Assembly: GCA_025360225.1 (NCBI GenBank)
Contig: JANYCN010000066.1
Coordinates: 1 to 64,000, forward strand
Origin: Actinomycetes bacterium
GTDB lineage: Bacteria > Actinomycetota > Thermoleophilia > Gaiellales > F1-60-MAGs149
Direction: 5' to 3'
Length of the DNA stretch: 64,000 nt
In this document: positions 1 to 64,000 of the stretch, piece after piece
How positions within the stretch are numbered: position 1 is the first letter of the stretch
Layout of the letters: each line of letters starts with the position of its first letter
The notes under the pieces: generated by a model
Database searches by the model: none
The model's input: the letters and a program-made list of their open reading frames with translations, nothing else
What the model was told of the DNA's origin: nothing
Made by a program: the position numbers and the translations under genes

Positions 1-138
1 GTGTCAAGGCGAAGGCCTTGACACGCGTGCGAGCGGGCGTGCTATCCAGCACGCCCGCGATCAGCAAGCCCTGCGCGACGCGCAACGCTCCCGCTCGCTC
101 CAGACACCCAATGACCATGCCATTTGACAATCAGACCA
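1..138 (-). repeat. Intergenic inverted-repeat element, copy A (cut by window edge)
   Basis: This is the right-hand part of a short repeat that recurs at 13904-14083, 15562-15876, 16599-16691 and about 47602-47731. It ends in the terminal motif TGACAATCAGACCA (125-138), one CTAG before the glnA stop codon. It contains two perfect hairpins: arms GTGTCAAGGC/GCCTTGACAC around GAAG (1-24), and arms GCGGGCGTGCT/AGCACGCCCGC around ATCC (33-58). The reverse complement of 1-110 is almost identical to the middle of copy C (about 15618-15704). No protein is encoded. It could act as a transcript end for glnA, but there is no T-rich tail. Confidence 0.85.
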
Positions 139-143
139 CTAGT

Positions 144-1469
144 CTAGAAGGACTCCATGTAACGGTCGATCTCCCACTGGTGCACCTGCGCACGGTAGTC
201 GCGCCACTCCGCCCACTTCTCCGTCAGGTACGCCTCGAAGATGTGATCGCCGAGCGCACGGCGCAGCACCGCGTCCCCGGCAAGCGCGCCGAGCGCGTCC
301 TCCAGGTTGTGCGGCAGGCTCTCGACCTTCATGTCCCGCTGCTCGTCCTCGGTCAGGTGGTAGATGTTCTTGTTCACGGCCGCAGGCGGCTTGAGTCCCC
401 GCTTGATGCCGTCAAGACCGGCAGCCAGGAGCACGGCGAACGTCAGGTACGGGTTCGCCGACGGATCGGGCGTGCGCAGCTCCGCGCGGGTCGAACGGCC
501 ACGCTTGGAAGGAATGCGGATCGCCGCCGACCGGTTACCCGGCGACCATGCGATGTACACCGGCGCCTCGTAGCCGGGGACGAGCCGCTTGTAGGAGTTG
601 ACGATCGGGTTGGCGATCGCCGTGATCCCCTTCACGTGCTCGAGCAGGCCGGCGATGTAGCCGTAGGCAGTCTCGGAGAGCTCGAGCTCGCCGTTCGGAT
701 CGTAGAAGGCGTTCTCGCCGCCCTTCGACAGCGACTGGTTCACGTGCATGCCCGAGCCGTTCTCGCCGAAGATCGGCTTCGGCATGAAGGTCGCATGCAT
801 GCCGTGCTCGGCCGCAACGACACGCACGACCTGGCGGAACGTGATCAGGTTGTCGGCACACGCGATCGGCGCCTCGTGGCGGAAGTCGATCTCATGCTGG
901 CCGATCGCCACCTCGTGATGGGACGCCTCGAGGTGGAACCCCATCAGGTGAAGGGTCTCCTCGATGTCGCGGCGCGTGTTCTCGCCACGATCCGACGGAG
1001 CGACGTCGAAGTAGCGCGCCTTGTCGTGCGGATCGACCGTCGGGTTGCCGCTCGCGTCCTTGTTGAAGAGGAAGAACTCGGCCTCGGGGCCGACCGCCAT
1101 GGTGTAGCCGAGGTCGGCCGCCTCCTTGACGACGCGCTTCAGCGCGACGCGCGGATCACCGGCGAACGGCGTACCGTCCGGGTCTGCGACGTCGCAGATC
1201 AGACGAGCGGTCGCTCCCGACGCCCGCGTGCGCCACGGCAGCACCTGGAAGGTGTCCGGGTCGGGATGGAAGTACATGTCGCTCTGCTCGATGCGCTTGT
1301 AGCCGCGGATCGACGAGCCGTCGAACATCAGCTCGTTGTTCAGCGCCTTGTCGATCTCCTCGACGGGGATCGAGATGTTCTTCACCTGCCCGTGCAGCTC
1401 GGTGAACTGCAGCGAGATGAAGCGTACGTTGTGCTCACGGCAACGGTCGCGCAGGTCCTGCTTGTCCAT
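144..1469 (-). CDS. glnA: Glutamine synthetase type I
   Basis: Makes glutamine from glutamate, ammonia and ATP in the cytoplasm; central nitrogen assimilation. The 441-residue product has the beta-grasp N-domain with the DGSSIRG motif, the metal-binding GPEAEFFLF stretch (about residue 120), HHEVAIGQHEIDF, the NGSGMHVNQSL loop, and the glutamate/ATP-site segment KRLVPGYEAPVYIAWSPGNR. The region where adenylylated enzymes carry NLYDLPPEE reads NIYHLTEDE, so control by adenylylation is doubtful and feedback control as in GSI-alpha enzymes is more likely (inference). The start is the ATG preceded by GAGGAGA six bases upstream; longer in-frame extensions have no such site. A repeat element abuts the stop codon, and a tRNA-Leu lies upstream on the same strand. 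Confidence 0.96.
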   Translation of the reverse strand: MDKQDLRDRCREHNVRFISLQFTELHGQVKNISIPVEEIDKALNNELMFDGSSIRGYKRIEQSDMYFHPDPDTFQVLPWRTRASGATARLICDVADPDGTPFAGDPRVALKRVVKEAADLGYTMAVGPEAEFFLFNKDASGNPTVDPHDKARYFDVAPSDRGENTRRDIEETLHLMGFHLEASHHEVAIGQHEIDFRHEAPIACADNLITFRQVVRVVAAEHGMHATFMPKPIFGENGSGMHVNQSLSKGGENAFYDPNGELELSETAYGYIAGLLEHVKGITAIANPIVNSYKRLVPGYEAPVYIAWSPGNRSAAIRIPSKRGRSTRAELRTPDPSANPYLTFAVLLAAGLDGIKRGLKPPAAVNKNIYHLTEDEQRDMKVESLPHNLEDALGALAGDAVLRRALGDHIFEAYLTEKWAEWRDYRAQVHQWEIDRYMESF

Positions 1470-1608
1470 TGCGTCTCCTCTCGGGCCCGGCACGTCCCCG
1501 CCGATATGGCAGGACACGCCGCCGACGGAGACGCGGCGTTGCGTCGTCGTCCACACGCCATTGCGCGGACGCAAGGATCGTAGCGGACCGTCCCCGCGCG
1601 GCTGAAGG

Positions 1609-1690
1609 TGCCGGAGGCGGGAATCGAACCCGCAAGAGTTGCCTCGGCGGATTTTGAGTCCGCTGCGTCTACCAATTTCGCCACTCCGGC
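1609..1690 (-). tRNA. tRNA-Leu (anticodon CAA)
   Basis: The minus strand folds as a class II tRNA. The acceptor arms are GCCGGAG and CTCCGGC, the D-arm contains AAATTGGTAGACGC, the anticodon stem is GCGGA/TCCGC with loop CTCAAAA (anticodon CAA, reading UUG), a long variable arm follows, and the T-arm is GCGGGTTCGAATCCCGC. The discriminator is A. The CCA end is not encoded (the genome reads CCT there), so CCA must be added enzymatically. Confidence 0.95.
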
Positions 1691-1714
1691 TGGCCCGGCA
1701 AGTCTAGCGAGCGC

Positions 1715-2806
1715 TCAGCGCAGGAGATCGCAGGCGGCGCGTGCGACATGCCGCGCACCGTCACGGAGCGCGTCGGCGACTGGCGCATCGACCGGTGACG
1801 CCGCGACGACGGCTCCCGCACCGAGCTCGCGCAACGGCGCGGCAGCGCCGTCCTCGACCGCGCCGCCGATCACCGCCACCCGCCGGCCCGCCGCGACGGC
1901 CGCCGCGACGACGCGCGCCACGGTCTTGCCGGCGGCGGTCTGCATGTCGACCTTCCCCTCCCCTGTCAGGACCATCGACGCCGAGCGCAGCGCCGCGTGA
2001 AAGCCGGTCTCCGCCATCACGATGTCCGCACCGTGCGCCGGCGCCGCCCCGAGCCAGGAAAGCGCGGCGCCGATGCCGCCAGCCGCCCCTCCACCCGGTT
2101 CCTGCGCCTTCGGGCCGAGCAGTGCACCGAGCCGGGCAAGACCGTCATCGAGCAGCCGCACCTGGGCAGCCGTGGCACCCTTCTGCGGGCCGAACACGTG
2201 GGCGGCACCGAGGGGGCCTGCGAGCGGGCTCATGACGTCGAGCGCGACGACGATCTCGCAGCGCCTGAGCCGCTCGTCGACGCCAGCGCCGTCAATCGAC
2301 GCGAGCCGGATCAGGTCGCCGCCGGAGCCGGCCAGCCCGGTGCCGTCGCCGTCGCGTAGCGTCGCGCCGAGCGCCTCCAACATCCCGAGGCCACCGTCAA
2401 CGGTCGCGGTGCCGCCAACGCACACGACGAGACGCCGAGCGTCGGCGTCAAGCGCTGCGAGCACGAGCCGACCAAGCCCGGCGCTCGAGGCGGCGATCAC
2501 GTCCCGTTCGCCCGGTCGCAGGTGGGCGAGAGCGATCGCCTCGGCGGCCTCGACGACGGCGGTACCGTCGGGCAGCATCGCCCAGCGCGCAGGTCTCGGT
2601 CGCCCGAGGGCATCCATCGCGATCACCGTGCGGAGCGTGCCGCCACGCGCGGCAGCGATCAGCTCCATCGTCCCCTCCCCGCCATCGGCGAGGGGATGAC
2701 AGCGCGCGTCGTGACCGGCGCGGCGGACGCCTTCCGCCATCGCGGCAGCGGCCTCGGCGGCCGTCAGCGAGCCACGGAACTTGTCGGGGGCGCAGACGAC
2801 GAGCAC
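1715..2806 (-). CDS. Glycerate kinase
   Basis: Phosphorylates D-glycerate with ATP, feeding glycerate from glyoxylate, glucarate or serine breakdown into glycolysis. The 363-residue protein opens with the family signature VCAPDKFRGSLTAAEAA and has DGGEGTMELI, a glycine-rich GGTATVDGGLGMLEALG stretch and the C-terminal GEGKVDMQTAAGKT segment. The chosen start is the GTG that puts VLVVCAPDKF at the N-terminus; a longer frame runs into the upstream gene without family similarity. The upstream stop (2811-2813) lies four bases away, suggesting translational coupling. Whether the product is 2- or 3-phosphoglycerate cannot be read. The coupling to an exported glycine-rich protein is odd. Confidence 0.92.
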   Translation of the reverse strand: MLVVCAPDKFRGSLTAAEAAAAMAEGVRRAGHDARCHPLADGGEGTMELIAAARGGTLRTVIAMDALGRPRPARWAMLPDGTAVVEAAEAIALAHLRPGERDVIAASSAGLGRLVLAALDADARRLVVCVGGTATVDGGLGMLEALGATLRDGDGTGLAGSGGDLIRLASIDGAGVDERLRRCEIVVALDVMSPLAGPLGAAHVFGPQKGATAAQVRLLDDGLARLGALLGPKAQEPGGGAAGGIGAALSWLGAAPAHGADIVMAETGFHAALRSASMVLTGEGKVDMQTAAGKTVARVVAAAVAAGRRVAVIGGAVEDGAAAPLRELGAGAVVAASPVDAPVADALRDGARHVARAACDLLR

Positions 2807-2810
2807 GTTC

Positions 2811-5012
2811 TCAGCGCACCACGAGCCGTGCCACAGCGACCCGCGCCGCCACGCCGTACGGTGCGCGCACTGCAAGCTCGATGCGGTACGTCCCCGGTCG
2901 GCGCGCCCACGGCGGAAGGGTGATCGGCACGCCGGCGAGGACGCCAGGAGCCACCGGCAGGAGCGTTCGGATCAACGTGCGGTCGTCGTCCGAGCTGACG
3001 TAGATGCGGGTGACGACCGCAGCGGCCGTCGAGCGGAGGGTCAACGGCACGATCCACCGGGCGTGCCGGAGCTGCCGTGCCGTCGCGGGCGGCGAGCTGA
3101 CCGCGATCGACGGCGCCCGGTCGCAGTGCCGGGTCGAGCGGGCAGCTGGGATCGAGACCGCTACCGATGGTGGGCCGAGCCACGCCGGCGTCAACAATGC
3201 CTCGACGACAGCGATCCGCGAGGCGAGACACACGATGCGCTTCGGCAGGGGGAACCCGCCCGGCAGGAGAGGGCCGAGCACGTGCCACGGGCCGAGCGCG
3301 TCGGACTCGACGACGACGAGCTGTCCACCGCTGGGGCTCGAGGCGGTCGCGTTGAGACGTCCCGGCAACGTCACGAGCGTCGGCGCGCCGTGGGACTCCG
3401 TCCCACCCTCGCTGCCGCGCGGCGTCCCGTCACCGCCGGCGCTCGCGACGATTGACGAGCCGTCGAAGAGGTCGCCGGGGCCGAACCAGCGCACGCGCCC
3501 GCCGTCGCCGCCTGGTGCGGTCTCCGCCGCGCCGGCGCCGCCCTGCCCGCCGATCGCGACGACACCGCCGAGACGTCCCCTCCGCAGGCCCACAAGGACG
3601 ACCGATCCTGCCGCACCGCCGCGTCCACCAACCGTCGTCGCAGCGCCGCCACGCCCGCCGCTCGTAGCCACGATGCCCACCACGCTGGACGCGCCGAGCG
3701 TTGCCGAGAGGTGCACGCTCCCTCCCGCTCCGCCGGGCTGGCCGGCACCGTCGCCGGCGTCGCCGCCGGAGGACTCGGCGTGGGATAGCGCGACGCCGCC
3801 CCGGCCCTCGATCGTGATCGTGCCGCCCTGTGCGCCACGGCCTGATCCGGTCGTCGCGCCGCCGTCGGTGTACACCACGCCGACGTCCGCGTGAGCGGCG
3901 CCGATCGCCAGAGTCCCACCGGCCCCGCCCGCCCCCGGGCTGCCGTTCCCCCCGTCGAGATACGCCGATCCAACGATCGCAGCGCCACCGGCCTCGACGA
4001 TCAGCGAGGCACCGCCACCACCGCCGCCCGCCGACGCGACGCCACCGCTGCCGTAGACTCGCTCGACCGCGACGCGGTCACCTGCAAGGTCGATCGTCGC
4101 CGCGACCCCGCCCTCGGTTCCCGGCGCTCCGTCTCCCGAGATCTCGCCGACGCCGACGGCGCCGAGGGTGTCGATCGTGACCGTCCCGGCCGCCCCACCG
4201 ATGCCCGCTCCACCACGCCCGCCAGCCACGCTGACCGCAGCGAGCGCGACGCCGCCGGAAGCGGTCACGGCAAACCTCCCACCGGCCCCGCCGCCAGAGG
4301 TGTCCGACGCACCGCCGTCTACCGCAACGCGGAGCACTCGGACGTCGCCGGCGACGATCACGACGGCGCCGCCTGGTGCTCCGGCGCCGCCCGAGGCGTC
4401 GACGGTGGCAAGCGATGCATCGGCGCCGGCGCGTACGGCGAGCATCCCGCCGCCGCCGTCGACGCCGGCGAGGCCGATCTCCCCCGTCACGCTGATCGTC
4501 GATCCGTCGAGGGTGACCGACCCTCCAGAGGCGGTGATGTCGCGAAGCGAGAGGCTCTGCAACGCCTGGAGCCTGACGCGACCGGACGCGCCCGCGATGC
4601 CGCGGGTATCGACCTGGCCAGCCAGAGCGACCGTCGAACCGGTGATCGTCAGCGCCCCTCCTGGCCCGCTCGAGGCGGGTCGCAGCGCCAGGTCGGGGAC
4701 GATCCACACCGCTCCCTGCGCCTTGACGGTCAGCGAACGGCCAACGCTGCACGTCTCTGCGCTCGTCGCATCAACCCAGCACGTACGCACGGTCGCGTCC
4801 GGCCCGACGTAGACCGTTGTCGCCGTCAGCGTCGTGTCGGCGGTGAGGCGCAGCTCACCGTCGAGGTAGACGGCGCCGTAGGTGACGGAGCCCGACAGCG
4901 TCAACGGCGCGTCGCCGGAGAGCTGGATCAACGGCGCCGGCGCCGCGAGCGCTGGTTGCGCACCGAGGGCGAGGATGACCGCCACGACAGATGACCGGTG
5001 AGCGATGTTCAC
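2811..5012 (-). CDS. Large glycine-rich exported protein, predicted beta-helix
   Basis: Function unknown. From the chosen GTG (MNIAHRSS...) the protein has a signal peptide: a short basic start, the hydrophobic core VVAVILALG, and a likely cut after ALA (residue 23 or so). Residues about 100-520 consist of irregular 20-30 residue units rich in GGAGG and GGGGG alternating with short hydrophobic strands (TITGSTVALAG, SVTLDGSTISVTG), a pattern seen in right-handed beta-helix or filamentous-haemagglutinin-like surface proteins. The last 200 residues are not glycine-rich and look like a separate beta-sandwich ending ARVAVARLVVR. No sortase motif or final membrane helix is visible, so it is probably secreted. 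A TTG at 5024 is an alternative start. The gene diverges from the CocE gene and is followed closely by glycerate kinase. Confidence 0.75.
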   Translation of the reverse strand: MNIAHRSSVVAVILALGAQPALAAPAPLIQLSGDAPLTLSGSVTYGAVYLDGELRLTADTTLTATTVYVGPDATVRTCWVDATSAETCSVGRSLTVKAQGAVWIVPDLALRPASSGPGGALTITGSTVALAGQVDTRGIAGASGRVRLQALQSLSLRDITASGGSVTLDGSTISVTGEIGLAGVDGGGGMLAVRAGADASLATVDASGGAGAPGGAVVIVAGDVRVLRVAVDGGASDTSGGGAGGRFAVTASGGVALAAVSVAGGRGGAGIGGAAGTVTIDTLGAVGVGEISGDGAPGTEGGVAATIDLAGDRVAVERVYGSGGVASAGGGGGGASLIVEAGGAAIVGSAYLDGGNGSPGAGGAGGTLAIGAAHADVGVVYTDGGATTGSGRGAQGGTITIEGRGGVALSHAESSGGDAGDGAGQPGGAGGSVHLSATLGASSVVGIVATSGGRGGAATTVGGRGGAAGSVVLVGLRRGRLGGVVAIGGQGGAGAAETAPGGDGGRVRWFGPGDLFDGSSIVASAGGDGTPRGSEGGTESHGAPTLVTLPGRLNATASSPSGGQLVVVESDALGPWHVLGPLLPGGFPLPKRIVCLASRIAVVEALLTPAWLGPPSVAVSIPAARSTRHCDRAPSIAVSSPPATARQLRHARWIVPLTLRSTAAAVVTRIYVSSDDDRTLIRTLLPVAPGVLAGVPITLPPWARRPGTYRIELAVRAPYGVAARVAVARLVVR

Positions 5013-5034
5013 GCCCGCAGTCAAGCAGACGCGG

Positions 5035-5040
5035 TAGCGT
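5035..5040 (+). promoter_or_regulatory. Candidate -10 element of a leaderless promoter
   Basis: TAGCGT ends six bases before the GTG start at 5047, with no ribosome-binding site between. Transcription would begin at or next to the start codon. No good -35 is visible. The same spacing recurs at other first genes in this window. Confidence 0.45.
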
Positions 5041-5046
5041 GTTCCG

Positions 5047-6972
5047 GTGCCGTACCCGATCCGAACGATCCGTCACCTACCGCTCGTCATGGACGACGGC
5101 GTGGTCCTGTCGGCCAGCGTCCGTCTGCCGAACGCTCCTGGCCGCTGGTCGGCGATCCTCGACGCCGTCCCGTACCGCAAGGACGACGACTTCCGCGGCC
5201 TCGACGAGCGCACCTACGCTCCGATCGCCGCGATGGGGTTTGCCTGCGTGCGCCTCGACCTGCGCGGCTCGGGATCATCGCTCGGAACCGGCGAGGGCGA
5301 GTACCTGGAGCGCGAGCTCGTCGACCTCGAGCAGGCGATCGCGCTGATCGCCGCCGAGCCGTGGTGCACCGGCAGGGTCGGCATGACCGGCGTGTCGTGG
5401 GGCGGGTTCAACGCGATCCAGGTGGCGATGCGACGGCCAGAGGCCCTACGGGCAATCGCGCCAATCCACTTCTCCGTCGACCGGTACCGCTGCGACGTGC
5501 ACTACGCCGGCGGGAGCCTGCAGGTGCACGAGGCGGTCTCCTGGCCCGGCAGCATGGTGGTGGAGAACGCCATGCCACCCGACCCGTCGATCGTCGGCGG
5601 CGCATGGGAGGCGATCTGGCGTGATCGTCTCGAACGCACGCCGCAGTGGCCGCTCGCGACGCTCGCACACCAACGCCGCGATGCGTACTGGCGTCACGGC
5701 TCGGCGTGCGAGCAGTGGCGATCGATCGCGGTGCCGGTCCTCGCGATCGGGGGCTGGCGCGACGGCTATCGCGACGCCTGCCTCGCGGTCCTGCGCCACG
5801 TCGACGCGCCGCGACGTGCCGTGATCGGGCCATGGGGGCACGCCCGACCGTTCGCCGGAGCGCCGGGCCCAGCGCTTGACCACCGTCACCTGCTCGCCCG
5901 CTGGTTCGACCGTTGGCTGAACGACGTCGAGAACGGCGTCGACACCGAACCGACGCTCGTCGCGTGGCAGGGCGGGCGCTGGCGGGCGTTTCGCTCCGCA
6001 CCGGACACCGCCCGCTCGTTCGCCCTCGTCGACGAGGCGCTCACGCCGCAGGCGAGCGGCGGGAGTCCGCGCAGCTGGGCGGGGCCCGTCTGGGTCGGTC
6101 ACGGCGCGCCATGGTGGTGTCCGAACGGCGCCGAGCCGCTCGGCCGGGAGAGCGACATGCGTCGCGACGATGCGGCCTCGCTCTGCTACGACACGCCGCC
6201 CCTCCCCGCCCCGCTCGAGCTGCTCGGCGGTGCCACGGCAACGCTCACCGTCGTCGTTGACCGGCCGGTCGCCCAGGTTGCGGCCCGCATCGAGCACGTC
6301 AGCCCCGATGGCTTCAGCACGCTTCTCGCACGCGGCGGGATGAACCTCACCCGCTGCAATGACGCCGGACGACCGCGCCCCGTGGTACCCGGTGAGCCTC
6401 TCACCGTCTCCGTGGCGATCGCCGCCACCGGCGCGACGATCCCGGCCGGTCACCGCCTCCGGCTCGCGATCGCCGGCGCCGACTGGCCGATCATGTGGCC
6501 CGCGCCGGAGCCGTTCACGCTCACCGTCACCTCCGGCACCCTTGCGCTGACCGTCGTCGACCCGGCCTGCGAGGTCGGCGTGCCAGCCTTCCCGCTCGCG
6601 CCCGACCCGCCGATCGACGACGCCGCGCACGATGACCCGGAGACGACGTGGACCGTCGCCCGCGACCACACGACCGGCGCCGTGACGAACCGCACGACGA
6701 GCGGCTGGCGCACGACCTACGGCGACGGTGTCCTCTCCGCCGGGTCAGAGGACGTCTCGTGCAGCGTGCTGCCGGATGGAACGTGCACGGCGACGGCCCG
6801 GCACACGGCTGAGGTCAGGCTCGGGCCGGCGCACGCTCGTGCGGCGTCGACGCTGGCGATCCGCAGCGACCCGACGACCTATCACCTCTCGATCTCGCTC
6901 GACGTGGAGCGCGATGGTGCGCCGGTGTTCGCGCGGGCGTGGGCGGCGAGCGTCGCCCGCGACCTCATGTGA
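5047..6972 (+). CDS. CocE/NonD-family serine hydrolase (X-Pro dipeptidyl-peptidase-like)
   Basis: Likely hydrolyses an ester or amide in the cytoplasm; the natural substrate is unknown. The 641-residue protein has the S15/CocE layout. The N-terminal alpha/beta-hydrolase core carries the oxyanion region YRKDDD and the nucleophile motif GVSWGG (about residue 118), the acid in GGWRDGY (about 240) and the histidine in GPWGHARPF (about 266). A C-terminal jelly-roll domain begins near residue 370. There is no signal peptide. GTG is the start, with a -10-like hexamer directly upstream. It is followed 12 bases later by a DapA-family gene on the same strand, possibly one catabolic unit. Cocaine esterase activity itself should not be assumed. 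Confidence 0.88.
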   Translation: MPYPIRTIRHLPLVMDDGVVLSASVRLPNAPGRWSAILDAVPYRKDDDFRGLDERTYAPIAAMGFACVRLDLRGSGSSLGTGEGEYLERELVDLEQAIALIAAEPWCTGRVGMTGVSWGGFNAIQVAMRRPEALRAIAPIHFSVDRYRCDVHYAGGSLQVHEAVSWPGSMVVENAMPPDPSIVGGAWEAIWRDRLERTPQWPLATLAHQRRDAYWRHGSACEQWRSIAVPVLAIGGWRDGYRDACLAVLRHVDAPRRAVIGPWGHARPFAGAPGPALDHRHLLARWFDRWLNDVENGVDTEPTLVAWQGGRWRAFRSAPDTARSFALVDEALTPQASGGSPRSWAGPVWVGHGAPWWCPNGAEPLGRESDMRRDDAASLCYDTPPLPAPLELLGGATATLTVVVDRPVAQVAARIEHVSPDGFSTLLARGGMNLTRCNDAGRPRPVVPGEPLTVSVAIAATGATIPAGHRLRLAIAGADWPIMWPAPEPFTLTVTSGTLALTVVDPACEVGVPAFPLAPDPPIDDAAHDDPETTWTVARDHTTGAVTNRTTSGWRTTYGDGVLSAGSEDVSCSVLPDGTCTATARHTAEVRLGPAHARAASTLAIRSDPTTYHLSISLDVERDGAPVFARAWAASVARDLM

Positions 6973-6978
6973 CACGCT
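6973..6978 (+). promoter_or_regulatory. Candidate -10 element before the DapA-family gene
   Basis: CACGCT lies six bases before the ATG at 6985 with no Shine-Dalgarno sequence. It overlaps the intergenic gap after the CocE gene, so the aldolase gene may have its own leaderless start as well as read-through. Confidence 0.3.
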
Positions 6979-6984
6979 GCACAC

Positions 6985-7857
6985 ATGCGTACCGGAGCCT
7001 TCACCGCCCTGATCACCCCGTTCGACGCGAGCGGCGAGGTCGACCACCTCGCGCTCGCTGCACACGTCGAGCGTGTCATCACGGCCGGCCAGGACGGGAT
7101 CCTCGTCTGCGGCTCGACGAGCGAGTTCCCCGCCCTTGACGAGCGGGAGCGCGTGGCGATCACCGAGACGTGCGTCGCCGCTGCAACCGGACGCGTCGCC
7201 GTGGTGGTGCACGTCGGCACGCCCTCAACGCGGGAGTCGGTGCGCCTCGCCCGGCACGCCGTGGTGGCTGGCGCGGACGCGGTTGCAGCGGTCACTCCGT
7301 ACTACCTCGGCACGGACGAGGAGGGCCTCGCAAGCTACCTGATCGACATCAACGCCGCGGCGCCGTCCGTGCCGCTGTTCGCCTACTCGATCGGCAAGCT
7401 GACCGGCTTCGAGTTCGGCGTCGCGACCCTCGCCGACCTCGCCGAGCGAGGGGTGGTAGCGGGCGTGAAGGAGTCAGGTGAGGACCTCGGACGCCTCCTC
7501 GACATCCGTCAGGCCTGCGGCCCGGCGTTCGCGGTGTTCGCCGGCTCGCCGAACCTGCAGGCCGCGGCGTTCGCGCACGGGCTTGCCGGGTCGATGCTCG
7601 GCATCGCGAACGTCGTACCTGAGGAGTGCGCGCGCATCGCGCGACTCGCCGAGGCCGGCGACCACGCCGCCGCCGCGGCACTGACCGTCGCGCTGCGCCC
7701 GCTCGCCGTCGCCCTCTCGGTTGGCACGCCGATGGCGGCGCTGAAGTACGCCGTAGCGCTCCGCTTCGGGCTCGCGCACGCTGCACCACGGGCACCGCGC
7801 CACGAGCTCACTGCCGACGAGCGCCGCGCCGTCGAGGTCGCCGTCGCTCGCCTGTAA
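6985..7857 (+). CDS. DapA/NanA-family aldolase (dihydrodipicolinate synthase-like)
   Basis: A class I aldolase of the pyruvate-lysine Schiff-base family, 290 residues, the usual size. Visible motifs are ITPFDASGEVD at the N-terminus, GSTSEFPAL in place of the usual GTTGE loop, TPYY carrying the catalytic tyrosine, and GVKESGED with the Schiff-base lysine near residue 158. Substitution of the GTTGE loop and the catabolic neighbours make a role in lysine synthesis unlikely; sugar-acid, sialic-acid-like or hydroxyproline-type ketoacid substrates are possible. A true DHDPS cannot be excluded from sequence alone. The gene converges with ileS only six bases apart. Confidence 0.88.
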   Translation: MRTGAFTALITPFDASGEVDHLALAAHVERVITAGQDGILVCGSTSEFPALDERERVAITETCVAAATGRVAVVVHVGTPSTRESVRLARHAVVAGADAVAAVTPYYLGTDEEGLASYLIDINAAAPSVPLFAYSIGKLTGFEFGVATLADLAERGVVAGVKESGEDLGRLLDIRQACGPAFAVFAGSPNLQAAAFAHGLAGSMLGIANVVPEECARIARLAEAGDHAAAAALTVALRPLAVALSVGTPMAALKYAVALRFGLAHAAPRAPRHELTADERRAVEVAVARL

Positions 7858-7863
7858 GGCACG

Positions 7864-10800
7864 CTACGCCCTGCGAATGGCGAGCGACCCACCGGCGTCA
7901 CCCGACCTGAACGCCTTGCCGTTCGCGGGCGCGGCGATCACGATCGCCGTTGCAAGCAGCTCGCCGGCGAGCCAGTCCGTGTGGCGTGCGAGGACCCGCT
8001 CGAGGCCCGGATCGGCGCCGACGGTGACGACGATCCGGTCGACGACCTCGAGCTCAGCTTCCTTCCGCATCGTCTGGAGCGCGTGACAGAGATCGCGGGC
8101 AATGCCCTCGTCGATCAGGTCTGGATCGAGCTCGGTGTCGACACCCACCGCAAGCGTGCCCTCGTGCTCAACCGCGAGCCCCTCGCGCGCCGTCACGCGC
8201 TCCTCATACTCGCCCGCGCCGAGCCGCCACGAGCCGACGACGACGTCCTCGCCCTCTCGCGTGTAGGCGCCGTCGCGCAGCAGCTTCTGCACGAGCGGGA
8301 CGTCCTTGCCGAGGCGCTTGCCGACGACCCGAAAGTTCGGTGCCAGCTCGACGGTGACGATCTCGGCGGCGTTCTCGACGAACCGCACGGCGCGAACGTT
8401 CAGCTCGGCGGCGATCTCCGCCGCGTGCTCCTCCAGACCACGTCGCGCGACCGGCGAGGCCGCGATCACCGCCTCGCGCAGTGGCTGGCGGAGCTTCGAC
8501 GCCGGCGGTCCAGCCTTCGCGCGTGCTGCGCGCCCGAGGCGGATCGCTGCCTGTGTGTCGGCCATCGCCGTGACGAGCGCCGCGTCGACGAGGGCGTCTA
8601 CGACCACCGGGAAACCGGCGAGGTGCACCGAGCTCGGCGCGCCATCGCACTGGTCGCGCACGAGCGTCTGCCAGAGGTCCTCGGCGAGGAAGGGCATCGC
8701 CGGAGCGATGAGGCGCGCGATCTGGACGACGGAGTACCAGAGCGTGCGGAACGCGGCCTGCTTGTCGGAATCGTCCACGGCCTTCCAGAAACGCGCGCGA
8801 GAGCCGCGGATGTACACGTTCGAGAGATCGTCGACGAGCGCCTCGACGGCGCGCGTGTACGTCGGCGTCCAGTACCCGTCGAGCGCCTCCGTCGCCTCCT
8901 TCACCGTCTGCTGCACGCGGGCGACGATCCAACGGTCGAGGACCGTCAGCGCGCCTGGCCCCGCCGTCAGGTCAGCGTACGCCGGCGTGAAGCCGTCGAT
9001 CTCGGCGTACTGGACGAGGAACCGGTAGGAGTTCCACAGGGTGAGCAACCGCCGCCTGACGTCGGTTGCAGGTCCGTAGCCGAAGTTCATGTTCTGGCTC
9101 GGCGTCTGTGCTGCATAGAGCCAGCGCATCACGTCCGCACCCATCTTCTCGATCGCGTCGTCGAACCAGATCGCGTTCCCCCACGACTTGTGCATCGGGC
9201 GGCCTGTCTCGTCCTGCAGCTTCTCGTAGCCGAGGACGCGCCGGTAGGGCGCCCTGCCGACGAGCACGACGCTCATGAACAGCTGCGAGTAGAACCAGAG
9301 GCGGATCTGCTCGCGCATCTCCGAGATCCAGTCGGCCGGGAACCACCGCTCCCAGTAGGCGTGGTCCGGCAGGTCGGCGCGCGTTAGCCCAACGCCCGCG
9401 CCGCGCGCGTAGCCCTCAGGTTCGACCGTGTCGCGTCCGTAGCCGAGGGTCGAGAACGGGATGATCCCCGCATCGAGCCAGCAGTCGCCGACCTCGGCGA
9501 CGCGCGTCGCGATCTCGCCGTCGTCGGTGCGGATCTCGATCGCGTCGATCCACGGACGATGCAGCTCCTCGAGCCCGTCGACGAGCGACGGGTCGACGGC
9601 GCGCGCGCGCAGCTCGGCGACCGAACCGATCACCGTCACCTTGCCGGACGGCGCGCGGTAGAACGGCAACGGCAAGCCCCAGTACCGCTTGCGGGAGATG
9701 CACCAGTCCCCCATGTTCCGCAGCCAGTCCTCCATCCGCTTGCCGTAGAACTCGGGCGTCCACTGGACGGTGCGGTTCGCCTCGATCATTCGCTCGCGAA
9801 CGCCGTCGGCGCCGATGAACCACTCGTCAACGACGCGGAAGATCAGCTCGGTGCTGCAACGCCAACAACACGGGTAGCGGTGCGTTAGCTCCTCACGGCG
9901 GACGAGCAGGCGAGCCGCCGAGAGATGCTCGATGATCGGCTCCCGTGCGTCGCCGGTCGTGACGCCAGCGAGCCACCCGTAGTCCGGGTAGAAGGCGCCA
10001 GCATCGTCGACGGGGACGAGGACCGCCAGCGCCTCGACGCGCCCGAGCTCGAAGTCGTCGCCACCACAGCCCGGTGCGATGTGGACGATGCCGGTGCCGT
10101 CGTCGACCCCGACGGCGTCCCATGCGATGACCCGGTGTGCGACGTCCGCCTGCGCCGCGAGCTGATCGAACGGGCCGCGATAGGGCCGTCCGACGAGCTC
10201 CGCTCCCGTCGCCGTGCGCGCAACCGCGGCAGCGGCGCCGAACACCGCCTCGACCCGCTCGGCAACGACCCAGGCGATCCCGTCGGCCGTCGCGACGCCG
10301 TGGTAGGTCGCCTCTGGCTTGACGGCCGCGGCGACGTTTGCCGGCAGCGTCCACGGCGTCGTCGTCCACACGACGAGCGACTCGTCGGCAACGTCGGTCA
10401 GCGGCAGCCGGACGAACACCGAGGTGTGTGTCAGGTCACGGTAGGAGTCGGTAGCCGTCACCTCGTGCTCGGAGAGCGACGTGCCGCAGCGCGGGCACCA
10501 GACCATCGGGCGATGCCCGGTGAACAGCCAACCCTCCTCGCTGCAACGCTTGAGGAAGCCCCAGATCGCCTCGATGTTCGGGTCGGTCATCGTGTAGTAC
10601 GACCGCTCCCAGTCCATCCACATGCCAAGGCGCTGAGACTGACGCGTCTGAACCGCGGAGTACTCGGCAACGCGATCACGGCAGGCGCGGACGAAGAGGT
10701 CGAGGCCGTACTCCTCGATCTCACGCTTCGCGTTCAAACCTAGCGACTTCTCGACCTCGACCTCGACCCACAGACCCTGGCAGTCGAAGCCGTTCTGGAA

Positions 10801-11046
10801 GCGCAGGTCGCGCCCCTGTGAGGAGCGGAAGCGCTGGAAGAGGTCCTTCAGCGAACGCCCCCACGCGTGGTGCACGCCCATCGAGTTGTTCGCGGTGATC
10901 GGTCCGTCGAAGAACGAGAACGGCTCGCCACCGGCGATCTGCGCGCGGAGCTGCTCGAACGTGCCGTCGCGCTCCCAGAGCGCGAGGATCGCGTGCTCGA
11001 GCGCGGCGTGGTCGGGCTTGTCGGTGACGGGGCGATACGGTGCCAT
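7864..11046 (-). CDS. ileS: Isoleucyl-tRNA synthetase with GVHH instead of HIGH
   Basis: Charges tRNA-Ile. At 1060 residues it has a class I catalytic core, a CP1 editing domain with WTTTPWTLPANVA, zinc-type pairs WCPRCGT and CCWRCST, and a C-terminal anticodon-binding part with DEGIARDLCHALQTMRKEA, which fits the IleRS2 (eukaryote-like) branch. In the motif that normally reads HIGH, residues 57-60 read GVHH (10867-10878). The KMSKS loop reads PMHKSWGN (about 9171-9200). Both changes sit in otherwise well-kept flanks (DGPITANN before, GFDCQGLWVEVEVEKSLG after), so this is not decay. An AGAGGA site precedes the ATG. It is divergent from the secreted Asp-box gene. No second ileS is in the window. 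Confidence 0.93.
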   Translation of the reverse strand: MAPYRPVTDKPDHAALEHAILALWERDGTFEQLRAQIAGGEPFSFFDGPITANNSMGVHHAWGRSLKDLFQRFRSSQGRDLRFQNGFDCQGLWVEVEVEKSLGLNAKREIEEYGLDLFVRACRDRVAEYSAVQTRQSQRLGMWMDWERSYYTMTDPNIEAIWGFLKRCSEEGWLFTGHRPMVWCPRCGTSLSEHEVTATDSYRDLTHTSVFVRLPLTDVADESLVVWTTTPWTLPANVAAAVKPEATYHGVATADGIAWVVAERVEAVFGAAAAVARTATGAELVGRPYRGPFDQLAAQADVAHRVIAWDAVGVDDGTGIVHIAPGCGGDDFELGRVEALAVLVPVDDAGAFYPDYGWLAGVTTGDAREPIIEHLSAARLLVRREELTHRYPCCWRCSTELIFRVVDEWFIGADGVRERMIEANRTVQWTPEFYGKRMEDWLRNMGDWCISRKRYWGLPLPFYRAPSGKVTVIGSVAELRARAVDPSLVDGLEELHRPWIDAIEIRTDDGEIATRVAEVGDCWLDAGIIPFSTLGYGRDTVEPEGYARGAGVGLTRADLPDHAYWERWFPADWISEMREQIRLWFYSQLFMSVVLVGRAPYRRVLGYEKLQDETGRPMHKSWGNAIWFDDAIEKMGADVMRWLYAAQTPSQNMNFGYGPATDVRRRLLTLWNSYRFLVQYAEIDGFTPAYADLTAGPGALTVLDRWIVARVQQTVKEATEALDGYWTPTYTRAVEALVDDLSNVYIRGSRARFWKAVDDSDKQAAFRTLWYSVVQIARLIAPAMPFLAEDLWQTLVRDQCDGAPSSVHLAGFPVVVDALVDAALVTAMADTQAAIRLGRAARAKAGPPASKLRQPLREAVIAASPVARRGLEEHAAEIAAELNVRAVRFVENAAEIVTVELAPNFRVVGKRLGKDVPLVQKLLRDGAYTREGEDVVVGSWRLGAGEYEERVTAREGLAVEHEGTLAVGVDTELDPDLIDEGIARDLCHALQTMRKEAELEVVDRIVVTVGADPGLERVLARHTDWLAGELLATAIVIAAPANGKAFRSGDAGGSLAIRRA

Positions 11047-11212
11047 CAGGTCCTCTGGTCGGGCACGCCAAGGGTGCCACAGGGCCTTCGACGAACCGGC
11101 AACGCCGGAGAACGATCAAATTCTTCTGAAATCTATATCAATCGTCGCGGAACACCCGATCCCCTTCTGCCGGGGCGGCCGACCCCGCCGATAGGATGAG
11201 GAACAGGGGCTC
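11047..11212. other. Divergent intergenic region of ileS and the secreted protein gene
   Basis: This 166-base gap has one AT-rich patch (about 11115-11148), unusual in this GC-rich sequence and a likely promoter zone for ileS. On the plus strand TAGGAT at 11192-11197 is a candidate -10 for the secreted protein gene, followed by GAGGA near the start codon. A short GGCAC/GTGCC stem precedes the ileS ribosome-binding site, but no convincing T-box leader was found. Confidence 0.4.
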
Positions 11213-13897
11213 ATGGCGCGTCGGACGGCCCCTGCGGAACCGTTGACACGTCGTCCCCTGTCCATCCTCACAGCGCTCCTGGTGCTCCTTGCGCCGAGCC
11301 TCGCCGTCGGCGCCCCGCCGACAGGCAACCCGCCCGTCCAGTCGTCGATCGTGACGCGTGCGAACGGCTCCCCTCCCGTCGCGCAGATTGACCCTGCGAT
11401 CGCGATCGACCCGATCGACGGGCTGCACCGGATCGTCACAGCAACCGAGGGAGCGACGGGACGGATCGGTCGCTGGTCGACGGCGGACGGCGGTACCAGC
11501 TGGGCGTTTCAGGGCGATGCGCCGATCGCTCCCGGCACCGTCGACGCCTCGCGGTCACAGGCAGCCTGGGGTGCTGGCGCCACCGTCTACTCGTCGTGGC
11601 AGGGCCGGACGACGCCGGGCAGCGGCGCCGACTGCGGCGCTGCGGCCGGCGCCTGGCTCTCCTCATCGACCGACAGCGGACAGACGTGGAGCGCCCAGGT
11701 CGAGCCGATTGAAGGGGGCGTGAACGGCGTGCTCGGCGAGTACGTCTCACGGGGTTGGGCGTCGCTCACGGTCGACGACTCGGCGCGGTCGACGGCTGGC
11801 CAGCCGCTGATGGCCGTTGAGAAGGCGACCTGGACCGGCGCGTGCGGCGTAGGCCCAGTCGCCCGTGAGCTGTCGCTCGTCTGGCGCGTCGTCGGCTCGA
11901 GCGGGACCGTCCACGACGTCGACTTCACCATCCCGGGCGTCACGGACGCGTCGAACCCCGCCATCGTCGCGGTTCCCGCGCCGATCCCGACGGTCGCTGT
12001 GGCGTACATCACGACGCCGGCCGGGGCCAGTGCTCATCCCATGATCGCCGTCGTTCGCTGCAGCCGCGACGACCTGAGCCCGACGAACATCTTCGGGCTC
12101 GAGTGGATCTGCAGCGCGCCACAGGTCGTCTCCGACGCCTCGTTTGCTCTCGTCACCTCGATCGGCGCAACCTCCGCCCCAGCGATCGCCGTTGACGGCA
12201 ACCATGGTGGTGCGCTCTTCGTCGCGTACACGACGGCGACCGCGCAGGGCGCTCGCGTCGTGGTCACCGCGTCCGATGCGGGCGGCTCGATCTGGACACC
12301 ACCGACGCTGATCGACGAGCCGGCCGGTGTGACGGCGCACCAGCTGCTGCCGGCGATCGCCGTCGCTGCGAACGGGCGGGCAGACGTCGTCTACCTCGAC
12401 GGCCGCGACGCGCCAACCGGCACGCCGACCTACGCGCCCTACCAGACCTCGTTTCTGTGCGTGAACCGCGACGACTGTCCCGCCGGCATGCTGCGCGGCA
12501 ACGACGTCGCGCTCAGCACCGGGGCGCCGATCGCCTCGCCGCTCGGCGCCGGCTGGTTGCTCGGCACGCAGCTCGCGGTCGCGGACGCGCAGAACATCCC
12601 GACACCGTACACGGGGCACACGATCGCGATCGCTCCGCAGGCGAATGGCCTTGCCTCGTCGGAGCTATGGCACGGCTCGCGCCCGCCGCAGATCGCTGGC
12701 GGGACGATCAGCGACCAGCCCCGCGTGCTCGCGAAGAACATCACGACGAGCCTCGCCGACTGGTTCGTCGCCACCGATGTCGACGGCGACCCGGTCAACG
12801 TGACCGTCACCACGGTCGGAGCACCTGCCCACGGCGCGATCGCCGCCGGCGCCTACACGCCTCTCGCTGGCTTTGCGGGGCAGGACTCCTTCACGATCGT
12901 CGCGACGGATGGGCGGCTCTCGGCGACCGCCGTCCACCCGGTCGTCGTCGTCGACCAGGCGCCACAGTTCGACGCCGTTCAGCCATGCGTGGTGACCGAG
13001 GGCGCAGGATGTACACGACCGGTGAACGCCGTCGATCCGGATCCCGGCGATGGCGTCACCTACGCCCTTGGCTACGTGCCGCCCGAGCTGCGTGTGGCAC
13101 AGGCGAGCGTGAAGCTCAACGGCACGACGCTCGAGGTCTCGGTCGGCGCCGGCGTTCGCTACCCGGGCCTTCTCCGGGTCGAGGTGGTTGCGAGCGACAC
13201 GGCGCTGGCGCCAGCGCTGCCGCTCACATCGCGGCTGCCCATCTTCATCACCATCGTCCCGAACCTGAGCGTGCCAACGGTGACGGTCGCCGCCACCGCG
13301 GTCTCGGGGAGGTCCGTGCGGCTCACCGCCGCTCCGTTCTGGAGCGACCCGGACGACGGCTGCCTGACCGCCCTGGTCAACCGGTGCCACTGGCAGCTGA
13401 CATGGAACACCGGCGACGGGGAGACGACGACCACGACCGACGCGACGCTCGTCCACAGCTACGCAGCCGCCGGCTACTTCGCCCCCACGGTGACCGCACA
13501 GATCATCGGCTACAGCTCACCGGTGCCGCCGTCCGCCGTCGCGGGGCTGCTCACCGGCCCGGACCATCCGGGTGCGATCGCCGTCAGCGACGACGCACGC
13601 ACGCGCCTGTACGTACGAGCAAGCGGCACGCGGAGCGGGACGGTGCAGCTGCTGGTCGCCTCGCGAGACACGACGACCCTCGACGTGACGCTCGTGATCG
13701 CCGCCACAGGGCGTCGCTACCAGCGCAGCGTCCACGTCGTGGCTGGTCGGGCCGGTGCGCTCGGCGCCGCCGTGACGACGACGTTCCGGATCGGTGCGGT
13801 GCGCTCGACGGGAGCGACGGTCGTGCTGGGGTACGCCGAAAGCCTCGCGAGCGAGCCGCCTCCCCGCCCGCTGCGCAAGGTGTTCTGGATCCGCTAG
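11213..13897 (+). CDS. Secreted Asp-box (BNR/sialidase-like) protein with Ig/PKD-type domains
   Basis: Function unknown; probably extracellular carbohydrate or surface binding. The 894-residue protein has a signal peptide (basic start, then ILTALLVLLAPSLAVGA). Residues about 40-490 form a repeated beta-propeller-like region with Asp-box motifs STADGGTSWAF, SSTDSGQTWSA and SDAGGSIWTPP. A cadherin/Ig-like unit follows (GDPVNVTVTTVGAPAHG to DSFTIVATDG), then a second Ig-like unit and a PKD-type unit with WNTGDGETTTTTDATLVHSY. Sialidase catalytic residues (arginine triad, Tyr/Glu) cannot be assigned, so enzymatic activity is uncertain. No anchor is seen at the end (VFWIR). The stop codon lies six bases from repeat copy B. 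Confidence 0.82.
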   Translation: MARRTAPAEPLTRRPLSILTALLVLLAPSLAVGAPPTGNPPVQSSIVTRANGSPPVAQIDPAIAIDPIDGLHRIVTATEGATGRIGRWSTADGGTSWAFQGDAPIAPGTVDASRSQAAWGAGATVYSSWQGRTTPGSGADCGAAAGAWLSSSTDSGQTWSAQVEPIEGGVNGVLGEYVSRGWASLTVDDSARSTAGQPLMAVEKATWTGACGVGPVARELSLVWRVVGSSGTVHDVDFTIPGVTDASNPAIVAVPAPIPTVAVAYITTPAGASAHPMIAVVRCSRDDLSPTNIFGLEWICSAPQVVSDASFALVTSIGATSAPAIAVDGNHGGALFVAYTTATAQGARVVVTASDAGGSIWTPPTLIDEPAGVTAHQLLPAIAVAANGRADVVYLDGRDAPTGTPTYAPYQTSFLCVNRDDCPAGMLRGNDVALSTGAPIASPLGAGWLLGTQLAVADAQNIPTPYTGHTIAIAPQANGLASSELWHGSRPPQIAGGTISDQPRVLAKNITTSLADWFVATDVDGDPVNVTVTTVGAPAHGAIAAGAYTPLAGFAGQDSFTIVATDGRLSATAVHPVVVVDQAPQFDAVQPCVVTEGAGCTRPVNAVDPDPGDGVTYALGYVPPELRVAQASVKLNGTTLEVSVGAGVRYPGLLRVEVVASDTALAPALPLTSRLPIFITIVPNLSVPTVTVAATAVSGRSVRLTAAPFWSDPDDGCLTALVNRCHWQLTWNTGDGETTTTTDATLVHSYAAAGYFAPTVTAQIIGYSSPVPPSAVAGLLTGPDHPGAIAVSDDARTRLYVRASGTRSGTVQLLVASRDTTTLDVTLVIAATGRRYQRSVHVVAGRAGALGAAVTTTFRIGAVRSTGATVVLGYAESLASEPPPRPLRKVFWIR

Positions 13898-13903
13898 TAG
13901 TAG

Positions 13904-14083
13904 TGGTCTGATTGTCAGAGAGCGGCGTCATCGGGTGTCTCGAGCGAGCGGGGGCGTTGCGCGTCGCGCAGGGCTTGCTGGGGCAAGCGCAAGCGGCGCG
14001 CGACGCTCCCGCAGGGTGGCGCAGCCGGCCAGCGCAGGACGATCCAGGCGCGCGAATGACCACGCCAGTTGACAATCAGACCA
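13904..14083. repeat. MITE-like element, copy B (complete)
   Basis: A 180-base element bounded by a perfect 14-base terminal inverted repeat, TGGTCTGATTGTCA at the left and TGACAATCAGACCA at the right, with weaker pairing extending to about 28 bases. The four bases on each side are GTAG, consistent with a target duplication. The interior (GGGCTTGCT ... CAAGCGGCGCGC) is shared with copies A, C and E. It codes for no protein but places an ATG inside its right end that opens the MarR gene. It lies between two plus-strand genes. Confidence 0.85.
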
Positions 14084-14550
14084 GTAGCAACCTTGAACAG
14101 GAGACACAAGCGGTCGTCGATCGCATCCTCGGCGCGCTACCGCGCATCGGCGCGGGCATGCGACGGCACGGCATGGCAGCGTCGGGCTGCGGCGCGAGTC
14201 TCGGCCCGCGGCACTTCCAAGCGCTGCTGCCGCTCTTGCACGAGGGAACGCTCGGGGTCGGTGCGCTCGCCCAGCGGCTCGACGCGAGCCTCGCGGCCAC
14301 CAGCCTGATGGTCGCCGAGATGGACGCAGCCGGCGTCGTCGAGCGACACCAGGATCCCGATGATCGCCGCCGCACTCTCGTCTCGGTGCGTTCGGACGTG
14401 CGTTCGGAGCTCGAGGGAGCGTACTCCGAGCGCAGGCGACTGCTCGCCCGGGCCATCGAGCGGCTCGGCGCCGAGGAGCGCGTCGGCCTTGTACGCGGTC
14501 TCGAGGCGATCGCCGACGAGCTCCACGCTGACGCTACCGACTCGCCGTAG
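14056..14550 (+). CDS. MarR-family transcriptional regulator
   Basis: A winged-helix DNA-binding protein of 164 residues, the normal MarR size. Helices around LGPRHFQALLPLLHEG, the recognition helix region LAQRLDASLAATSLMVAEMDAAGVVE, and the wing RHQDPDDRRRTLVSV are clear; a C-terminal dimer helix follows. The first plausible start, ATG at 14056, lies inside the right end of repeat copy B, so the first nine codons (MTTPVDNQT) come from the repeat. The true N-terminus could be later if a non-standard start is used. Its target is unknown; the convergent PLP dehydratase and the upstream secreted protein gene are candidates. Confidence 0.85.
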   Translation: MTTPVDNQTSSNLEQETQAVVDRILGALPRIGAGMRRHGMAASGCGASLGPRHFQALLPLLHEGTLGVGALAQRLDASLAATSLMVAEMDAAGVVERHQDPDDRRRTLVSVRSDVRSELEGAYSERRRLLARAIERLGAEERVGLVRGLEAIADELHADATDSP

Positions 14551-14584
14551 ACGAGGGTCGGCCACCGGCGACGGAGCGACGAGG

Positions 14585-15550
14585 TCAGGCGACCGGCCGG
14601 CGCAGGACGGACGCCATGAGCGCAGGATCGACGTTGCCGCCGGAGAGCACGGCGACCGCCTGCCGTGCCGGGCCGAGCTCACCGCGATGGGAGAGCCACG
14701 CCGCCGCAGCGACGGCACCGCTCGGCTCGGCGACGAGACGGGCGCGCCGAGCGATCGTGCCCATCGCGTCCAGGATCTCGTCCTCGGAGACCGTCACGAC
14801 GTCGTCGACAAGCGCCCGGAGATGGGCAAACGTCAGGTCGCCGAGGCGGTTGCAGCGCAGCCCGTCGGCGCGCGTCAGCTGCTCGGATCCAGGCGGGTTC
14901 TGGACGATCTCACCGGCCGCTAACGACCGGCGCGCATCATCCACCACCGCCGGCTCGACGCCCACGACGCGGGCGTTCGGCGCCAGCGCGCGGATCGTGA
15001 CCGCGACGCCGGCGATCAGCCCACCGCCGGAGATCGGCACGAGCACCAGGTCGACGTCCGGCAGCTCCTCGAGCACCTCGAGAGCGAGCGTTCCCTGGCC
15101 GGCGATCACGAGCCGATGCTCGAAGGGCGGCACGAGCACGAGGCCGTCCCGCTCCGCACGATCGCGGGCGTAGCGTGCCTGCACGTCGCGTCCACCATCC
15201 TCGAGCACGAGCTCCGCACCGAGCGCACGCACCGCTTCGACCTTCACCTGCGGCGCGTAGGGTGGCATCACGATCACCGCGTGAACGCCGAGCGCCCGCG
15301 CGGCGTACGCCACCGCCTGCGCGTGGTTGCCGGACGAGTCGGCGATCACGCCGCGGGCGAGCTCCTCGTCGGTGAGCGCGAGCATCGCACTGAACGCGCC
15401 GCGGAGCTTGAACGCGCCGACCGGCTGCAGGCTCTCCGCCTTCAGGTGCAGGCCGTGTCCGATCAGGGGGACGAGCGGCGTGCGTAGGACGCGGCCGGCG
15501 ATCCGCTCGCGAGCGCTGCGCACCTCCTCGATCGTGACGAGTCCGGTCAT
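14585..15550 (-). CDS. PLP-dependent threonine/serine dehydratase family protein
   Basis: A fold-type II PLP enzyme of 321 residues without a C-terminal ACT domain, so it matches catabolic threonine dehydratases and serine racemases rather than feedback-regulated IlvA. The PLP lysine is in PVGAFKLRGA (about residue 46). SSGNHAQAVA binds substrate and PLP, SGGGLIAG grips the PLP phosphate, and AEPSGAVAAA forms the cofactor-ring site. The product would be 2-oxobutanoate or pyruvate plus ammonia, via an enamine/imine that RidA proteins remove. The 5' side lies 12 bases from repeat copy C, so its promoter is in or beyond that repeat. Confidence 0.88.
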   Translation of the reverse strand: MTGLVTIEEVRSARERIAGRVLRTPLVPLIGHGLHLKAESLQPVGAFKLRGAFSAMLALTDEELARGVIADSSGNHAQAVAYAARALGVHAVIVMPPYAPQVKVEAVRALGAELVLEDGGRDVQARYARDRAERDGLVLVPPFEHRLVIAGQGTLALEVLEELPDVDLVLVPISGGGLIAGVAVTIRALAPNARVVGVEPAVVDDARRSLAAGEIVQNPPGSEQLTRADGLRCNRLGDLTFAHLRALVDDVVTVSEDEILDAMGTIARRARLVAEPSGAVAAAAWLSHRGELGPARQAVAVLSGGNVDPALMASVLRRPVA

Positions 15551-15561
15551 TCCGCTACTCG

Positions 15562-15876
15562 CGGTCCGATTGCGATGTCGTGGTCATTCCGCGGCCGATG
15601 AACGGAGCGAGCGGGAGCGTTGCGCGTCGCGCAGGGCTTGCTGATCGCGGGCGTGCTGGATAGCACGCCCGCTCGCACGCGTGTCAAGGCGAAGGCCTTG
15701 ACACGCTAAGTGCAAGCGGCGCGCAACGTTCCCGCGAAGCCCACGATCCGGCACGCAGAGCGGGCCGGGACGCGGTCGCCGGAGCTGAGCGGCGTAGCCA
15801 CCCGACGGGTGGCAGAGCCGACAAGCGCAGGACGATCCAGGCAGTCGGATGACCACGCCATTTCACAATCAGACCA
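15562..15876. repeat. MITE-like element, copy C with double hairpin
   Basis: About 315 bases. The right end reads TCACAATCAGACCA (15863-15876); the left end is a decayed form (CGGTCCGATTGCGATG). The middle carries two hairpins: arms GCGGGCGTGCT/AGCACGCCCGC with loop GGAT (15647-15672) and GTGTCAAGGC/GCCTTGACAC with loop GAAG (15681-15704). They sit inside the GGGCTTGCT...CAAG core that is uninterrupted in copy B, so they look like a later insertion shared with copy A. The right end supplies the last codons and stop of the neighbouring hydrolase gene. Confidence 0.85.
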
Positions 15877-16585
15877 CGAGGGTGTCGCCAGGCGCCATCG
15901 GGTGCACCGTGACGCCGTCAAGACCTAGGCGAGCGATCTCCTCGACGAGCGCCGCGGGACGGCCGACGAGCGGGGGGAAGGTGCCCCAGTGTCCGCCGAC
16001 CACGTCCTTGACCCCGAGCAGCCTGACCGCGTGGGCCGCCTCGAGCGGCCCCATCGTGTAGAAGTCGCCGATCGAGAGGATTGCGAGGTCCGGCTGGTAG
16101 ATCGAGCCGATCAACGCCATGTCGCCAAAGACCGCGGTATCGCCCGACTGGTAGATACGAAAGCCGTTCGAGAACGTGATCACGAAACCAGCAGGCTCGC
16201 CAACGTAGCTCGTCGCCCCGTCCGGTCCGTCGATCGAGCTCGAGTGCACAGCCTGGGTCATCGTGTACCGGATGCCGCCATGCTCCACGGTGCCACCGGT
16301 GTTGAAACCGATCGTCGCCGCGCCCTGCCGCTCGAAGTGCCCGGCGAGCTCCACCTTGGCGATCACCGGGCACCCGTGTGTTCTCGCGAGAGACTCGACG
16401 TCCGCGACGTGATCGAAGTGCCCGTGCGTGACGAGGATCGCATCGATGCGCGTCGGCGTCTTCAACGCCTCCGGTACCGTCGGCCCACCGAGCCACGGGT
16501 CGACGATGATCGTCGTGCCGTTCGGGTCGCGGTGGCCCCACGTCCCGTGGCCGTACCAGGTGACCTCGACGCCGTTCACGTTCAC
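15869..16585 (-). CDS. Metallo-beta-lactamase-fold hydrolase (UPF0173-like)
   Basis: A 238-residue metal-dependent hydrolase of unknown substrate. The metal-binding signature VTHGHFDHVADV is near residue 55, preceded by the family's IIVDPWLGGPTVP, with later residues in IYQSGDTAVFGDM and GGHWGTFPPLV. The start is GTG with AGGAGG five bases upstream; longer frames run into repeat copy D. The final residues LVV and the stop codon lie inside repeat copy C (stop 15869-15871), so the element has become the gene's 3' end. Related proteins in other genomes are annotated as L-ascorbate-6-phosphate-lactonase-like or general Zn hydrolases; I would not pick one. Confidence 0.85.
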   Translation of the reverse strand: MNVNGVEVTWYGHGTWGHRDPNGTTIIVDPWLGGPTVPEALKTPTRIDAILVTHGHFDHVADVESLARTHGCPVIAKVELAGHFERQGAATIGFNTGGTVEHGGIRYTMTQAVHSSSIDGPDGATSYVGEPAGFVITFSNGFRIYQSGDTAVFGDMALIGSIYQPDLAILSIGDFYTMGPLEAAHAVRLLGVKDVVGGHWGTFPPLVGRPAALVEEIARLGLDGVTVHPMAPGDTLVV

Positions 16586-16598
16586 GCTGACCTCCTGG

Positions 16599-16691
16599 TG
16601 GTGTGATTGCGAGATGGGGCGTTCATTGGCGGTCTGCCAGCGCAGGACCATCCAGGCAGCCGAGTGACCACGCCGTCTCGCGACCAGATCA
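16599..16691. repeat. Short decayed copy D of the inverted-repeat element
   Basis: About 93 bases between the nuoN stop and the hydrolase start. The left end TGGTGTGATTGC and the right end (TGACCACGCC ... CCAGATCA) are recognisable variants of the family termini; the GCGCAGGACCATCCAGGC interior matches copies B and C. The core with GGGCTTGCT is missing. Confidence 0.6.
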
Positions 16692-16696
16692 CGAGG

Positions 16697-18163
16697 TTAC
16701 GGTGCCGCGACGAGCGAGGCCGCGGCCGAGCCCGCCCAGTCAAGCACGTCAGACGGATACACGCCAAGCCAGAGCACGACTCCTGCCGCGACGACGGTGG
16801 CGATCCCGGCGAACACCGCGCCTGGCGCGAGCTCTGCCATCGCGCCACTCTCCGAGCCGCGATCGAACATCGAGAGCCCGACCTTCAGGTAGTAGCCAAG
16901 CCCGATCACGGTGGCGACCACACCGACGATCACGAGGTAGGTGGAGTCCGCCTGCACCGTCGCGGAGAAGAGGTACAGCTTCGCGAGGAACCCTGCGGTC
17001 GGCGGGAACCCGCCGAGGGACAGCAGGAACACCGTCAGGCTCGCTGCCATCGTTGGTCGTTTGAAGCCCCAGCCGCGGAGCGACTCGATCGTCGCCGGCC
17101 CGCCAATCTCCCGCTCGTGCACGGCGATCACCGCAAACGAGCCGACGCTCATGGCCGCATAGCAGGCGAGGTAGAAGAGGAGCGCCTTGCCGGCGCCCGA
17201 GCCGGCGACGATCGCCATCAGCAGGTAGCCGGCATGACCGACGGACGAGTACGCCAGCATCCGCTTGACGTTCGTCTGCCGCAGCGCCGCGACGTTCGCG
17301 CCGATCATCGTGACGATCGCGAGCGCGGCGAGCGCCGGACGCCAGTACTGCGCCTCGGCCGGGAGCGCCGCGACCGTCACGCGGTAGAGGATCGCGAAGG
17401 CCGCGGTCTTCGTCGCCGCCGACATGAAGCCGGTGACCGGGGACGGCGCGCCCTCATAGACGTCCGGCGTCCACATGTGGAACGGCACGACGGCGACCTT
17501 GAACGCAAGCCCTGCGAGCACCATCGCCGTGCCCGCGAGCGCGAGCGGCGCCGTCGGGTCTGCGCGGAGCCCCTTGGCGATGCCGGCGAGGTCGAGCGCG
17601 CCGGTCGCGCCGTAGAGGAGCGCGGCGCCGTACAGCAGCACCGCCGACCCGACGGACCCGAGAACGAGGTACTTGAAGCCGGCCTCGAGAGAGGCCTCGC
17701 TGCGCACGTCGAACGCGCAGAGGGCGTAGAGCGTGATCGAGAAGAGCTCGAGCGCGACGAACAGCGACACGAACGAGCTGGCCGCGGAGACGAGGTCCAT
17801 GCCGGCAGCTGCGAAGACGAGAAACGCGACGAACTCCGGTCCACGCTCTCGCATCCTCGGCCACCCGTACGCCACGGCGAGCGTCAGGAGCCCGGAGCCG
17901 GCGACGATCACCCTGACGGCGTTCGCGAAGCGGTCTACAACGAGCTGGTCGGACAGCACGCTCCAGCTGCCGCCGTGGCTGTCCCAGATCTGCGCAGTAG
18001 CGATCAGCGAGCCGACGAACGCCCCGGCGCCGATGAGGAACGACAGGTCGCGTGCACCGCGGCCGCCGACGGCGACGGCGAGGAGCAACAGAAGCGACGC
18101 GGCGCCAAGGAGGACCACGTCTGGGGCGAGCGCGTCCCACTCGATCGTCGGCGGCGTGATCAT
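16697..18163 (-). CDS. nuoN: NADH-quinone oxidoreductase subunit N
   Basis: Last gene of the complex I operon. A 488-residue polytopic membrane subunit of the Mrp-antiporter type that takes part in proton pumping. It has about 14 hydrophobic segments beginning at VVLLGAASLLLLLAVAVGG, with the antiporter-family signature HMWTPDVYEGAPSPVTGFMS near residue 235 and a conserved charged lysine in the broken helices. It overlaps nuoM by four bases, in keeping with coupled translation. Repeat copy D follows the stop by five bases and may mark the operon end. Confidence 0.95.
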   Translation of the reverse strand: MITPPTIEWDALAPDVVLLGAASLLLLLAVAVGGRGARDLSFLIGAGAFVGSLIATAQIWDSHGGSWSVLSDQLVVDRFANAVRVIVAGSGLLTLAVAYGWPRMRERGPEFVAFLVFAAAGMDLVSAASSFVSLFVALELFSITLYALCAFDVRSEASLEAGFKYLVLGSVGSAVLLYGAALLYGATGALDLAGIAKGLRADPTAPLALAGTAMVLAGLAFKVAVVPFHMWTPDVYEGAPSPVTGFMSAATKTAAFAILYRVTVAALPAEAQYWRPALAALAIVTMIGANVAALRQTNVKRMLAYSSVGHAGYLLMAIVAGSGAGKALLFYLACYAAMSVGSFAVIAVHEREIGGPATIESLRGWGFKRPTMAASLTVFLLSLGGFPPTAGFLAKLYLFSATVQADSTYLVIVGVVATVIGLGYYLKVGLSMFDRGSESGAMAELAPGAVFAGIATVVAAGVVLWLGVYPSDVLDWAGSAAASLVAAP

Positions 18164-19632
18164 GGCGCCACCTTCGCGGTCGCGGCGCTGGCAAGAGAAC
18201 CGGCGTCAGCAGACACCCGCTCCGTCACGGCGACGGGGTAGAACGAGAGCGCCAGCACCGTCCCGATGAGCGGCAGGACCGCGAGGAATCCTCCGTCACG
18301 GAGGTCGCCGGGCCGCGACGCGCCGACGGCGTCGCCTTCGCGGTCGTGCAGCACGGCGGAGATCCAGCGCAGCATGTACATCGCCGCCAGGACGATCGCG
18401 AGCGACGCGAGGATGCCGACGGCTGGACGCGCCTCATACGCGCCGAGGAGCACGAGGAACTCCGACGCGAACGTGCTCGAGCCAGGCACGGCGAGCGCAG
18501 CGACGCCGGTCATGATCGCGATCGTTGCGAGGACCGGGCGGCCGCGAGCCATGCCGCCCAAGCGCGTGAACGGGTCGGCACCGGTCGAGGCTGCGACCCA
18601 GCCGGCAAGCAGGAAGAGGCTCGCGGAGAGGAGCGCATGGTTGACCATCTGGAACACCGCACCCGTCTCGCCCCGATCGTTCAGGGCGAAGATGCCGATC
18701 ACGACAAGACCCATCTGGCCGACAGAGGAGTAGGCGATCACGCCACGCGAGTCAACCTGTCGGAACGCAACCAACGACCCGTACAGCAGTCCGATCAGCG
18801 CAGCGCCGGTGATCCACCAGCGAGCATCGGCGACCGGCTGTGGGAAGATCGGCAAGACGAGTCGCAGAAGGCCGTACGCGCCCGCCTTCGATGCCACTCC
18901 GGAGAGGATCGCCGCGACCTCGGGCGTGGCGCCCCGATAGGCGTCTGGCACCCAGCCGTGCAGCGGCCAGATCGGCGACTTGATCGCGAAGGCGATGAGG
19001 AACGACGCAAACACGAGCCGCGACTGGCTCGTGCCGACGTCGTCGAGCCCGAAGGAGCCAGCCTTGAGACCGAGGACGATCATCCCAACCAACATGAACA
19101 GCGTGCCGATGAACGTGTAGATGACGAACTTGATCGTTGCGCGGCGCCGGTCGGGGCCGCCCCAGACGCCCACGAGGAAGTACAGCGGGATGAGCATCGC
19201 CTCGAACCCGACGTAGAAGACGATCAGGTCACGCGCGACGAAGAGGAGCACGAGCGCTGCCTCGAGGCCGAGGAGCAGGCCGTAGTACGCGCGGTTGCGT
19301 GCTCCTCCGGCCCAGATCGCGTAGACGATGGCGCTCGTCATCACGAGCACGGTCATCGTCACCATGACGAGGCTCAACCCGTCCACGGCGATGTGGAACC
19401 GGATCCCGAGGTCGGGCAGCCAGCTCTTGTCGGTGGTGAACTGGAAGCCCTTGCCCTGCTCGAAGTTGCGCAGCAACGAGAACGTCGCTCCGACCGTCGC
19501 GGCCTGCACGACGAGCGCGACGAGTCCCGCGCTCGCGCGCCGGATCGGCAGCAGCAACAGCAGGATAGCGCCGAACGTCGGCACCGCGATCTCCTGGATC
19601 GCACCAGGGGAGTAGAAGCTCGGAAGGCTCAT
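18160..19632 (-). CDS. nuoM: NADH-quinone oxidoreductase subunit M
   Basis: A 490-residue antiporter-like subunit in the membrane arm of complex I. Start chosen at the ATG overlapping the nuoL stop (ATGA arrangement), giving MSLPSFYSPGAIQEIAVP and a first membrane helix; the longer open frame upstream is nuoL shadow. Key pieces are the conserved glutamate helix FYVGFEAMLIPLYFLVGVWG, KSPIWPLHGWVPDAYRGATP and the lysine helix around SSVGQMGLVVIGIF. Its role is proton translocation coupled to quinone reduction. Confidence 0.95.
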   Translation of the reverse strand: MSLPSFYSPGAIQEIAVPTFGAILLLLLPIRRASAGLVALVVQAATVGATFSLLRNFEQGKGFQFTTDKSWLPDLGIRFHIAVDGLSLVMVTMTVLVMTSAIVYAIWAGGARNRAYYGLLLGLEAALVLLFVARDLIVFYVGFEAMLIPLYFLVGVWGGPDRRRATIKFVIYTFIGTLFMLVGMIVLGLKAGSFGLDDVGTSQSRLVFASFLIAFAIKSPIWPLHGWVPDAYRGATPEVAAILSGVASKAGAYGLLRLVLPIFPQPVADARWWITGAALIGLLYGSLVAFRQVDSRGVIAYSSVGQMGLVVIGIFALNDRGETGAVFQMVNHALLSASLFLLAGWVAASTGADPFTRLGGMARGRPVLATIAIMTGVAALAVPGSSTFASEFLVLLGAYEARPAVGILASLAIVLAAMYMLRWISAVLHDREGDAVGASRPGDLRDGGFLAVLPLIGTVLALSFYPVAVTERVSADAGSLASAATAKVAP

Positions 19633-21548
19633 GCCGCCTGCACCATGAAGTAGAGGACGAGGCCCGCGACGCCGACGGCGAAGGCGAGCGCGTAGATGCG
19701 CACGATCCCTGTCTGCAGCACTGACAGGCGACGAGAGGCGACGCCAGCGAGCGAGCCGACGGCGTCTGGAGCAGCGAGGAAGACGTACCGCTCGAGCGAG
19801 CCTCGGAGGAGGTTTGCAAGCCACGCAGTCGGCACGAAGAGCGCGTAGTGGTAGAGCTCGTCCCAGAAGAAGCGGCGCTCGGAGAGGATCGCAAGCGGGC
19901 GCGGGAAGGCGACCGGCGCGCTTCGCCCTGCACGCCAGAGGACGGTGGCGATGAGGATCCCGAGGATGCCGGCGATGCTGCCCGCTGCGGTCGCGATCCA
20001 CTCGTTCGACGTTCCGGCCTCGACCATCTGGACTGTGCCGTAGGTGGTCGGCTCGAGCCAGGTCGACATGCCGGTCGTCAGGCTCGGGAACTGCAGGAAG
20101 CCAGCGACGAGCGTCAGGGCTGCGAGGATGTACACCGGCAGCGTCATCGTCGCCGGGCCTTCGCCGTGGGCGGTGTGGTGCTCGGCGTCATGCGCCGCCT
20201 GGTCGGCCGTCGGGCCGTGGAACACGACGTACATGAGGCGCGAGGCGTAGATTCCTGTAAGGAGCGCGCCGGCGACGCCGCCGACGAACGCCAGCGTACC
20301 CCACGTGCCGCCCACCTCGAGCCCGGCGGCGAGGATCGAGTCCTTCGACGCGGCCGAGGAGATCAGCGGGAAGCCAGCGAGGGCGAGCGTGCCGATCCAC
20401 ATGCAGACGTACGTGCGCGGCAGCCAGCGCTTGAGCCCGCCCATCTTGCGGATGTCCTGCTCGCCTGACAGCGCGTGGATCACGACGCCTGCGCCCATGA
20501 ACAGGAGCGCCTTGAAGAAGGCGTGCGTCGTGAGGTGATAGATGCCCGTCCAGTAGGCGCCGAGGCCGACGCCGACGAACATGTAGGCGATCTGGCTCAT
20601 CGTCGAGAACGCGATCACGCGCTTGATGTCGGTCTGCGTGAGCGCCGTGAGGCCGGCCATCAGGAGCCCGGCGACGCCGATCACGACGATCAGGTGCTGC
20701 ACGTCAGGGGCGTAGGAGTAGAGCGGGTTCATGCGGGCGATCAGGTACACGCCCGCCGTCACCATCGTTGCCGCGTGGATCAGGGCGGAGACCGGCGTCG
20801 GGCCTTCCATCGCGTCCGGAAGCCAGGTGTGGAGCGGCAGCTGTGCGGACTTCGCGAGCCCGCCGACGAGCAGCATCAGGCAGATGCCGTTGATCGTGGA
20901 GCTGCCGAACCCGAGCTCGTTGTGGCGCTCGAAGACGGTCAGGTAGTCGACGGTGCCGAGCTGCTTGAAGATCATGAAGATGCCGATCGCGAGCCCGACG
21001 TCGCCGACGGCGTTCATCACGAACGCCTTCTTCGCGGCGGCGACGGCAGACGCTTTCTGGTGCCAGAAGCCAATCAGCAGGTAGCTCGAGAGACCAACCA
21101 TGCCCCAGCCGGCCAGGAGCAGCACGAAGTTCCCGGCAAGCACGAGGATCAGCATCGAGAAGACGAACAGGTTGAGGTAGGCGAAGTAGCGCCGTTCCTC
21201 CACGTCGCCATGCATGTAGCCGACCGAGTAGACGTGGATCAGGAAGCCGACGCCGGTGACGATCAGAAGCATCACCGCCGACAGCGGGTCAACGAGGATG
21301 TCCATGTTGACCTTGAAGCTCCCAGCGGAGAGCCACGTCCAGAGGGTGCTGTGGATGGAGCGAGCATCCGCTGTTCGCCCCCGCAAGCGCAGGAACACGA
21401 CGACGGAAAAGGCGAACGCGCCAAGCATCGCGCCGGAAGCGATGATGCCGGCAAGACGCCGAGGAAGGGCGTTGCCGAGCAGCGCGATCAGCACGCAGCC
21501 GGCGAGCGGGAGGCCGTAGGCGACCCATGCAGTGGCCTGGATCGTCAT
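19629..21548 (-). CDS. nuoL: NADH-quinone oxidoreductase subunit L
   Basis: The distal antiporter-like subunit, 639 residues, with the long lateral helix expected at the C-terminal end. Start is the ATG overlapping the nuoK stop, giving MTIQATAWVAYGLPLAGC. Seen in order: N-terminal helices, VYSVGYMHGDVEERRYFAYLN, the conserved SYLLIGFWHQ, KSAQLPLHTWLPDAMEGPTP with the pump lysine, and the AFSTMSQIAYMFVGVG helix. A histidine-rich acidic loop (DAEHHTAHGEG) lies near residue 465. Confidence 0.95.
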   Translation of the reverse strand: MTIQATAWVAYGLPLAGCVLIALLGNALPRRLAGIIASGAMLGAFAFSVVVFLRLRGRTADARSIHSTLWTWLSAGSFKVNMDILVDPLSAVMLLIVTGVGFLIHVYSVGYMHGDVEERRYFAYLNLFVFSMLILVLAGNFVLLLAGWGMVGLSSYLLIGFWHQKASAVAAAKKAFVMNAVGDVGLAIGIFMIFKQLGTVDYLTVFERHNELGFGSSTINGICLMLLVGGLAKSAQLPLHTWLPDAMEGPTPVSALIHAATMVTAGVYLIARMNPLYSYAPDVQHLIVVIGVAGLLMAGLTALTQTDIKRVIAFSTMSQIAYMFVGVGLGAYWTGIYHLTTHAFFKALLFMGAGVVIHALSGEQDIRKMGGLKRWLPRTYVCMWIGTLALAGFPLISSAASKDSILAAGLEVGGTWGTLAFVGGVAGALLTGIYASRLMYVVFHGPTADQAAHDAEHHTAHGEGPATMTLPVYILAALTLVAGFLQFPSLTTGMSTWLEPTTYGTVQMVEAGTSNEWIATAAGSIAGILGILIATVLWRAGRSAPVAFPRPLAILSERRFFWDELYHYALFVPTAWLANLLRGSLERYVFLAAPDAVGSLAGVASRRLSVLQTGIVRIYALAFAVGVAGLVLYFMVQAA

Positions 21549-21850
21549 CCGCGCAGCTCGGCAATCTCGTCGGTGTCGAGGAGCATGCGGCGACGTTCCA
21601 TCGCGACGATCAGGCCGAGACCGACGACGACCTCTGCCGCCGCGACGCCCATCACGACGAGGGCGAAGATCTGGCCGTCCTGGCCGCCGTGGTAGCGCCC
21701 GAACGCGACGAGCACGAGGTTCGCCGAGTTCAGCATCAGCTCGAGGGAGAGCAGCACGACGAGCGGGCTGCGCCGCACGATCACGCCGACGAGGCCGATC
21801 GTGAACATCGCGGCGGAGACCAGCAGGTAGTTGCCGACGTCCGGCGTCAT
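21545..21850 (-). CDS. nuoK: NADH-quinone oxidoreductase subunit K
   Basis: A 101-residue, three-helix membrane subunit of complex I. The conserved glutamates are in LSLELMLNSANL and AAAEVVVGLGL, both in membrane helices and needed for proton movement in the family. It overlaps nuoJ and nuoL by four bases each. Confidence 0.94.
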   Translation of the reverse strand: MTPDVGNYLLVSAAMFTIGLVGVIVRRSPLVVLLSLELMLNSANLVLVAFGRYHGGQDGQIFALVVMGVAAAEVVVGLGLIVAMERRRMLLDTDEIAELRG

Positions 21851-22422
21851 GCGCCTGGCTCCCGCTGCGCCGCGAGCTGCCGTGCTGCGCGCACCTTCGC
21901 CTGCCGCTCGTCCATCCGCACGCGGTTCGGTCGCGCGCCGGCGCCAAGCACGACGGCAGCGATCGCAGCGACCAGGAGCAGCAGCGAGACGATCTCGAAG
22001 GCACCGACGTAGCGGGTGAGGAACAGCTCGCCGACGTGCTTCGGCGAGCCGAAGTCATCCTTCACCGTCGCCGCGCTGGTCAGGCCCGAGCGACCGACCG
22101 TCCAGGCAACCTCGACGAGGATCGCGCCAGCCGCGGCGCAGGCCGCGCCGATCTGCCAGCCGCGACGACGTTCGTCCTGCACCTCACCGCGCGGCCCGAT
22201 GTAGGCGATCACGAAGAGGAACATCACCATGATCGCACCGGCGTAGACCATGATCTGCGCCGCCGCGACGAAGTCCGACTGCAGCAACAGGTACAGCGTC
22301 GCGAGCGATGCGAGGTTGCCGAGCAACGCGATCGCAGAGATGAACGGGTTGCGTTGGACGATCACCGCGAGCGCGCTGGCGAGCGCCCCAGCAGACGCGA
22401 GGGCCCAGACGAGCGTGTTCAC
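21847..22422 (-). CDS. nuoJ: NADH-quinone oxidoreductase subunit J
   Basis: A 191-residue membrane subunit with five hydrophobic segments. The central helix VAAAQIMVYAGAIMVMFLFVI (about residues 50-70) is the hallmark that changes shape during turnover. A hydrophilic tail (DERQAKVRAARQLAAQREPGA) ends the protein, longer than in many homologues. GTG start overlapping nuoI by four bases. Confidence 0.94.
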   Translation of the reverse strand: MNTLVWALASAGALASALAVIVQRNPFISAIALLGNLASLATLYLLLQSDFVAAAQIMVYAGAIMVMFLFVIAYIGPRGEVQDERRRGWQIGAACAAAGAILVEVAWTVGRSGLTSAATVKDDFGSPKHVGELFLTRYVGAFEIVSLLLLVAAIAAVVLGAGARPNRVRMDERQAKVRAARQLAAQREPGA

Positions 22423-22952
22423 TCTGGCGCTCCCTCAGGGTTGGTAGCGGTGATGACGTCGTACATGCCGAGCACCCGCTCCATCTCCTGCACCGGCACG
22501 TCGTACAGCTCAACCGACTTCGACGGAGTGCGGCGCTCCGGCTTCGCAAGCAGCATGTCCTTCGTGTACACCAGGGCGTCGCGCGAGATCTCCGAGAGCT
22601 CGAAGTCGTTGCCTAGCGTGATCGCGTCGAACGGACAGGCGAGCTCGCAGTAGCCGCAGAAGATGCAGCGCGCCATGTTGATCTCGTAGATGCGCGCGTA
22701 GCGCTCACCGGCAGACACGCGCCCTTCGACGGGGTTCTCCGCGGGAACGACGCGGATGCAGTCGGCGGGGCACGCGGCGGCGCAGAGGGAGCAGCCGACG
22801 CACTTCTCCAACCCGTTCTCGTGCCGGTGCAGCTGGTGTCGCCCACGAAAACGCGGGTACACCGGGCGGCGGTACTCGGGGTACTCCTGCGTCACCGGCT
22901 TGCGGAACAGGTGGCGAAGGGTGACCGAGAAGCCCTTGACCTGATCAAGCAT
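22419..22952 (-). CDS. nuoI: NADH-quinone oxidoreductase subunit I (two 4Fe-4S clusters)
   Basis: The 177-residue ferredoxin-like subunit that carries clusters N6a and N6b in the peripheral arm. Two motifs are complete: CVGCSLCAAACPADC (about residue 50) and CIFCGYCELACPFDA (about 95). An amphipathic N-terminal helix ([18 protein letters not shown]) lies on the membrane surface. It overlaps nuoH by eight bases. Confidence 0.95.
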   Translation of the reverse strand: MLDQVKGFSVTLRHLFRKPVTQEYPEYRRPVYPRFRGRHQLHRHENGLEKCVGCSLCAAACPADCIRVVPAENPVEGRVSAGERYARIYEINMARCIFCGYCELACPFDAITLGNDFELSEISRDALVYTKDMLLAKPERRTPSKSVELYDVPVQEMERVLGMYDVITATNPEGAPE

Positions 22953-23946
22953 GGCTGCTCCCGTACACGACGAAGAAGGCCGTCACGAGCAGGTTGAGCG
23001 TCGCGACGGGAAGCAGGAGCTTCCAGCCGAGCGACATCAGCTGGTCGAACCGGACGCGGGGGGTGGTGGCGCGCAGCCAGATGAAGATGAAGAGGAAGAG
23101 ACCCGTCTTGATCAGCATCCACAGCGGCCCGGGAAGGAGCGGGCCCTCAGGGCCAGCAAGGAACAGCACCGCGGCGAGCGCGGAGAGGGTGATCGCGTTG
23201 ATGAACTCGGCGTTGGCGAACATCGCGAAGCGCATGCCGCCGTACTCCGTGTGGTAGCCCGCGACGACCTCGCCATCGGCCTCGGTGAGGTCGAAGGGCG
23301 GGCGGTTCGACTCGGCGACGGCAGCGACCATGAACACGAGGAACCCGAGGAACTGCGGCAGGATGTACCAGTACCAGCCGCTCTGAGCGTGGACGATGTC
23401 GATGAACGAGAGCGACCGGGCGTGGATCAGGACGCCGATCACCGCAAGCGTGAAGGCGACCTCGTAGGACACCAGCTGGGCGATTGCCCGCATGCCACCG
23501 AGCATCGCGTACTTCGACCCGGACGCCCAGCCGCCGATCAGGAGCCCGTAGAACCCGAGCGAGCCAAGCGCGGCGACGAACAGTAGCGCGACGTTCGAGT
23601 CGGCCATGTACAGATGGAACGTGAGCGATGTGCCGGGGATCGTTGCGAGGCCGCCGAAGGGCATGAAGCCGAATGCCCCGATCGCGCAGGTAAGCGAGAC
23701 GAACGGCGCGAGCAGGTAGAGCCGTGGCCGCGCGCCGGTCGGGATCATCGACTGCTTCCGTAGGAGCTTGCCAAGGTCGGCGATCGGCTGCAGGAGGCCG
23801 GCAGGGCCGACGCGGTTCGGGCCGAGGCGCTGCTGGAATCGACCGATCAGCCGTCGCTCGACCCACGTCATGAAGGCGAAGAATCCCATCAGGAGGTTCA
23901 CGAGCGCGAACCCCTTGATCACCGTGACGATGAACCCGTCAACCAT
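22945..23946 (-). CDS. nuoH: NADH-quinone oxidoreductase subunit H
   Basis: A 333-residue membrane subunit that forms much of the quinone-binding chamber. Seen: [21 protein letters not shown] near residue 28, the acidic loop with [14 protein letters not shown] and [23 protein letters not shown] split between helices (only short parts quoted here), and the closing [13 protein letters not shown]. Start ATG overlaps the nuoG stop by one base. Confidence 0.95.
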
Positions 23947-26264
23947 CAGGAACGCACCACGGTCGCGTCACCGGTGGCCGGCGCGCCAGCCCAGTTGATG
24001 CGGACGGCGCCAGCGACGAGACGGCGGGAAATACGCAGCGGTCCGGTATGGGTGCCGCCGGCGTGCGTGACGCTGATCACGTCGTGCTCGGCGACGCCAA
24101 GCGCGTCCGCGTCGGCGTGATTGAGCATCACCCACGGCGCTCGCTGGTGTGCGAGTGCGGCCGTGCGCTCGACGGCTGGCCCGGCGAACAGCGGGCGCGG
24201 CGCGACGAGGACGAAGCGCCCAGCGGCCGGTGCAGGCGGTGCCTTCGGCGCGGCGACCTTCTTCGGCGCGCGCGCCTCGCGACCCCGCGACGGGAGCGGC
24301 GCGCGGCCGTTGAGCTGCGACCAGGAGAGCGGGACGGTGAGGTCAGCGGCGAGCGTCGCGTAGACCTTCGCCGGTGTCGGCGCAACGGGTACGCCGAGCA
24401 CCTCGGCGATGGCGGCAATGGCGACCAGATCGCTCCGACCGCTCGGGCCCTTCGTCACGGGGCGGAGACGCTGGATCCGTCCCTCGAGGTTGGTGACGGT
24501 CCCCTCGCGCTCGTGGTCGACGGTCTGTGGCAGCACGATGTGGCTCCACGACACGGCGGAGTTGACGAACGCGGAGACCGTCACGACGTGGTCGGCCTGG
24601 GCAAGCGCCATGTGCCAGCGCTCGGCCTCTGGCCACTCAGCGGTCGGGTCGAGGCCGACGAGCACCACGGCTCTGATCTCACCTGACTCGAGGCCGGCGA
24701 GGACCGCGTCGCCGCCACCTGACAGACCGGCAAGCCGGGCACCGCGCTCGTTCGCGCCACGCGGCATCGGCAGCACGCCGCCGCGCTCGTGCAGCCGGAG
24801 CGTGTGCGCGAGCTGCTCGATCAGTGCGATGGCGATCGGGTCGGTGACGACGAGCACAGGGTGGGAGGCCACGGCGAGGCGGGCGCCGAGATCCGCGAGA
24901 TCGACGCCGGCCGGTGCAGCGCCAGCGCCAGCGAGCGCCGCAACGATCGCCGCGGCAGAACCGGCCGGGGCTGCGACGAACGAGCCGGCATCGCGCTCGA
25001 GGATCGTCCCACCGGCCGACACGATCGCGAGGTGCGCGCCGGCACGACGCGCCTTGCGGATGCGCAGGTCGACGACTCCCGCGCGGTCGGCAACGTCGGC
25101 GTCGCCGATCACGACGATCAGATCGGAACGGTCGAGATCGTCGATGCGCGCGGCGTACGGGTCGAGGCGCTCCCACTCGCCTGCCGCGGCAACGGGCCCG
25201 GACGCGGTGCGCGCACCGACCGAGCGGGCGATCGCGGCCCAGCCGTACGCCTCCTCGTTCGTGAGGTTGCCACCGGTGACGATCGCGACGGCGCCGGCAC
25301 CCTTCAACGCGGAGACGTGACGCAGACGCTGTGCGGTCGAGCGCGTCGCCTCCTCCCAGGTCGCGGGATGCAGCCCGGAGCTGTCGCGAATCAGTGGCTC
25401 GGCAAGACGCTCGACGAGCGGCTCGTGGCGCGCGAAGCGTCCGCGATCACAGAGCCAACCCTCATCGACCTCAGGGTGGTTGCGCGAGATCACGCGTTCG
25501 GCCTTGCCCTCACGCAGCGTCACCCACGTGTTGCAGCCCACGGCGCAGCCCGTGCAGACGGTGGGGACGTTGACGATCTCCCACGGTCGCGCCTTGAACC
25601 GGTACGGCGTCGGCAGCAGCGCGCCCACGGGGCACAGCTCGGTGACGTTGCCGGAGAAGGCGCCGACGTACGGACGCTCCTCGAAGGTGGCGATCACGCT
25701 GCGGGCGCCGCGCTCGCGGGCGACGAGCTCGCCGTCCTCGGCAACGTCGCTCGAGAAGCGGGTGCAGCGGTAGCAGAGGATGCAGCGCTCGCGGTCGATG
25801 AGCACCGATGGCGATATCGGTAGCGGCTTCTCGTAGGTGCGCTTCGGGATCGTCATCCGGCTCGTGCCGGGGCCGTAGCGGAACGTCAGGTCCTGCAGCG
25901 GGCACTCGCCGCCCTTGTCGCACACCGGACAGTCGAGCGGGTGGTTGAGCAGGAGGAACTCGAGGACCGCGTCCTGGCCCTCCTTCGCCGGCGCCGACGT
26001 AGCAGCGGTGCGAACGACCATGCCGTCCTGCGTCGTCATCGTGCAGGCGGCCTGGAGCTTCGGCATCGCTCGGCCGCCGATCTCCACCTCGACGAGACAC
26101 ATGCGGCACGCGCCGATCGGTGGACCGAGGCGCGGCTCGTAACAGAACACCGGGATCTCGATCCCGACCTCCGCAGCCGCGACGACCAGGGGCGTGCCGG
26201 GCGCGACCTGCAGCTCGCGGCCATCGAAGGTGACGGTGACCAGGTTCGTCTCGGTTGCGGCCAT
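23946..26264 (-). CDS. nuoG: NADH-quinone oxidoreductase subunit G
   Basis: The large 772-residue iron-sulfur subunit. N-terminal 2Fe-2S domain ([16 protein letters not shown]), then the His-Cys cluster site [18 protein letters not shown], two 4Fe-4S motifs ([10 protein letters not shown]; the second set begins [11 protein letters not shown] and ends GWLCDRGRF), and a C-terminal molybdopterin-oxidoreductase-like domain from about residue 280 that is inactive in the family. [11 protein letters not shown] with its downstream cysteine suggests the extra N7-type cluster present in some bacteria (inference). It overlaps nuoF by one base. Confidence 0.95.
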
Positions 26265-27601
26265 CAGGCGGGTACCACCGGAAGCGTCCGTCGCAGCGAC
26301 GGGTAGAGGGCGCCGAACGGACTGGCCGGGCCGGCCGGACAGGCGGGGGCGTCGATGTGCGCTTCGAACTCGGCGCGGAAGTGCTTCAGGTACGAGCGCA
26401 CGGGCATCGCGCAGGCGTCACCGAGCGGGCACAGGCACTTGCCCTCGATGCGGTCACACAGCTCGACGAGCAGGTCGATCTCGTCCATCGTCGCCTCGCC
26501 GGCCTCGACGCGCTTCAGCAGCTCGACCATCCAGCGCGTGCCCTCGCGGCACGGCGTGCACTTGCCGCACGACTCGTGCCGGTAGAAGTCGGCGACGCGC
26601 AACGCGAACTGCACCATGCAGGTGCGCGTGTCGATCACGATCACCGCACCCGAGCCGGCCATCGAGCCGGCGGCAGCGGTCGTCTCGACGGCGATCTGGG
26701 TGTCGAGCATGTCCGGCATGAGGATCGGCGCGGACGAGCCGCCGGGGATGAAGGCCTTCATCGTGCGCCCACCGGCGACGCCGCCGCCGCAGCCATCGAT
26801 CAGGTCGCGGTAGGTAGCGGTGACGGGCAGCTCGTAGTTGCCGGGACGCTGAACGTTGCCGGAGAGCGACATCAGCCGCGTGCCGGTCGTCTGCTCGGTG
26901 CGCAGAGCCTGGTAGGTCTGCGCGCCCATCGCGAGGATGTACGGGACGGTCGCCACCGTCTCGACGTTGTTCAGCAGCGTCGGGCTCTTCCACGCGCCAC
27001 TGACTGCCGGAAACGGCGGCTTTGCCGTCGGCTGGCCACGGAAGCCGTTCAGCGCTGAGAGCAGCGCGGTCTCCTCGCCACAGATGTAGGCGCCTGCTCC
27101 GCGATGCACGTAGATGTCGACGGCGTTCGACGTCCCCGAGAGCGGCTTGCCGAGGTAGCCCTTGGCGTACGACTCCTCGATCGCGGCGTTCAACACCTCG
27201 GCCTCGGTGGCGTACTCGCCGCGGATGAAGATGTAGGTGGCCTTCGCGCCGATCGCGTTGCACAGGATCACGCAGCCTTCGAGCAGCGCGTGCGGGTTGC
27301 GCAGGATCAGCTCGCGGTCCTTGAACGTGCCCGGCTCCGACTCGTCAGCGTTGATCACGAGGAACCGGTCACCCTTGCCGATGAACGACACCTTTAGCCC
27401 GGTCGGGAAGCCGGCGCCACCACGACCGCGAAGGCCCGAGTCCTTCAGCTCCTGCACGATCTCGTCGAACGCCCGCCCGGTCGCGGCCTTGGCCTGCGCC
27501 CAGCCACCGGCGGCCTCGTACTGTGCGAGCGCGCGGCGCTCTCCCTCGAAGTCGAGCAGGATCGCATCAGCGCGTGGCGCGGCGAACGTGGGGCCTTGCA
27601 T
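26264..27601 (-). CDS. nuoF: NADH-quinone oxidoreductase subunit F
   Basis: The NADH- and FMN-binding subunit, 445 residues. GLRGRGGAGFPTGLK (about residue 57) binds NADH, NADESEPGTFKDR and the EYATEAEVLNAAI region belong to the FMN site, and HESCGKCTPCREG plus a later cysteine (CDRIEGKCLC...) hold cluster N3. A stretch YEAAGGWAQAKAATG opens the mature domain. It overlaps nuoE by one base. Confidence 0.95.
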   Translation of the reverse strand: MQGPTFAAPRADAILLDFEGERRALAQYEAAGGWAQAKAATGRAFDEIVQELKDSGLRGRGGAGFPTGLKVSFIGKGDRFLVINADESEPGTFKDRELILRNPHALLEGCVILCNAIGAKATYIFIRGEYATEAEVLNAAIEESYAKGYLGKPLSGTSNAVDIYVHRGAGAYICGEETALLSALNGFRGQPTAKPPFPAVSGAWKSPTLLNNVETVATVPYILAMGAQTYQALRTEQTTGTRLMSLSGNVQRPGNYELPVTATYRDLIDGCGGGVAGGRTMKAFIPGGSSAPILMPDMLDTQIAVETTAAAGSMAGSGAVIVIDTRTCMVQFALRVADFYRHESCGKCTPCREGTRWMVELLKRVEAGEATMDEIDLLVELCDRIEGKCLCPLGDACAMPVRSYLKHFRAEFEAHIDAPACPAGPASPFGALYPSLRRTLPVVPA

Positions 27602-28080
27602 CAGTGGCCTCCCTCAGACGTGCGGAGCCCGGCGACGACCGGCTTGACGTCGTCGGCGGTGAAGTGCTCGTGGTAGCGATGGTCGATCGAGACGACCGGG
27701 CCCCAACCGCAGCCGCCGAGGCACTCGACCGGGCGCAGGGTGACCTTGCCGTCTGCGCTGGTCGAGCCAAGCGAGCAGCCGAGCTCCATCTCGAACGCGG
27801 CGACGACGTCTGCCGCTCCGACGAGCGCGCAGCTGACGTTCGTGCAGACCTCGACGACGTGCTCGCCGACCGGCTCGAGGAAGTACATGTCGTAGAACGA
27901 CGCGACGGCAACGCACTGCGCGACCGGCAGGTCGATGCAGCGGGACACCTCCTCAAACGCCTCGGGAGAGAGCCAGCGGTACTTCGCCTGGGCGAGCCGG
28001 AGGGCGGCGAGGATCGCGGAGCGTCGATCAGGGTACTTCGCGATCTCGGCCTGGATCGCGTCGTGCAGGGAGTCGCTCAT
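27601..28080 (-). CDS. nuoE: NADH-quinone oxidoreductase subunit E
   Basis: The 159-residue thioredoxin-fold 2Fe-2S subunit (cluster N1a). Cluster ligands are in CTNVSC and, about 40 residues later, CLGGCGWGP. Start is the ATG giving MSDSLHDAIQAEIAKYPDRR, overlapping the nuoD stop by four bases; the longer open frame upstream covers the nuoD end and lacks similarity. Confidence 0.95.
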   Translation of the reverse strand: MSDSLHDAIQAEIAKYPDRRSAILAALRLAQAKYRWLSPEAFEEVSRCIDLPVAQCVAVASFYDMYFLEPVGEHVVEVCTNVSCALVGAADVVAAFEMELGCSLGSTSADGKVTLRPVECLGGCGWGPVVSIDHRYHEHFTADDVKPVVAGLRTSEGGH

Positions 28081-29333
28081 CGGTCGCAGTCTCCCATCAC
28101 GGGATCGAGCGACGCGAGGATCGCGATCAGGTCGGCGAGGTAGTGGCCGTTCGCGACCGCAGCGATCGACTCGAGCGCGACGAAGCTCGGCGGACGCAGC
28201 CGCACGCGCCACGGCTTTGGCCCGCCGTCGGAGACCATGTAGAAGCCGAACTCGCCGCGTGCCGACTCGATCGGCACGTACACCTGGCCGGCCGGGACGC
28301 GGAACCCTTCCGTGACGATCTTGAAGTGGTGGATCAGCGACTCCATCGAGGTGTGCAGCTCGTGACGCGGCGGCAGCACGACCTTACGATCGTCAGCGAT
28401 GTGCGGGCCGGACGGCAGGCCGTCGAGGCACATCTCGATCAGGTCGAGCGATGAGCGCATCTCCTGAACGCGCACCCAGAAGCGGTCGAAGGTGTCGCCG
28501 TTCTCGGCCAGCACGGGCGAGTAGCCAAGCTCGCGGTAGGCTCCGTAGCCGCCGTTCGCCGAGCGCAGGTCCCAGTCGACGCCCGAGGCGCGAAGGTTGG
28601 GCCCGGAGAGCGCCATCTTGATCGCGAAGTCCGGTGGGATGACACCGACGCCGACGGTGCGCTCGCGCCAGATCGGGTTCTTCTCGATCAGCCCCTCGTA
28701 CTCGCCGATCTTGTTACGGAGGTAGCGAACGAGCTTACGTGCCTCGGGCTCGAAGCCGCGCGGCAGGTCCTCCGCAACGCCGCCGACCTGGCAGTAACGC
28801 GGATGCATGCGCTGGCCGGTGACCATCTCGAACAGGTCGAGCACGTGGTCGCGGTCGCGGAAGCAGTAGAAGAGGAGCGCGATGCCGCCAAGGTCAACCG
28901 AGCCGGTGCCGAGGAAGATCAGGTGCGAGTGCAGGCGCGTCAGCTCCTGGAAGATGACGCGGATGTACTCGGCGCGGCGCGGCACCTCGAGCCCGAGCAG
29001 CTTCTCGACCGACATGCAGTACCCGACCTCGCCCGTGAAGAACGAGAGGTAGTCCATCCGCGGGACGTAGGTGATGCCCTTCCAGTACGTCTTCTGCTCG
29101 AGGTTCTTCTCGATGCCGGTGTGCACGTAGCCGAGCTCGTTGCGCAGGCCGACGACGATCTCGCCGTCGAGCTTCGCGACGAGGCGAAGCACGCCGTGGG
29201 TGGACGGGTGGTTCGGCCCGAGGTTGATCTCGAGCACGTCCGGGTTGTCGGTCGACGGGGACAGCTCGGAGGGGATCGGCGAGAGGACCTCAAGGGTCGG
29301 CCAAAGCTTGGTGGGGCGCTCTGTGGTGGCCAT
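28077..29333 (-). CDS. nuoD: NADH-quinone oxidoreductase subunit D
   Basis: The 49-kDa-type subunit, 418 residues, related to NiFe hydrogenase large subunits but without metal ligands. It forms the quinone site with nuoB. Seen: NLGPNHPSTHGVLRL with the quinone-site histidine near residue 40, ERYE-type region replaced by VEKLLGLEVPRRAEYIRV, and the C-terminal ESARGEFGFYMVSDG. Start is ATG overlapping nuoC by one base. Confidence 0.95.
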   Translation of the reverse strand: MATTERPTKLWPTLEVLSPIPSELSPSTDNPDVLEINLGPNHPSTHGVLRLVAKLDGEIVVGLRNELGYVHTGIEKNLEQKTYWKGITYVPRMDYLSFFTGEVGYCMSVEKLLGLEVPRRAEYIRVIFQELTRLHSHLIFLGTGSVDLGGIALLFYCFRDRDHVLDLFEMVTGQRMHPRYCQVGGVAEDLPRGFEPEARKLVRYLRNKIGEYEGLIEKNPIWRERTVGVGVIPPDFAIKMALSGPNLRASGVDWDLRSANGGYGAYRELGYSPVLAENGDTFDRFWVRVQEMRSSLDLIEMCLDGLPSGPHIADDRKVVLPPRHELHTSMESLIHHFKIVTEGFRVPAGQVYVPIESARGEFGFYMVSDGGPKPWRVRLRPPSFVALESIAAVANGHYLADLIAILASLDPVMGDCDR

Positions 29334-29968
29334 CAGACGTCGTCCGAGAACTGCACGGGCTCTCCGCCGATCGGGTAGTCCTTGCGTTGCGGGTGCCCCT
29401 CCCAGTAGTCCGGCAGGAGGATCCGCTTCAGGTTCGGGTGCCCGCGAAACGGGATCCCCATCATGTCCCACGCCTCGCGCTCGTGGTAGTCGGCCGACGG
29501 GTAGACGCCGATCAGCGTGTCGACCTCCTCGCCATCGTCGACGAACGCCTGGATGCGCACGCGTCGGCTCTGGCCGGACGGGACGGTGAGCAGCTTCAGG
29601 AGGTGACACGAGACGGAGAAGCGCTTGGGTCCGGGCGCCGTCGCGACAGCCGCGAGCCCCGACGATCCAACACGGTTCAGGTCCTTACCGGCGAACGCGC
29701 CGGAGCTCCAGTAGCCGGCGACCTCGCCGCTGTAGCCAAGCCAGTCGACGGTCATCAGGTCGGAGAGGAAGTCGTAGCCCTCGGCGTCACGCAGGTACCG
29801 CGCCACGTCGACCCAGCGCTCGACGGCGACCTGGATCGTCAGCTCGCCTCGATCGATCTGGTGCGTGACGACGCCTCCCTCGCCGAGGTGCGCGGAGAGG
29901 CGATCGACAGCAGCAGTGTCTGGCTCGCCCCAGGTGGGCGAGGAGATCTCGTGGGCTGGCTCAGGCAT
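29333..29968 (-). CDS. nuoC: NADH-quinone oxidoreductase subunit C
   Basis: The 30-kDa-type subunit, 211 residues, separate from nuoD (not fused). The family signature [20 protein letters not shown] is complete near residue 160, followed by [18 protein letters not shown]. It overlaps nuoB by eight bases. Confidence 0.95.
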
Positions 29969-30494
29969 CGCTCTGCTGGGACAGATAGGCCGGCGGGATG
30001 CCCGCCTTGATCTTCTTCTGCAGCGTGATCAGGCCCTCGATCACGGCCTCCGGGCGCGGCGGGCAGCCAGGCACGTAGACGTCGACGGGAATGATCTTGT
30101 CAACGCCCTGCAGCACGGCGTAGTTGCCGAACATGCCCCCGCTGGACGAGCAGGCTCCCATTGCCATCACCCACTTCGGCTCAAGCATCTGCTCGTAGAG
30201 CTGGCGGATCGGCTCGGCCATCTTGTGCGCGACACGACCGGAGACGATGATCAGGTCGGCCTGCCGCGGCGTGGCGCGAACGACCTCCGACCCGAAGCGG
30301 GCGACGTCGTAGCGGGCGCCGGCGATCATCCCGATCATCTCCATCGCACAGCATGCGAGGCCAAACCCGAACGGCCAGAGCGAGTTCGACGAGGCCCACG
30401 CAAGGGCCTTCTCGAGCGACGTGGTCATCACCAGGTCGTCGAGCTGCGTTGCGCGGAGCGCCTTGCGGATCTGGATCGGGGGGATCACTTCCAC
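29961..30494 (-). CDS. nuoB: NADH-quinone oxidoreductase subunit B
   Basis: The 177-residue subunit holding the terminal cluster N2 next to quinone. The adjacent cysteine pair is in GLACCAMEM, with the third and fourth ligands in MGACSSSGG and VPGCPPRPE. It overlaps nuoA by ten bases. Confidence 0.95.
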
Positions 30495-30847
30495 TGCAAC
30501 GCGCCCTTCCGCCAGATGTAGACGTAACCGACTGCGAGCACGGCAACGAACACGCAGAGCTCAACGAAGCCGAACACCCGGAGCTCGTCGAGGACGACAG
30601 CGAGCGGGTAGAGGAACACGATCTCGATGTCGAAGACGATGAAGAGCATCGCCGTGAGGTAGTAGTTGATCGAGAAGTTCGACGGCTCAAACGCACCCTC
30701 GGAGACGCCTGACTCGAAGGCGAACGCCTTCTGACGCCCCTCGCGCTTGCCTCGCGTGCCTGCCGCGAGCGAGAGAAACAAGAGGCTCCCCGCGACGGTG
30801 GCCGCGAACACGAGGTAGATCAGCAGGGAAGCCCAGTCGCCAAGCAT
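30485..30847 (-). CDS. nuoA: NADH-quinone oxidoreductase subunit A
   Basis: First gene of the nuo operon; 120 residues with three membrane helices. The conserved [20 protein letters not shown] loop and the [12 protein letters not shown] helix are intact. Start is the ATG giving [20 protein letters not shown]; the open frame continues upstream for 150 codons without similarity, so the longer start is rejected. All 14 nuo genes follow without gaps, so they are almost certainly one transcript. Confidence 0.94.
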
Positions 30848-30904
30848 CAGCAGACGCCCATTCGCGCGCTCGCGCTCAATTCCTTGACCCTCACCACGGA
30901 TCGC

Positions 30905-30934
30905 ACCATAGCGCGGGCTCCGCGGGACGCACAA
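30905..30934 (-). promoter_or_regulatory. Candidate promoter of the nuo operon
   Basis: On the minus strand TTGTGC and TATGGT are separated by 18 bases, giving a transcript start about 50 bases before the nuoA ATG. It is the best sigma-70-like pair in the 196-base divergent gap (30848-31043). Judged by eye only. Confidence 0.35.
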
Positions 30935-31043
30935 ACGCCGACCGAGCTGACCGTCAAGCAGCACGCGCAATGCGTTACGGGTAGCGAGATCACGCGCGCA
31001 TCGCGGTGGCGTGACTCCTGTCACAAGCACGCATACTCCACAC

Positions 31044-31607
31044 GTGGACAAGGCGACGATGCGCCGCTCGCTCCGTGCCGCTCGGGCGGCGCGAGATGAT
31101 CCTTGGATCGCTCGCGCCGGTATCTCGATCGCCAACCGGTCGGGCGAGCTGGCCGGGGTGACGATCGCGGCGTTCGTCGGCGTTCGCGGCGAGGTGCCGA
31201 CGCTGCCGCTGCTCGAGCGGCTCCGAGAGCGAGCGGTGCGCGTCATCCTGCCGGTGCTCCTCGACGACGATGACCTCGACTGGGCGACCTTCATGGGGAC
31301 GCTTGGCACGGGGAGGCTCGGGATGTCCGAGCCGGACGGTGACCGCCTCGGCCGCGATGCGATCGCTCTCGCCGACCTGGTGCTGTGCCCCGCGCTCGCC
31401 GTCGACCTCGCCGGTCACCGCCTCGGGCAGGGCGGTGGGTCGTACGACCGCGCCCTCCCGCGCACCACGGCCCCGATCGTCGCCGTCGTGTTCGACGACG
31501 AGCTGCTGGACGAGGTGCCGAACGAGCCACACGACCGGCCGGTCGACGGCGTCTTCACTCCCGCCAACGGGCTGCGTTGGCTCGGCTCGGGAAGAATCGT
31601 CGGCTAA
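31044..31607 (+). CDS. 5-formyltetrahydrofolate cyclo-ligase family protein
   Basis: Would convert 5-formyl-THF to 5,10-methenyl-THF with ATP. The 187-residue protein has the basic N-terminal segment ATMRRSLRAARAAR, the LPLLERLRERAVRVILPVL core and the glycine-rich GHRLGQGGGSYDRAL, where the usual GYYDR reads GSYDR. ATG at 31011 is an in-frame alternative; GTG at 31044 fits the family N-terminus better. It is divergent from nuoA. The tyrosine to serine change in the nucleotide/folate loop leaves some doubt about full activity. Confidence 0.82.
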   Translation: MDKATMRRSLRAARAARDDPWIARAGISIANRSGELAGVTIAAFVGVRGEVPTLPLLERLRERAVRVILPVLLDDDDLDWATFMGTLGTGRLGMSEPDGDRLGRDAIALADLVLCPALAVDLAGHRLGQGGGSYDRALPRTTAPIVAVVFDDELLDEVPNEPHDRPVDGVFTPANGLRWLGSGRIVG

Positions 31608-31642
31608 CCGTCGTTTTCCGCAACGTAGGACTCCTCCGCAGC

Positions 31643-31648
31643 TACCCT
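31643..31648 (+). promoter_or_regulatory. Candidate -10 element before the IscA/HesB gene
   Basis: TACCCT ends nine bases before the ATG at 31658, so the leader would be about three bases. No ribosome-binding site is present. Confidence 0.35.
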
Positions 31649-31657
31649 GAGAGATAG

Positions 31658-32059
31658 ATGACCCAGCAGCTCACCACCCCGCTCCTAACGATCACCGAGA
31701 AGGCCGCCGACAAGGTTCGCGAGTTCATGGCAGCTGAGGAAGGCGTCGGGGTCCTCCGGATCGCCGTCGAGGGCGGCGGCTGCTCCGGCTTCCAGTACGC
31801 GCTCGGCTTTGACGAGGGCCCGCAGGACGGCGACGCCGTGATCGAGATGCACGGCGTCCGGCTCGTCGTCGATCCGTTCAGCCTGCCGTACCTGAAGGGG
31901 GCCGACGTCGACTTCACGGACGGCCTCTCCGGCACCGGGTTCAAGCTCGACAACCCGAACGTGGTCGCCGGCTGCGGCTGCGGCTCCTCGTTCTCCGCCA
32001 AGGACGACGTCGAGGGCGAGATCGCCGACAGCGGCTGCGGCACCTGCGGCACGCACTGA
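31658..32059 (+). CDS. IscA/HesB-family iron-sulfur carrier
   Basis: A-type Fe-S carrier or insertion protein of 133 residues, perhaps serving the 2Fe-2S and 4Fe-4S proteins encoded nearby (complex I). Three ligand cysteines are present in EGGGCSGFQY and AGCGCGSSF. After the normal end there is an extra tail, VEGEIADSGCGTCGTH, with a CGTC pair that is not part of the core fold and could bind another metal or pass on a cluster (inference). Confidence 0.92.
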   Translation: MTQQLTTPLLTITEKAADKVREFMAAEEGVGVLRIAVEGGGCSGFQYALGFDEGPQDGDAVIEMHGVRLVVDPFSLPYLKGADVDFTDGLSGTGFKLDNPNVVAGCGCGSSFSAKDDVEGEIADSGCGTCGTH

Positions 32060-32076
32060 CCCGGGAGCCCGGTCAG
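32056..32076. terminator. Weak convergent hairpin
   Basis: CTGACC and GGTCAG pair across a G/C-rich inner part, spanning the stop of the IscA/HesB gene and the end of the opposing VOC remnant. There is no T tract. It could act as a two-way terminator, but the support is only position and symmetry. Confidence 0.3.
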
Positions 32077-32270
32077 TCGCCGAAGCCGGCGATCGCCTGG
32101 GTGAGACAGATGTCGTTGCCTGACGGGTCGCGGAAGCCGCAGTCGATCCCGTAGGGGCACTCCTCGCGCTCCGCGACGAGCCCGACGCCCCGCGCCTTCA
32201 GCCGCGCGTGGTCACGGACGTGGCGAGCGTGCAGGAGGTGACCGGCGGGCGGCGCGAACGTCACGGTCGC
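32073..32270 (-). pseudogene. C-terminal remnant of a VOC (glyoxalase-fold) protein
   Basis: The minus-strand frame ends with the tail typical of vicinal-oxygen-chelate proteins: HARLKARGVGLVAEREECPY, then GFRDPSGNDICLTQ. The N-terminal half is missing; upstream sequence is the end of the RraA-like gene. No start codon or binding site gives a full domain, so it is a relic. It may be a leftover of a gene that once followed the RraA-like gene. Confidence 0.65.
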
Positions 32271-32935
32271 GGTGCAGCGGGCGGGACGGAGAACACCTCC
32301 AGCGTCGTGCGTCCGGCGTCCAGCTGGGCCTGCCATCCCTCCTCGGCCGCGACGCGCGCCAGACACGCAGGCAGGAGGACCCCGGCGAGGTGGTTCGGCA
32401 CGAACACGAGCCCGTCCTCGTCGCCGATCACGAGGTCAGCGGGGGACACGGCAACGCCGCCGAGGACGATCGGCTCGTTCACGCTGCCGCGCTCCATCGT
32501 CGTCGGGCCGCGCGGGGTGACGAACCGGCTGAACACGTGAAAGTCTGACCAGCTGCGGATCATCGCGACGTCCCGGACGGCGCCGTCGACAACGAGGCCA
32601 GCGATCCCCTTGCGCCGTGCGGCGCCACCCAAGAGCTCGCCGATCACGGCGCTGTCGGGGCGTCCGCCGGCCGCGACCGCGATCACGTCGCCCGCCTCCG
32701 CGGCCGCGATCGCGTGGTGCACCGGGCCGTAGTCGCCGGGCTCGCACCACGCCGTGACGACGCTCCCGACGAGGGTCGCGCCCGCATCGAAGGCCCGGAG
32801 CGGGCGGATCGCCGGATCAACGTGGCCCCGCCCCTGCAGCTGGTCAGCGGCCACGGCGCTCGGCACGCGTCGCCACTGCTCGATCAGCTCGGCGGGAAGC
32901 CGCGGCACGGTCGGCAAGCCTCGGTATGTCGGCAT
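32261..32935 (-). CDS. RraA/HMG-aldolase-family protein
   Basis: A 224-residue protein of the RraA fold. These are either 4-hydroxy-4-methyl-2-oxoglutarate/oxaloacetate-type aldolases or RNase E inhibitors; the family signature ELLGGAARRKGIAGLVVDG with VRDVAMIRSW near residue 110 fits the metal-dependent enzyme type. It starts directly after the aminotransferase stop (TAG then ATG, no gap), so the two are coupled. The pair could degrade an amino acid to a ketoacid that is then cleaved (inference). Confidence 0.82.
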   Translation of the reverse strand: MPTYRGLPTVPRLPAELIEQWRRVPSAVAADQLQGRGHVDPAIRPLRAFDAGATLVGSVVTAWCEPGDYGPVHHAIAAAEAGDVIAVAAGGRPDSAVIGELLGGAARRKGIAGLVVDGAVRDVAMIRSWSDFHVFSRFVTPRGPTTMERGSVNEPIVLGGVAVSPADLVIGDEDGLVFVPNHLAGVLLPACLARVAAEEGWQAQLDAGRTTLEVFSVPPAAPRP

Positions 32936-34156
32936 CTACGTCTCCTCTGACAGGTATCCGCGGATCGCTCGAGCCAGACGCCGAACGCCCTCCGCCATCA
33001 CGTCCGGCTCGTTACGGGTGAAGTTCAGACGCATCGCCGTTCGCAGCTCGCCGTGCGGGTCGAACACGCTGCTCGGCACGAACGCGACGCCCTCGCGCAA
33101 CGCACGCTGGTAGAGGGCGTCGGTGTCGATCGCGCCACGACGCGCCTCGAGCCAGAAGAACATCCCCCCAGACGGTCGATCGCCGGTAAACCACTCGCCG
33201 AGCTCCGCGACGAGCACGTCGTGCATCGCGTCGCGGCGCTCGCGGTAACACGCGAGGATCGCAGGGACGTGCGCTGCCTCGACGTCGGCCTCGAGCAGCT
33301 CCAGTGCAACGGCGTGCGTGAACATGCTGCTCGACAGATCCGAGCACTGCTTCGCGAGCGCGAGCATCCGGATCAAGCCCGGTTCCCCAACCATCCAGCC
33401 GATCCGCAGGCCGGGGGCGATGCTCTTGGAGAGCGTGCCGCAGTACACGACAGGCCCGTCGTAGGGGCGATCGCCGCGCGCCGCGACGTCCAGCTCGAGA
33501 AGCCCGGGGCCGACAGGATCGTCGAGCTGGAGCACCAGGTAGGGGTCATCCTCGACCAGCCACGACCCTGATCGGGCGACGCGCTCGAGCAGCGCCGCGC
33601 GCTGGTCACGGGGCACGAGCACGCCCGTCGGGTTCGAGAAGTTCGGTACGGCGTAGACGAACCTCGCCGCCCGCAGCTGCTCGTCGGTGTTCGGGTGGCG
33701 CGGATCCCAGCTGAGCCGCTCGTAGCGGGGCATCCGCGGCCGCCATGCATCGAGCGCCCCGAGGTAGGTCGGGAACTGGGCGACGATCAGATCGCCCGGA
33801 TCCACCAGGGCCTTCCCGAGCAGGTCGAGCCCCTGCATTGCGCCGGTCGTGAGAAGGACGTGCTCGGCGTGGAAGGTGCCACCGGTTGCGAGCGAGACCC
33901 GTTCGGCGATCGCCTTCCGGAGCGCCGGGAACCCCTCGCAGGGCCCGTACTCGAGCGCCGTCCCGCCCCAGCGCTCGAGCGCCCGGACGCTCGCTGCAGC
34001 GACCGCCTCCACCGGGTACAGCTCGGCGGCCGGTAGGCCACCGGCGAGGCTGACGAACCCGGGCTGGTCGGCGGCGGCGAGGAACTGTCCGGTGACGTCA
34101 TTGCTGGTCGCGATCCACCCAGCCCAGCGCGTGCGCGTCGATTCGGCGGAGGCCAC
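32936..34156 (-). CDS. PLP-dependent aminotransferase (LysN/2-aminoadipate type)
   Basis: A fold-type I class I/II aminotransferase of 406 residues. Seen: ISLAGG-type opening FVSLAGGLPAAELYP, LTTGAMQGLDLLGKALVDPG, PNFSNPTGVLV with the PLP asparagine, EDDPYLVLQL, and the PLP lysine in CGTLSKSIAPGLRIGW (about residue 245). This matches enzymes acting on 2-aminoadipate, leucine or aromatic acids; the partner acid is not readable. No GntR domain is attached. GTG start with TTTACT six bases upstream (34163-34168), a leaderless arrangement. Confidence 0.87.
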   Translation of the reverse strand: MASAESTRTRWAGWIATSNDVTGQFLAAADQPGFVSLAGGLPAAELYPVEAVAAASVRALERWGGTALEYGPCEGFPALRKAIAERVSLATGGTFHAEHVLLTTGAMQGLDLLGKALVDPGDLIVAQFPTYLGALDAWRPRMPRYERLSWDPRHPNTDEQLRAARFVYAVPNFSNPTGVLVPRDQRAALLERVARSGSWLVEDDPYLVLQLDDPVGPGLLELDVAARGDRPYDGPVVYCGTLSKSIAPGLRIGWMVGEPGLIRMLALAKQCSDLSSSMFTHAVALELLEADVEAAHVPAILACYRERRDAMHDVLVAELGEWFTGDRPSGGMFFWLEARRGAIDTDALYQRALREGVAFVPSSVFDPHGELRTAMRLNFTRNEPDVMAEGVRRLARAIRGYLSEET

Positions 34157-34162
34157 GGGGCA

Positions 34163-34168
34163 AGTAAA
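34163..34168 (-). promoter_or_regulatory. Candidate -10 of a leaderless promoter (aminotransferase)
   Basis: Minus-strand TTTACT, then TGCCCC and the GTG start. No Shine-Dalgarno sequence. Confidence 0.4.
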
Positions 34169-34260
34169 GCCGGTAGCGGCACCGGCCGCAAGCTCGGGCT
34201 AGTCTGGCGCAGCGTCGGGCGTGAGTGCACGGCAGGGCTCGTCATGGCACCCTGCGCGCC

Positions 34261-35280
34261 ATGACGCATGACGACATCGTCGATGTGACGATCATCGGTG
34301 GCGGCCCAGCCGGGCTGGCGGCCGCCTACTACGCTGGGCACCGCAACCTCTCTGTCCGGCTGCTCGAGTCGCTCGAGCAGCTTGGTGGTCAGCCGTCGGC
34401 GGTCTACCCAGAGAAGCACATCTTCGACGTCGCGGGCTTCCCGAAGATCAACGCCCAAGGCTTCGTCGACCGGATGGTCGAGCAGGGACTGCAGTTCGGC
34501 GCGGCGGTCGAGCTCGGGGTCGACATCCAGACGCTCGTGCGCGAGCCGGCGGCGGACGAGCCGCTCGGCGAGGTGCTCGTCGTCGGCACCGCAGACGGGC
34601 GGCGGTTCCGCTCACGGACGCTGATCATCTCCGCCGGGCACGGCGCGTTCGAGCCACGCTCGCTCGACGTCGACGGCCTCGAGACGTGGCGCGGCCGAGG
34701 TCTCCACTACTTCGTCAACCCGAAGAGCGCGTTCGCGGGCAAGCGCTGCGTGATCATCGGCGGTGGCGACTCGGCGCTCGACTGGACGATCAACCTGCAG
34801 GACACCGCTGTCGGCCCGATCCATCTCGTGCACCGACGCGACGCGTTCCGTGGGCTCGAGTCGACGCTCGACCACGTGCGTGCGCTCGAGCGCGACGAGG
34901 CGGCGATGATCCACACGCCGTACGAGCTCGTCGGCGTCGAGGGTGCCGGGCACCTCGAGGCGATCGTCCTCGAGCACACGAAGACGAAGGAGGTGCAGCG
35001 GATCGAGTGCGACGCGCTGATCCTCCAGCTCGGCTTCATCTCGCGCCTCGGTCCGATGGGTGAGTGGGGCTTCGAGGTGCACGGCAAGAAGCAGGTCGCC
35101 GTCACGCCAAACACGATGGAGACGAACCTTCCGAACGTGTTCGCCGTCGGCGACTTCGCGTGGTACGACGGCAAGATCACGCTGATCACGATCGGTCTCG
35201 GCGAGGCCGCGATCGCCGCCAACAACTGCGTCGCGCGGGTGCGCGGCGAGAAGCTCCAGCCGAAGTACTCGACCGAGTAG
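34261..35280 (+). CDS. Ferredoxin-NADP+ reductase, thioredoxin-reductase type
   Basis: A 339-residue FAD flavoprotein. The FAD-binding site is IIGGGPAGLAAAYYAG at residue 12 onward, the second dinucleotide site is CVIIGGGDSALDW (about 160), and the C-terminal FAD motif is FAVGDFAWYDGK. The redox CxxC of thioredoxin reductase is absent, and the size and end (LQPKYSTE) fit the YumC-like FNR family, which passes electrons between NADPH and ferredoxin or flavodoxin. CACCCT (34248-34253) lies seven bases before the ATG with no ribosome-binding site. Confidence 0.92.
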   Translation: MTHDDIVDVTIIGGGPAGLAAAYYAGHRNLSVRLLESLEQLGGQPSAVYPEKHIFDVAGFPKINAQGFVDRMVEQGLQFGAAVELGVDIQTLVREPAADEPLGEVLVVGTADGRRFRSRTLIISAGHGAFEPRSLDVDGLETWRGRGLHYFVNPKSAFAGKRCVIIGGGDSALDWTINLQDTAVGPIHLVHRRDAFRGLESTLDHVRALERDEAAMIHTPYELVGVEGAGHLEAIVLEHTKTKEVQRIECDALILQLGFISRLGPMGEWGFEVHGKKQVAVTPNTMETNLPNVFAVGDFAWYDGKITLITIGLGEAAIAANNCVARVRGEKLQPKYSTE

Positions 35281-35291
35281 GGGGATGTCCG

Positions 35292-36041
35292 ATGCGCCTT
35301 GACGGAAAGCGCGTGATCGTCACCGGCGGGACGGCGGGGATCGGGCTCGCGACCGTTCGGCTCTTCGTCGAGCTCGGGGCGCGGGTGCTCGTCGTCGCGC
35401 GTCGCGCCAACCCGGGGCTAGCGCTGGCTGGCGAGCTGGGCATCGAGTTCCTCGCCGCGGACGTCGCCGACCGCGGCTCTCCGACGGCGATCGTTGCCGC
35501 TGCGCGCGATCGCCTGGGTGGCATCGACGTGCTCGTGAACAACGCCGCCACTGATCACACCGCGCTGTTGACGGAGGTCTCGGACGACGAGATCGATCGC
35601 ATCCTCGATCTCGACCTCGGCGCCCCGATGCGCCTCACGCGGAACGTCGCCGCCGCGATGCTCGAGCAGGGCACAGGTGGGTCGATCGTCAACCTGTCCT
35701 CGCGCCTCGGGTCGATCGGGGTGCTGACGATGGGTGTCTACGGAGCCGCAAAGGGCGGCTTGAACGCCTACACGCGACACGCCGCGATCGAGCTCGCGCC
35801 GGCCGGGATCCGCGTCAACGCCGTCGCGCCCGGGATGACACAGACGCCGCTGATCGACGAGTGGATCGGTCAGCAGACCGACCCCGAGGGGTTCCGTGCG
35901 TCCGTCGTTGCACGCATCCCGCAGCAGCGCATCGGCACGGCCGAGGAGGTCGCGTGGACGATCGCGTGGCTCGCGAGCGACGTCTCCCCGCACGTGACGG
36001 GCGCGGTGATCCCGATCGACGGCGGGTACACGGCGCAGTGA
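35292..36041 (+). CDS. Short-chain dehydrogenase/reductase
   Basis: A classical SDR of 249 residues: TGGTAGIG cofactor motif at residue 12, NNAA (about 85), catalytic serine in VNLSSR, YGAAK with Tyr and Lys (about 155), and the end GAVIPIDGGYTAQ. It reduces or oxidises an alcohol/ketone with NAD(P)H; the substrate is unknown. It begins 11 bases after the ferredoxin reductase stop and is probably cotranscribed. Confidence 0.9.
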   Translation: MRLDGKRVIVTGGTAGIGLATVRLFVELGARVLVVARRANPGLALAGELGIEFLAADVADRGSPTAIVAAARDRLGGIDVLVNNAATDHTALLTEVSDDEIDRILDLDLGAPMRLTRNVAAAMLEQGTGGSIVNLSSRLGSIGVLTMGVYGAAKGGLNAYTRHAAIELAPAGIRVNAVAPGMTQTPLIDEWIGQQTDPEGFRASVVARIPQQRIGTAEEVAWTIAWLASDVSPHVTGAVIPIDGGYTAQ

Positions 36042-36059
36042 GCGGGCGGGTCGAGCGCC

Positions 36060-36437
36060 GTGCGAGCTGATCGTCGCCGGCAGGTCGTGGCGCGGCGCCT
36101 TGCCGACGCACGCCACGCAGCGGGGGTGTCGATCGCCGAGATGGCGAGGACGGCAGGCTGTCACGCCAACGACGTCCAACGGATCGAGGCGGGCGAGCAG
36201 GCTCCGTCGGTCGCGTACGTCGTTGCGGTTGCCGACCGGTTTGCCGTGACCGCCGACTACCTCCTCGCGCGGGTTGACGAGCCCCGTCCGTGGGATGCCT
36301 TGCCCGCCTCCTCGCTGCCGGCGAAGCTGCTCCGTGACGCGATCCTGCTCACCCACCCGGACCGCCACCCAGCGTCGCGTGGCGCGCAGGCAACGCGTGT
36401 CACGCAGGACCTGAACGCCCTCCTCGACCGTGCCTGA
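36060..36437 (+). CDS. XRE helix-turn-helix protein fused to a J-domain-like HPD segment
   Basis: A 125-residue protein with two parts. Residues about 10-70 are a Cro/C1-type helix-turn-helix (VSIAEMARTAGCHANDVQRI, then EAGEQAPSVAYVVAVADRF). After a short linker, residues 86-125 read as helix II, HPD loop and helix III of a J domain: LLRDAILLTHPDRHP, then GAQATRVTQDLNALLDRA, with HPD at 99-101 (36354-36362). Helix I is not recognisable. The HPD tripeptide is what J proteins use to stimulate Hsp70, so the regulator may respond to or recruit DnaK (inference). Starts with GTG and overlaps the next gene by eight bases. Confidence 0.78.
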   Translation: MRADRRRQVVARRLADARHAAGVSIAEMARTAGCHANDVQRIEAGEQAPSVAYVVAVADRFAVTADYLLARVDEPRPWDALPASSLPAKLLRDAILLTHPDRHPASRGAQATRVTQDLNALLDRA

Positions 36438-37533
36438 GCTCGACCGATTCCAGGCGCGGCTGGTCGAGCTCTGCGGGACCGACTCGTTCACCGGCGACCG
36501 CGCCGGGACCGATGCTGTGGCCCGTCTGCTCGCCGGCTGGGCGCGCGAGGACGGCCTCGCCGTCGAGCTCGTGCCGAGCCCGGTCGGGCTGCACGTGATC
36601 GCCTCCACACGCGGTGTCGGCGCCGGCCGTACGCTGCTGCTTGGCCACCACGACACCGTGTTCGCGCCCGGGACGGCAACCACCCGCCCGGTCACGTTCG
36701 CGCACGGCCGCGCGCATGGCCCCGGCGTGGCAGACATGAAGGGCGGGGTGTTGCTCGCGCTCGAGGCGATGCGGGCGATGGCAGCCGACGCTCGCGGGCC
36801 ACACGGCCTCGTCGAGCTGCACTGCGTGCCCGACGAGGAGGGCCGGAACGTCGAGCCGTTCACGCTCGGGCGCATGCGAGGGGCGACCGCGTGCCTGTGC
36901 TTTGAGTGTGGACGGGAGTCGGGCGCGATCGTGACGGCGCGGAAGGCCGGCACGTGGTTGACCCTCACCGCCCGCGGTCGAGCATCGCACGCTGGCACCG
37001 AGCCGCATCTCGGCCGGTCGGCGCTGATGGCGCTGGTGCACGAGGCCCTGCGGATCCAGACCGAGGTTGACCGCGCGCGGCCCGGGATCACGGCGAACGT
37101 CACGTGGTTGCGCGCCGGCGACGTGAAGAACACGATCCCGGACAGCGGCGAGGCGGTCGTCGACCTGCGGGCGGCGACCGCTGCAGACATGGCCTGGGCG
37201 TTCGCACGGGTCGGCGCGTTCACGGAGCACGAGGGCGTCGCGCTGGATCGCTCGAACGAGCTTGGGTTCCCGCCGATGGAGCGGGACGCGCGGCTCGCGA
37301 AGCGCACCCTGGCGCTGCTCGCCGCGCACGGCGCCGTGGCGCTGGAGGAGGTGGCCGGTGGCGTGTCCGACGCGTCGTGGACGAGCTCCGTCGGCGTCCC
37401 ATCAGTCGACGGTCTCGGCCCTGTCGGCGGTCTCGACCACACCGTCGACGAGTACATCGACCTCGCCTCCGTCGCACCACGAGTCGCCGCAACCGTCGCG
37501 CTGTGTCGCGAGATCGGCGCCGATTGCACGTAA
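36430..37533 (+). CDS. M20-family metallopeptidase (glutamate carboxypeptidase-like)
   Basis: A dizinc amidohydrolase of 367 residues, cytoplasmic. Metal ligands are visible in LLGHHDTVF (His, about residue 77), GVADMKGG (bridging Asp), the catalytic base in VPDEEGRN, and a late histidine in LDHTVDEYIDLAS. The lid/dimer domain starts near ARKAGTWLTLTARGRASHAG. It resembles carboxypeptidase G2-type enzymes that remove C-terminal glutamate or act on N-acyl amino acids. GTG start overlapping the XRE gene. Confidence 0.88.
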   Translation: MPELDRFQARLVELCGTDSFTGDRAGTDAVARLLAGWAREDGLAVELVPSPVGLHVIASTRGVGAGRTLLLGHHDTVFAPGTATTRPVTFAHGRAHGPGVADMKGGVLLALEAMRAMAADARGPHGLVELHCVPDEEGRNVEPFTLGRMRGATACLCFECGRESGAIVTARKAGTWLTLTARGRASHAGTEPHLGRSALMALVHEALRIQTEVDRARPGITANVTWLRAGDVKNTIPDSGEAVVDLRAATAADMAWAFARVGAFTEHEGVALDRSNELGFPPMERDARLAKRTLALLAAHGAVALEEVAGGVSDASWTSSVGVPSVDGLGPVGGLDHTVDEYIDLASVAPRVAATVALCREIGADCT

Positions 37534-37536
37534 GCT
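37531..37536 (+). promoter_or_regulatory. Candidate -10 of a leaderless promoter (DtxR gene)
   Basis: TAAGCT, then six bases, then the ATG at 37543; it overlaps the stop codon of the M20 peptidase gene. No ribosome-binding site. Confidence 0.45.
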
Positions 37537-37542
37537 CCGTCG

Positions 37543-38205
37543 ATGGACGCGCGGATCACCCCGGCGATGGAGGACTACCTGAAGGCGATCCACCAGATCG
37601 CCGAAGCGTGCCTCGGAGCCGTATCCACCCAGGCGCTTTCCGAACGCCTGAGCGTGTCCACCGCGTCGGCGACCGGGATGGTGAAGAAGCTCGCGTCGCT
37701 TGGCCTGGCCGAACACGAGCCGTACCACGGGGTTGCGCTGACGCCCCGCGGCGAGGCCGTCGCGCTCGAGGTCCTGCGCCACCACCGTCTGCTCGAGCTG
37801 TTCCTCGTCGAGCACCTCGGCGTGCCGTGGGACGAGGTGCATGCGGACGCGGAGCGCCTCGAGCACCACATCTCCGAAGGGCTCGAGGACCGCATCGCCG
37901 CGGCGCTCGGCCAGCCGTCGCACGACCCGCACGGCGATCCGATCCCCGCTCGCGACGGTTCCGTTCTGACGATCCCCGCCGCCCCGATGTCCTCCGTACG
38001 TACCGGCACACCTGCCCGCATCACCCGGATCGCAGGCCGCTCCGGCGAGCTGCTGCGCTACCTCGCCGAGCACGGGCTGACGCCGGGCGCTGTCGTCGTC
38101 GTCGCGACACGGGACGAGCTCGGCGGCGTCCTCGTCGTCGAGGTTGACGGCGTGCATCACACCCTCTCGCTGCACGTTGCAGAGCAGATCCTGGTCGAGC
38201 GTTGA
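37543..38205 (+). CDS. DtxR/MntR-family metal-dependent repressor
   Basis: A 220-residue regulator. Winged helix-turn-helix at residues 5-65 (YLKAIHQIAEACLGAVSTQA, then LSVSTASATGMVKKLASLGL), a metal-binding/dimer domain with HHRLLELFLVEHLGVPWDEVH and AERLEHHISEGLEDRI, and a C-terminal SH3-like FeoA domain (ARITRIAGRSGELLRYLAEH). It would sense Fe(II) or Mn(II) and repress uptake or Fe-S genes. No transporter is next to it, so its targets are elsewhere. Confidence 0.92.
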   Translation: MDARITPAMEDYLKAIHQIAEACLGAVSTQALSERLSVSTASATGMVKKLASLGLAEHEPYHGVALTPRGEAVALEVLRHHRLLELFLVEHLGVPWDEVHADAERLEHHISEGLEDRIAAALGQPSHDPHGDPIPARDGSVLTIPAAPMSSVRTGTPARITRIAGRSGELLRYLAEHGLTPGAVVVVATRDELGGVLVVEVDGVHHTLSLHVAEQILVER

Positions 38206-39137
38206 GGCTGTTGCTGCTCGGAGGGTCGACCTTCCTCGGCCCGGCGCTGATCGACGCCGCACATGCTGCCGGGCATGACGTGACGACGTTCACGCGCGGG
38301 ACGACGCCGATCCCACGCGGCCGGATCAGCGAGCTGAACGGCGATCGGGAGCACGACCTGAGCGCGCTCGACGGCGGGGCGTGGGACGCGGTGATCGACA
38401 CGTCCGGCTATGAGCCGCAGGTCGTGCGTGCCAGCGCCGAGCTGCTCGCCCCGCGCGTCGGGCGGTACGTCTTCGTCTCGACGATCAGCGTGTACGCGGC
38501 CGACGGCTTGCCGCTCGACGAGGACGCGGCCGTCGTGCGTGACGAGCCCGAAACGTACGGCGGGGCGAAGCTGCTGTGCGAGGAGGCGGTCGCCGAGCTC
38601 TTCGGCGGGCGGAGCGTGATCGCGCGTCCGGGGATGATCGTCGGTCCAGGCGACCCAACCGGTCGGTTTTCTTACTGGGCGCACCGCATCGCGAGAGGGG
38701 GCGAGGTTCTGCTGTTCGACGGTCCCGATCGCCGTCTGCAGCTGATCGACGTCCGTGACCTCGCCCGCTGGCTCGTCCACGCCTGCGATGTCGGGCTCTC
38801 CGGGACGTACAACGTGACCGGCCCGCGCGAGCCGCTGACGCTGAGGGACATGTTCACAGCCGCGGTCACCACGACCGGCGCTGCCGCACACCCGACGTAC
38901 GTGTCGGAGGCGCTGCTCCGCGAGCACGCGGTGGCCGAGTGGGGCGAGCTGCCGTTCTGGATCGACAGCGCCTCGCCCGCAGCGAGCGTCGCGAACGCGA
39001 TCATCATCGACCGGGCGCTCGCGGCCGGTCTGACGTTCAGGCCTTTGGCGGAGACGGTCACCGGCGCGCTCACCGCTCCTCTGATCGATGGCGTCGGGCT
39101 CACTCCCGAGCGCGAACGAGCGCTCCTGGTGGTGTGA
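38202..39137 (+). CDS. NAD-dependent epimerase/dehydratase-family protein
   Basis: An extended SDR-like Rossmann protein of 311 residues. Cofactor motif LLLGGSTFLGPALIDAA at the N-terminus, IDTSGYEPQ, STISVYAADG, and the catalytic pair in YGGAKLLCEEA. It resembles isoflavone-reductase or CsdB-like reductases; the substrate is not readable. It starts with TTG overlapping the DtxR stop. Its C-terminal LLVV and TGA lie in a solo copy of the repeat terminus (TGGTGTGATTGC). Confidence 0.82.
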   Translation: MRLLLLGGSTFLGPALIDAAHAAGHDVTTFTRGTTPIPRGRISELNGDREHDLSALDGGAWDAVIDTSGYEPQVVRASAELLAPRVGRYVFVSTISVYAADGLPLDEDAAVVRDEPETYGGAKLLCEEAVAELFGGRSVIARPGMIVGPGDPTGRFSYWAHRIARGGEVLLFDGPDRRLQLIDVRDLARWLVHACDVGLSGTYNVTGPREPLTLRDMFTAAVTTTGAAAHPTYVSEALLREHAVAEWGELPFWIDSASPAASVANAIIIDRALAAGLTFRPLAETVTGALTAPLIDGVGLTPERERALLVV

Positions 39138-39140
39138 TTG
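39129..39140. repeat. Solo terminal motif of the inverted-repeat family
   Basis: TGGTGTGATTGC at a gene 3' end. With its left flank, CTCCTGGTGGTGTGATTGC is identical to the left end of copy D (16592-16610). The matching other end is not seen. Confidence 0.45.
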
Positions 39141-39338
39141 CAGCTCGCCGCCGGGTCGGTCGCCGATCACGCCCCGGTCGGTAGCGGAAGACAACGGGCG
39201 TCCGAGAATCGCCTGGTGTACGAGGCGTAGCTCGCGGAGGGTGAACGTCGGCGGCAGCAGCTCGTAGCCGACCGCGTCGCGAGCCGCCCTTACCGCGCAG
39301 CCGATCGTGGAGGGTCTCGACGATCGCCCCGTGGGTCA
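39138..39338 (-). pseudogene. Degraded C-terminal part of an NrtR-type (Nudix-related) regulator
   Basis: Two minus-strand frames join into a piece of the NrtR family: THGAIVETLHDRLRGK in one frame, then AVGYELLPPTFTLRELRLVH and QAILGRPLSSATDRGVI in another. The second part is the winged helix-turn-helix that follows the Nudix domain. The Nudix domain is missing and a frameshift separates the parts. Full members regulate NAD or sugar metabolism. Confidence 0.68.
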
Positions 39339-40229
39339 AGCGTCACGCGACCGCCGCTCACGGAGCAGCGAGACCGCCTCGCAGAAGGCCGCGAACGTCT
39401 CGCGCGTCGCCGGCTGGACGTTGGCGATCACGTGCTCGACGCCGACCGTCTCGTAGGCCGCGAGCGCAGCAGCGATCACCTCGGCAGTGCCCTCAAGCGC
39501 CGGCTCGTCGCTTGGCGGCGCCCCCGGGTAGCGCACGTTGACACCGACGGTCGTGGTGAGCGCCCGTGTCCGCCCCACCTCCTCGCACGCAGCGGCGAGC
39601 GCCGCCCGGGCATCGACGAGCTGCTGGTCGGGCGCACCGAACCACGCGGTGTTCCACTGATCCGCGTACCGTGCAGTCAGCCGCAGCATTCGCGGACCGA
39701 AGGAGGCGATCAGGATCGGCAGGTCGACGCGCGCGGGCGGCGCCAGCACCGCGTCGCGCGCCGTGACGAACCGTCCGTCGTGGTCGGCGCGCCCGGTGCG
39801 GATCAGCTCGGCGATCACGCCGATTGACTCCTCGAACCGGCTCACCTTGTGGTCAGCCGGATAGCCGAAGGCGTCGTACTCCGGGTCGTGCCAGCCAGCG
39901 CCGACGCCGAGGATCAGCCGTCCACCGGACACGTGATCAAGCGTCGCAGCCATCTTCGCCAGCAGCGCAGCGTTCCGGAAGCCGGTGCACATGACCAGCG
40001 TGCCCAGCTCGACCCGCGTCGTCGCCTCGGCGATCGCCGAGAGGATCGTCCAGCACTCGTGGATCCCCGTCGTGACGCCGTCAAAGCGGAACACCAGGTG
40101 GTCGAAAACCCAGACCGAGTCGAGCCCGGCATCCTCCGCGTCGAGCGCGAGGCGCCGAACGAGCGCGTAGTTCGGAACGCCGTCACCGGCGGTCTCCTCA
40201 GCGATGGGCAGGACGACACCGATCTTCAT
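39336..40229 (-). CDS. LLM-class flavin-dependent oxidoreductase (likely F420-dependent)
   Basis: A bacterial-luciferase-like TIM-barrel protein of 297 residues. Seen: AEDAGLDSVWVFDHLVFRF, LGTLVMCTGFRNAALLAKMA, LDHVSGGRLILGVGAGWHDPEY (split as motifs) and ILIASFGPRMLRLTARYADQW. This arrangement is typical of actinobacterial F420-dependent enzymes, although FMN cannot be excluded. It diverges from the alpha/beta-hydrolase gene with only 42 bases between the start codons. Confidence 0.88.
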   Translation of the reverse strand: MKIGVVLPIAEETAGDGVPNYALVRRLALDAEDAGLDSVWVFDHLVFRFDGVTTGIHECWTILSAIAEATTRVELGTLVMCTGFRNAALLAKMAATLDHVSGGRLILGVGAGWHDPEYDAFGYPADHKVSRFEESIGVIAELIRTGRADHDGRFVTARDAVLAPPARVDLPILIASFGPRMLRLTARYADQWNTAWFGAPDQQLVDARAALAAACEEVGRTRALTTTVGVNVRYPGAPPSDEPALEGTAEVIAAALAAYETVGVEHVIANVQPATRETFAAFCEAVSLLRERRSRDA

Positions 40230-40236
40230 CGCTCGA

Positions 40237-40242
40237 AGCCTA
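40237..40242 (-). promoter_or_regulatory. Candidate -10 (LLM oxidoreductase gene)
   Basis: Minus-strand TAGGCT ends seven bases before the ATG at 40229. It is exactly 17 bases from the opposing -10 at 40260-40265, so each hexamer sits where the other promoter's -35 would be. Confidence 0.45.
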
Positions 40243-40259
40243 CGTCACCCGCCCTTCGC

Positions 40260-40265
40260 TACGCT
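40260..40265 (+). promoter_or_regulatory. Candidate -10 (alpha/beta hydrolase gene)
   Basis: TACGCT followed by six bases and the ATG at 40272, no ribosome-binding site. It faces the minus-strand -10 at 40237-40242. Confidence 0.45.
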
Positions 40266-40271
40266 CCGGGG

Positions 40272-41162
40272 ATGACGGAGACACCGATGCGCTGGCGCGA
40301 GCACGAGACGTGGTATCGAATCGTCGGCGACCTCACGCCGGGCAGCGGCAAAGCGCCCGTCGTGATCCTGCACGGGGGGCCAGGGGCAACCCATGACTAC
40401 ACCGAGCCGATCGCTGACCTGAGCCGAGCAGGCCGCGCCTGCGTGCTCTACGACCAGGTCGGAAACGGCCGCTCGAGCCACCATCGCGACGCGCCGGCGG
40501 GCTTCTGGAACGTGCAGCTGTTCAAGGACGAGCTGTCAACGCTCGTGCGCCACCTCGGGATCGAGGAGCGCTACGTCGTCGTCGGCCAGTCGTGGGGTGG
40601 GATGCTCGCGATGGAGCACGCGCTCGACCATCCCGCCGGGCTCGTAGCGATGGTCGTCGCAGACTCGCCCTCCTCGATGGAGCTGTGGGTGCAGGAGGCG
40701 AACCGCCTGCGCGCAGCCCTGCCTGCGGAGGTGCAGGCGACGCTGCTGCACCACGAGACGACCGGGACGACGGACGACCCAGCATACGAGGCAGCGACCG
40801 AGGCGTTCTACGATCGACACGTCTGCCGGGTGCCGCAGCCCGATTGCGTTCGGCGGAGCTTCGCGGCGATCGCGGCCGACCCGACCGTCTACCACACGAT
40901 GAACGGGCCGAGCGAGTTTCACTGCATCGGCTCGTTGCGCACGTGGGACATCACCCCGCGCCTGCACGAGATCCGGACGCCGACCCTGCTCGTATCTGGT
41001 CGATACGATGAGGCGACACCGCTCATCGTCAGCACCATCCGCGACCGCATCCCGGGCGCGCTCTGGGAGATCTTCGAGGAGTCGAGCCACATGCCGCACG
41101 TTGAGGAGCCGGCCGCGTTCCTCGAGGCGGTCGAGGCGTTCCTCAGCGAGCACGACGGCTGA
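40272..41162 (+). CDS. Alpha/beta hydrolase, proline iminopeptidase-like
   Basis: A 296-residue serine peptidase/hydrolase of the S33 type. HGGPG oxyanion motif (about residue 36), DQVGNGRSS, nucleophile GQSWGGMLA (about 107), acid in LLVSGRYDEATP and histidine in EESSHMPHVEEP. This layout fits proline iminopeptidase, which removes N-terminal proline, or amino-acid amide hydrolases. The proline link would fit the nearby proline-racemase-family gene, but this is inference. Confidence 0.88.
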   Translation: MTETPMRWREHETWYRIVGDLTPGSGKAPVVILHGGPGATHDYTEPIADLSRAGRACVLYDQVGNGRSSHHRDAPAGFWNVQLFKDELSTLVRHLGIEERYVVVGQSWGGMLAMEHALDHPAGLVAMVVADSPSSMELWVQEANRLRAALPAEVQATLLHHETTGTTDDPAYEAATEAFYDRHVCRVPQPDCVRRSFAAIAADPTVYHTMNGPSEFHCIGSLRTWDITPRLHEIRTPTLLVSGRYDEATPLIVSTIRDRIPGALWEIFEESSHMPHVEEPAAFLEAVEAFLSEHDG

Positions 41163-41174
41163 CGCACGCGACCG

Positions 41175-41954
41175 TTAGACCGCCTCGGCAGCGATCTCGT
41201 CGCGCCGCGTGATCGACAGGTAGGTGACCAGCGTCAGGATCGTCGCAAGAAAGATCGCGCTCGTCCCCGTCGTGCCGATGCCGAGGCCGCCGTCGGCCGG
41301 GGCCTGCGACAGGTAGTCGCCGATCGAGGCGCCAAGCGGACGCGTCAGGACGTACGCCGCCCAGAACGCCGGGACGGGTGGAAGCCCGAAGGCGCGGTGC
41401 GCGAACGTCACGAGGCCGATCACGGCGCCGAACAGCACCGCCGAACGCCAGTAGCCGACGTCGAGGCGCTCAGCTGTGAGGTCTCCAGCTGCCGTACCAA
41501 GCGCGAAGGTGAAGAGGATCGTCAGCCAGTAGAAGCCCTCGCGACGGCTCGTCAGGATCGAATGGATCGACAGGGTGCGCTCTACGGCAAACCACACCGC
41601 GAACGTCGCCGTCAGACACCCGGCAAACAGCGTTGTCGTGGTGACGAGCGAGATGCCGACGTTGTCGGTCAGGTTGTCGGTGATGAGCGTTCCAACGACG
41701 CTGATCAGCACGACGGCGAGCCAGTAGGCGCTCGGTACGTAGCGTCGGAAGCGGAACTGGATCACGAGCGCGACGGCGAGTAGCGCGCTCATCACGACGC
41801 TCGTGCCGTTCAGGCCAAGGCCGAGCGTCGTGTTCAGGTAGTCGGCGGCGGTCTCGCCGACGGTCGTCGCGAGGACCTTGATCACCCAGAAGAAGAGCGT
41901 GACGTCAGGCACCTTGTTCAGCATCTGGCGTCCAGTGGGAAGCGTGTGGCTCAT
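41175..41954 (-). CDS. COG4705-like integral membrane protein
   Basis: A 259-residue membrane protein with about seven or eight hydrophobic segments and an internal repeat. FWVIKVLATTVGETAADYLN in the first half and LTILFTFALGTAAGDLTAER and LTRPLGASIGDYLSQ in the second share a G-E/A-x-x-x-D pattern facing into the membrane. Function is unproven; acidic membrane residues suggest ion movement. Start chosen as the ATG (MSHTLPTGRQ) with a -10 at 41962-41967. It diverges from a two-component system, a pairing that suggests it is the regulated target (inference). Confidence 0.75.
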   Translation of the reverse strand: MSHTLPTGRQMLNKVPDVTLFFWVIKVLATTVGETAADYLNTTLGLGLNGTSVVMSALLAVALVIQFRFRRYVPSAYWLAVVLISVVGTLITDNLTDNVGISLVTTTTLFAGCLTATFAVWFAVERTLSIHSILTSRREGFYWLTILFTFALGTAAGDLTAERLDVGYWRSAVLFGAVIGLVTFAHRAFGLPPVPAFWAAYVLTRPLGASIGDYLSQAPADGGLGIGTTGTSAIFLATILTLVTYLSITRRDEIAAEAV

Positions 41955-41961
41955 GCGTCGC

Positions 41962-41967
41962 ACGCTA
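41962..41967 (-). promoter_or_regulatory. Candidate -10 (COG4705-like gene)
   Basis: Minus-strand TAGCGT ends seven bases before the ATG at 41954, with no ribosome-binding site. Confidence 0.42.
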
Positions 41968-42000
41968 CGGGGCGCGGGAATGCGCCGCATCTACAGATGG

Positions 42001-42017
42001 CAAATTCCGCGCCAAAT
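42001..42017. promoter_or_regulatory. Possible response-regulator site (CAAAT direct repeat)
   Basis: CAAAT occurs twice, 12 bases apart, in an AT-richer patch midway between the divergent membrane-protein and response-regulator genes. OmpR-type regulators bind direct repeats at about one helical turn, so this could be an autoregulatory operator. Two short repeats could also be chance. Confidence 0.25.
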
Positions 42018-42041
42018 CACTCGTTTGCGGTACGGGCGCCG

Positions 42042-42047
42042 TAGGAT
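42042..42047 (+). promoter_or_regulatory. Candidate -10 (response regulator gene)
   Basis: TAGGAT followed by seven bases and the ATG at 42055, without a ribosome-binding site. Confidence 0.45.
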
Positions 42048-42054
42048 CCGAGAC

Positions 42055-42726
42055 ATGGCTGCCCCGCGGATCATGCTGGTGGAGGACGACGAGTCGATCG
42101 CCGGCGCCCTGGCTGCCGTGCTCGCAGAGCGCGCCTTCGACGTTCTCCACGAGGCCACCGGCCGCGGCGCCCTCGCCTCGGCCGGTGCGTCGACGCCAGC
42201 GCTGGTGCTGCTCGACCTCGGCCTTCCCGACACTGATGGGATCGACGTCTGCCGACGGCTTCGAGCGATCTCACCGGCGATGCCGATCCTCATCCTCACC
42301 GCTCGTGACAGCGAGGTCGACGTCGTCCTCGGCCTCAACGCCGGCGCGAGCGACTACATCACGAAGCCGTTTCGGCTCGGCGAGCTCTTCGCCCGCATCG
42401 ACGCCCACCTTCGCCACGCGACCGTTACGCGCGAGGTCGACCCGGCAACGACCGGGGGCGTCGTCGTCGATCGCGAGGCACGGCGGGCAACGCGCCACGG
42501 CGTGGAGCTCGCGCTGCGCAACAAGGAGTTCGAGCTGCTCGCGTTCCTCGTCGCGAACGCTGGTCGAGCGCTTCCGCGCGAGCGGATCCTCGCGGAGGTG
42601 TGGGACGACCGTTGGGGTGGCGCGTCGAAGACGCTCGACATGCACGTCTCGATGCTCCGCCGTCGCCTCGGGCCGCCCGACCCGATCGCGACGCTGCGCG
42701 GCGTCGGCTACCGGTTTGACCCGTGA
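42055..42726 (+). CDS. OmpR/PhoB-family response regulator
   Basis: A 223-residue DNA-binding response regulator. Receiver domain with acidic pair VEDDESIAG, phosphorylation site in LVLLDLGLPDTDGI (Asp about residue 50), and switch lysine in DYITKPFRLGEL. The winged-helix output domain ends LRRRLGPPDPIATLRGVGYRFDP. It overlaps the kinase gene by four bases. It probably controls the divergent membrane-protein gene. Confidence 0.93.
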   Translation: MAAPRIMLVEDDESIAGALAAVLAERAFDVLHEATGRGALASAGASTPALVLLDLGLPDTDGIDVCRRLRAISPAMPILILTARDSEVDVVLGLNAGASDYITKPFRLGELFARIDAHLRHATVTREVDPATTGGVVVDREARRATRHGVELALRNKEFELLAFLVANAGRALPRERILAEVWDDRWGGASKTLDMHVSMLRRRLGPPDPIATLRGVGYRFDP

Positions 42727-43979
42727 AGCTGCGCGTGCTTGTCGCGATCGTCGCGAGCGTCGCGACGGCGCTCATGGCGTTCGGCGTCCCGCTCGGCTGG
42801 GCGGTCTCCCGCGCCTTCCGCGACGACCTGCGCCTGCAGCTCGTCAGCGCCGCTCTCGCCGCCACGCCCGAGCTCGCCGAGTCCGCAACGATCGTCGGAC
42901 GCCCGGAGCCGCCGCTCGAGCGTCAAGGGGTGCGGCTCGCGTTCTATGGGGCTGACGGTGTGCTCCTGAGCGGTCACGGACCGCGGCGGGGCGACGCGGT
43001 GGTGCGGGCTGCGCTACGAGGAGCGAACGGGCTCGCCGCGAGCGCCGTGGCCGTTCCGGTCTCTCGCGACGACCGGGTCGTCGGGGTCGTGCGGGCCGAG
43101 GCACAACCGGGTCGACTGGACACGCGCGTACGCCGCGCCTGGCTCCTGATGGCAGGGTTCGGGGGGATCTTGATGGTCGCTGTGACGGTGCTGGCCGTTG
43201 CCCTCGCTCGTCGTCTCGCCCGTCCCGTGCACGAGCTGGCGGAGGCGGCGCGGAGGCTCGAGGCGGGCGACTTCGCCGTCGCTCCGGCGCCGAGCGGCAT
43301 CGGCGAGATCGATACCGCGAACGTCGCGCTCGCCTCCGCGGCGCGCCGGCTCGAGGACGTCCTCGCACGCGAGCGGGCCCTCACGGCCGACGTCACCCAC
43401 CAGCTCCGGACGCCCTTGACCGCGCTGCGCATCGAGCTCGAGGCGGGCGAGCTGCGGGCGCAGGGCGTGAGCGTCCCCAGGGCCTTGCACGAGGTCGATC
43501 GCCTGGAGAAGACGATCGCCTCGATCCTCGCGCTGGCCCGCGATGAGATCACCGAGCGGCCGCCGATCTCGATCGTCGCGATCGCCACGTCGTGCGCCGG
43601 AGGGTGGCGACAGACGGCGCACCACCAGGGCCGGACGGTTGCCGCGACCGGTCCGATCGACCTCCCGCGCGTCCGCGTCTCGGCGACCGCTCTGCGTCAG
43701 ATCCTCGACGTCCTCGTCGACAACGCTCTGACCCACGGGCGGGGAACGGTCCGCATCGAGGCGGCCGCCGTCTCGGGAGGGGTGCAGGTGACGGTGACCG
43801 ACGCCGGTACCGAGAGGATCGACGCAGGGCGGATCTTCGCGCGCCGCTCGATCAGCGCCCGTGGCCACGGGATCGGCCTTGCCCTCGCTCGGTCGCTCGC
43901 AGAGGCTGAGGGAGGACGCCTCGACGTCGTCGGCGGCGCGCCGACGACGAGGTTCGCGCTCGTGTTCCTCGCCGAGTAA
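42723..43979 (+). CDS. Sensor histidine kinase
   Basis: A 418-residue membrane kinase. TM1 at about residues 5-28 (LVAIVASVATALMAFGVPL), a small extracytoplasmic region (about 29-135) with no known domain, TM2 (WLLMAGFGGILMVAVTVLAV), a HAMP linker (RPVHELAEAARRLEAGDF), HisKA with the phospho-histidine in DVTHQLRTPLTALRIE, and an HATPase domain with N-box LDVLVDNALTHGRG and G-box GHGIGLALARSLAEAEGG. The signal is unknown. GTG start overlaps the regulator stop. Confidence 0.93.
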   Translation: MKLRVLVAIVASVATALMAFGVPLGWAVSRAFRDDLRLQLVSAALAATPELAESATIVGRPEPPLERQGVRLAFYGADGVLLSGHGPRRGDAVVRAALRGANGLAASAVAVPVSRDDRVVGVVRAEAQPGRLDTRVRRAWLLMAGFGGILMVAVTVLAVALARRLARPVHELAEAARRLEAGDFAVAPAPSGIGEIDTANVALASAARRLEDVLARERALTADVTHQLRTPLTALRIELEAGELRAQGVSVPRALHEVDRLEKTIASILALARDEITERPPISIVAIATSCAGGWRQTAHHQGRTVAATGPIDLPRVRVSATALRQILDVLVDNALTHGRGTVRIEAAAVSGGVQVTVTDAGTERIDAGRIFARRSISARGHGIGLALARSLAEAEGGRLDVVGGAPTTRFALVFLAE

Positions 43980-44023
43980 GGCGGCGTCGAGGAGCCCGTC
44001 TAACAGCAAGGGCCGCCCAGGGT

Positions 44024-44052
44024 GCGTGGGTGGGATCGAGCGGGAGTGGCGC
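44024..44052. repeat. Partial match to the left part of repeat copy E
   Basis: The segment around GGATCGAGCGGGAGTGGCG is nearly the same as 47601-47628 (GGATCGAGCGGGGGTGGCG). It lies between the kinase and proline-racemase-family gene ends. It has no recognisable terminal motif. Confidence 0.4.
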
Positions 44053-44066
44053 GGTTTGGCGGGCTC

Positions 44067-45122
44067 CTACGCCCAGAGGTCACCGACCGTGAAGCCGGTC
44101 GGGAACGGGTCGGTAGGGTCGACGACGTACTGGGCGATCCCCGAGATCCAGCCGGTGCCCGTGATCGTCGGGACGACGGCGCGCTGCCCGCCGACGGTCG
44201 TCTCCTCGACGAGGCGCCCGGTGAAGACCGTCCCGATGATGCTCTCGTGCACGAAGTCCTCGCCGATCGCAAGCTTGCCCTTCGCGTGTAGAACGGCCAT
44301 GCCGGCACACGTTCCGGTGCCGCACGGCGACCGGTCGAGCACGCCGGTCCAGGTCGCGGGCCGCTGCCAGTCGAACTCGCCGCTCGACACCGTCACCGCG
44401 TTTCGTCGGCTCGCGCCCTGGGAGTGCGCCGGACCGTAGAGCTGCCCGATCGTGATGTCGCAGATTCGCGGGTTCTCCGGATGCACGACAGGGAGCTGCT
44501 CGCGAGCAGCGGCCTTCAACATCGAGGTGATCCGCGTCACGTCTGCACCCTCGTCCGGCGTCAGACGAAAGCCGAACTGCGCAGCCTCAGCAAGCACGTA
44601 GTACATGCCACCCCAGCCAACGTCGACCGTGACCGTGCCGAGCTGCGGCACCTCGATCGTCGCATCGAGGTACGCCGCGAAGGCCGGAACGTTGCGGAAG
44701 GTGACGGACACGCACTTCCCGTCGCGCACCTCGGCGCGGACGCGGATGAGGCCGGCCGGCGCCTCGAGGAGGAGCTCGGTCACCGGCTCGGTAACGGCCA
44801 CGATCCCGGTCTCGATGAGGGCCGTGACGACGCAGATCGTGTTTGAGCCGGACATCGGCGGGTACTCGACCTGCTCCATGATGATGTAGCCGGCATCCGC
44901 TTCGGGAACGGTCGGCGGCATCAGCACGTTGCAGCACAGCGCGGGATAGCCGCGAGGCTCGCGCAGCATCAGGAGACGTAGGTCGTCAGCGTGGTCGCGG
45001 AGGTAGACCATCTTCTCGAACATCGACCCGCCCGGTACGTCGCGAACGCCGCCGGTGATGACGCGCCCCGGCTCGCCAGCCGCATGCACGTCGACGGCGG
45101 TGATCATCCTGTTGAACCGCAT
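44067..45122 (-). CDS. Proline racemase-family enzyme (hydroxyproline epimerase/dehydratase type)
   Basis: A 351-residue cofactor-independent enzyme. The two catalytic positions read Ser and Cys: PPMSGSNTIC (Ser91 where proline racemase has Cys in MCGHGT) and DRSPCGTGTCAG (Cys about residue 260). Ser-Cys members of this superfamily are known to act as 4-hydroxyproline 2-epimerases and/or trans-3-hydroxy-L-proline dehydratases rather than proline racemases. The dehydratase product is an imine, which would suit the nearby RidA gene. GAGGAGG precedes the ATG. It converges with the kinase gene. Confidence 0.88.
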   Translation of the reverse strand: MRFNRMITAVDVHAAGEPGRVITGGVRDVPGGSMFEKMVYLRDHADDLRLLMLREPRGYPALCCNVLMPPTVPEADAGYIIMEQVEYPPMSGSNTICVVTALIETGIVAVTEPVTELLLEAPAGLIRVRAEVRDGKCVSVTFRNVPAFAAYLDATIEVPQLGTVTVDVGWGGMYYVLAEAAQFGFRLTPDEGADVTRITSMLKAAAREQLPVVHPENPRICDITIGQLYGPAHSQGASRRNAVTVSSGEFDWQRPATWTGVLDRSPCGTGTCAGMAVLHAKGKLAIGEDFVHESIIGTVFTGRLVEETTVGGQRAVVPTITGTGWISGIAQYVVDPTDPFPTGFTVGDLWA

Positions 45123-45166
45123 CGGAGCCTCCTCGCCGTGAGCCTGATCGGTGGCACGATACCGCC

Positions 45167-45478
45167 ATGGAGGAGATCGACGTTACGGAGGCGGCGCTGC
45201 GACACGCCGCGGGAACGGTGCAGCTCGTCGACGTCCGCGAGCCGGACGAGTGGCGCGACCTGCGCGTCCCGGGCGCCGTTCACGTGCCGCTGATGGACGT
45301 CCCCGACCATCTCGCATCGATCGCTGCCGACGGTCGCCCGGTCGCGTGGCTGTGCGCACGAGGCGGCCGCTCGGCGAACGCCTGCGCGTTCGCTACAGCA
45401 AACGGGGTCACAGGCGTGAACGTCGACGGTGGGATGGTCGCGTGGGAGCTCGCCGGGCTCCCGACCGCGTCAGGCTGA
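45167..45478 (+). CDS. Single-domain rhodanese
   Basis: A 103-residue sulfurtransferase-fold protein. DVREPDEWRDLRVPGAVHVP is typical of the N-terminal half, and the active-site loop is CARGGRSANA with the persulfide-carrying cysteine near residue 64. It ends in the common GGMVAWELAGLP. It could supply sulfur for Fe-S or thio-cofactors; the acceptor is unknown. It diverges from the proline-racemase-family gene. Confidence 0.9.
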   Translation: MEEIDVTEAALRHAAGTVQLVDVREPDEWRDLRVPGAVHVPLMDVPDHLASIAADGRPVAWLCARGGRSANACAFATANGVTGVNVDGGMVAWELAGLPTASG

Positions 45479-45532
45479 GCAGGCTGCGCTGACGGGCAAG
45501 GATGCTCCGACGACGGGCCGACGTTGCTCGAC

Positions 45533-45910
45533 CTATCGCCGCGCGGCGATGCAGGTCGACTCGATCTTCAGACCGGGGCCGAGGAGCTGCGCGAGTACGG
45601 TGGCGCGCGTCGGGAACGGTGCCGAGAAGAACTCCTGGTAGACGGCGTTGAAGGCTTCGAAGTCGCCGGCATCGGTCAGGTAGGTCGTGCACGAGACGAC
45701 GTCGGCCATCGTGCAACCCGCCGCGACGAGCACGGCAGCCATGTTCGTGAACGTCCGCCGAGCCTGGCTCGTGAAGTCGTCCGCGATCATCTCGCCGTCG
45801 GCATCGACGGAGATCTGGCCGGCGACGAAGACGAGGCCGTGAACGGCGATCGCGGGCGTGTACGGAGCGACGGCGGGCGTCCCAGCCGGGGCGATGTGTT
45901 CTCGGGTCAT
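45533..45910 (-). CDS. RidA-family imine deaminase, copy 1
   Basis: A 125-residue trimeric RidA/YjgF-type protein. It hydrolyses reactive enamine/imine products of PLP and dehydratase enzymes to ketoacids. Seen: VFVAGQISVDADGEM, the catalytic-arginine segment FPTRATVLA and the end KIESTCIAA with the conserved glutamate. It differs from copy 2 (52162-52542) at 15 of 125 positions by my count, so it arose by recent duplication. It diverges from the MttB-family gene. Confidence 0.93.
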   Translation of the reverse strand: MTREHIAPAGTPAVAPYTPAIAVHGLVFVAGQISVDADGEMIADDFTSQARRTFTNMAAVLVAAGCTMADVVSCTTYLTDAGDFEAFNAVYQEFFSAPFPTRATVLAQLLGPGLKIESTCIAARR

Positions 45911-46121
45911 GGCCGGAGTTTGCCCGGTCGCGGAACGTGCGCCGCCCTTCTCGGCGTTCGACGGATCGCTCGCTCCGGTCGGCCTGTCGCACGGATCGCC
46001 CCGCTTGAGCGGCCGAGACCCGCTCGACCCGGCTGCTCCTCGCGCGATGCCTGGCGAACGACCCCACCCTCGTCACGACCGAGGGCGACGCGCTACGGCG
46101 TCACGACCGTCTGGTAGGGGT

Positions 46122-46127
46122 CACACT
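46122..46127 (+). promoter_or_regulatory. Candidate -10 (MttB-family gene)
   Basis: CACACT, six bases, then the GTG at 46134. The same CACACTGCC string precedes RidA copy 2 on the minus strand. The rest of the 223-base divergent gap (45911-46133) shows nothing I recognise. Confidence 0.35.
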
Positions 46128-46133
46128 GCCGTC

Positions 46134-47567
46134 GTGTTCAAGAATCGCATGCCGCGTTACGAGGTCCTGTCCGAGGCCCAGCTTCTCGAGATCGACCGGG
46201 GCTGGAAGCGCATCCTCAGCGAGATCGGGATCCAGTTCGACCACCCCGACGCGCTCGAGCTGTTCCGCAAGGCCGGCCAGCGCGTTGAGGGCGACGTCGT
46301 GTTCCTCGATCCCGAGTTCGTCACGGCGATGGTCGCGCAAGCGCCGAGCGAGTTCACGTTGCACGGCCGCAACCCGGCCCGCCAGATGCACGTCGGCGGC
46401 GACTGGATGGCGTTCGCGCCGGTCTCCGGTGCACCGTTCTCGAGCCGTCGCGGCGTCCGTCGTGAGGCATCGTTCGCCGACCACGTCGACCTCTGCAAGC
46501 TGTGTCAGGTGTTCGACGAGCTCGACACGCCAGCGTCGCTGGTGTGCGAGCCGAACGACGTGCCGATGGACTCGCGCCACCTGCAGATCCAACGCAACGT
46601 CCTGACGCTGACCGACAAGCCGTACATGGGCGCCTCGATCTCGGGCCTCGCGACGGCAGACTCGATCAGGATGGCGGAGATCGTCTTCGGCAGCCGCGAG
46701 GCGATCGAGGCACGCCCGGTGATGTTCGTGATCGTCAACTGCAACTCGCCGCTGCGCTGGGACACCCGCATGCTCGAGGCGATGATGACGTGCGCGGCAG
46801 CCGGGCAGGCGCCGATGTTGACACCGTTCCTGCTGATGGGTGCGATGTCACCCGTGGCGATCGGCGCGGCTCTCGCACAGCAGACCGCCGAGGCGTTCTC
46901 CGCGCTCGCGCTGTGCCAGCTGATCCGGCCCGGCGGTCCGGTGATCATGGGATCGTTCCTCTCGAACACCGACATGCAGTCCGGCTCGCCAGGCTTCGGC
47001 GGCCCGGAGTCTGCGCTCGGCCTGCTCTGCTCGGGTCAGATCGCGCGACGCTACAACATCCCGTGGCGCTCAGGCGGCGGCGGGCTCACGTCGTCGCCGG
47101 CCGTTGACGCACAGGCGGGCTACGAGTCGTTCAACACCCTCAACTCGGCGTTCCTCGCCGGCGCGAGCGTCGTCATGCAGTCGACGGGCTGGCTCGAGTC
47201 AGGGCTCGTCGCGAGCTTCGAGAAGTTCATCATGGACATCGAGATCGTCAAGATGCTGCAGGTGCAGTACACGCCAATCGAGATCGACCTCGCGTTCGAC
47301 GCCCACCAGGAGGTCGGGCACGGCGGGCACTTCCTCGGCGCTGCGCACACCCTCGAGCGCTTCCGCGACTGCTTCTATCGCCCAATGCTGTCGACGACGG
47401 AGAACTGGGACCGCTGGACGCGGAACGGCCAGAAGGACGCCTACACGCGGGCCTCTGACCTCGTCGACAGGACCTTGGAGCGGTGGGAGCGACCGTCAAT
47501 CGACGACGGAGTGCTGCTCGAGCTCGACGAGTTCGTCGCGAGGCGCACGACCGAACTGGGCGACTAG
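46134..47567 (+). CDS. MttB-family methyltransferase (non-pyrrolysine)
   Basis: A 477-residue protein of the trimethylamine methyltransferase superfamily. Opening YEVLSEAQLLEIDRGWKRIL, then FDHPDALELFRKAGQRVEG, a TIM-barrel core with FVIVNCNSPLRWDTRMLEAM and MGAMSPVAIGAALAQQTAEA, and the end LLELDEFVARRTTELGD. There is no in-frame amber codon, so it belongs to the non-pyrrolysine branch, which contains demethylases of glycine betaine, proline betaine or carnitine. Their corrinoid partner protein is not encoded in this window. Start chosen as GTG with a leaderless -10; a much longer open frame upstream has no similarity. Confidence 0.87.
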   Translation: MFKNRMPRYEVLSEAQLLEIDRGWKRILSEIGIQFDHPDALELFRKAGQRVEGDVVFLDPEFVTAMVAQAPSEFTLHGRNPARQMHVGGDWMAFAPVSGAPFSSRRGVRREASFADHVDLCKLCQVFDELDTPASLVCEPNDVPMDSRHLQIQRNVLTLTDKPYMGASISGLATADSIRMAEIVFGSREAIEARPVMFVIVNCNSPLRWDTRMLEAMMTCAAAGQAPMLTPFLLMGAMSPVAIGAALAQQTAEAFSALALCQLIRPGGPVIMGSFLSNTDMQSGSPGFGGPESALGLLCSGQIARRYNIPWRSGGGGLTSSPAVDAQAGYESFNTLNSAFLAGASVVMQSTGWLESGLVASFEKFIMDIEIVKMLQVQYTPIEIDLAFDAHQEVGHGGHFLGAAHTLERFRDCFYRPMLSTTENWDRWTRNGQKDAYTRASDLVDRTLERWERPSIDDGVLLELDEFVARRTTELGD

Positions 47568-47601
47568 CCTAGGCACCCGTCAACAGAGGTCAGCGGTGGC
47601 G

Positions 47602-47731
47602 CGTGGGGGGATCGAGCGGGGGTGGCGGCCGTCCTGCGGAGATTGCTCGGACAAGTGCAAGCGGCGCGCGGCGCGCAACGCTCCCGCTCGCTCCAGACTC
47701 CCAATGACGCCGCCATCCGACAATCACACCA
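47602..47731. repeat. Inverted-repeat element, copy E (left end decayed)
   Basis: The right end CGACAATCACACCA (47718-47731) is a variant of the family terminus, and the interior AAGTGCAAGCGGCGCGCGGC and CAACGCTCCCGCTCGCTCCA match copies A-C. The left boundary is uncertain. The right end touches the stop codon of the LuxR remnant. Confidence 0.65.
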
Positions 47732-48009
47732 CTAGTGATCGCGGGCGGCGAGGCTCGCGCCGCCCGGGAGGAGCAGCCCCTCCGCTACGGCCTTTGCCGC
47801 CGCCGAGGCATAGGTCGGCGTCTCGAGCTTCTCGAGGATCCGTTCCACGTTCGCTCCGACGGTTCGCGGCGGGATGAACAGCGCGTCCGATCTCCGGGTT
47901 CAAGCGCCCGTCGGTCATGAGCGCGAGGACCTCGAGCTCGCGACGGGTGAGGTCGAACACGGCTTCCGCCAGCGTCGCCGTCACGACCGCGGCCCAGGAC
48001 TCGTCGCCG
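47732..48009 (-). pseudogene. Frameshifted LuxR-type helix-turn-helix remnant
   Basis: On the minus strand FDLTRRELEVLALMTDGRLN and PEIG begin a LuxR (GerE) DNA-binding domain. After a frameshift near 47885 it continues in another frame as LFIPPRTVGANVERILEKLE, then SAAAKAVAEGLLLPGG. Joined, this is a complete C-terminal LuxR domain ending at the TAG at 47732-47734. The sensor part is absent; sequence upstream changes directly into an SDR remnant, suggesting a deletion joined two genes. Confidence 0.7.
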
Positions 48010-48612
48010 GCGGTACCAGCGCGCGAGACGATCCAGCAGGTCGGGCTCGATCGCGGGCCGTGCGTCCCAGGCCGCGGTGCGGATCGTCCTGGTCGCGACG
48101 GCGTTGCAGCGGATCCCGTGACGTCCGTAGCGCGTCGCGATCGAGCGGTTCAGGCTCTCGAGCGCGGCCTTCGCCGCGCTCGAGAGCGTCGTTCCCGATG
48201 AATCGCTCAGCGTTCACGCTCGAGATGTTGACGATCGTTCCGCGCCGCCGCTCGACCACTCCCGGTAGTCGCGCACGGGCGCAGAGGAACGCCGGCTGGA
48301 GCGTCCCATCGAGGTCGGCACGCCACTGCGCGTCGTCGGCCGCCACGAGATCGTCGGACGTCACCGAGAGCGTTGCGAGCACGAGCACGTCGACCGCCCC
48401 GGTCCCGCTCGCGCGGCAGGCGACGTCGTCGGCCGCGGACGCGTCCGCGACGACCGCCGTGCCGCCGATCCTGTCTGCGACCTCCTGTGTCCGCGCCGCG
48501 TCGCGGTCGACACGACGACGTGGGCCCCCTCGGCTGCGAGCCGAACGCACACGGCGCTGCCGATACCACCGGCACCGCCCACAACGACCGCCCGGCGCGT
48601 CGAGAACCGCAT
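48010..48612 (-). pseudogene. Frameshifted short-chain dehydrogenase remnant
   Basis: Starts well (ATG, then FSTRRAVVVGGAGGIGSAVC and VRLAAEGAHVVVS) but shifts frame near 48510. It continues as VDRDAARTQEVADRIGG, VDVLVLATLSVTSDDLVAAD and GTIVNISSVNAERFIGN, shifts again near 48180 to SSAAKAALESLNRSIATRYG and ends at LDRLARWYR without the usual last 40 residues. The catalytic YxxxK is disturbed (the shift lies there). At least two frameshifts plus truncation mean no active product unless the assembly is wrong here. Confidence 0.75.
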
Positions 48613-48689
48613 AAGCGAACGTCCGCATCGGCGGCGAATCCTGCGATTGACGGATACCACGATCGAGCCAGTGGTGCGATGATCGGTCG

Positions 48690-50171
48690 ATGACCATCGC
48701 CGACGAGCTCGCGTACACCTCCGCCTCCGACCTTGCGACGCGGATCGCCGACCGCTCGCTCTCGCCCGTGGAGGTGATGGACGCGACGATCGCCCGGATC
48801 GAGGAGCGCAACCCGAGCCTCACGGCGTTCGTGTTCACCGCCTTCGACGAGGCGCGCGAGGCGGCGAGGGTCGCGGAGCGGGCCGTGATGGCGGGTGGGC
48901 CGCTGGGACTGCTACACGGCGTGCCGGTCGCGATCAAGGACCTGTTCGACTTCAAGCCCGGGTGGAAGTCCACGTTCGGCGGTGTGCGGGCGCTGCGGGA
49001 TCTCGTGATCGACGCCCGGTGCCTGTTCTGCGAGCGGATCGAGGCGGCTGGCGCGATCGTTGTTGGCAAGACGAACAGCCCCGTGATGGGGTTTCGGGGT
49101 ACCTGCGACAACCCGCTGTTCGGGCCCTCACGCAACCCGTTCGACACGACGCGCAACACCGGCGGGTCCTCGGGAGGCTCCGCGGGCGCGGTCGCCGATG
49201 GGTTGGTGTCGCTCGCGGAGGGCACGGACGGCGGTGGCTCGATCCGCATCCCGGCGTCCTGGTGCGGCGTCTACGGCCTGAAGGCCTCGTTCGGGCGGGT
49301 GCCATACGTCGGTCGCCCGAACGCATTCGGTGGCACCAACCCGTTCCTCGCCGAGGGGCCGATCACGCGAACGGTCGCCGACGCCGCGCTCGCCCTCACC
49401 GCCCTGAACGGCTACGACTCCCGCGACCCGTTCGCGCTGCCGGGGACGGTCGACTATCGCGGGATCGAGGGCCGCTCGATCGCCGGCCTGCGCATCGCCT
49501 ACTCCCCCGACCTCGGCGTCTACCCGGTCGAGCCGGCGGTCGCCGAGACGGTGCGCCGGGCGGTCGACGCCTTCGTCGAGGCGGGCGCGACGGTCGAGGA
49601 GGTGTCGATGAGCATTCCGCACTCCCACCAGTCGCTCGCGGACCTCTGGTGTCGCACGATCATCCCGATCAACTGCGTCGCCCTGAGGGCCTTCACGGAC
49701 GGCGGCCTCGACCTGCTTGGCGCCCATCGTGGCGACTTCCCGGACGAGTACCTGCGCTGGGTCGACCACGGCTTCACGATGGACGTCCTGGATCTCGCTC
49801 GCGACCAGGCCATGCGCACCGACGTGCTCGACGCCGTCGCGGGGGTGCTCGACCGGTACGACCTGCTCGTCTCTCCCACGCTGGCGTGCCTTCCCGTGAA
49901 GAACGCCGACGACGGGAACACGAAGGGCCCGACCCACGTCAACGGCGAGGAGGTGGAGCGGCTGATCGGGTGGTGCATGACGTACTTCTTCAACTACACG
50001 GGGCACCCCGCAGCCTCCCTCCCCGCGGGCCTCGTGGACGGCCTCCCGGTCGGGATGCAGATCGTCGGCCGCCGCTATGCCGATGACGACGTGCTCGCGG
50101 CGAGCGGCGCCTTCGAGCGCCTCCGCCCGTGGCAGGACACCTACGCGATCCCGCGGTCGCGCGCTATCTGA
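48690..50171 (+). CDS. Amidase-signature-family amidohydrolase
   Basis: A 493-residue amidase. The Ser-cisSer-Lys triad is visible: Lys in PVAIKDLFD (about residue 80), the serines in NTGGSSGGSAGAVADG and GTDGGGSIRIPASWCG (about 155 and 180). It cleaves a carboxamide to acid and ammonia. Length and motifs are normal; the substrate is unknown (indoleacetamide, N-carbamoyl or aliphatic amides are all possible). GatA is unlikely because no gatB/gatC are nearby. It converges with the GMC gene eight bases away. Confidence 0.92.
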   Translation: MTIADELAYTSASDLATRIADRSLSPVEVMDATIARIEERNPSLTAFVFTAFDEAREAARVAERAVMAGGPLGLLHGVPVAIKDLFDFKPGWKSTFGGVRALRDLVIDARCLFCERIEAAGAIVVGKTNSPVMGFRGTCDNPLFGPSRNPFDTTRNTGGSSGGSAGAVADGLVSLAEGTDGGGSIRIPASWCGVYGLKASFGRVPYVGRPNAFGGTNPFLAEGPITRTVADAALALTALNGYDSRDPFALPGTVDYRGIEGRSIAGLRIAYSPDLGVYPVEPAVAETVRRAVDAFVEAGATVEEVSMSIPHSHQSLADLWCRTIIPINCVALRAFTDGGLDLLGAHRGDFPDEYLRWVDHGFTMDVLDLARDQAMRTDVLDAVAGVLDRYDLLVSPTLACLPVKNADDGNTKGPTHVNGEEVERLIGWCMTYFFNYTGHPAASLPAGLVDGLPVGMQIVGRRYADDDVLAASGAFERLRPWQDTYAIPRSRAI

Positions 50172-50179
50172 CCGCTACC

Positions 50180-51772
50180 TCACGATCGAGGCGCCCGATC
50201 CCGCGCGGTGTCGACGATGTGGTCGGCGGCGCGGAGCGCGAACGCCGCGATCGTGCAGGTCGGGTTCATGCTCGAGCCCGTGACGAACACGCTGCCGTCG
50301 ACGACAAACAGGTTCGGCACGTCGTGGCTGCGTCCGAACGGGTCGACCACGGACGTCGCCGGATCGTTGCCACAGCGCGCCGTCCCAAGCGTGTGCCAGC
50401 CAACGTCCGGGATCCACTCCCAGAGGTGCGTCTCGATCGCGCCGGACGCCTCGTGCGCCTCCCGCATCCGCGCGACCTGGAACGCCATGTTCCGGTGGGA
50501 GGCGTCGGAGATGCGGTAGCGGACGCGCGGCGCCGGGATCCCGTCCCCATCGACCAGCGCCAGGTCGATCGTGACGGTGTTCGCCTCGTCCGGCAGGTCG
50601 TCCGTCTGCGCCGTCCAGACGAACGAGCGCCCGAACACGCGGCGCATCGTCGCGTGCAGGCCAGGCCCCATCCGATCGGCGAGCGGGAGGCCGCCCAGAA
50701 ACGTCTGGTAGCTCGACAGGCCGGCGATCGGATAGGCGTCCCACTTCGCGCCACGCACGAACCCACGGCCCGCGTCCGTCTCGTAGAACGCGTAGGAGAC
50801 GAGCGGCGAACCCGCCGGCCCCTTCCAGCCCTCCAGGTCCTCGTCGTACACCCCGACGACGCCGACCGACGGGTGCATCATCAGGCGCTTGCCGACGAGG
50901 CCGCTGGAGTTCGCGATCTCCGAGAGCAGCAGCAGGCGCGCAGTACCGATGCCGTTGCAGGCCATCACCACCATGCGTGCCGCCTGGTGGTGCTCGTTGC
51001 CGTCGCGGTCGACGTAGTCCGCGCCGCTCGCACGGCCACGGGCGTCGACGGTGATCCGCCGCACGCGGGCGCCGGTGACGAGCCGCGCGCCGTCGCGGAT
51101 CGCATCCGGCCAGTGAGTGATGTCGGTCGAGGCCTTCGCTCCCTCGCGGCAGCCGGTCATGCAGACGCCGCGTCGGGCGCAGGCCGCGAGCCGCCCGTAC
51201 GGCTCGGACGCGATCGCGTTCGGGTGGGGCCACCAGTGCCAGCCGAGCCGGTTCATCCCCTCGGCGGCGCGTCGTCCGAGCGGCATGATCGGCAGCGCCG
51301 GGAGCGGGTACCGGGTGCTGGCGGGAAACGACGGGTCGCCGTCCCGTCCGGAGACGCCGAAGTCGCGGTCGACGCGGTCGTAGTAGGGCGCGAGGTCCTC
51401 GTAGCTGATCGGCCAGTCGTCGCCGACGCCGTCCAGCGAGCGCACGCGGAAGTCGGACGGTTTCAGGCGGGGCCAGGCGGCGGCGTAGTGGATCGTCCCG
51501 CCGCCGACGGCGTTGAACATCAGCGGGTTGATGTCCGACGCCGCGGTGTTGATCGGGTAGTCGGAGGGCATCTGGCGGACGTTCGGGTTCATCGCCCAGC
51601 GCGACCCCTGCAAGACGTCCCACTCACGCTGCTCGCCCGGGAAGCTGTCGGCCGCGATCCAGCCTCCCTGCTCGAGACAGACGACGCCGATCCCGGCCGC
51701 CGCGAGGCGCTTCGCAACCACCGACCCGGACGCTCCCGCGCCGACGACGAGGACGTCCGCGACGTCAGGCAT
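50180..51772 (-). CDS. GMC-type FAD oxidoreductase (gluconate-2-dehydrogenase large-subunit type)
   Basis: A 530-residue flavoprotein. FAD motif VLVVGAGASGSVVAKRLAAA at the N-terminus, AVGGGTIHYAAAWPRLKPSD, and the C-terminal GMC signature with His in HTLGTARCGNDPATSVVD and VVDGSVFVTGSSMNPT. A cysteine set, CARRGVCMTGCREGA (about residue 200), is typical of the membrane-associated three-subunit dehydrogenases. It oxidises an alcohol or sugar acid; electrons go to a partner, not stated here. It overlaps its small-subunit gene by eight bases. No cytochrome c subunit is adjacent. Confidence 0.9.
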   Translation of the reverse strand: MPDVADVLVVGAGASGSVVAKRLAAAGIGVVCLEQGGWIAADSFPGEQREWDVLQGSRWAMNPNVRQMPSDYPINTAASDINPLMFNAVGGGTIHYAAAWPRLKPSDFRVRSLDGVGDDWPISYEDLAPYYDRVDRDFGVSGRDGDPSFPASTRYPLPALPIMPLGRRAAEGMNRLGWHWWPHPNAIASEPYGRLAACARRGVCMTGCREGAKASTDITHWPDAIRDGARLVTGARVRRITVDARGRASGADYVDRDGNEHHQAARMVVMACNGIGTARLLLLSEIANSSGLVGKRLMMHPSVGVVGVYDEDLEGWKGPAGSPLVSYAFYETDAGRGFVRGAKWDAYPIAGLSSYQTFLGGLPLADRMGPGLHATMRRVFGRSFVWTAQTDDLPDEANTVTIDLALVDGDGIPAPRVRYRISDASHRNMAFQVARMREAHEASGAIETHLWEWIPDVGWHTLGTARCGNDPATSVVDPFGRSHDVPNLFVVDGSVFVTGSSMNPTCTIAAFALRAADHIVDTARDRAPRS

Positions 51773-52160
51773 CGGGCGTCGCCACGTACGCGCGGCCCCG
51801 CTCGATCACGGGCGCGAGCAGCGCGTCGTCGAGGTAGTGCTCGCCCTCGCCCGCGAGGATCGGCGACGGGCCCTGACCCGGGTAGCCCATCAGCTTCCGG
51901 ACGCGCGGGTGGAGGTAGTAGGCCGAGACGACGGCGAACGTCGCACGAGCGAACGTGGCTGGCTCCGTGGCCTCGAACCGCTCGAGATCGCCCCATGTCC
52001 GACAGATGGCGAGCCGGTCGATGGGAGCCCGCAGCGTCGGGTCGGCGACGAGCACACGATCGAGCCACTTGCCCGTCGCCTCGACCTCCGAGGCAGCCGG
52101 CATCCCGTCGCTCGCGGGCACCAGCAGGTCGACGATCTCGACCAGTCCGACGGCGTCCAC
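51765..52160 (-). CDS. Gluconate 2-dehydrogenase subunit 3-like protein
   Basis: A 131-residue helical protein placed directly before the GMC gene, the position of the gluconate-2-dehydrogenase small subunit. Seen: VDLLVPASDGMPAASEVEAT near the start and AYYLHPRVRKLMGYPGQGP. No Tat signal or membrane helix is visible, unlike many family members, so the pair may be cytoplasmic. It starts one base after the RidA copy 2 stop, so the three genes form one unit. Confidence 0.8.
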   Translation of the reverse strand: MDAVGLVEIVDLLVPASDGMPAASEVEATGKWLDRVLVADPTLRAPIDRLAICRTWGDLERFEATEPATFARATFAVVSAYYLHPRVRKLMGYPGQGPSPILAGEGEHYLDDALLAPVIERGRAYVATPDA

Positions 52161-52161
52161 G

Positions 52162-52542
52162 CTACGAGCGCCGCGCTGCGATGCAGGTCGACTCGATCCT
52201 CAGCCCTGACCCGACCAGCCGTGCGAGGATCGTTGCTCGCGTCGGGAAGGGCGCGCTGAAGAACTCCTGGTAGACCGCGTTGAAGGCGTCGAAGTCCTCG
52301 GCATTCGTCAGGTACGTCGTGCAGGAGACGACGTCTGCCATCGTGCACCCGGCGGCGGCGAGCACGGAGGCCATGTTCGAGAACGTGCGCCGCGCCTGGC
52401 TCGCGAAGTCGTCCGCGACCATCTCGCCATCCGCGTCGACGGAGATCTGGCCTGCGACGAACACGAGGCCGTTGACGGCGATCGCGGGCGTGTAGGGCGC
52501 GACGGCGGGCGTGCCGGCGGGAGCGATGTGTTCACGGTTCAT
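52162..52542 (-). CDS. RidA-family imine deaminase, copy 2
   Basis: A 126-residue paralogue of the protein at 45533-45910 (15 differences in 125). The catalytic segment FPTRATILARLVG and the tail RIESTCIAARRS are kept. It leads a small operon with the GMC dehydrogenase subunits, so it probably removes the imine or enamine formed in the same pathway. A leaderless -10 (CACACT, 52550-52555) lies seven bases before the ATG. Confidence 0.93.
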   Translation of the reverse strand: MNREHIAPAGTPAVAPYTPAIAVNGLVFVAGQISVDADGEMVADDFASQARRTFSNMASVLAAAGCTMADVVSCTTYLTNAEDFDAFNAVYQEFFSAPFPTRATILARLVGSGLRIESTCIAARRS

Positions 52543-52549
52543 AGGTGGC

Positions 52550-52555
52550 AGTGTG
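52550..52555 (-). promoter_or_regulatory. Candidate -10 (RidA copy 2 / GMC operon)
   Basis: Minus-strand CACACT, seven bases, ATG at 52542; the same CACACTGCC precedes the MttB-family gene. Confidence 0.4.
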
Positions 52556-52595
52556 ACGGGTCAGAGCCGCGTCGGGGTCTTTCAGTCAGCGGTCT

Positions 52596-52612
52596 AGTGG
52601 TCTGGGATCACA
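52596..52612. repeat. Degenerate terminal motif of the inverted-repeat family
   Basis: TAGTGGTCTGGGATCAC resembles the left terminus TAGTGGTCTGATTGTCA. It lies immediately before the antitoxin remnant and no other end is visible. Confidence 0.35.
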
Positions 52613-52619
52613 TAGGGCG

Positions 52620-52838
52620 GCTACCTTCAGCACCTACGAGGCGAAGACCAACCTCTCGCGGCTGCTCGACCGCGTCCTCGCCGGCGAGGAGGTCGTGATC
52701 GCTCGCTCCGGGCGGCCGGTGGCGCGTCCCGTCGCCGTCGAAGCGCGACGCCCGCGGCTCCCGGGAACGGCACGAGGACAGGTGGCGATGGCCGGCGGTG
52801 AGGATCGTGTTTGCGATCCGGCGCATCGCGCGACATGA
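52620..52838 (+). pseudogene. Phd/YefM-type antitoxin remnant without a start codon
   Basis: A 72-codon frame reads TFSTYEAKTNLSRLLDRVLA, then GEEVVIARSGRPVARPVAV, the DNA-binding part of a Phd/YefM antitoxin (VapB-like group). It lacks any ATG, GTG or TTG start; the sequence before it is a repeat-like terminus that may have displaced the start. No PIN or Doc toxin follows: the next frame is the opposing ABC gene. This remnant and the RidA 2 promoter account for the 326-base gap 52543-52868. Confidence 0.7.
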
Positions 52839-52868
52839 GCGAATCAGATGCCGTACATCAACTGTTCC

Positions 52869-53789
52869 TCAGGCGCGGTGGCATGCGACCGCTCGCCCGG
52901 CGTCCAACGGCCGGAGCACGGGGCGCTCGGCAAGGCACCGGTCGAACGCCAGCGGGCAGCGCGCCGCGTACGGACAGCCACCCGGTGTCGGCTCGGGAGC
53001 GGTGGCACGCAGGGGCCGCACGCGGGGTGGGACTCCGAGCTCCGGCACGGATGCCCGGAGCTCCTGCGTGTAGGGGTGTGCCGGCGCATCCAGCACCGCA
53101 CGCGTCGGACCTTGCTCGACGACCCGACCGCGGTACAGCACGACCGCCTGCTCGCAGAGCCGGTCGACGACGGCGAGGTTGTGGGAGATCAGCAGGTAGG
53201 AGAGGGCACGCTCCTCGCGCAGACGCTCGATCAGGTCGAGGATCCGCGCTTGAACGGTCACGTCAAGGGCGCTCGTCGGCTCGTCCAGCACAAGCAGGCG
53301 GGGCGCCACGGCGAGCGCCCGCGCGATGATCACCCGCTGTCGCTGGCCGCCCGAGAGCTGGTGCGGGTAGCGATGCATGAGGTCGTCCTCCAGGCCGACC
53401 TCCGCGAGCAGCGCTGCGGCGGCAGCCGGTCGCTCGCTGCGCGTGCCGATGCCGTGCGCGCGCAGCGCCTCTACGACCGCGCCGCCGACCCGGATGCGCG
53501 GGTCGAGCGCCGCGTCGCCGTCCTGGAAGACGATCTGCACCGCGCGTCGGTACGCCAGCAGGCGGCCGCCCGAGAGGGTCGTGATGTCGACGCCCTCCAG
53601 GCTGACCGTGCCGCTCGCGACGGGCTGGAGGCGCATCAGCGCCCGCGCGATCGTCGTCTTCCCGGACCCGGACTCGCCGATCAGTGCGACTCCGGCCGGG
53701 CCGGCGGGGACGACGAGGTCGAGCTCGTGGACGGCGCGCACCCTGCCGTAGTCGACGGAGACCGCGCGCGCCTCGAGCAGCTCAACCAC
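52869..53789 (-). CDS. Peptide/nickel-type ABC transporter ATPase (DppF/OppF-like)
   Basis: A 306-residue ATPase. Walker [13 protein letters not shown], signature [16 protein letters not shown], Walker [13 protein letters not shown] and the oligopeptide-transporter C-terminal domain with [16 protein letters not shown], whose cysteines bind a 4Fe-4S cluster in this family. The chosen GTG has AGGAGG five bases upstream and overlaps the previous gene's stop. Last gene of the nine-gene operon. Confidence 0.92.
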
Positions 53790-54558
53790 CACGACCTCCT
53801 GCGCCGATGCGCGGGATCGCCGCGACAAGCTCGCGAGTGTAGGCGGCGGCCGGTGCGCCGAGGACCGTCGCGGTCGGCCCGCTCTCGACGACCACGCCGG
53901 CCCGCATCACGACGATCCGATCGGCGAGCTGCCCGATCACCGCGAGGTCGTGGGAGATGAAGACCTGCGCCGCGCCGCGCTCTTCGCGGACCCGGCGGAG
54001 CAGGTCGACGACCTCGGCCTGCACCGTCACGTCGAGCGCGCTGGTCGGCTCGTCAGCGATCACGACCTCCGAGCCGAGCGCCAGCACCAGCGCGATCGCG
54101 AAGCGCTGCGCCTGGCCGCCGGAGACCTCGTGCGGGTAGCGGTCGAGAAGATCGGAGTCCAGGAGAACGCTCCGGAACGCCGCGTCGATGCGGCCTGCCA
54201 CCTCGGCCTTCGGCACGTCGTGCAGCCGCATCGTCCGCGCCATCAGCTGACCGAGACGGATCGTCGGGTTCAGCGACGCGCGGGGGCTCTGCATGATCAT
54301 CCCGATCCGCCGTCCCCGGATCGCGCGCAGCTCGCGCTCCGGCAGCCCGACGAGCTCGCGGCCGTCGAGGCGGACGCTCCCGGTCACCGTCGCGCCGACG
54401 AACGGCGCGAGCCCGAGGATCGCGAGGGCGGTGATCGACTTCCCCGAGCCGCTCTCGCCCGCGACCCCGACGACCTCGCCCGCGGCGACGTCCAGCTCGT
54501 CGATCCGCGCGACGCTGCGCGAGCCGAAGCGCACCTCGAGCTCACGAACCGCGATCAT
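53782..54558 (-). CDS. Peptide/nickel-type ABC transporter ATPase (DppD/OppD-like)
   Basis: A 258-residue ATPase, shorter than the 320 or so of typical DppD. Walker A GESGSGKSITALAI, signature EVSGGQAQRFAIALVLALG, Walker [14 protein letters not shown]. The family's C-terminal cluster-binding extension is absent (it ends [14 protein letters not shown]), while the partner DppF-like protein keeps it. It overlaps both neighbours. Confidence 0.9.
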   Translation of the reverse strand: MIAVRELEVRFGSRSVARIDELDVAAGEVVGVAGESGSGKSITALAILGLAPFVGATVTGSVRLDGRELVGLPERELRAIRGRRIGMIMQSPRASLNPTIRLGQLMARTMRLHDVPKAEVAGRIDAAFRSVLLDSDLLDRYPHEVSGGQAQRFAIALVLALGSEVVIADEPTSALDVTVQAEVVDLLRRVREERGAAQVFISHDLAVIGQLADRIVVMRAGVVVESGPTATVLGAPAAAYTRELVAAIPRIGAGGRGG

Positions 54559-55393
54559 GCAGCACCTGGCGGGGGTCGATGATCGTGCGCAGGCCGTCGC
54601 CGATCAGGTTGAACCCGAGCGCGGTCACGAGGATCGCGAGCCCGGGGAACGTCACGACCCACCAGTGGGTCTGGAACAGCGTCTGGCCCTGGTTCACCAT
54701 CAGGCCCCACTCGGGCGTCGGATCCTGCGCGCCGAGACCGAGGTAGGACAGCGCCGCGGCGGTCAGGATCACCCCGCCGAAGTCAAGCGAGGCCTGCACG
54801 ATCACGGGTGCCGCGGCGTTCGGCACGACGTGGCGGATCAGGATGCGGACGTGCGAGACGCCGAGGGCGCGGGCCGCCGTCACGTACCCGGAGGCCGCTA
54901 CGGTCGCGGCCTGGGCGCGGATCAGCCGCGTGTACCAGGGCCACCACGTGACGGAGATCGCGATCGCAGCGTTCGAGACGGACGGCGTCAGGACCGCCGC
55001 GAGCGCGAGCGAGAGGAGGAGCGCCGGGAACGCGAGGAACACGTCGGTGATGCGCATGATCACGTCGCCGACGATCCCGCCGGCGTACCCGGCAAGGATC
55101 CCAAGGGGCATCCCTACCAGCGCCGCGATCACGAGCACCTCGATCGCGATCCGCAGCGACGTGCGCGCGCCGAACAGCACGCGCGTGAGGATGTCGCGTC
55201 CGACCTGGTCGGTGCCGAACCAGTGGCCGCTGCCGGGCGCGAGCAACCCGTCCACGGGGTGGACGGCGATCGTTGCGTCGTCCGGCGCAGGAGCGAGCCA
55301 CGGCGCGAGGATCGCCACGACCACGACGATCGCGACGATGATCGCGCCGAGCAGCGCGAGCCGATCGCGCTTGAACGCGCGCCACACGGTCAC
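54542..55393 (-). CDS. ABC transporter permease (DppC-like)
   Basis: A 283-residue membrane permease with six helices: one near the N-terminus (LGAIIVAIVVVVAILAPWLA), GTDQVGRDILTRVLFGARTS typical of DppC after it, then the EAA-type loop ARALGVSHVRILIRHVVPNA that contacts the ATPases. Confidence 0.92.
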   Translation of the reverse strand: MTVWRAFKRDRLALLGAIIVAIVVVVAILAPWLAPAPDDATIAVHPVDGLLAPGSGHWFGTDQVGRDILTRVLFGARTSLRIAIEVLVIAALVGMPLGILAGYAGGIVGDVIMRITDVFLAFPALLLSLALAAVLTPSVSNAAIAISVTWWPWYTRLIRAQAATVAASGYVTAARALGVSHVRILIRHVVPNAAAPVIVQASLDFGGVILTAAALSYLGLGAQDPTPEWGLMVNQGQTLFQTHWWVVTFPGLAILVTALGFNLIGDGLRTIIDPRQVLHDRGS

Positions 55394-56397
55394 GCCGAGC
55401 CGCGCAATCGAGGGTCGATCAGCGTCTGCACGACGTCGACGACGAGGTTCAGGAGGACGTACACGATCGCGATCAGGAGCGTGACGCCGAGGATCGCCGG
55501 GGTGTCGAGCGAGCCGATCGCCGCCGCGGCGTAGGAGCCGAGGCCCGGCCAGTCATAGATCGACTCGACCAGGAACGTGTTCGCGAGCGAGTAGGCAAAG
55601 ACGAGCGCGATCAGGGCGATCACCGGGTTCAGCGCGGGACGCATCGCGAGGCGTGCGTAGATCGTGCGCTCGGAGAAGCCGAGGGCGCGGGCCATGCGCA
55701 CGTGGTCCTCGCCGATCACCTCCAGCAGCGACGCGCGTGTCATCTGCGCGATCGCGCCGAGCGGGTAGGCGGCGATCGCCATTGCCGGCAGCACGACGTG
55801 TGCGAGGGCGCTCGTCAGCACCGGCCCGTTCCCGCCGATCGCGGCGTCCACGATCGTCATGTGGGTGTAGACCGTGAGCGGGCTCGTGTAGTCGAGGTCA
55901 GCCGCGTACTCGCCGGAGACCGGGAACCAGCTCAGCTGGTGCTGGAGGATCAGGCCGAGCCAGAAGACGGGCATCGAGACGCTGAGCGTCGTCAGGAGGC
56001 GGATCGTGATGTCGACCAGGCGCCCCTTGCGGCGGGCGGCGAGCACGCCGAGCGGGATCCCGAGCGCGGCGGCGCCGAGGAGGGCGACGGCGACCAGCTC
56101 GAGGGATGCAGGCACCGCCGTCGCGAGGTCATCCAGCACCGGCCTTCGGGTGTGGAGGGACGTCCCCCAGTCCCCCGTCACGATCCCGCCCGCGTAGGTC
56201 GCGAGCTGCGCCGGCCAGGCCCGATCGAGACCGAGCTTCTGGCGGACGGCCTCCAGCTCTGCCTTCTGCGCCCGTGGACCCGCGTACGTCACCGCGGGGT
56301 CGCCCGGGATCACCCGGGCGACCGCGAAGGTGACGACGACGACGCCGGCCACGACCACCAGCGCCTGCGCGAGCCGACGGGCGAGGAGGCGGATCAC
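55390..56397 (-). CDS. ABC transporter permease (DppB-like)
   Basis: A 335-residue permease with the standard LARRLAQALVVVAGVVVVTF first helix, a periplasmic loop containing PGDPAVTYAG, and the EAA loop ARALGFSERTIYARLAMRPA. It pairs with the DppC-like permease. GTG start four bases after the binding-protein stop. Confidence 0.92.
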   Translation of the reverse strand: MIRLLARRLAQALVVVAGVVVVTFAVARVIPGDPAVTYAGPRAQKAELEAVRQKLGLDRAWPAQLATYAGGIVTGDWGTSLHTRRPVLDDLATAVPASLELVAVALLGAAALGIPLGVLAARRKGRLVDITIRLLTTLSVSMPVFWLGLILQHQLSWFPVSGEYAADLDYTSPLTVYTHMTIVDAAIGGNGPVLTSALAHVVLPAMAIAAYPLGAIAQMTRASLLEVIGEDHVRMARALGFSERTIYARLAMRPALNPVIALIALVFAYSLANTFLVESIYDWPGLGSYAAAAIGSLDTPAILGVTLLIAIVYVLLNLVVDVVQTLIDPRLRGSA

Positions 56398-56401
56398 GCC
56401 G

Positions 56402-58024
56402 CTAGCCGGTCGGCGTGAGCTCGTGGATGAACACGACGTTGGAGTACGCGGGGTTGTCGACGTAGCCGCTGACGGTCTTGGCGAACGCCCGCTGGTAGGT
56501 CTGCACGTACAGCGGGATCGCGACCGCGGCGTCGAGCAGCGTCTTCTGGAGCCCGGCGTACGAGGTCTCGGCGGCGGCCTTGTCGGTCGCGGTCTGCGAC
56601 TGGAGGGCGTCGATCGTGGTGTCGACGGCCTTGTCGTTCAGGTACGACATGTTGAAGTAGGGCGGCGACGCGGAGTGGAACAGGTTCGTGAACCACGAGA
56701 ACGGGTCGGCGTAGTCGGGGTACCAGTACATCACGAAGATGTCCTGGCGCTTCTTCGGGTTCGTCGACTTCGCCTGGTCCCACTGTGTCTGCCACTCCAG
56801 TGGCTTCACGTTCAGGGTGATGCCGATCTGGGCGAGGTCAGACTTCATGATCGTCGAGACCAGGTCCTGGTCGGCGTCGCCGTTCGCGTGCGTCATCGTG
56901 AGCGTGATGTTCTTCTGTGCCGACGCCGCGACGAGCGACTTCGCCTGCGCGACGTCCTGGGTGTACGCCAGCCCGTCCGCGTAGCCGAGGAGGCCGTCGG
57001 GAATGAACCCGCTCGCCGGCACGGCGGAGCCTTTGAGGGCAGCGATGATGCCCGGATAGTCGATCGCGAGCGCGACGGCCCTGCGGATGTTCGGGTCCTT
57101 GAGCGGCCCGGACGCCGTGTTCAGGAACGCGATCAGGTTCTGGAACGAGCTGCGCTCGCTGCTCTGCAGGGTGGCGCTGCTCTTGGCCTGGGTGAACAGC
57201 TCGGGCGAGAGGCGGTCCGCGAACGTGGCCTCTCCCGACTCCAGCAGCTGCTCGCGCGTCGTGGGCTGCTGCACGTACTTGAACAGCACGTGCTTGTAGT
57301 GCGCGCCGTCCCAGCCGCCCCAGTACGCCGGGTACGCCTCCAGGCGCAGCTCGTTCTCCTGGCCCTTGCTCCAGCTCGCGACGGTGTAGGGGCCGCTGCC
57401 GGCGTCCTTCGCGGTCTCGAACCACTTCGCGAGGTCGCCGGCACCGGCCGCGGTCGTGTCGTAGATGTAGGCCGCGTACGCGGACGAGGAGATCAGGTCG
57501 AGCGGCGCCGGGTACTTGAGGTGGAAGACGACCGTGGCCGGGTCGGGCGTGTCGATCGTGTCGACGGCGCCCCACTCGTAGGCCGCGCCGCCGCCGAGCT
57601 TGATCGTGCGCTCCAGCGAGGCCTTGACGGAGGCCGCGTCGACGGGCTTGCCGGTGTGGAAGGTCGCGCCCGGGCGGAGGGTGAACGTCCACGTCTTGCC
57701 ATCCGCGCTCGGCGTCCACCTGGTTGCCAGGAGCGGCTTGACGGTCTTCGTTGTCGAGTCGTACCGGGTCAGCTGCTCGTAGATGTTGTTGAGCGCGATC
57801 ACCTCGTTCGAGTACGCCGTCGCCGGGTCAAACGACGTCACGATCGTGTTCAGGGACTCGTACGTGAACGTCGCGTCGGTCGGCGCGGCCGGCGTCGTGG
57901 CGGTCGTCCCGCCACCGCTCGTCGCGGGCGGCGGCGACGTCGCCTGCTTGACCTCGCCGCATGCGCCCGCGACGATCGCGCCGGCGATCGCGATCGTTGC
58001 GACGAAGGCTCCTCGTTGCCTCAT
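56402..58024 (-). CDS. Extracellular solute-binding lipoprotein, family 5 (DppA-like)
   Basis: A 540-residue lipoprotein that captures the substrate for the transporter. Signal peptide with lipobox VAGAC (cysteine about residue 22), a low-complexity linker (SPPPATSGGGTTATTPAAP), then the SBP_bac_5 fold: LNTIVTSFDPATAYSNEVIA, WTFTLRPGATFHTGKPVDAA and WYPDYADPFSWFTNLFHS. Family members bind peptides, opines, glutathione or nickel; here the hydantoinase genes upstream suggest a cyclic amide or amino-acid derivative. ATG with GGAGGAG upstream. Confidence 0.92.
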   Translation of the reverse strand: MRQRGAFVATIAIAGAIVAGACGEVKQATSPPPATSGGGTTATTPAAPTDATFTYESLNTIVTSFDPATAYSNEVIALNNIYEQLTRYDSTTKTVKPLLATRWTPSADGKTWTFTLRPGATFHTGKPVDAASVKASLERTIKLGGGAAYEWGAVDTIDTPDPATVVFHLKYPAPLDLISSSAYAAYIYDTTAAGAGDLAKWFETAKDAGSGPYTVASWSKGQENELRLEAYPAYWGGWDGAHYKHVLFKYVQQPTTREQLLESGEATFADRLSPELFTQAKSSATLQSSERSSFQNLIAFLNTASGPLKDPNIRRAVALAIDYPGIIAALKGSAVPASGFIPDGLLGYADGLAYTQDVAQAKSLVAASAQKNITLTMTHANGDADQDLVSTIMKSDLAQIGITLNVKPLEWQTQWDQAKSTNPKKRQDIFVMYWYPDYADPFSWFTNLFHSASPPYFNMSYLNDKAVDTTIDALQSQTATDKAAAETSYAGLQKTLLDAAVAIPLYVQTYQRAFAKTVSGYVDNPAYSNVVFIHELTPTG

Positions 58025-58038
58025 CTCGCTCCTCCTCC

Positions 58039-59607
58039 TTAGAGCCAGCCCAGGGGGCCGGCGGCCTTTACAGTAACCCGCGCGGCAGGGCGCGTGAGGT
58101 ACGCGAGCGGTACCTCGTCGAGCTCGACGACCTCGACCCTGCCCGGATCCGCTCCTGCCTCGATCGCCCGCTCGCACGCCCGCTCGCGTGCCGTCTCGAG
58201 CGCTGCGGCGCGGTCGCCATCGAGGTGGATCACGCCCTCCCAGCGCCCGCTCGCGAGGGCGATCGCGGCGCCGATCGCGTTCGCGACGTCGTGGTCACGC
58301 GGCCGCAGCACCTCCGACACGCCGGGAACCGAGTCGGCGATCAGCAGCGAGCCGCCACCGACGGCGACCAGCGGTCGCGGATCCCGGCCGACCTTCATCC
58401 GGTCGACGCCGTCCGCTACCAGGACGTCAGCGGCAGCGACGGCAGCCGCGAACAGCGCGCCCATGTCCCTCGGGGCGGCGTGCGTCCCGAGGCTGGCGCG
58501 TCCGACGGCGACGGCGGCGTCGGTCATCGTCGCCTCCGACCCGCCGAACACGAGCGCGCGGCGCGTCAGCTCGTAGCCGGTGCTCCGCGGCCCGAGCACG
58601 ACAGCCTCCGGCGTGCCCGCCAGCAGCGTCCCGCCGCCGAGCGCGATCGAGAGCACGTCGGGCATCCGGAAGTTGGTGCGGATGCCGCCGATCTCGACGG
58701 CCGCGGCGGACTCCCGTGGGAACCCGCCGACGAGCACTCCGAGGTCGGTCGACGTGCCGCCGACGTCGGCAACGATCGCGTCGTTGACCCCCGTCAGGTA
58801 GGCGGCACCCCGGAGCGAGTTCGCCGGGCCGGAGCCGATCGTCAGCACGGGGTAGCGCATCGCGTAGTCGAGGCCCATCAGGGTGCCGTCGTTCTGCGCG
58901 AAGTAGACGACAGCGTCGATCCCGTGCCGCTGCAGGGCCCGCTCGAGCGCGGCACCGACCTCCCGCGCGACCCCGGTCAGGGCCGCGTTCAGCACCGTCG
59001 CGTTCTCGCGCTCGATCAGGCCCAGCGAGCCGACCTCGTGCCCGAGGGAGACGGGAACGTCGCCGAGCACCTCCCGCACGAGGTCGCGGGCGGCAAGCTC
59101 GTGGGCGCCCGAGACCGGTGAGAAGACCGCGGTGATCGCGACCGCCCGAGCGCTCGTGCCGACGGACGTGAGGAAGCGTGCGGCAGCATCACGATCGAAC
59201 GGCGTCGTCTCTCGCCCGTCGAACTCGACGCAGCCGTCGACGATCGTCTCACCGACCGATACGGCGGCACGGACGTCCTCGGGCCAGCCGAAGAGCGGGC
59301 GGATCGCGTGCGTGGCGGGACCGCCGATGCGGAGGACGGCGACCGGATCGAGCCGGCGGCGCTCGAGCACGGCGTTCGTCGCGTGCGTCGTGCCGAGCAT
59401 CACGTGCGTGATCCGCTCCGGCGCGACGGCCCCGCGCTCGAGGATCAGGCGCAGGACGTCGTCGATGCCGGCCGTGACGTCCGGCGTCGTCGGCGTCTTG
59501 GCCCGTGCGAGGCGTGCCGCGTTGCGGTCGAGCAGCACCGCGTCGGTGTTCGTGCCGCCGACGTCGATCCCGATCCGCAGGTCAGCCGGCCGCAACGAGG
59601 GCCTCAA
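58039..59607 (-). CDS. Hydantoinase/oxoprolinase A-family subunit, copy 2
   Basis: A 522-residue ATP-dependent hydantoinase/oxoprolinase-type subunit of the actin-like ATPase fold. GIDVGGTNTDAVLLD binds ATP phosphate, LGTTHATNAVLERR and ADVGGTSTDLGVLVGGFP are the second and third motifs. It is shorter than the roughly 650-residue HyuA copy 1 family length and ends after AVPLAYLTRP-type sequence. TTG start at 59607 overlapping the DUF917 gene by 26 bases; a TTG at 59595 is also possible. Confidence 0.88.
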   Translation of the reverse strand: MRPSLRPADLRIGIDVGGTNTDAVLLDRNAARLARAKTPTTPDVTAGIDDVLRLILERGAVAPERITHVMLGTTHATNAVLERRRLDPVAVLRIGGPATHAIRPLFGWPEDVRAAVSVGETIVDGCVEFDGRETTPFDRDAAARFLTSVGTSARAVAITAVFSPVSGAHELAARDLVREVLGDVPVSLGHEVGSLGLIERENATVLNAALTGVAREVGAALERALQRHGIDAVVYFAQNDGTLMGLDYAMRYPVLTIGSGPANSLRGAAYLTGVNDAIVADVGGTSTDLGVLVGGFPRESAAAVEIGGIRTNFRMPDVLSIALGGGTLLAGTPEAVVLGPRSTGYELTRRALVFGGSEATMTDAAVAVGRASLGTHAAPRDMGALFAAAVAAADVLVADGVDRMKVGRDPRPLVAVGGGSLLIADSVPGVSEVLRPRDHDVANAIGAAIALASGRWEGVIHLDGDRAAALETARERACERAIEAGADPGRVEVVELDEVPLAYLTRPAARVTVKAAGPLGWL

Positions 59608-60667
59608 CCGTCTCGTAGTCGAACTCGTAGCCGAAGGCGCGCGGGCCGGCCGTCTCGATCCCCCGCGCCGTCCGCCAGATCGGGTCGCACGGGAACGCGA
59701 TCACTGCCACCCGTTGCCCGTACCGCACGTGCTCGGTCGCGATCGCGTCCGCCGTGACGGCGTCGATCACGCAGATCAGGTCGGGGACGCTCGCACGCAC
59801 GCGGCCGTCCTCGAACGCCACCAGGTTCTCGTTCTGGATCTCGAGCCGGAGGGCCCGGCCGACATCGACGCCGACCCCCTCGACGACGACGCTGCCGCGC
59901 GCGAAGCCGCCGGACGTCGTGCGCTCGACGTCGACCACCTTCCCCTCCAGCAGGCGGAACGCACCGACCGTCTCGCAGAGCGTCGCGACCGGCTCACGCG
60001 AGCCGATCACGGCGCGCCCGATCGCGATCGCGCGGCTCACGGAGCCGACGATCACGGCGCCGCGCGCCTCGCCGACGGTCATCACGTAGTCCGCCATCGC
60101 CGCGCTTCCGCCGAACGCGACCGTCACGGCGCGTGCGACCGCCTCCGCCCAGGCGCCGGAGACGACCTGCAGGGTCACGACCGATCCGCGCTCGTCCGTG
60201 AGCACGATCAGCTCGGGGTGGTGGCCGGCGACGTGCTGCGCGACCTGGTGCACCTCCGGGAACGCGCGGCCCATCGAGTCGGCGTCCAGCAGCGGCAGCC
60301 CGAGGCGCGCCGCCCAGGCGACGGGCAGGAGCCCGTTCGAGCCACCGATCTCGGACGACATCACGGCGACGGCCGTCTTCCCGGTGAGCCGCTCGAGGTG
60401 GTGGCGGAAGCGGATCGCCTCACCGCCGTTCGGGATCTTCTCGACCGCGATCGTCGGCGCCCCGATCATCCCGAGCGGCAGGAGCAGGCCGTCGTCGGGC
60501 AGCTCGTCCAGCGTCACGACGCGCACCGGGCCGTGGTCGCCGATCGCCTGACGGGCGATCAGCGAGCCCGTGTAGACCTCGCCGCCGCCGCCCGTGCCAA
60601 GGATCGCGCAGCCGCGCGCGAGGGCCGAGATCGTCGCGGCGTCGACCAGGCGGATGCGGTCGCTCAC
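59582..60667 (-). CDS. DUF917-family protein
   Basis: A 361-residue protein of the DUF917 family, often found beside HyuA/HyuB-like genes; one group is linked to thiohydantoin desulfuration. Seen: GCAILGTGGGGEVYTGSLIA at residue 19, TAVAVMSSEIGGSNGLLPV, LLDADSMGRAFPEV, and PDLICVIDAVTADAI near the end. Its role is unproven; position between HyuB and HyuA suggests a chaperone-like or accessory catalytic subunit of that enzyme. Confidence 0.85.
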   Translation of the reverse strand: MSDRIRLVDAATISALARGCAILGTGGGGEVYTGSLIARQAIGDHGPVRVVTLDELPDDGLLLPLGMIGAPTIAVEKIPNGGEAIRFRHHLERLTGKTAVAVMSSEIGGSNGLLPVAWAARLGLPLLDADSMGRAFPEVHQVAQHVAGHHPELIVLTDERGSVVTLQVVSGAWAEAVARAVTVAFGGSAAMADYVMTVGEARGAVIVGSVSRAIAIGRAVIGSREPVATLCETVGAFRLLEGKVVDVERTTSGGFARGSVVVEGVGVDVGRALRLEIQNENLVAFEDGRVRASVPDLICVIDAVTADAIATEHVRYGQRVAVIAFPCDPIWRTARGIETAGPRAFGYEFDYETVEALVAAG

Positions 60668-62397
60668 GAGGCGCCGTCCCGGAAGGCATGGGGGTAGCTG
60701 GCACGCGCGGCCGCCTCGCTGAGGTACCCGTTGCGCACGTCCGCGTGGACGGCGGCGACGTTGCGCTGCGCGGGATCGCCGTAGCCGCCGCCGCCGCCGG
60801 TGCGCAGCGTGAGCGTCGCGTTGCGGGGAACGAGGAGGCGCGTGGCCTTCCCGAACGGGCTGCCCGGGCCGTCGCCGAGGTCAAGCTCGACCCCGTTCGG
60901 ACGGGCCGCCAGCCCACCCTCGAGACCCCACGGTGCGTTGCGCGTCCGCTCCAGCGCGGAGGTCAGCCACGCGTCCTCCCGCAGCCGGAACACGACGTCG
61001 AGCCCGAGCCCGCCGCGATGGCGGCCGGCGCCGCAGGAGTCCTGCGCGAGCTCGAGGCGCTCGATGATCCACGGGTTGCGCGCCTCCCACACCTCGGCCG
61101 GCGCGATCCGCGTCGAGGCCTCGGAGATGTGGATCAGCGCCGAGGCGCCGTCGCCACGCGCGTGTCCGCCCTGGCCTACGGGGTGCGGCGACCCGTCCGT
61201 CCACACCTCCCCCGTTGCCTCGCGCTCGCCCCACCACACCAGGGCGCAGATGTCACCGCCGGAGCAGGCCGGGACGGCGCCGATCATTGCGTGCGAGACG
61301 GCCTGGTAGATCGCCTCCATCGCCTGATCGCCGGCCCACCCGTACAGGAAGCAGGGAGCCGGGTGGAGCGGATGAAACAGCGTGCCCGGGCGCGTCACGA
61401 CCTCGACGGCACGGAAGAAGCCCTCGTTCGGGGCCTCGCCACCGCCCGCAAGCATCGCGATCGCGACCCTGCTTGCGGACACGGTCGATGGCTGCGGGCA
61501 GTTGATCGGACCGCGCTGCTGAGCCGGCGCGTCCGCGTAGTCGATCCGCACCGTCGACCCGTCGACCGTGACCGCCACGTCGAACGGCACGCGGTCGTCG
61601 TCGACGCCGTTCGAGTCCATCTCGCCGTGGCCGACGTAGCGCCCGTCCGGGAGCGCGGCGAAGAAGCTGCGGACGGTCGCCTCGCCATGGTCGTAGATGC
61701 GGGCCACGCACGAGCGGAACTCGCCGATCCCGTGCCGGCGAACGATCCGCGTCAGCGCCGCCGCGCCCGCCCGTACGCCCACGACCGTCGCACTGATGTC
61801 GCCCGCGACGGCGCCCGGAACGCGCGAGTTCGCGATCGCGATCCGGAACAGGTCGTCGACGCGCTCCCCGCGGCGGTAGAGCTTGACGCCCGGGAAGATC
61901 GTGCCCTCCTGGAACACGTCGACCGTGTCCGTGGAGTACGGATCCTTCCCGCCGATGTCGAGCCAGTGCGCCTTGATCGCGGCGTACCCGACGATCTCGC
62001 GATCGACGAACACGGGCATCACCATCGCGACGTCCTGCGGGTGCGACCCGGTGCCGTACGGGACGTTGTAGAGGATGATGTCGCCGTCGTCGAGCGCGGC
62101 CGTGCCGCCGACGGCGTCGACGGCAGCGCGGACGCAGAAGCTCATCGTTCCCATGAAGGTGGGCAGGCTCGGGGCCTGTGCGAGCAGGCAGACGTCGGCG
62201 TCGTAGAGCGCGGCCGCGAAGTCAAGGACCTCGTAGATCACCGGCGAGAACGCCGTCCGCACGAGCGCACGCTTCATCTGGTCGGCCGCTGCGTTCAAGC
62301 CCTGGCGCACGATCTCCGTTGTCACGGGGTCGGCGTCGACGAGCCCGGTCGCGCCGCCCTGGCCGCACCGGAAGACGACCGGCTCGTACGTGATCAC
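60664..62397 (-). CDS. Hydantoinase/oxoprolinase B-family subunit
   Basis: The HyuB-type subunit, 577 residues. It starts with GTG overlapping the HyuA copy 1 stop by four bases; an open frame upstream is shadow. Seen: DPVTTEIVRQGLNAAADQMK, the metal/active-site segments YNVPYGTGSHPQDVAMVMPV, KAHWLDIGGKDPYSTDT, and the C-terminal glycine-rich LTLRTGGGGGYGDPAQRN. With HyuA it would hydrolyse a cyclic imide, hydantoin or oxoproline using ATP, or carboxylate acetone or acetophenone in related systems. Confidence 0.9.
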   Translation of the reverse strand: MITYEPVVFRCGQGGATGLVDADPVTTEIVRQGLNAAADQMKRALVRTAFSPVIYEVLDFAAALYDADVCLLAQAPSLPTFMGTMSFCVRAAVDAVGGTAALDDGDIILYNVPYGTGSHPQDVAMVMPVFVDREIVGYAAIKAHWLDIGGKDPYSTDTVDVFQEGTIFPGVKLYRRGERVDDLFRIAIANSRVPGAVAGDISATVVGVRAGAAALTRIVRRHGIGEFRSCVARIYDHGEATVRSFFAALPDGRYVGHGEMDSNGVDDDRVPFDVAVTVDGSTVRIDYADAPAQQRGPINCPQPSTVSASRVAIAMLAGGGEAPNEGFFRAVEVVTRPGTLFHPLHPAPCFLYGWAGDQAMEAIYQAVSHAMIGAVPACSGGDICALVWWGEREATGEVWTDGSPHPVGQGGHARGDGASALIHISEASTRIAPAEVWEARNPWIIERLELAQDSCGAGRHRGGLGLDVVFRLREDAWLTSALERTRNAPWGLEGGLAARPNGVELDLGDGPGSPFGKATRLLVPRNATLTLRTGGGGGYGDPAQRNVAAVHADVRNGYLSEAAARASYPHAFRDGAS

Positions 62398-64000
62398 GAT
62401 CCGACCCGCTCGATCAGCAGCGACCCGGACGGGTCGCAGGTGGCGCGATATCCGGCGTCGAGGTAGGTGGTCGTCGTCAGCTCGGCGATGATCGCCGGAC
62501 CCGCGAGGGTCATCCCGACCGCGATCGAGGCGCGCTCGACGGCGGCGAAGGCGAGCTCGCGACCCTCCGTGAACGACCAGGCCGTGACGCTCCTGCTCGC
62601 TCCGCCCGCTACGGGGACCGGCGACGCCGGAGCCTGCGCCGCGCGCGTTGGAAGCGGCTCGACGACAACGGCGCGGACGGTCACGACCTCGACTGCCTCG
62701 TCGATGCGGATCGCAAAGGTGCGCTCGTAGCACTCCTCGAACAGCGCGTGCAGCGCGGCGGCGGTGACCGAGACGACGCCGTCGTCGTTCGGGACGGGGA
62801 CGGTGAGCGTGTGCTCCTGACCCAGGTAGCGCAAGTCGGCGTGCACCTCGCGCCGCCGCGCGGAGAAGGTCGCCGTGGCACGACCGTCGAGCTCGCGGTG
62901 CAGCTCGCTCGCGAGCGCTCCGACCGTTGCGACGCCGGCCTCGTCGAGGCGCACGATGCGCGTGCGGGACGTCGCCTGGCGCAGATCGGCGCCGAGAAGC
63001 CCCCATGCCGAGAAGTTGCCGGCGTGCGGCGGAACGACGATCCGCGTGACGTCGAGCTCGTCGGCGAGCAGCGTCGCGAACAGCGGGCCTGCGCCGCCGA
63101 ACGCGACGAGGGCGGCGCCGCGCGGGTCGAGGCCCTGCTCGATCGTGATTCCCCGGATCGCCCCGGCCATGCTCGCAGCGGCGATCCGGAGCACGCCGCG
63201 CGCGACGGCGTCGGCGCCGTCGAGGCCGAGCGGCGCGGCCAGCGGAGCGAGGGCGGCCCGCGCGCGCTCGAGGTCAAGCGTCACGCCGCCGGCGATCGCG
63301 ACCGGCGGGAGCATCCCGAGCGCCACCGCTGCGTCGGTCACGGTCGGCTCGCTGCCCCCCTTCCCGTAGCACGCCGGCCCGGGGATCGCCCCTGCGCTGC
63401 GCGGCCCGACCCGGAGCAGCCCTCCTCCGTCGACGAACGCGATCGACCCGCCGCCGGCACCGATCGAGCGCACGTCCACCCACGGCGTCTGGATCGGGAG
63501 CCCGACGACGCTGCCCTGGTAGAGGACCGGCACCTCGCCGTCAACGATCACGCACGTGTCGAAGCTCGTGCCGCCGACGTCGGCCCCGATCGCCATCTCG
63601 AGCCCGAGCGCGCGTGCGATCGCCGCGGTCGCGTCTGCACCGGCGACCGGGCCCGAAAGGACCGTCTCGAACGGGCGCGCCGCTGCCTGCGCGAACGTCA
63701 TCGATCCGCCGCCCGAGCGCGTGATCAGCGGGTCTCCGAGGAACCCGCGCGTCGCGAGGGTCGATGCGAGCCGCTCCAGGTACGGCCCCATCCGCCTCCG
63801 CACGAAGGCGTCGACGACGGTCGTCGTCGTGCGCTCGTACTCCCGGTACTCCCCCGACACCCGGTGGGACAACGAGATCGCCCCCGTGAAGCCCCCGGCC
63901 CTCAGGATCCTCTCGGCCTCGAGCTCGTGAGCCGGGTTCGCGTAGGCGTGCAGGAACGCGATCGCGACGGCATTCACGCCCTCCTCGGTGAACCGTCGCG
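62394..64000 (-). CDS. Hydantoinase/oxoprolinase A-family subunit, copy 1 (5' end outside window)
   Basis: The frame runs off the right edge; about 535 residues are visible and the N-terminal ATP motif is missing. Seen: SLSHRVSGEYREYERTTTTV, LSGPVAGADATAAIARALGL, GADVGGTSFDTCVIVDGEVP, GSIAFVDGGGLLRVGPRSAG, and GRAT-type C-terminal beta domain. This is the full-length HyuA type. With the HyuB gene directly after it, it is probably the catalytic pair, and copy 2 is a divergent extra. Confidence 0.9.
   Translation of the reverse strand, partial: RRFTEEGVNAVAIAFLHAYANPAHELEAERILRAGGFTGAISLSHRVSGEYREYERTTTTVVDAFVRRRMGPYLERLASTLATRGFLGDPLITRSGGGSMTFAQAAARPFETVLSGPVAGADATAAIARALGLEMAIGADVGGTSFDTCVIVDGEVPVLYQGSVVGLPIQTPWVDVRSIGAGGGSIAFVDGGGLLRVGPRSAGAIPGPACYGKGGSEPTVTDAAVALGMLPPVAIAGGVTLDLERARAALAPLAAPLGLDGADAVARGVLRIAAASMAGAIRGITIEQGLDPRGAALVAFGGAGPLFATLLADELDVTRIVVPPHAGNFSAWGLLGADLRQATSRTRIVRLDEAGVATVGALASELHRELDGRATATFSARRREVHADLRYLGQEHTLTVPVPNDDGVVSVTAAALHALFEECYERTFAIRIDEAVEVVTVRAVVVEPLPTRAAQAPASPVPVAGGASRSVTAWSFTEGRELAFAAVERASIAVGMTLAGPAIIAELTTTTYLDAGYRATCDPSGSLLIERVGS

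Follow-up and report, generated by a model that had tools for sequence, protein, structure and literature searches.

A MITE-like repeat family in a Gaiellales genome whose CTAG flanks often coincide with stop codons of neighbouring genes

The reference element and its relatives

The window analyzed here corresponds to positions 1 to 64,000 of contig C22, which belongs to a 3.24-Mb genome assembled in 89 contigs. It contains a complete copy of a repeat (Table 1) that the initial annotation had described as a dispersed, protein-free, MITE-like element with perfect 14-base ends and a GTAG tetramer on each side. Both tetramers are indeed present, and the two termini (TGGTCTGATTGTCA ... TGACAATCAGACCA) match each other in inverted orientation at 14/14 bases, with inverted similarity extending beyond these positions. 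The four related copies that had been listed elsewhere in the window all proved to be real. That at positions 1-138 is the visible remainder of a longer copy, since the window begins at the start of contig C22, which cuts it; 1 bp past the CTAG adjoining this copy lies the CTAG stop of a glutamine synthetase gene (144-147). The two proposed solo ends fared differently: the one in which CTGG is followed by TGGTGTGATTGC is convincing, and the TGA of TGGTGTGA provides the stop codon of the gene that ends there at position 39137, whereas the other, at 52594, offers just CTAG and TGGTCTG. The NuoN-like protein encoded next to the 93-bp copy has its nearest named relatives among Thermoleophilia and Gaiellaceae, which suggests that the host is an uncultured, Gaiellales-like actinobacterium.

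Table 1. Coordinates of the repeat copies and of their parts in the 64-kb window
Feature	Position	Strand	Remarks
Complete element copy, shorter interior form	13904-14083	+	180 bp
Left terminal inverted repeat	13904-13917	+	TGGTCTGATTGTCA
Right terminal inverted repeat	14070-14083	-	TGACAATCAGACCA
Left outer tetramer GTAG (read as decayed CTAG)	13900-13903	.	family consensus CTAG
Right outer tetramer GTAG (read as decayed CTAG)	14084-14087	.	family consensus CTAG
Left arm of conserved 20-bp interior hairpin	13948-13967	+	
Right arm of conserved 20-bp interior hairpin	13993-14012	+	
CTAG stop of upstream gene (gene end 13897)	13894-13897	+	separated by 2 bp from the outer tetramer
Partial copy truncated by the start of contig C22	1-138	-	followed by CTAG 139-142
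315-bp copy with extra hairpin modules	15562-15876	+	flanks CTCG ... CGAG
93-bp internally deleted copy	16599-16691	+	just downstream of the stop of a NuoN-like gene (16697-18163, -)
Rearranged copy with one intact end	47602-47731	-	flanked by CTAG 47732-47735
Solo left end after CTGG	39130-39141	+	TGGTGTGATTGC
Weak possible solo end	52594-52604	+	CTAG-TGGTCTG

Further copies, whose absence would have spoken against the initial interpretation, are abundant in the genome. The 180-bp unit found 78 matches, namely itself (100%) and 77 other partial or complete ones, and a degenerate pattern of the terminal repeat, TGGTSTGATTGNSANA, matched 305 times, as compared to 10 matches for the reversed control pattern. 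From these terminal matches, we estimate that the family has about 150 copies, with lengths between roughly 70 and 370 bp, a figure that is based on pattern counts, with part of the copies read individually. Fifty-one paired copies (102 ends) were recovered together with their flanks and served as the sample for the counts of flanks and stop codons given below. These copies are protein-free and span 67-372 bp, a size range that reflects the variable presence of hairpin modules in the interior. Some copies (L079, L034) bear further hairpin modules in series, for instance GGTGATCTGGT-GGAT-ACCAGATCACC. About one third of the contig ends, the start of the window included, fall inside an element copy (contigs C1-C48), so that the family breaks the assembly.

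Several characteristic features of MITEs are present: a length below about 500 bp without a protein, terminal inverted repeats, and multiple dispersed copies. Overall, the family looks like a mobile element that is non-autonomous and belongs to a type already described. Its exact core pattern had no match in the GTDB and IMG/VR collections that we searched, in which records very close to the window may be missing, and the literature held nothing to the point on an IS481-type MITE or on a repeat described in Gaiellales.

CTAG flanks and the stop codons of neighbouring genes

The GTAG flank of the reference copy had initially been taken as a signature of transposition. This view does not hold for the family: the outer tetramer is CTAG at 62 of the 102 ends, CTCG (read outside-in, with one TTCG counted in) at 26, and GTAG at merely four, and we therefore discarded GTAG as the target duplication. 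CTAG is a rare sequence in this DNA (14 occurrences in the window vs. 174 expected, a twelvefold under-representation at 70% GC). Since CTAG is the commonest tetramer at the ends and is yet avoided in the genome, the GTAG on both sides of the reference copy is best read as a decayed CTAG, and not as a private duplication. Of the 10 CTAG sites that lie outside gene interiors in the window, four consist of a TAG stop codon and the C before it.

A link between the element and stop codons had not been part of the initial annotation. In the sample of paired copies, the stop codon of 22 flanking genes is exactly the TAG of the CTAG that borders the element, 10 of them lying to its left and 12 to its right, and five more genes end on the TGA within TGGTSTGA. 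For these two groups, a test against equal frames gave p = 0.0015; the gene ends were called by a simple codon-usage script, so that single cases may be off. At least six of the proteins that stop on an element's TAG are full length, as judged from the extent of the match to their family models: IF-2 (to position 585 of 587), PntB (459/460), FolB (120/122), IlvC (333/337), EtfA (309/313), and a glyoxalase (139/143). Because these proteins reach, or nearly reach, the ends of their family models, the stop codons are the natural ones, and the CTAG sequences should predate the element. At one copy, convergently oriented genes for IF-2 and for a histone-deacetylase-like protein both terminate within the CTAG nearest to them, as would be expected if one shared CTAG had been duplicated. 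A diverged sister family with the same core and layout, and with a different inner terminal repeat, is present in a genome of another genus of the same family (G003); there, CTAG flanks 13 of the 22 matched ends, and seven ends are used as a stop codon.

Taken together, we consider it probable that the family represents a non-autonomous, MITE-like DNA transposon that inserts into CTAG and leaves a CTAG on both sides. The element would enter a pre-existing CTAG tetranucleotide, which would be found duplicated, one on each side, after insertion. The neighbouring gene would then retain its own stop codon and its full length, because a CTAG, and with it a TAG, is present on each side of the inserted DNA. 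Insertions within genes are presumably removed by selection, and the surviving copies would abut gene ends both because of this loss and because the rare CTAG is often a TAG stop codon. A DDE transposase acting in trans, most probably of the IS481 type, is likely to be responsible for the movement. What we observed are the number of copies, their ends, the CTAG beside them and its service as a stop codon on either side, the full-length genes, and the related family in a second genus; transposition itself, the duplication of CTAG, the type of transposase, and the loss of intragenic insertions are inferred.

Not every property of the flanks points in the same direction. CTAG is self-complementary, and its use as a stop codon on both sides favours a duplication, while the variants of the tetramer speak against it: they are inverted between the two ends, with CTCG on the left and CGAG on the right, and CTCG never occurs on the right. 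Such inverted variants are more in keeping with a terminal repeat than with a target copy in direct repetition. No direct repeats stood out in the sequences outside the tetramer, where one weak score (z = 2.2) was obtained among some 60 combinations. Taken alone, the inverted variants and the lack of an outer direct repeat would make CTAG a part of the element. We nevertheless favour insertion with duplication of CTAG because of the natural stop codons, the convergent gene pair, the single CTAG that adjacent back-to-back copies have in common, and the excess of extra CTAG sequences in the outer flanks, which occur there at 18 times the background, nearly all of them within 14 bp. The orientation-specific change from CTAG to CTCG (outside-in) was never seen at ends that serve as a stop codon.

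By using a rare, stop-bearing tetranucleotide that is spared on both sides, some 150 copies could be accommodated with little burden on a compact genome of 3.2 Mb, and the family would offer a ready test of stop-codon-sparing insertion. For annotators of uncultured Gaiellales-like genomes, it is a warning that such repeats interrupt assemblies and mark where genes end.

Folding of the element

The entire + strand of the reference copy folds into a single foldback structure (-117.9 kcal/mol; z = -8.6), and the + strand is the better folding of the two strands in 43 of 46 copies, with a mean difference of 15.6 kcal/mol. This strand bias is what one would look for if the hairpins of the + strand were themselves functional, as a terminator, as an RNA stabilizer, or as a folded intermediate in spreading, and if the repeat were kept for that role. 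In the main stem, both bases of three out of 20 pairs have changed from one genus to the other with pairing kept, G-U variants that recur in several copies are on the + strand (A-C mismatches occur in one or two copies each), and the copies lie between convergent genes far more often than between divergent ones (17 vs. 3), all of which would suit such a structured element. However, changes on both sides within the genome affect only one of the 53 consensus pairs (covariation term -0.18), and the orientation of the element relative to its neighbouring genes shows no preference (14 vs. 14 in tandem contexts; 10 vs. 12 where it abuts a stop codon), which argues against a cis-acting RNA role. Rfam provided no match to the element at the gathering score, nor at E-values up to 1 for the loci tried, with one chance-level hit outside the element, and a CTAG target is in itself enough to explain the position at gene ends. 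We therefore regard maintenance of the repeat as a structured RNA or single-strand element as unlikely. The pairs shared among copies keep G-U on one strand and are compensated between genera while the resident copies decay freely; for this reason, one might envisage an interior that is selected as a strand-specific folded RNA or single-stranded DNA during propagation, with the family spreading via a folded single-stranded intermediate despite its DDE-like ends. We view this possibility as quite speculative.

Candidate transposases and comparison with known mobile elements

MITEs usually, though not invariably, have an autonomous relative with identical ends. No transposase bounded by the family's own ends was found with the DDE_Tnp_1, Y1_Tnp, rve, DDE_5, and IS481 models, with terminal matches listed for contigs 1-48 of an assembly that breaks inside copies. 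An embedded transposase gene of the IS5 type (E = 1.2e-30) is present at an identical internal position in two copies at different loci, a finding that could make IS5 the autonomous partner of the family. Yet this gene is directly followed by ...GAAACGGACTC, which looks like an end of its own, and TAAGTGC then continues an ordinary 310-bp copy, as expected of an IS nested at TAA; in addition, the left half of the embedded IS5 is missing from the assembly, and the other IS5 remnant in the contig has its own GAGGCTGTGTATAC end. We judge the embedded gene to be a nested insertion with apparent ends of its own, and a role of IS5 as the autonomous partner to be very unlikely. The two IS5-family copies at this internal TAA (C26:1-616, locus L109; C84:1-320, locus L119) lack their left halves at contig edges. 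The genome also encodes one Y1 (RAYT-like) transposase, so that spreading in the manner of REP/RAYT repeats was considered. We find this hardly credible and rejected RAYT as the mover: the element does not flank the Y1 gene, stop codons occur on either side of it with no polarity, and inverted termini spanning the whole element are not part of REP anatomy.

Transposases of the IS701 family are another candidate: this family is known for duplications of exactly 4 bp (PMC2266710), and the MITE, like IS701 elements, has a 4-bp CTAG without a spacer base. Such transposases occur in this genome and in that harboring the sister family (G003), with ends that abut CTAG, and in a further relative (G039) CTAA is directly repeated in one IS701 copy and CTAG in another. 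The ends of IS701 (TAGTGCTTTGTT/TAGGACTTTGTT) match the end of the MITE at just four to five of 16 positions, however, the MITE never shows CTAA, and the IS701 transposase gene of this genome is broken by a stop codon. Mobilization by an IS701-family enzyme such as this one thus seems to us rather improbable. Just outside the window (C22:71023-71892, corresponding to L123:7023-7892), an IS5 remnant precedes the beginning of an IS701-family element that abuts CTAG at the contig end. In comparison, the IS701 family (PMC2266710) resembles the repeat family in its 4-bp duplication, which for the repeat is a proposed one, and, within this order, in its CTAG/CTAA flanks, and differs from it in the sequence of the terminal repeat.

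By analogy, an IS481-type enzyme appears to be the likeliest mover, because the IS481 elements found in the same order are located at nCTAGn and have TG...CA ends, and because the transposon TnRErm46 targets CTAG. This arrangement was seen in the IS481 elements (L225-L249) wherever both ends were readable, and some of them have full 6-bp direct repeats. The repeat family shares the CTAG target and the TG...CA ends. Its terminal repeat agrees with the IS481 ends tested at 9/16 positions at best; with P about 0.02 for a single one of several comparisons, this is not significant and does not confirm the assignment. In IS481 elements, one additional base separates CTAG from TG; the family has no spacer, and CTAG abuts TGG. 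Six-bp NCTAGN repeats of the IS481 kind are ruled out for the family by the fixed T/A beside CTAG.

The closest parallel is found in Rhodococcus equi, where TnRErm46, driven by ISRe46 of the IS481 family, targets CTAG sequences whose TAG serves as the stop codon of the target genes (PMC6794481). The CTAG target, a terminal repeat beginning with TG, a flanking TAG used as stop codon, and neighbouring genes that remain whole are common to both systems. TnRErm46 is an autonomous transposon of 6.9 kb with 6-bp NCTAGN repeats (PMC6794481), whereas the family carries no gene, numbers about 150 copies, lacks a spacer between CTAG and TG, and has an apparently unrelated terminal repeat. With bacterial MITEs such as Correia, ERIC, Chunjie, and QMITE2 (reviewed in PMC10969869), it shares the short, protein-free form, the terminal inverted repeats, and the high copy number, as well as predicted foldback transcripts, intergenic location, size variants, and nested IS elements. 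Unlike these, it combines a strict CTAG target and the coincidence with natural stop codons with a GC-rich, modular hairpin interior that is common to two genera. Overall, it looks like a MITE family that is new, targets CTAG strictly, and spares stop codons upon insertion.

Follow-up and report, generated by a model that had tools for sequence, protein, structure and literature searches.

REP and BIME sequences are hairpins with a GTAG foot linked to a Y1 (RAYT) transposase, and roles as terminators or 3'-end stabilisers have been proposed for some REP-like repeats. The IS630 family targets CTAG with duplication of the TA. IS870 of Agrobacterium is the subject of a 1993 paper by Fournier, Paulus and Otten, which PMC6471742 lists among its references. 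This element reportedly inserts at CTAG in such a way that a stop codon is created at the junction. IS5 of E. coli produces a 4-bp target duplication at sites such as CTAG and CTAA and shows an intergenic bias, according to the consulted portions of PMC11677980. MITEPsy1 of Pseudomonas syringae, as portrayed in the excerpts of PMC3189936 consulted, is a 100-nt element present in six copies, carries 18-nt inverted repeats and is thought to be a derivative of ISPsy2 (IS5 family); its transposition has been observed.

Here we describe a family of repeats in an Actinomycetes bacterium that are very probably non-autonomous IS5-type MITEs, inserting at CTAG, coinciding with stop codons by way of the TAG within that target and filtered by selection. 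An earlier sequence-only reading of the window, by which we mean the whole 64,000-nucleotide stretch analysed (G000:C22:1-64000; 70% GC), had noticed these repeats at gene ends, called the arrangement far from random and suggested either an insertion preference for 3' ends or selection as terminators or mRNA-end structures.

The genome assembly comprises 3.24 Mb in 89 contigs. Our sample, the window together with 40 stretches picked around copies (757,181 bases in total), contains 79 copies or single ends, 38 of them two-ended, which are short, numerous and without a transposase ORF, as is characteristic of MITEs. Paired copies measure 70-330 bp, most commonly about 310 bp, and bear 28-bp terminal inverted repeats at either end in all 38 cases. 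Genome-wide, 175 repeat ends were recovered by one 28-bp pattern and 231 by a looser consensus, with none in reversed controls, and copy C of the window has 84 BLAST matches, whole or partial. Many contigs start or stop within copies, which indicates that the assembly breaks at these elements, and some single ends at contig tips may be one locus counted twice (L018/L038 and L031/L149 share the same flanks). Counted ends (117 in the main sample) had at most eight mismatches in pairs and at most six as single ends, and distance counts omit those with no gene called on the outer side (3 of 117 in the main sample, 2 of 35 in a held-out set).

The copies of the window, A to E, are given here without strand, and the relations to neighbouring stops that had been claimed for them all hold. 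Copy A (1-138) is cut by the contig start and retains its right terminal repeat (111-138); it is followed by CTAG (139-142), a T and a second CTAG (144-147), forming a CTAG-N-CTAG doublet that contains the TAG stop codon of glnA (144-146, minus strand) five bases from the copy. Copy B (13,904-14,083; 180 bp) has GTAG at both flanks in direct orientation. Its left flank, CTAGTAGTAG, includes the stop of an upstream secreted-protein-like gene (13,895-13,897), six bases away, and its right terminal repeat holds an ATG (14,056-14,058, plus strand) in an open frame into a MarR-family ORF (14,056-14,550), of which it is the start as called; judged by such frames, a repeat ATG can give the next gene its start codon. 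The frame that it opens runs outward, begins MTTPxDNQT and is the called start of two genes, the second being in L048 near position 5105.

Copy C (15,562-15,876; 315 bp) represents the long form of the family, with a diverged left repeat and flanks CTCG and CGAG. Its right terminal repeat provides the final GTG GTC TGA (VV-stop; TGA at 15,869-15,871, minus strand) of a beta-lactamase-fold (UPF0173-like) hydrolase gene, the relative of which in G003, a genome of the same family and another genus, stops two residues earlier. Copy D (16,599-16,691), short and diverged, lies five bases from a nuoN-like TAA stop (16,697-16,699) and overlaps the called 5' end of the same hydrolase gene; the G003 relative has 25 fewer residues, so the gene probably begins immediately beyond the copy. 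Copy E (about 47,573-47,731) has a decayed left repeat and CTAG at its sides (47,569-47,572 and 47,732-47,735). Its right end gives a small ORF its VV-TGA, this ORF being the LuxR-like remnant named earlier (20.5 bits, under the Pfam cut-off of 23.5), and its left side adjoins an MttB gene with a TAG stop (47,565-47,567) inside CTAG-C-CTAG|E (47,564-47,572), a coincidence absent from the sequence-only reading. That reading had also listed a solo end at an epimerase gene. The epimerase does terminate in ...LLVV* with its stop at 39,135-39,137, in TGGTGTGATTGC, and this VV-TGA falls within a 12-base match to a repeat-end variant (39,129-39,140, plus strand, CTGG before it), but no match continues farther inside, so the site is a decayed end at best. 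The mismatch limits keep both this remnant and the left end of copy E out of the 117 ends.

Outside the repeat end, TGGTCTGATTG, the adjoining 4-mer is CTAG at 70 of the 117 ends, CTCG at 25 and others at 22, in a genome where CTAG is under-represented (275 observed, 680 expected). Sixteen of the 38 pairs have CTAG on both sides, one has direct GTAG (copy B), two have inverted CTCG and 19 have differing flanks. We infer from these flanks that CTAG is the duplicated target, a 4-bp duplication not being provable from CTAG because it is a palindrome. An alternative would make CTAG part of the inverted repeat itself, so that stops are carried at both ends of the element and supplied near gene ends. 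The CTCG flanks, which replace CTAG at about one-fifth of ends, lend it something: they nearly always have the same sense relative to the element (L015, L021, L022, L035, L040 and L041 among others), and since this element-facing sense is shared by the two ends of a copy, simple duplication of a CTCG target does not account for them; in two inverted pairs the orientation is repeat-like. CTAG is also retained outside diverged repeats in two genera. Against this alternative, head-to-tail copies have one common 4-mer: six such junctions genome-wide (C17:2253; C47:28020; C60:86086; C73:24185 and 24284; C85:264) share CTAG in three cases and CTCG/CGAG in three, which is what re-use of a flanking CTAG for a new insertion would be expected to produce.

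Doublets of the form CTAG-N-CTAG occur ten times in the genome, nine of them at element edges, with a chance expectation of about 0.1 (calculated in the first sample); the lone exception, C72:6828-6836, lies next to GACGGGCTCCTAG sequence. These doublets are candidates for excision footprints; another explanation would be a new insertion into a site that had been used before. A further motif, GGGCT(C/A)CT(A/C)G, stands ahead of many copies (for example L018:10914, L020:9973, L032:9232 and L035:2795) and possibly represents the 3' arm of a host terminator.

At 26 of 114 ends the TAG of the flanking CTAG is itself the stop of the neighbouring gene (distance 0; these genes, called by a codon-model script, span 276-2895 bp). 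Random non-coding positions, by comparison, place 21 of 3156 sides at a stop (p ~5e-27), and tabulating copy-to-stop distances against this random model therefore bears out the strong departure from randomness that had been claimed. Element-free CTAG sites give a different picture. Of 176 such sites, 92 are coding, 52 intergenic, 31 at stops and one at an edge, so that stop codons make up about a third of the non-coding sites, and 32 of 152 non-coding CTAG sides lie at a stop (p=0.77 against the elements). Counted by element, 25 stand at stops and 28 are intergenic, compared with 31 and 53 of the CTAG sites (p=0.29). Twenty additional stretches, held out from the main sample, have 6 of 33 ends against 12 of 41 CTAG sides at stops, and the pooled figures are 32/147 and 44/193. 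Element ends and CTAG sites thus share one stop rate, with no excess at stops beyond a random choice of CTAG. Of the proposed insertion preference for 3' ends, a preference for CTAG stands and an added attraction to stops does not.

It is unlikely, in our assessment, that the transposase prefers 3' ends in some way beyond CTAG, for instance by recognising terminator hairpins or CTAG-rich 3' regions. Such a preference would agree with a slight surplus of ends lying 1-15 bp beyond stops (13/114; CTAG sides, 4/152; p=0.005), although about six of these 13 are CTAG or TAG duplications beside the element, and with the frequency of GGGCT, which is present in 13 of 91 non-stop flanks and in 4 of 106 from the CTAG background. 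The second genus bears on the same question. G003 carries a sister element family with a diverged repeat, TGGTTCGACACGGAAATGGCG, and CTAG at 18 of 36 ends; it is too distant for intergenic alignment with the present genome, and one coding-region match (L100) was dropped as chance before counting. Ends 1-15 bp past stops are again found there (4/35 against 3/162 CTAG sides), and the stop share of its pairs is above the CTAG background (8:1 against 38:45, p=0.03), albeit in small numbers. Yet ends exactly at a TAG stop (13/35 against 41/162 CTAG sides) are not in significant excess over CTAG (p=0.21), as is also the case in the main genome, and the overall side bias is accounted for by depletion at starts.

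This depletion is marked. A start lies within 60 bp of just 6 of the 114 ends, but of 49 of the 152 CTAG sides (p=2e-8); in the smaller G003 set the corresponding difference is non-significant (6/35 against 48/162, p=0.15). Of 36 pairs, only 1 is in a divergent region and 11 are in convergent ones; among 76 CTAG sites the counts are 22 and 8, and of 1578 random positions 465 are divergent. Insertions within genes are rare even though about half of the element-free CTAG sites are coding. The general 3' lean of the family (79 of 114 ends on the 3' side against 62 of 152 CTAG sides, p=4e-6) arises because few insertions lie near starts, in divergent regions or in genes. Depletion near starts and in divergent regions fits purifying selection, and we infer that selection removes the missing classes of insertion.

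The same lean could be claimed as evidence that the elements are kept at gene ends to terminate transcription or to stabilise the 3' ends of mRNA, and so could the fold of a copy of about 310 bp, predicted to be a near-complete stem (-221 kcal/mol, z -14). Inverted repeats produce such a stem in any case, however, and many copies lie away from stops. One representative full copy with its flanks contained no hairpin followed by a T run (0.4 expected from shuffles), so that the terminator or mRNA-end role suggested earlier finds nothing in its favour beyond the strong predicted hairpin. The stop coincidence, explained by the CTAG null, requires no positional selection, and a terminator role was rejected as the cause of position; we consider it very improbable.

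Whether a stop belongs to the gene or to the element can be approached through reading frame. If elements supplied stops in random frame, distance 0 should be about as frequent as distance -8, at which the repeat contributes VV-TGA; the observed ratio is 26:4 (p=6e-5), in favour of a pre-existing TAG. The earlier idea that elements supply stop codons is thus correct for the 4 of 114 ends with a VV-TGA stop from the element, and otherwise the stop is mostly the gene's own. In G003 the ratio is 13:0, which is not a fair frame test because the G003 repeat has no VV-TGA frame. Among 10 pairs of orthologs that include an element-abutting gene, only 6 have C-termini no more than three residues apart (some of the remainder align raggedly or doubtfully), compared with 79.5% of 127 other pairs. 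The well-aligned distance-0 genes L009_6 and L020_11 stop within two residues of their relatives' ends. Taken together, the frame ratio and the ortholog ends suggest that most stops are probably older than the insertion, with some, as at copy C, coming from the repeat. The VV-TGA cases do show a repeat able to supply stops, as an inverted repeat containing CTAG would demand, but the frame ratio, the ends of these two genes and a stop coincidence equal to that of element-free CTAG sites leave that alternative distinctly unlikely.

A likely parent is preserved in part. Contigs C26 and C84 begin inside an IS5-type transposase gene, and after its TGA the right half of the MITE follows without interruption, then the terminal repeat and CTAG. 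The 143-aa transposase fragment matches PF01609 (42.2 bits, cut-off 23) and PF13586 (41.6 bits, cut-off 29.2), and its best NCBIfam match is NF033580 IS5, at 106.9 bits for the fragment against a whole-protein cut-off of 110. An intact insertion sequence, its left half and the N-terminal part of the transposase were not found in the assembly. With the transposase gene fused to a MITE right end, we read the elements as MITEs most probably formed by internal deletion from an IS5-family insertion sequence, and a transposase of the C26/C84 type would presumably move them. A scan of GTDB with the fragment returned 12 distant loci; a full-length relative in G118 (53% identity) had no clearly discernible IS ends. 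An IS630 parent was ruled out by the lack of any PF13358 (DDE_3) match in the genome, and DDE_5 genes were set aside as members of the IS701 family by NF033540. A DUF4096 ORF at the end of the window's contig was likewise rejected: it is a different, broken IS5-like gene beside the start of an IS701-like element (L084/L085, C22 about 71,000-71,892, outside the window). That IS701-like element starts at CTAG|TAGTGCTTTGTTGG in C22 as well as C35 (L050), which makes it a second, unrelated insertion sequence located at CTAG.

Most of the pattern is explained by CTAG targeting together with selection that removes insertions within genes or ahead of starts, and the sister family of G003 shows CTAG flanks and stop coincidence recurring independently in another genus. 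In the mechanism that we propose, an IS5-family transposase would insert the MITEs at CTAG, a 4-bp target of YTAR type, leaving CTAG on both sides. About half of element-free CTAG lies in genes, where insertion would be selected against, and copies ahead of starts or inside divergent promoters would be lost. Insertion at an xxC TAG stop would leave the stop whole (CTAG|TGGTCTGA...), and for this reason copies at stop codons would survive, as would those in 3' intergenic positions. Where CTAG falls in another frame, the repeat would end the ORF as CTN GTG GTC TGA, as in copy C and the LuxR-like ORF. More speculatively, CTAG targeting might amount to a safe-harbour strategy in GC-rich genomes: cut-and-paste MITEs would be directed to stops, where TAG preserves the protein, and so reach more than 100 copies, CTAG-N-CTAG footprints would record the leaving and re-entering of sites, and drift to CTCG would block re-use of a site. 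We regard this extension as rather unlikely.

The link between these repeats and gene ends reduces to target sequence and selection, and the null model is usable on any genome. Repeats at stop codons should accordingly not be read as regulatory. Where a 4-bp target also serves as a stop codon, insertions can be harmless, and host proteins may now and then gain a few residues or a start codon from them.

Compared with described systems, the family combines familiar features differently. In IS870 it is the ORF of the element itself whose stop the target completes, whereas here host stops are the targets; unlike IS870, the transposase fragment ends at an internal TGA about 180 bp before the element end. 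The IS630 family has a similar CTAG preference, but this genome has no PF13358 and its transposase fragment resembles IS5. With long terminal inverted repeats and flanks of CTAG, the anatomy of the family is unlike that of REP/BIME. In the literature searched, of partial coverage, we met neither a quantified stop-codon coincidence reduced to a CTAG null nor a paper uniting MITE, CTAG target site and IS5 family, and the consulted portions of PMC5009743 contain nothing on CTAG-targeting MITEs at stops. IS5 of E. coli is a full insertion sequence in eleven copies, and the consulted portions of PMC11677980 do not describe MITE expansion. MITEPsy1 has another repeat sequence, and stop codons as targets are not discussed in the excerpts of PMC3189936; like the present elements, it is a short MITE from an IS5-family element and a precedent for CTAG targeting. 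CTAG targeting itself therefore has precedents, in MITEPsy1, IS870 and IS5.
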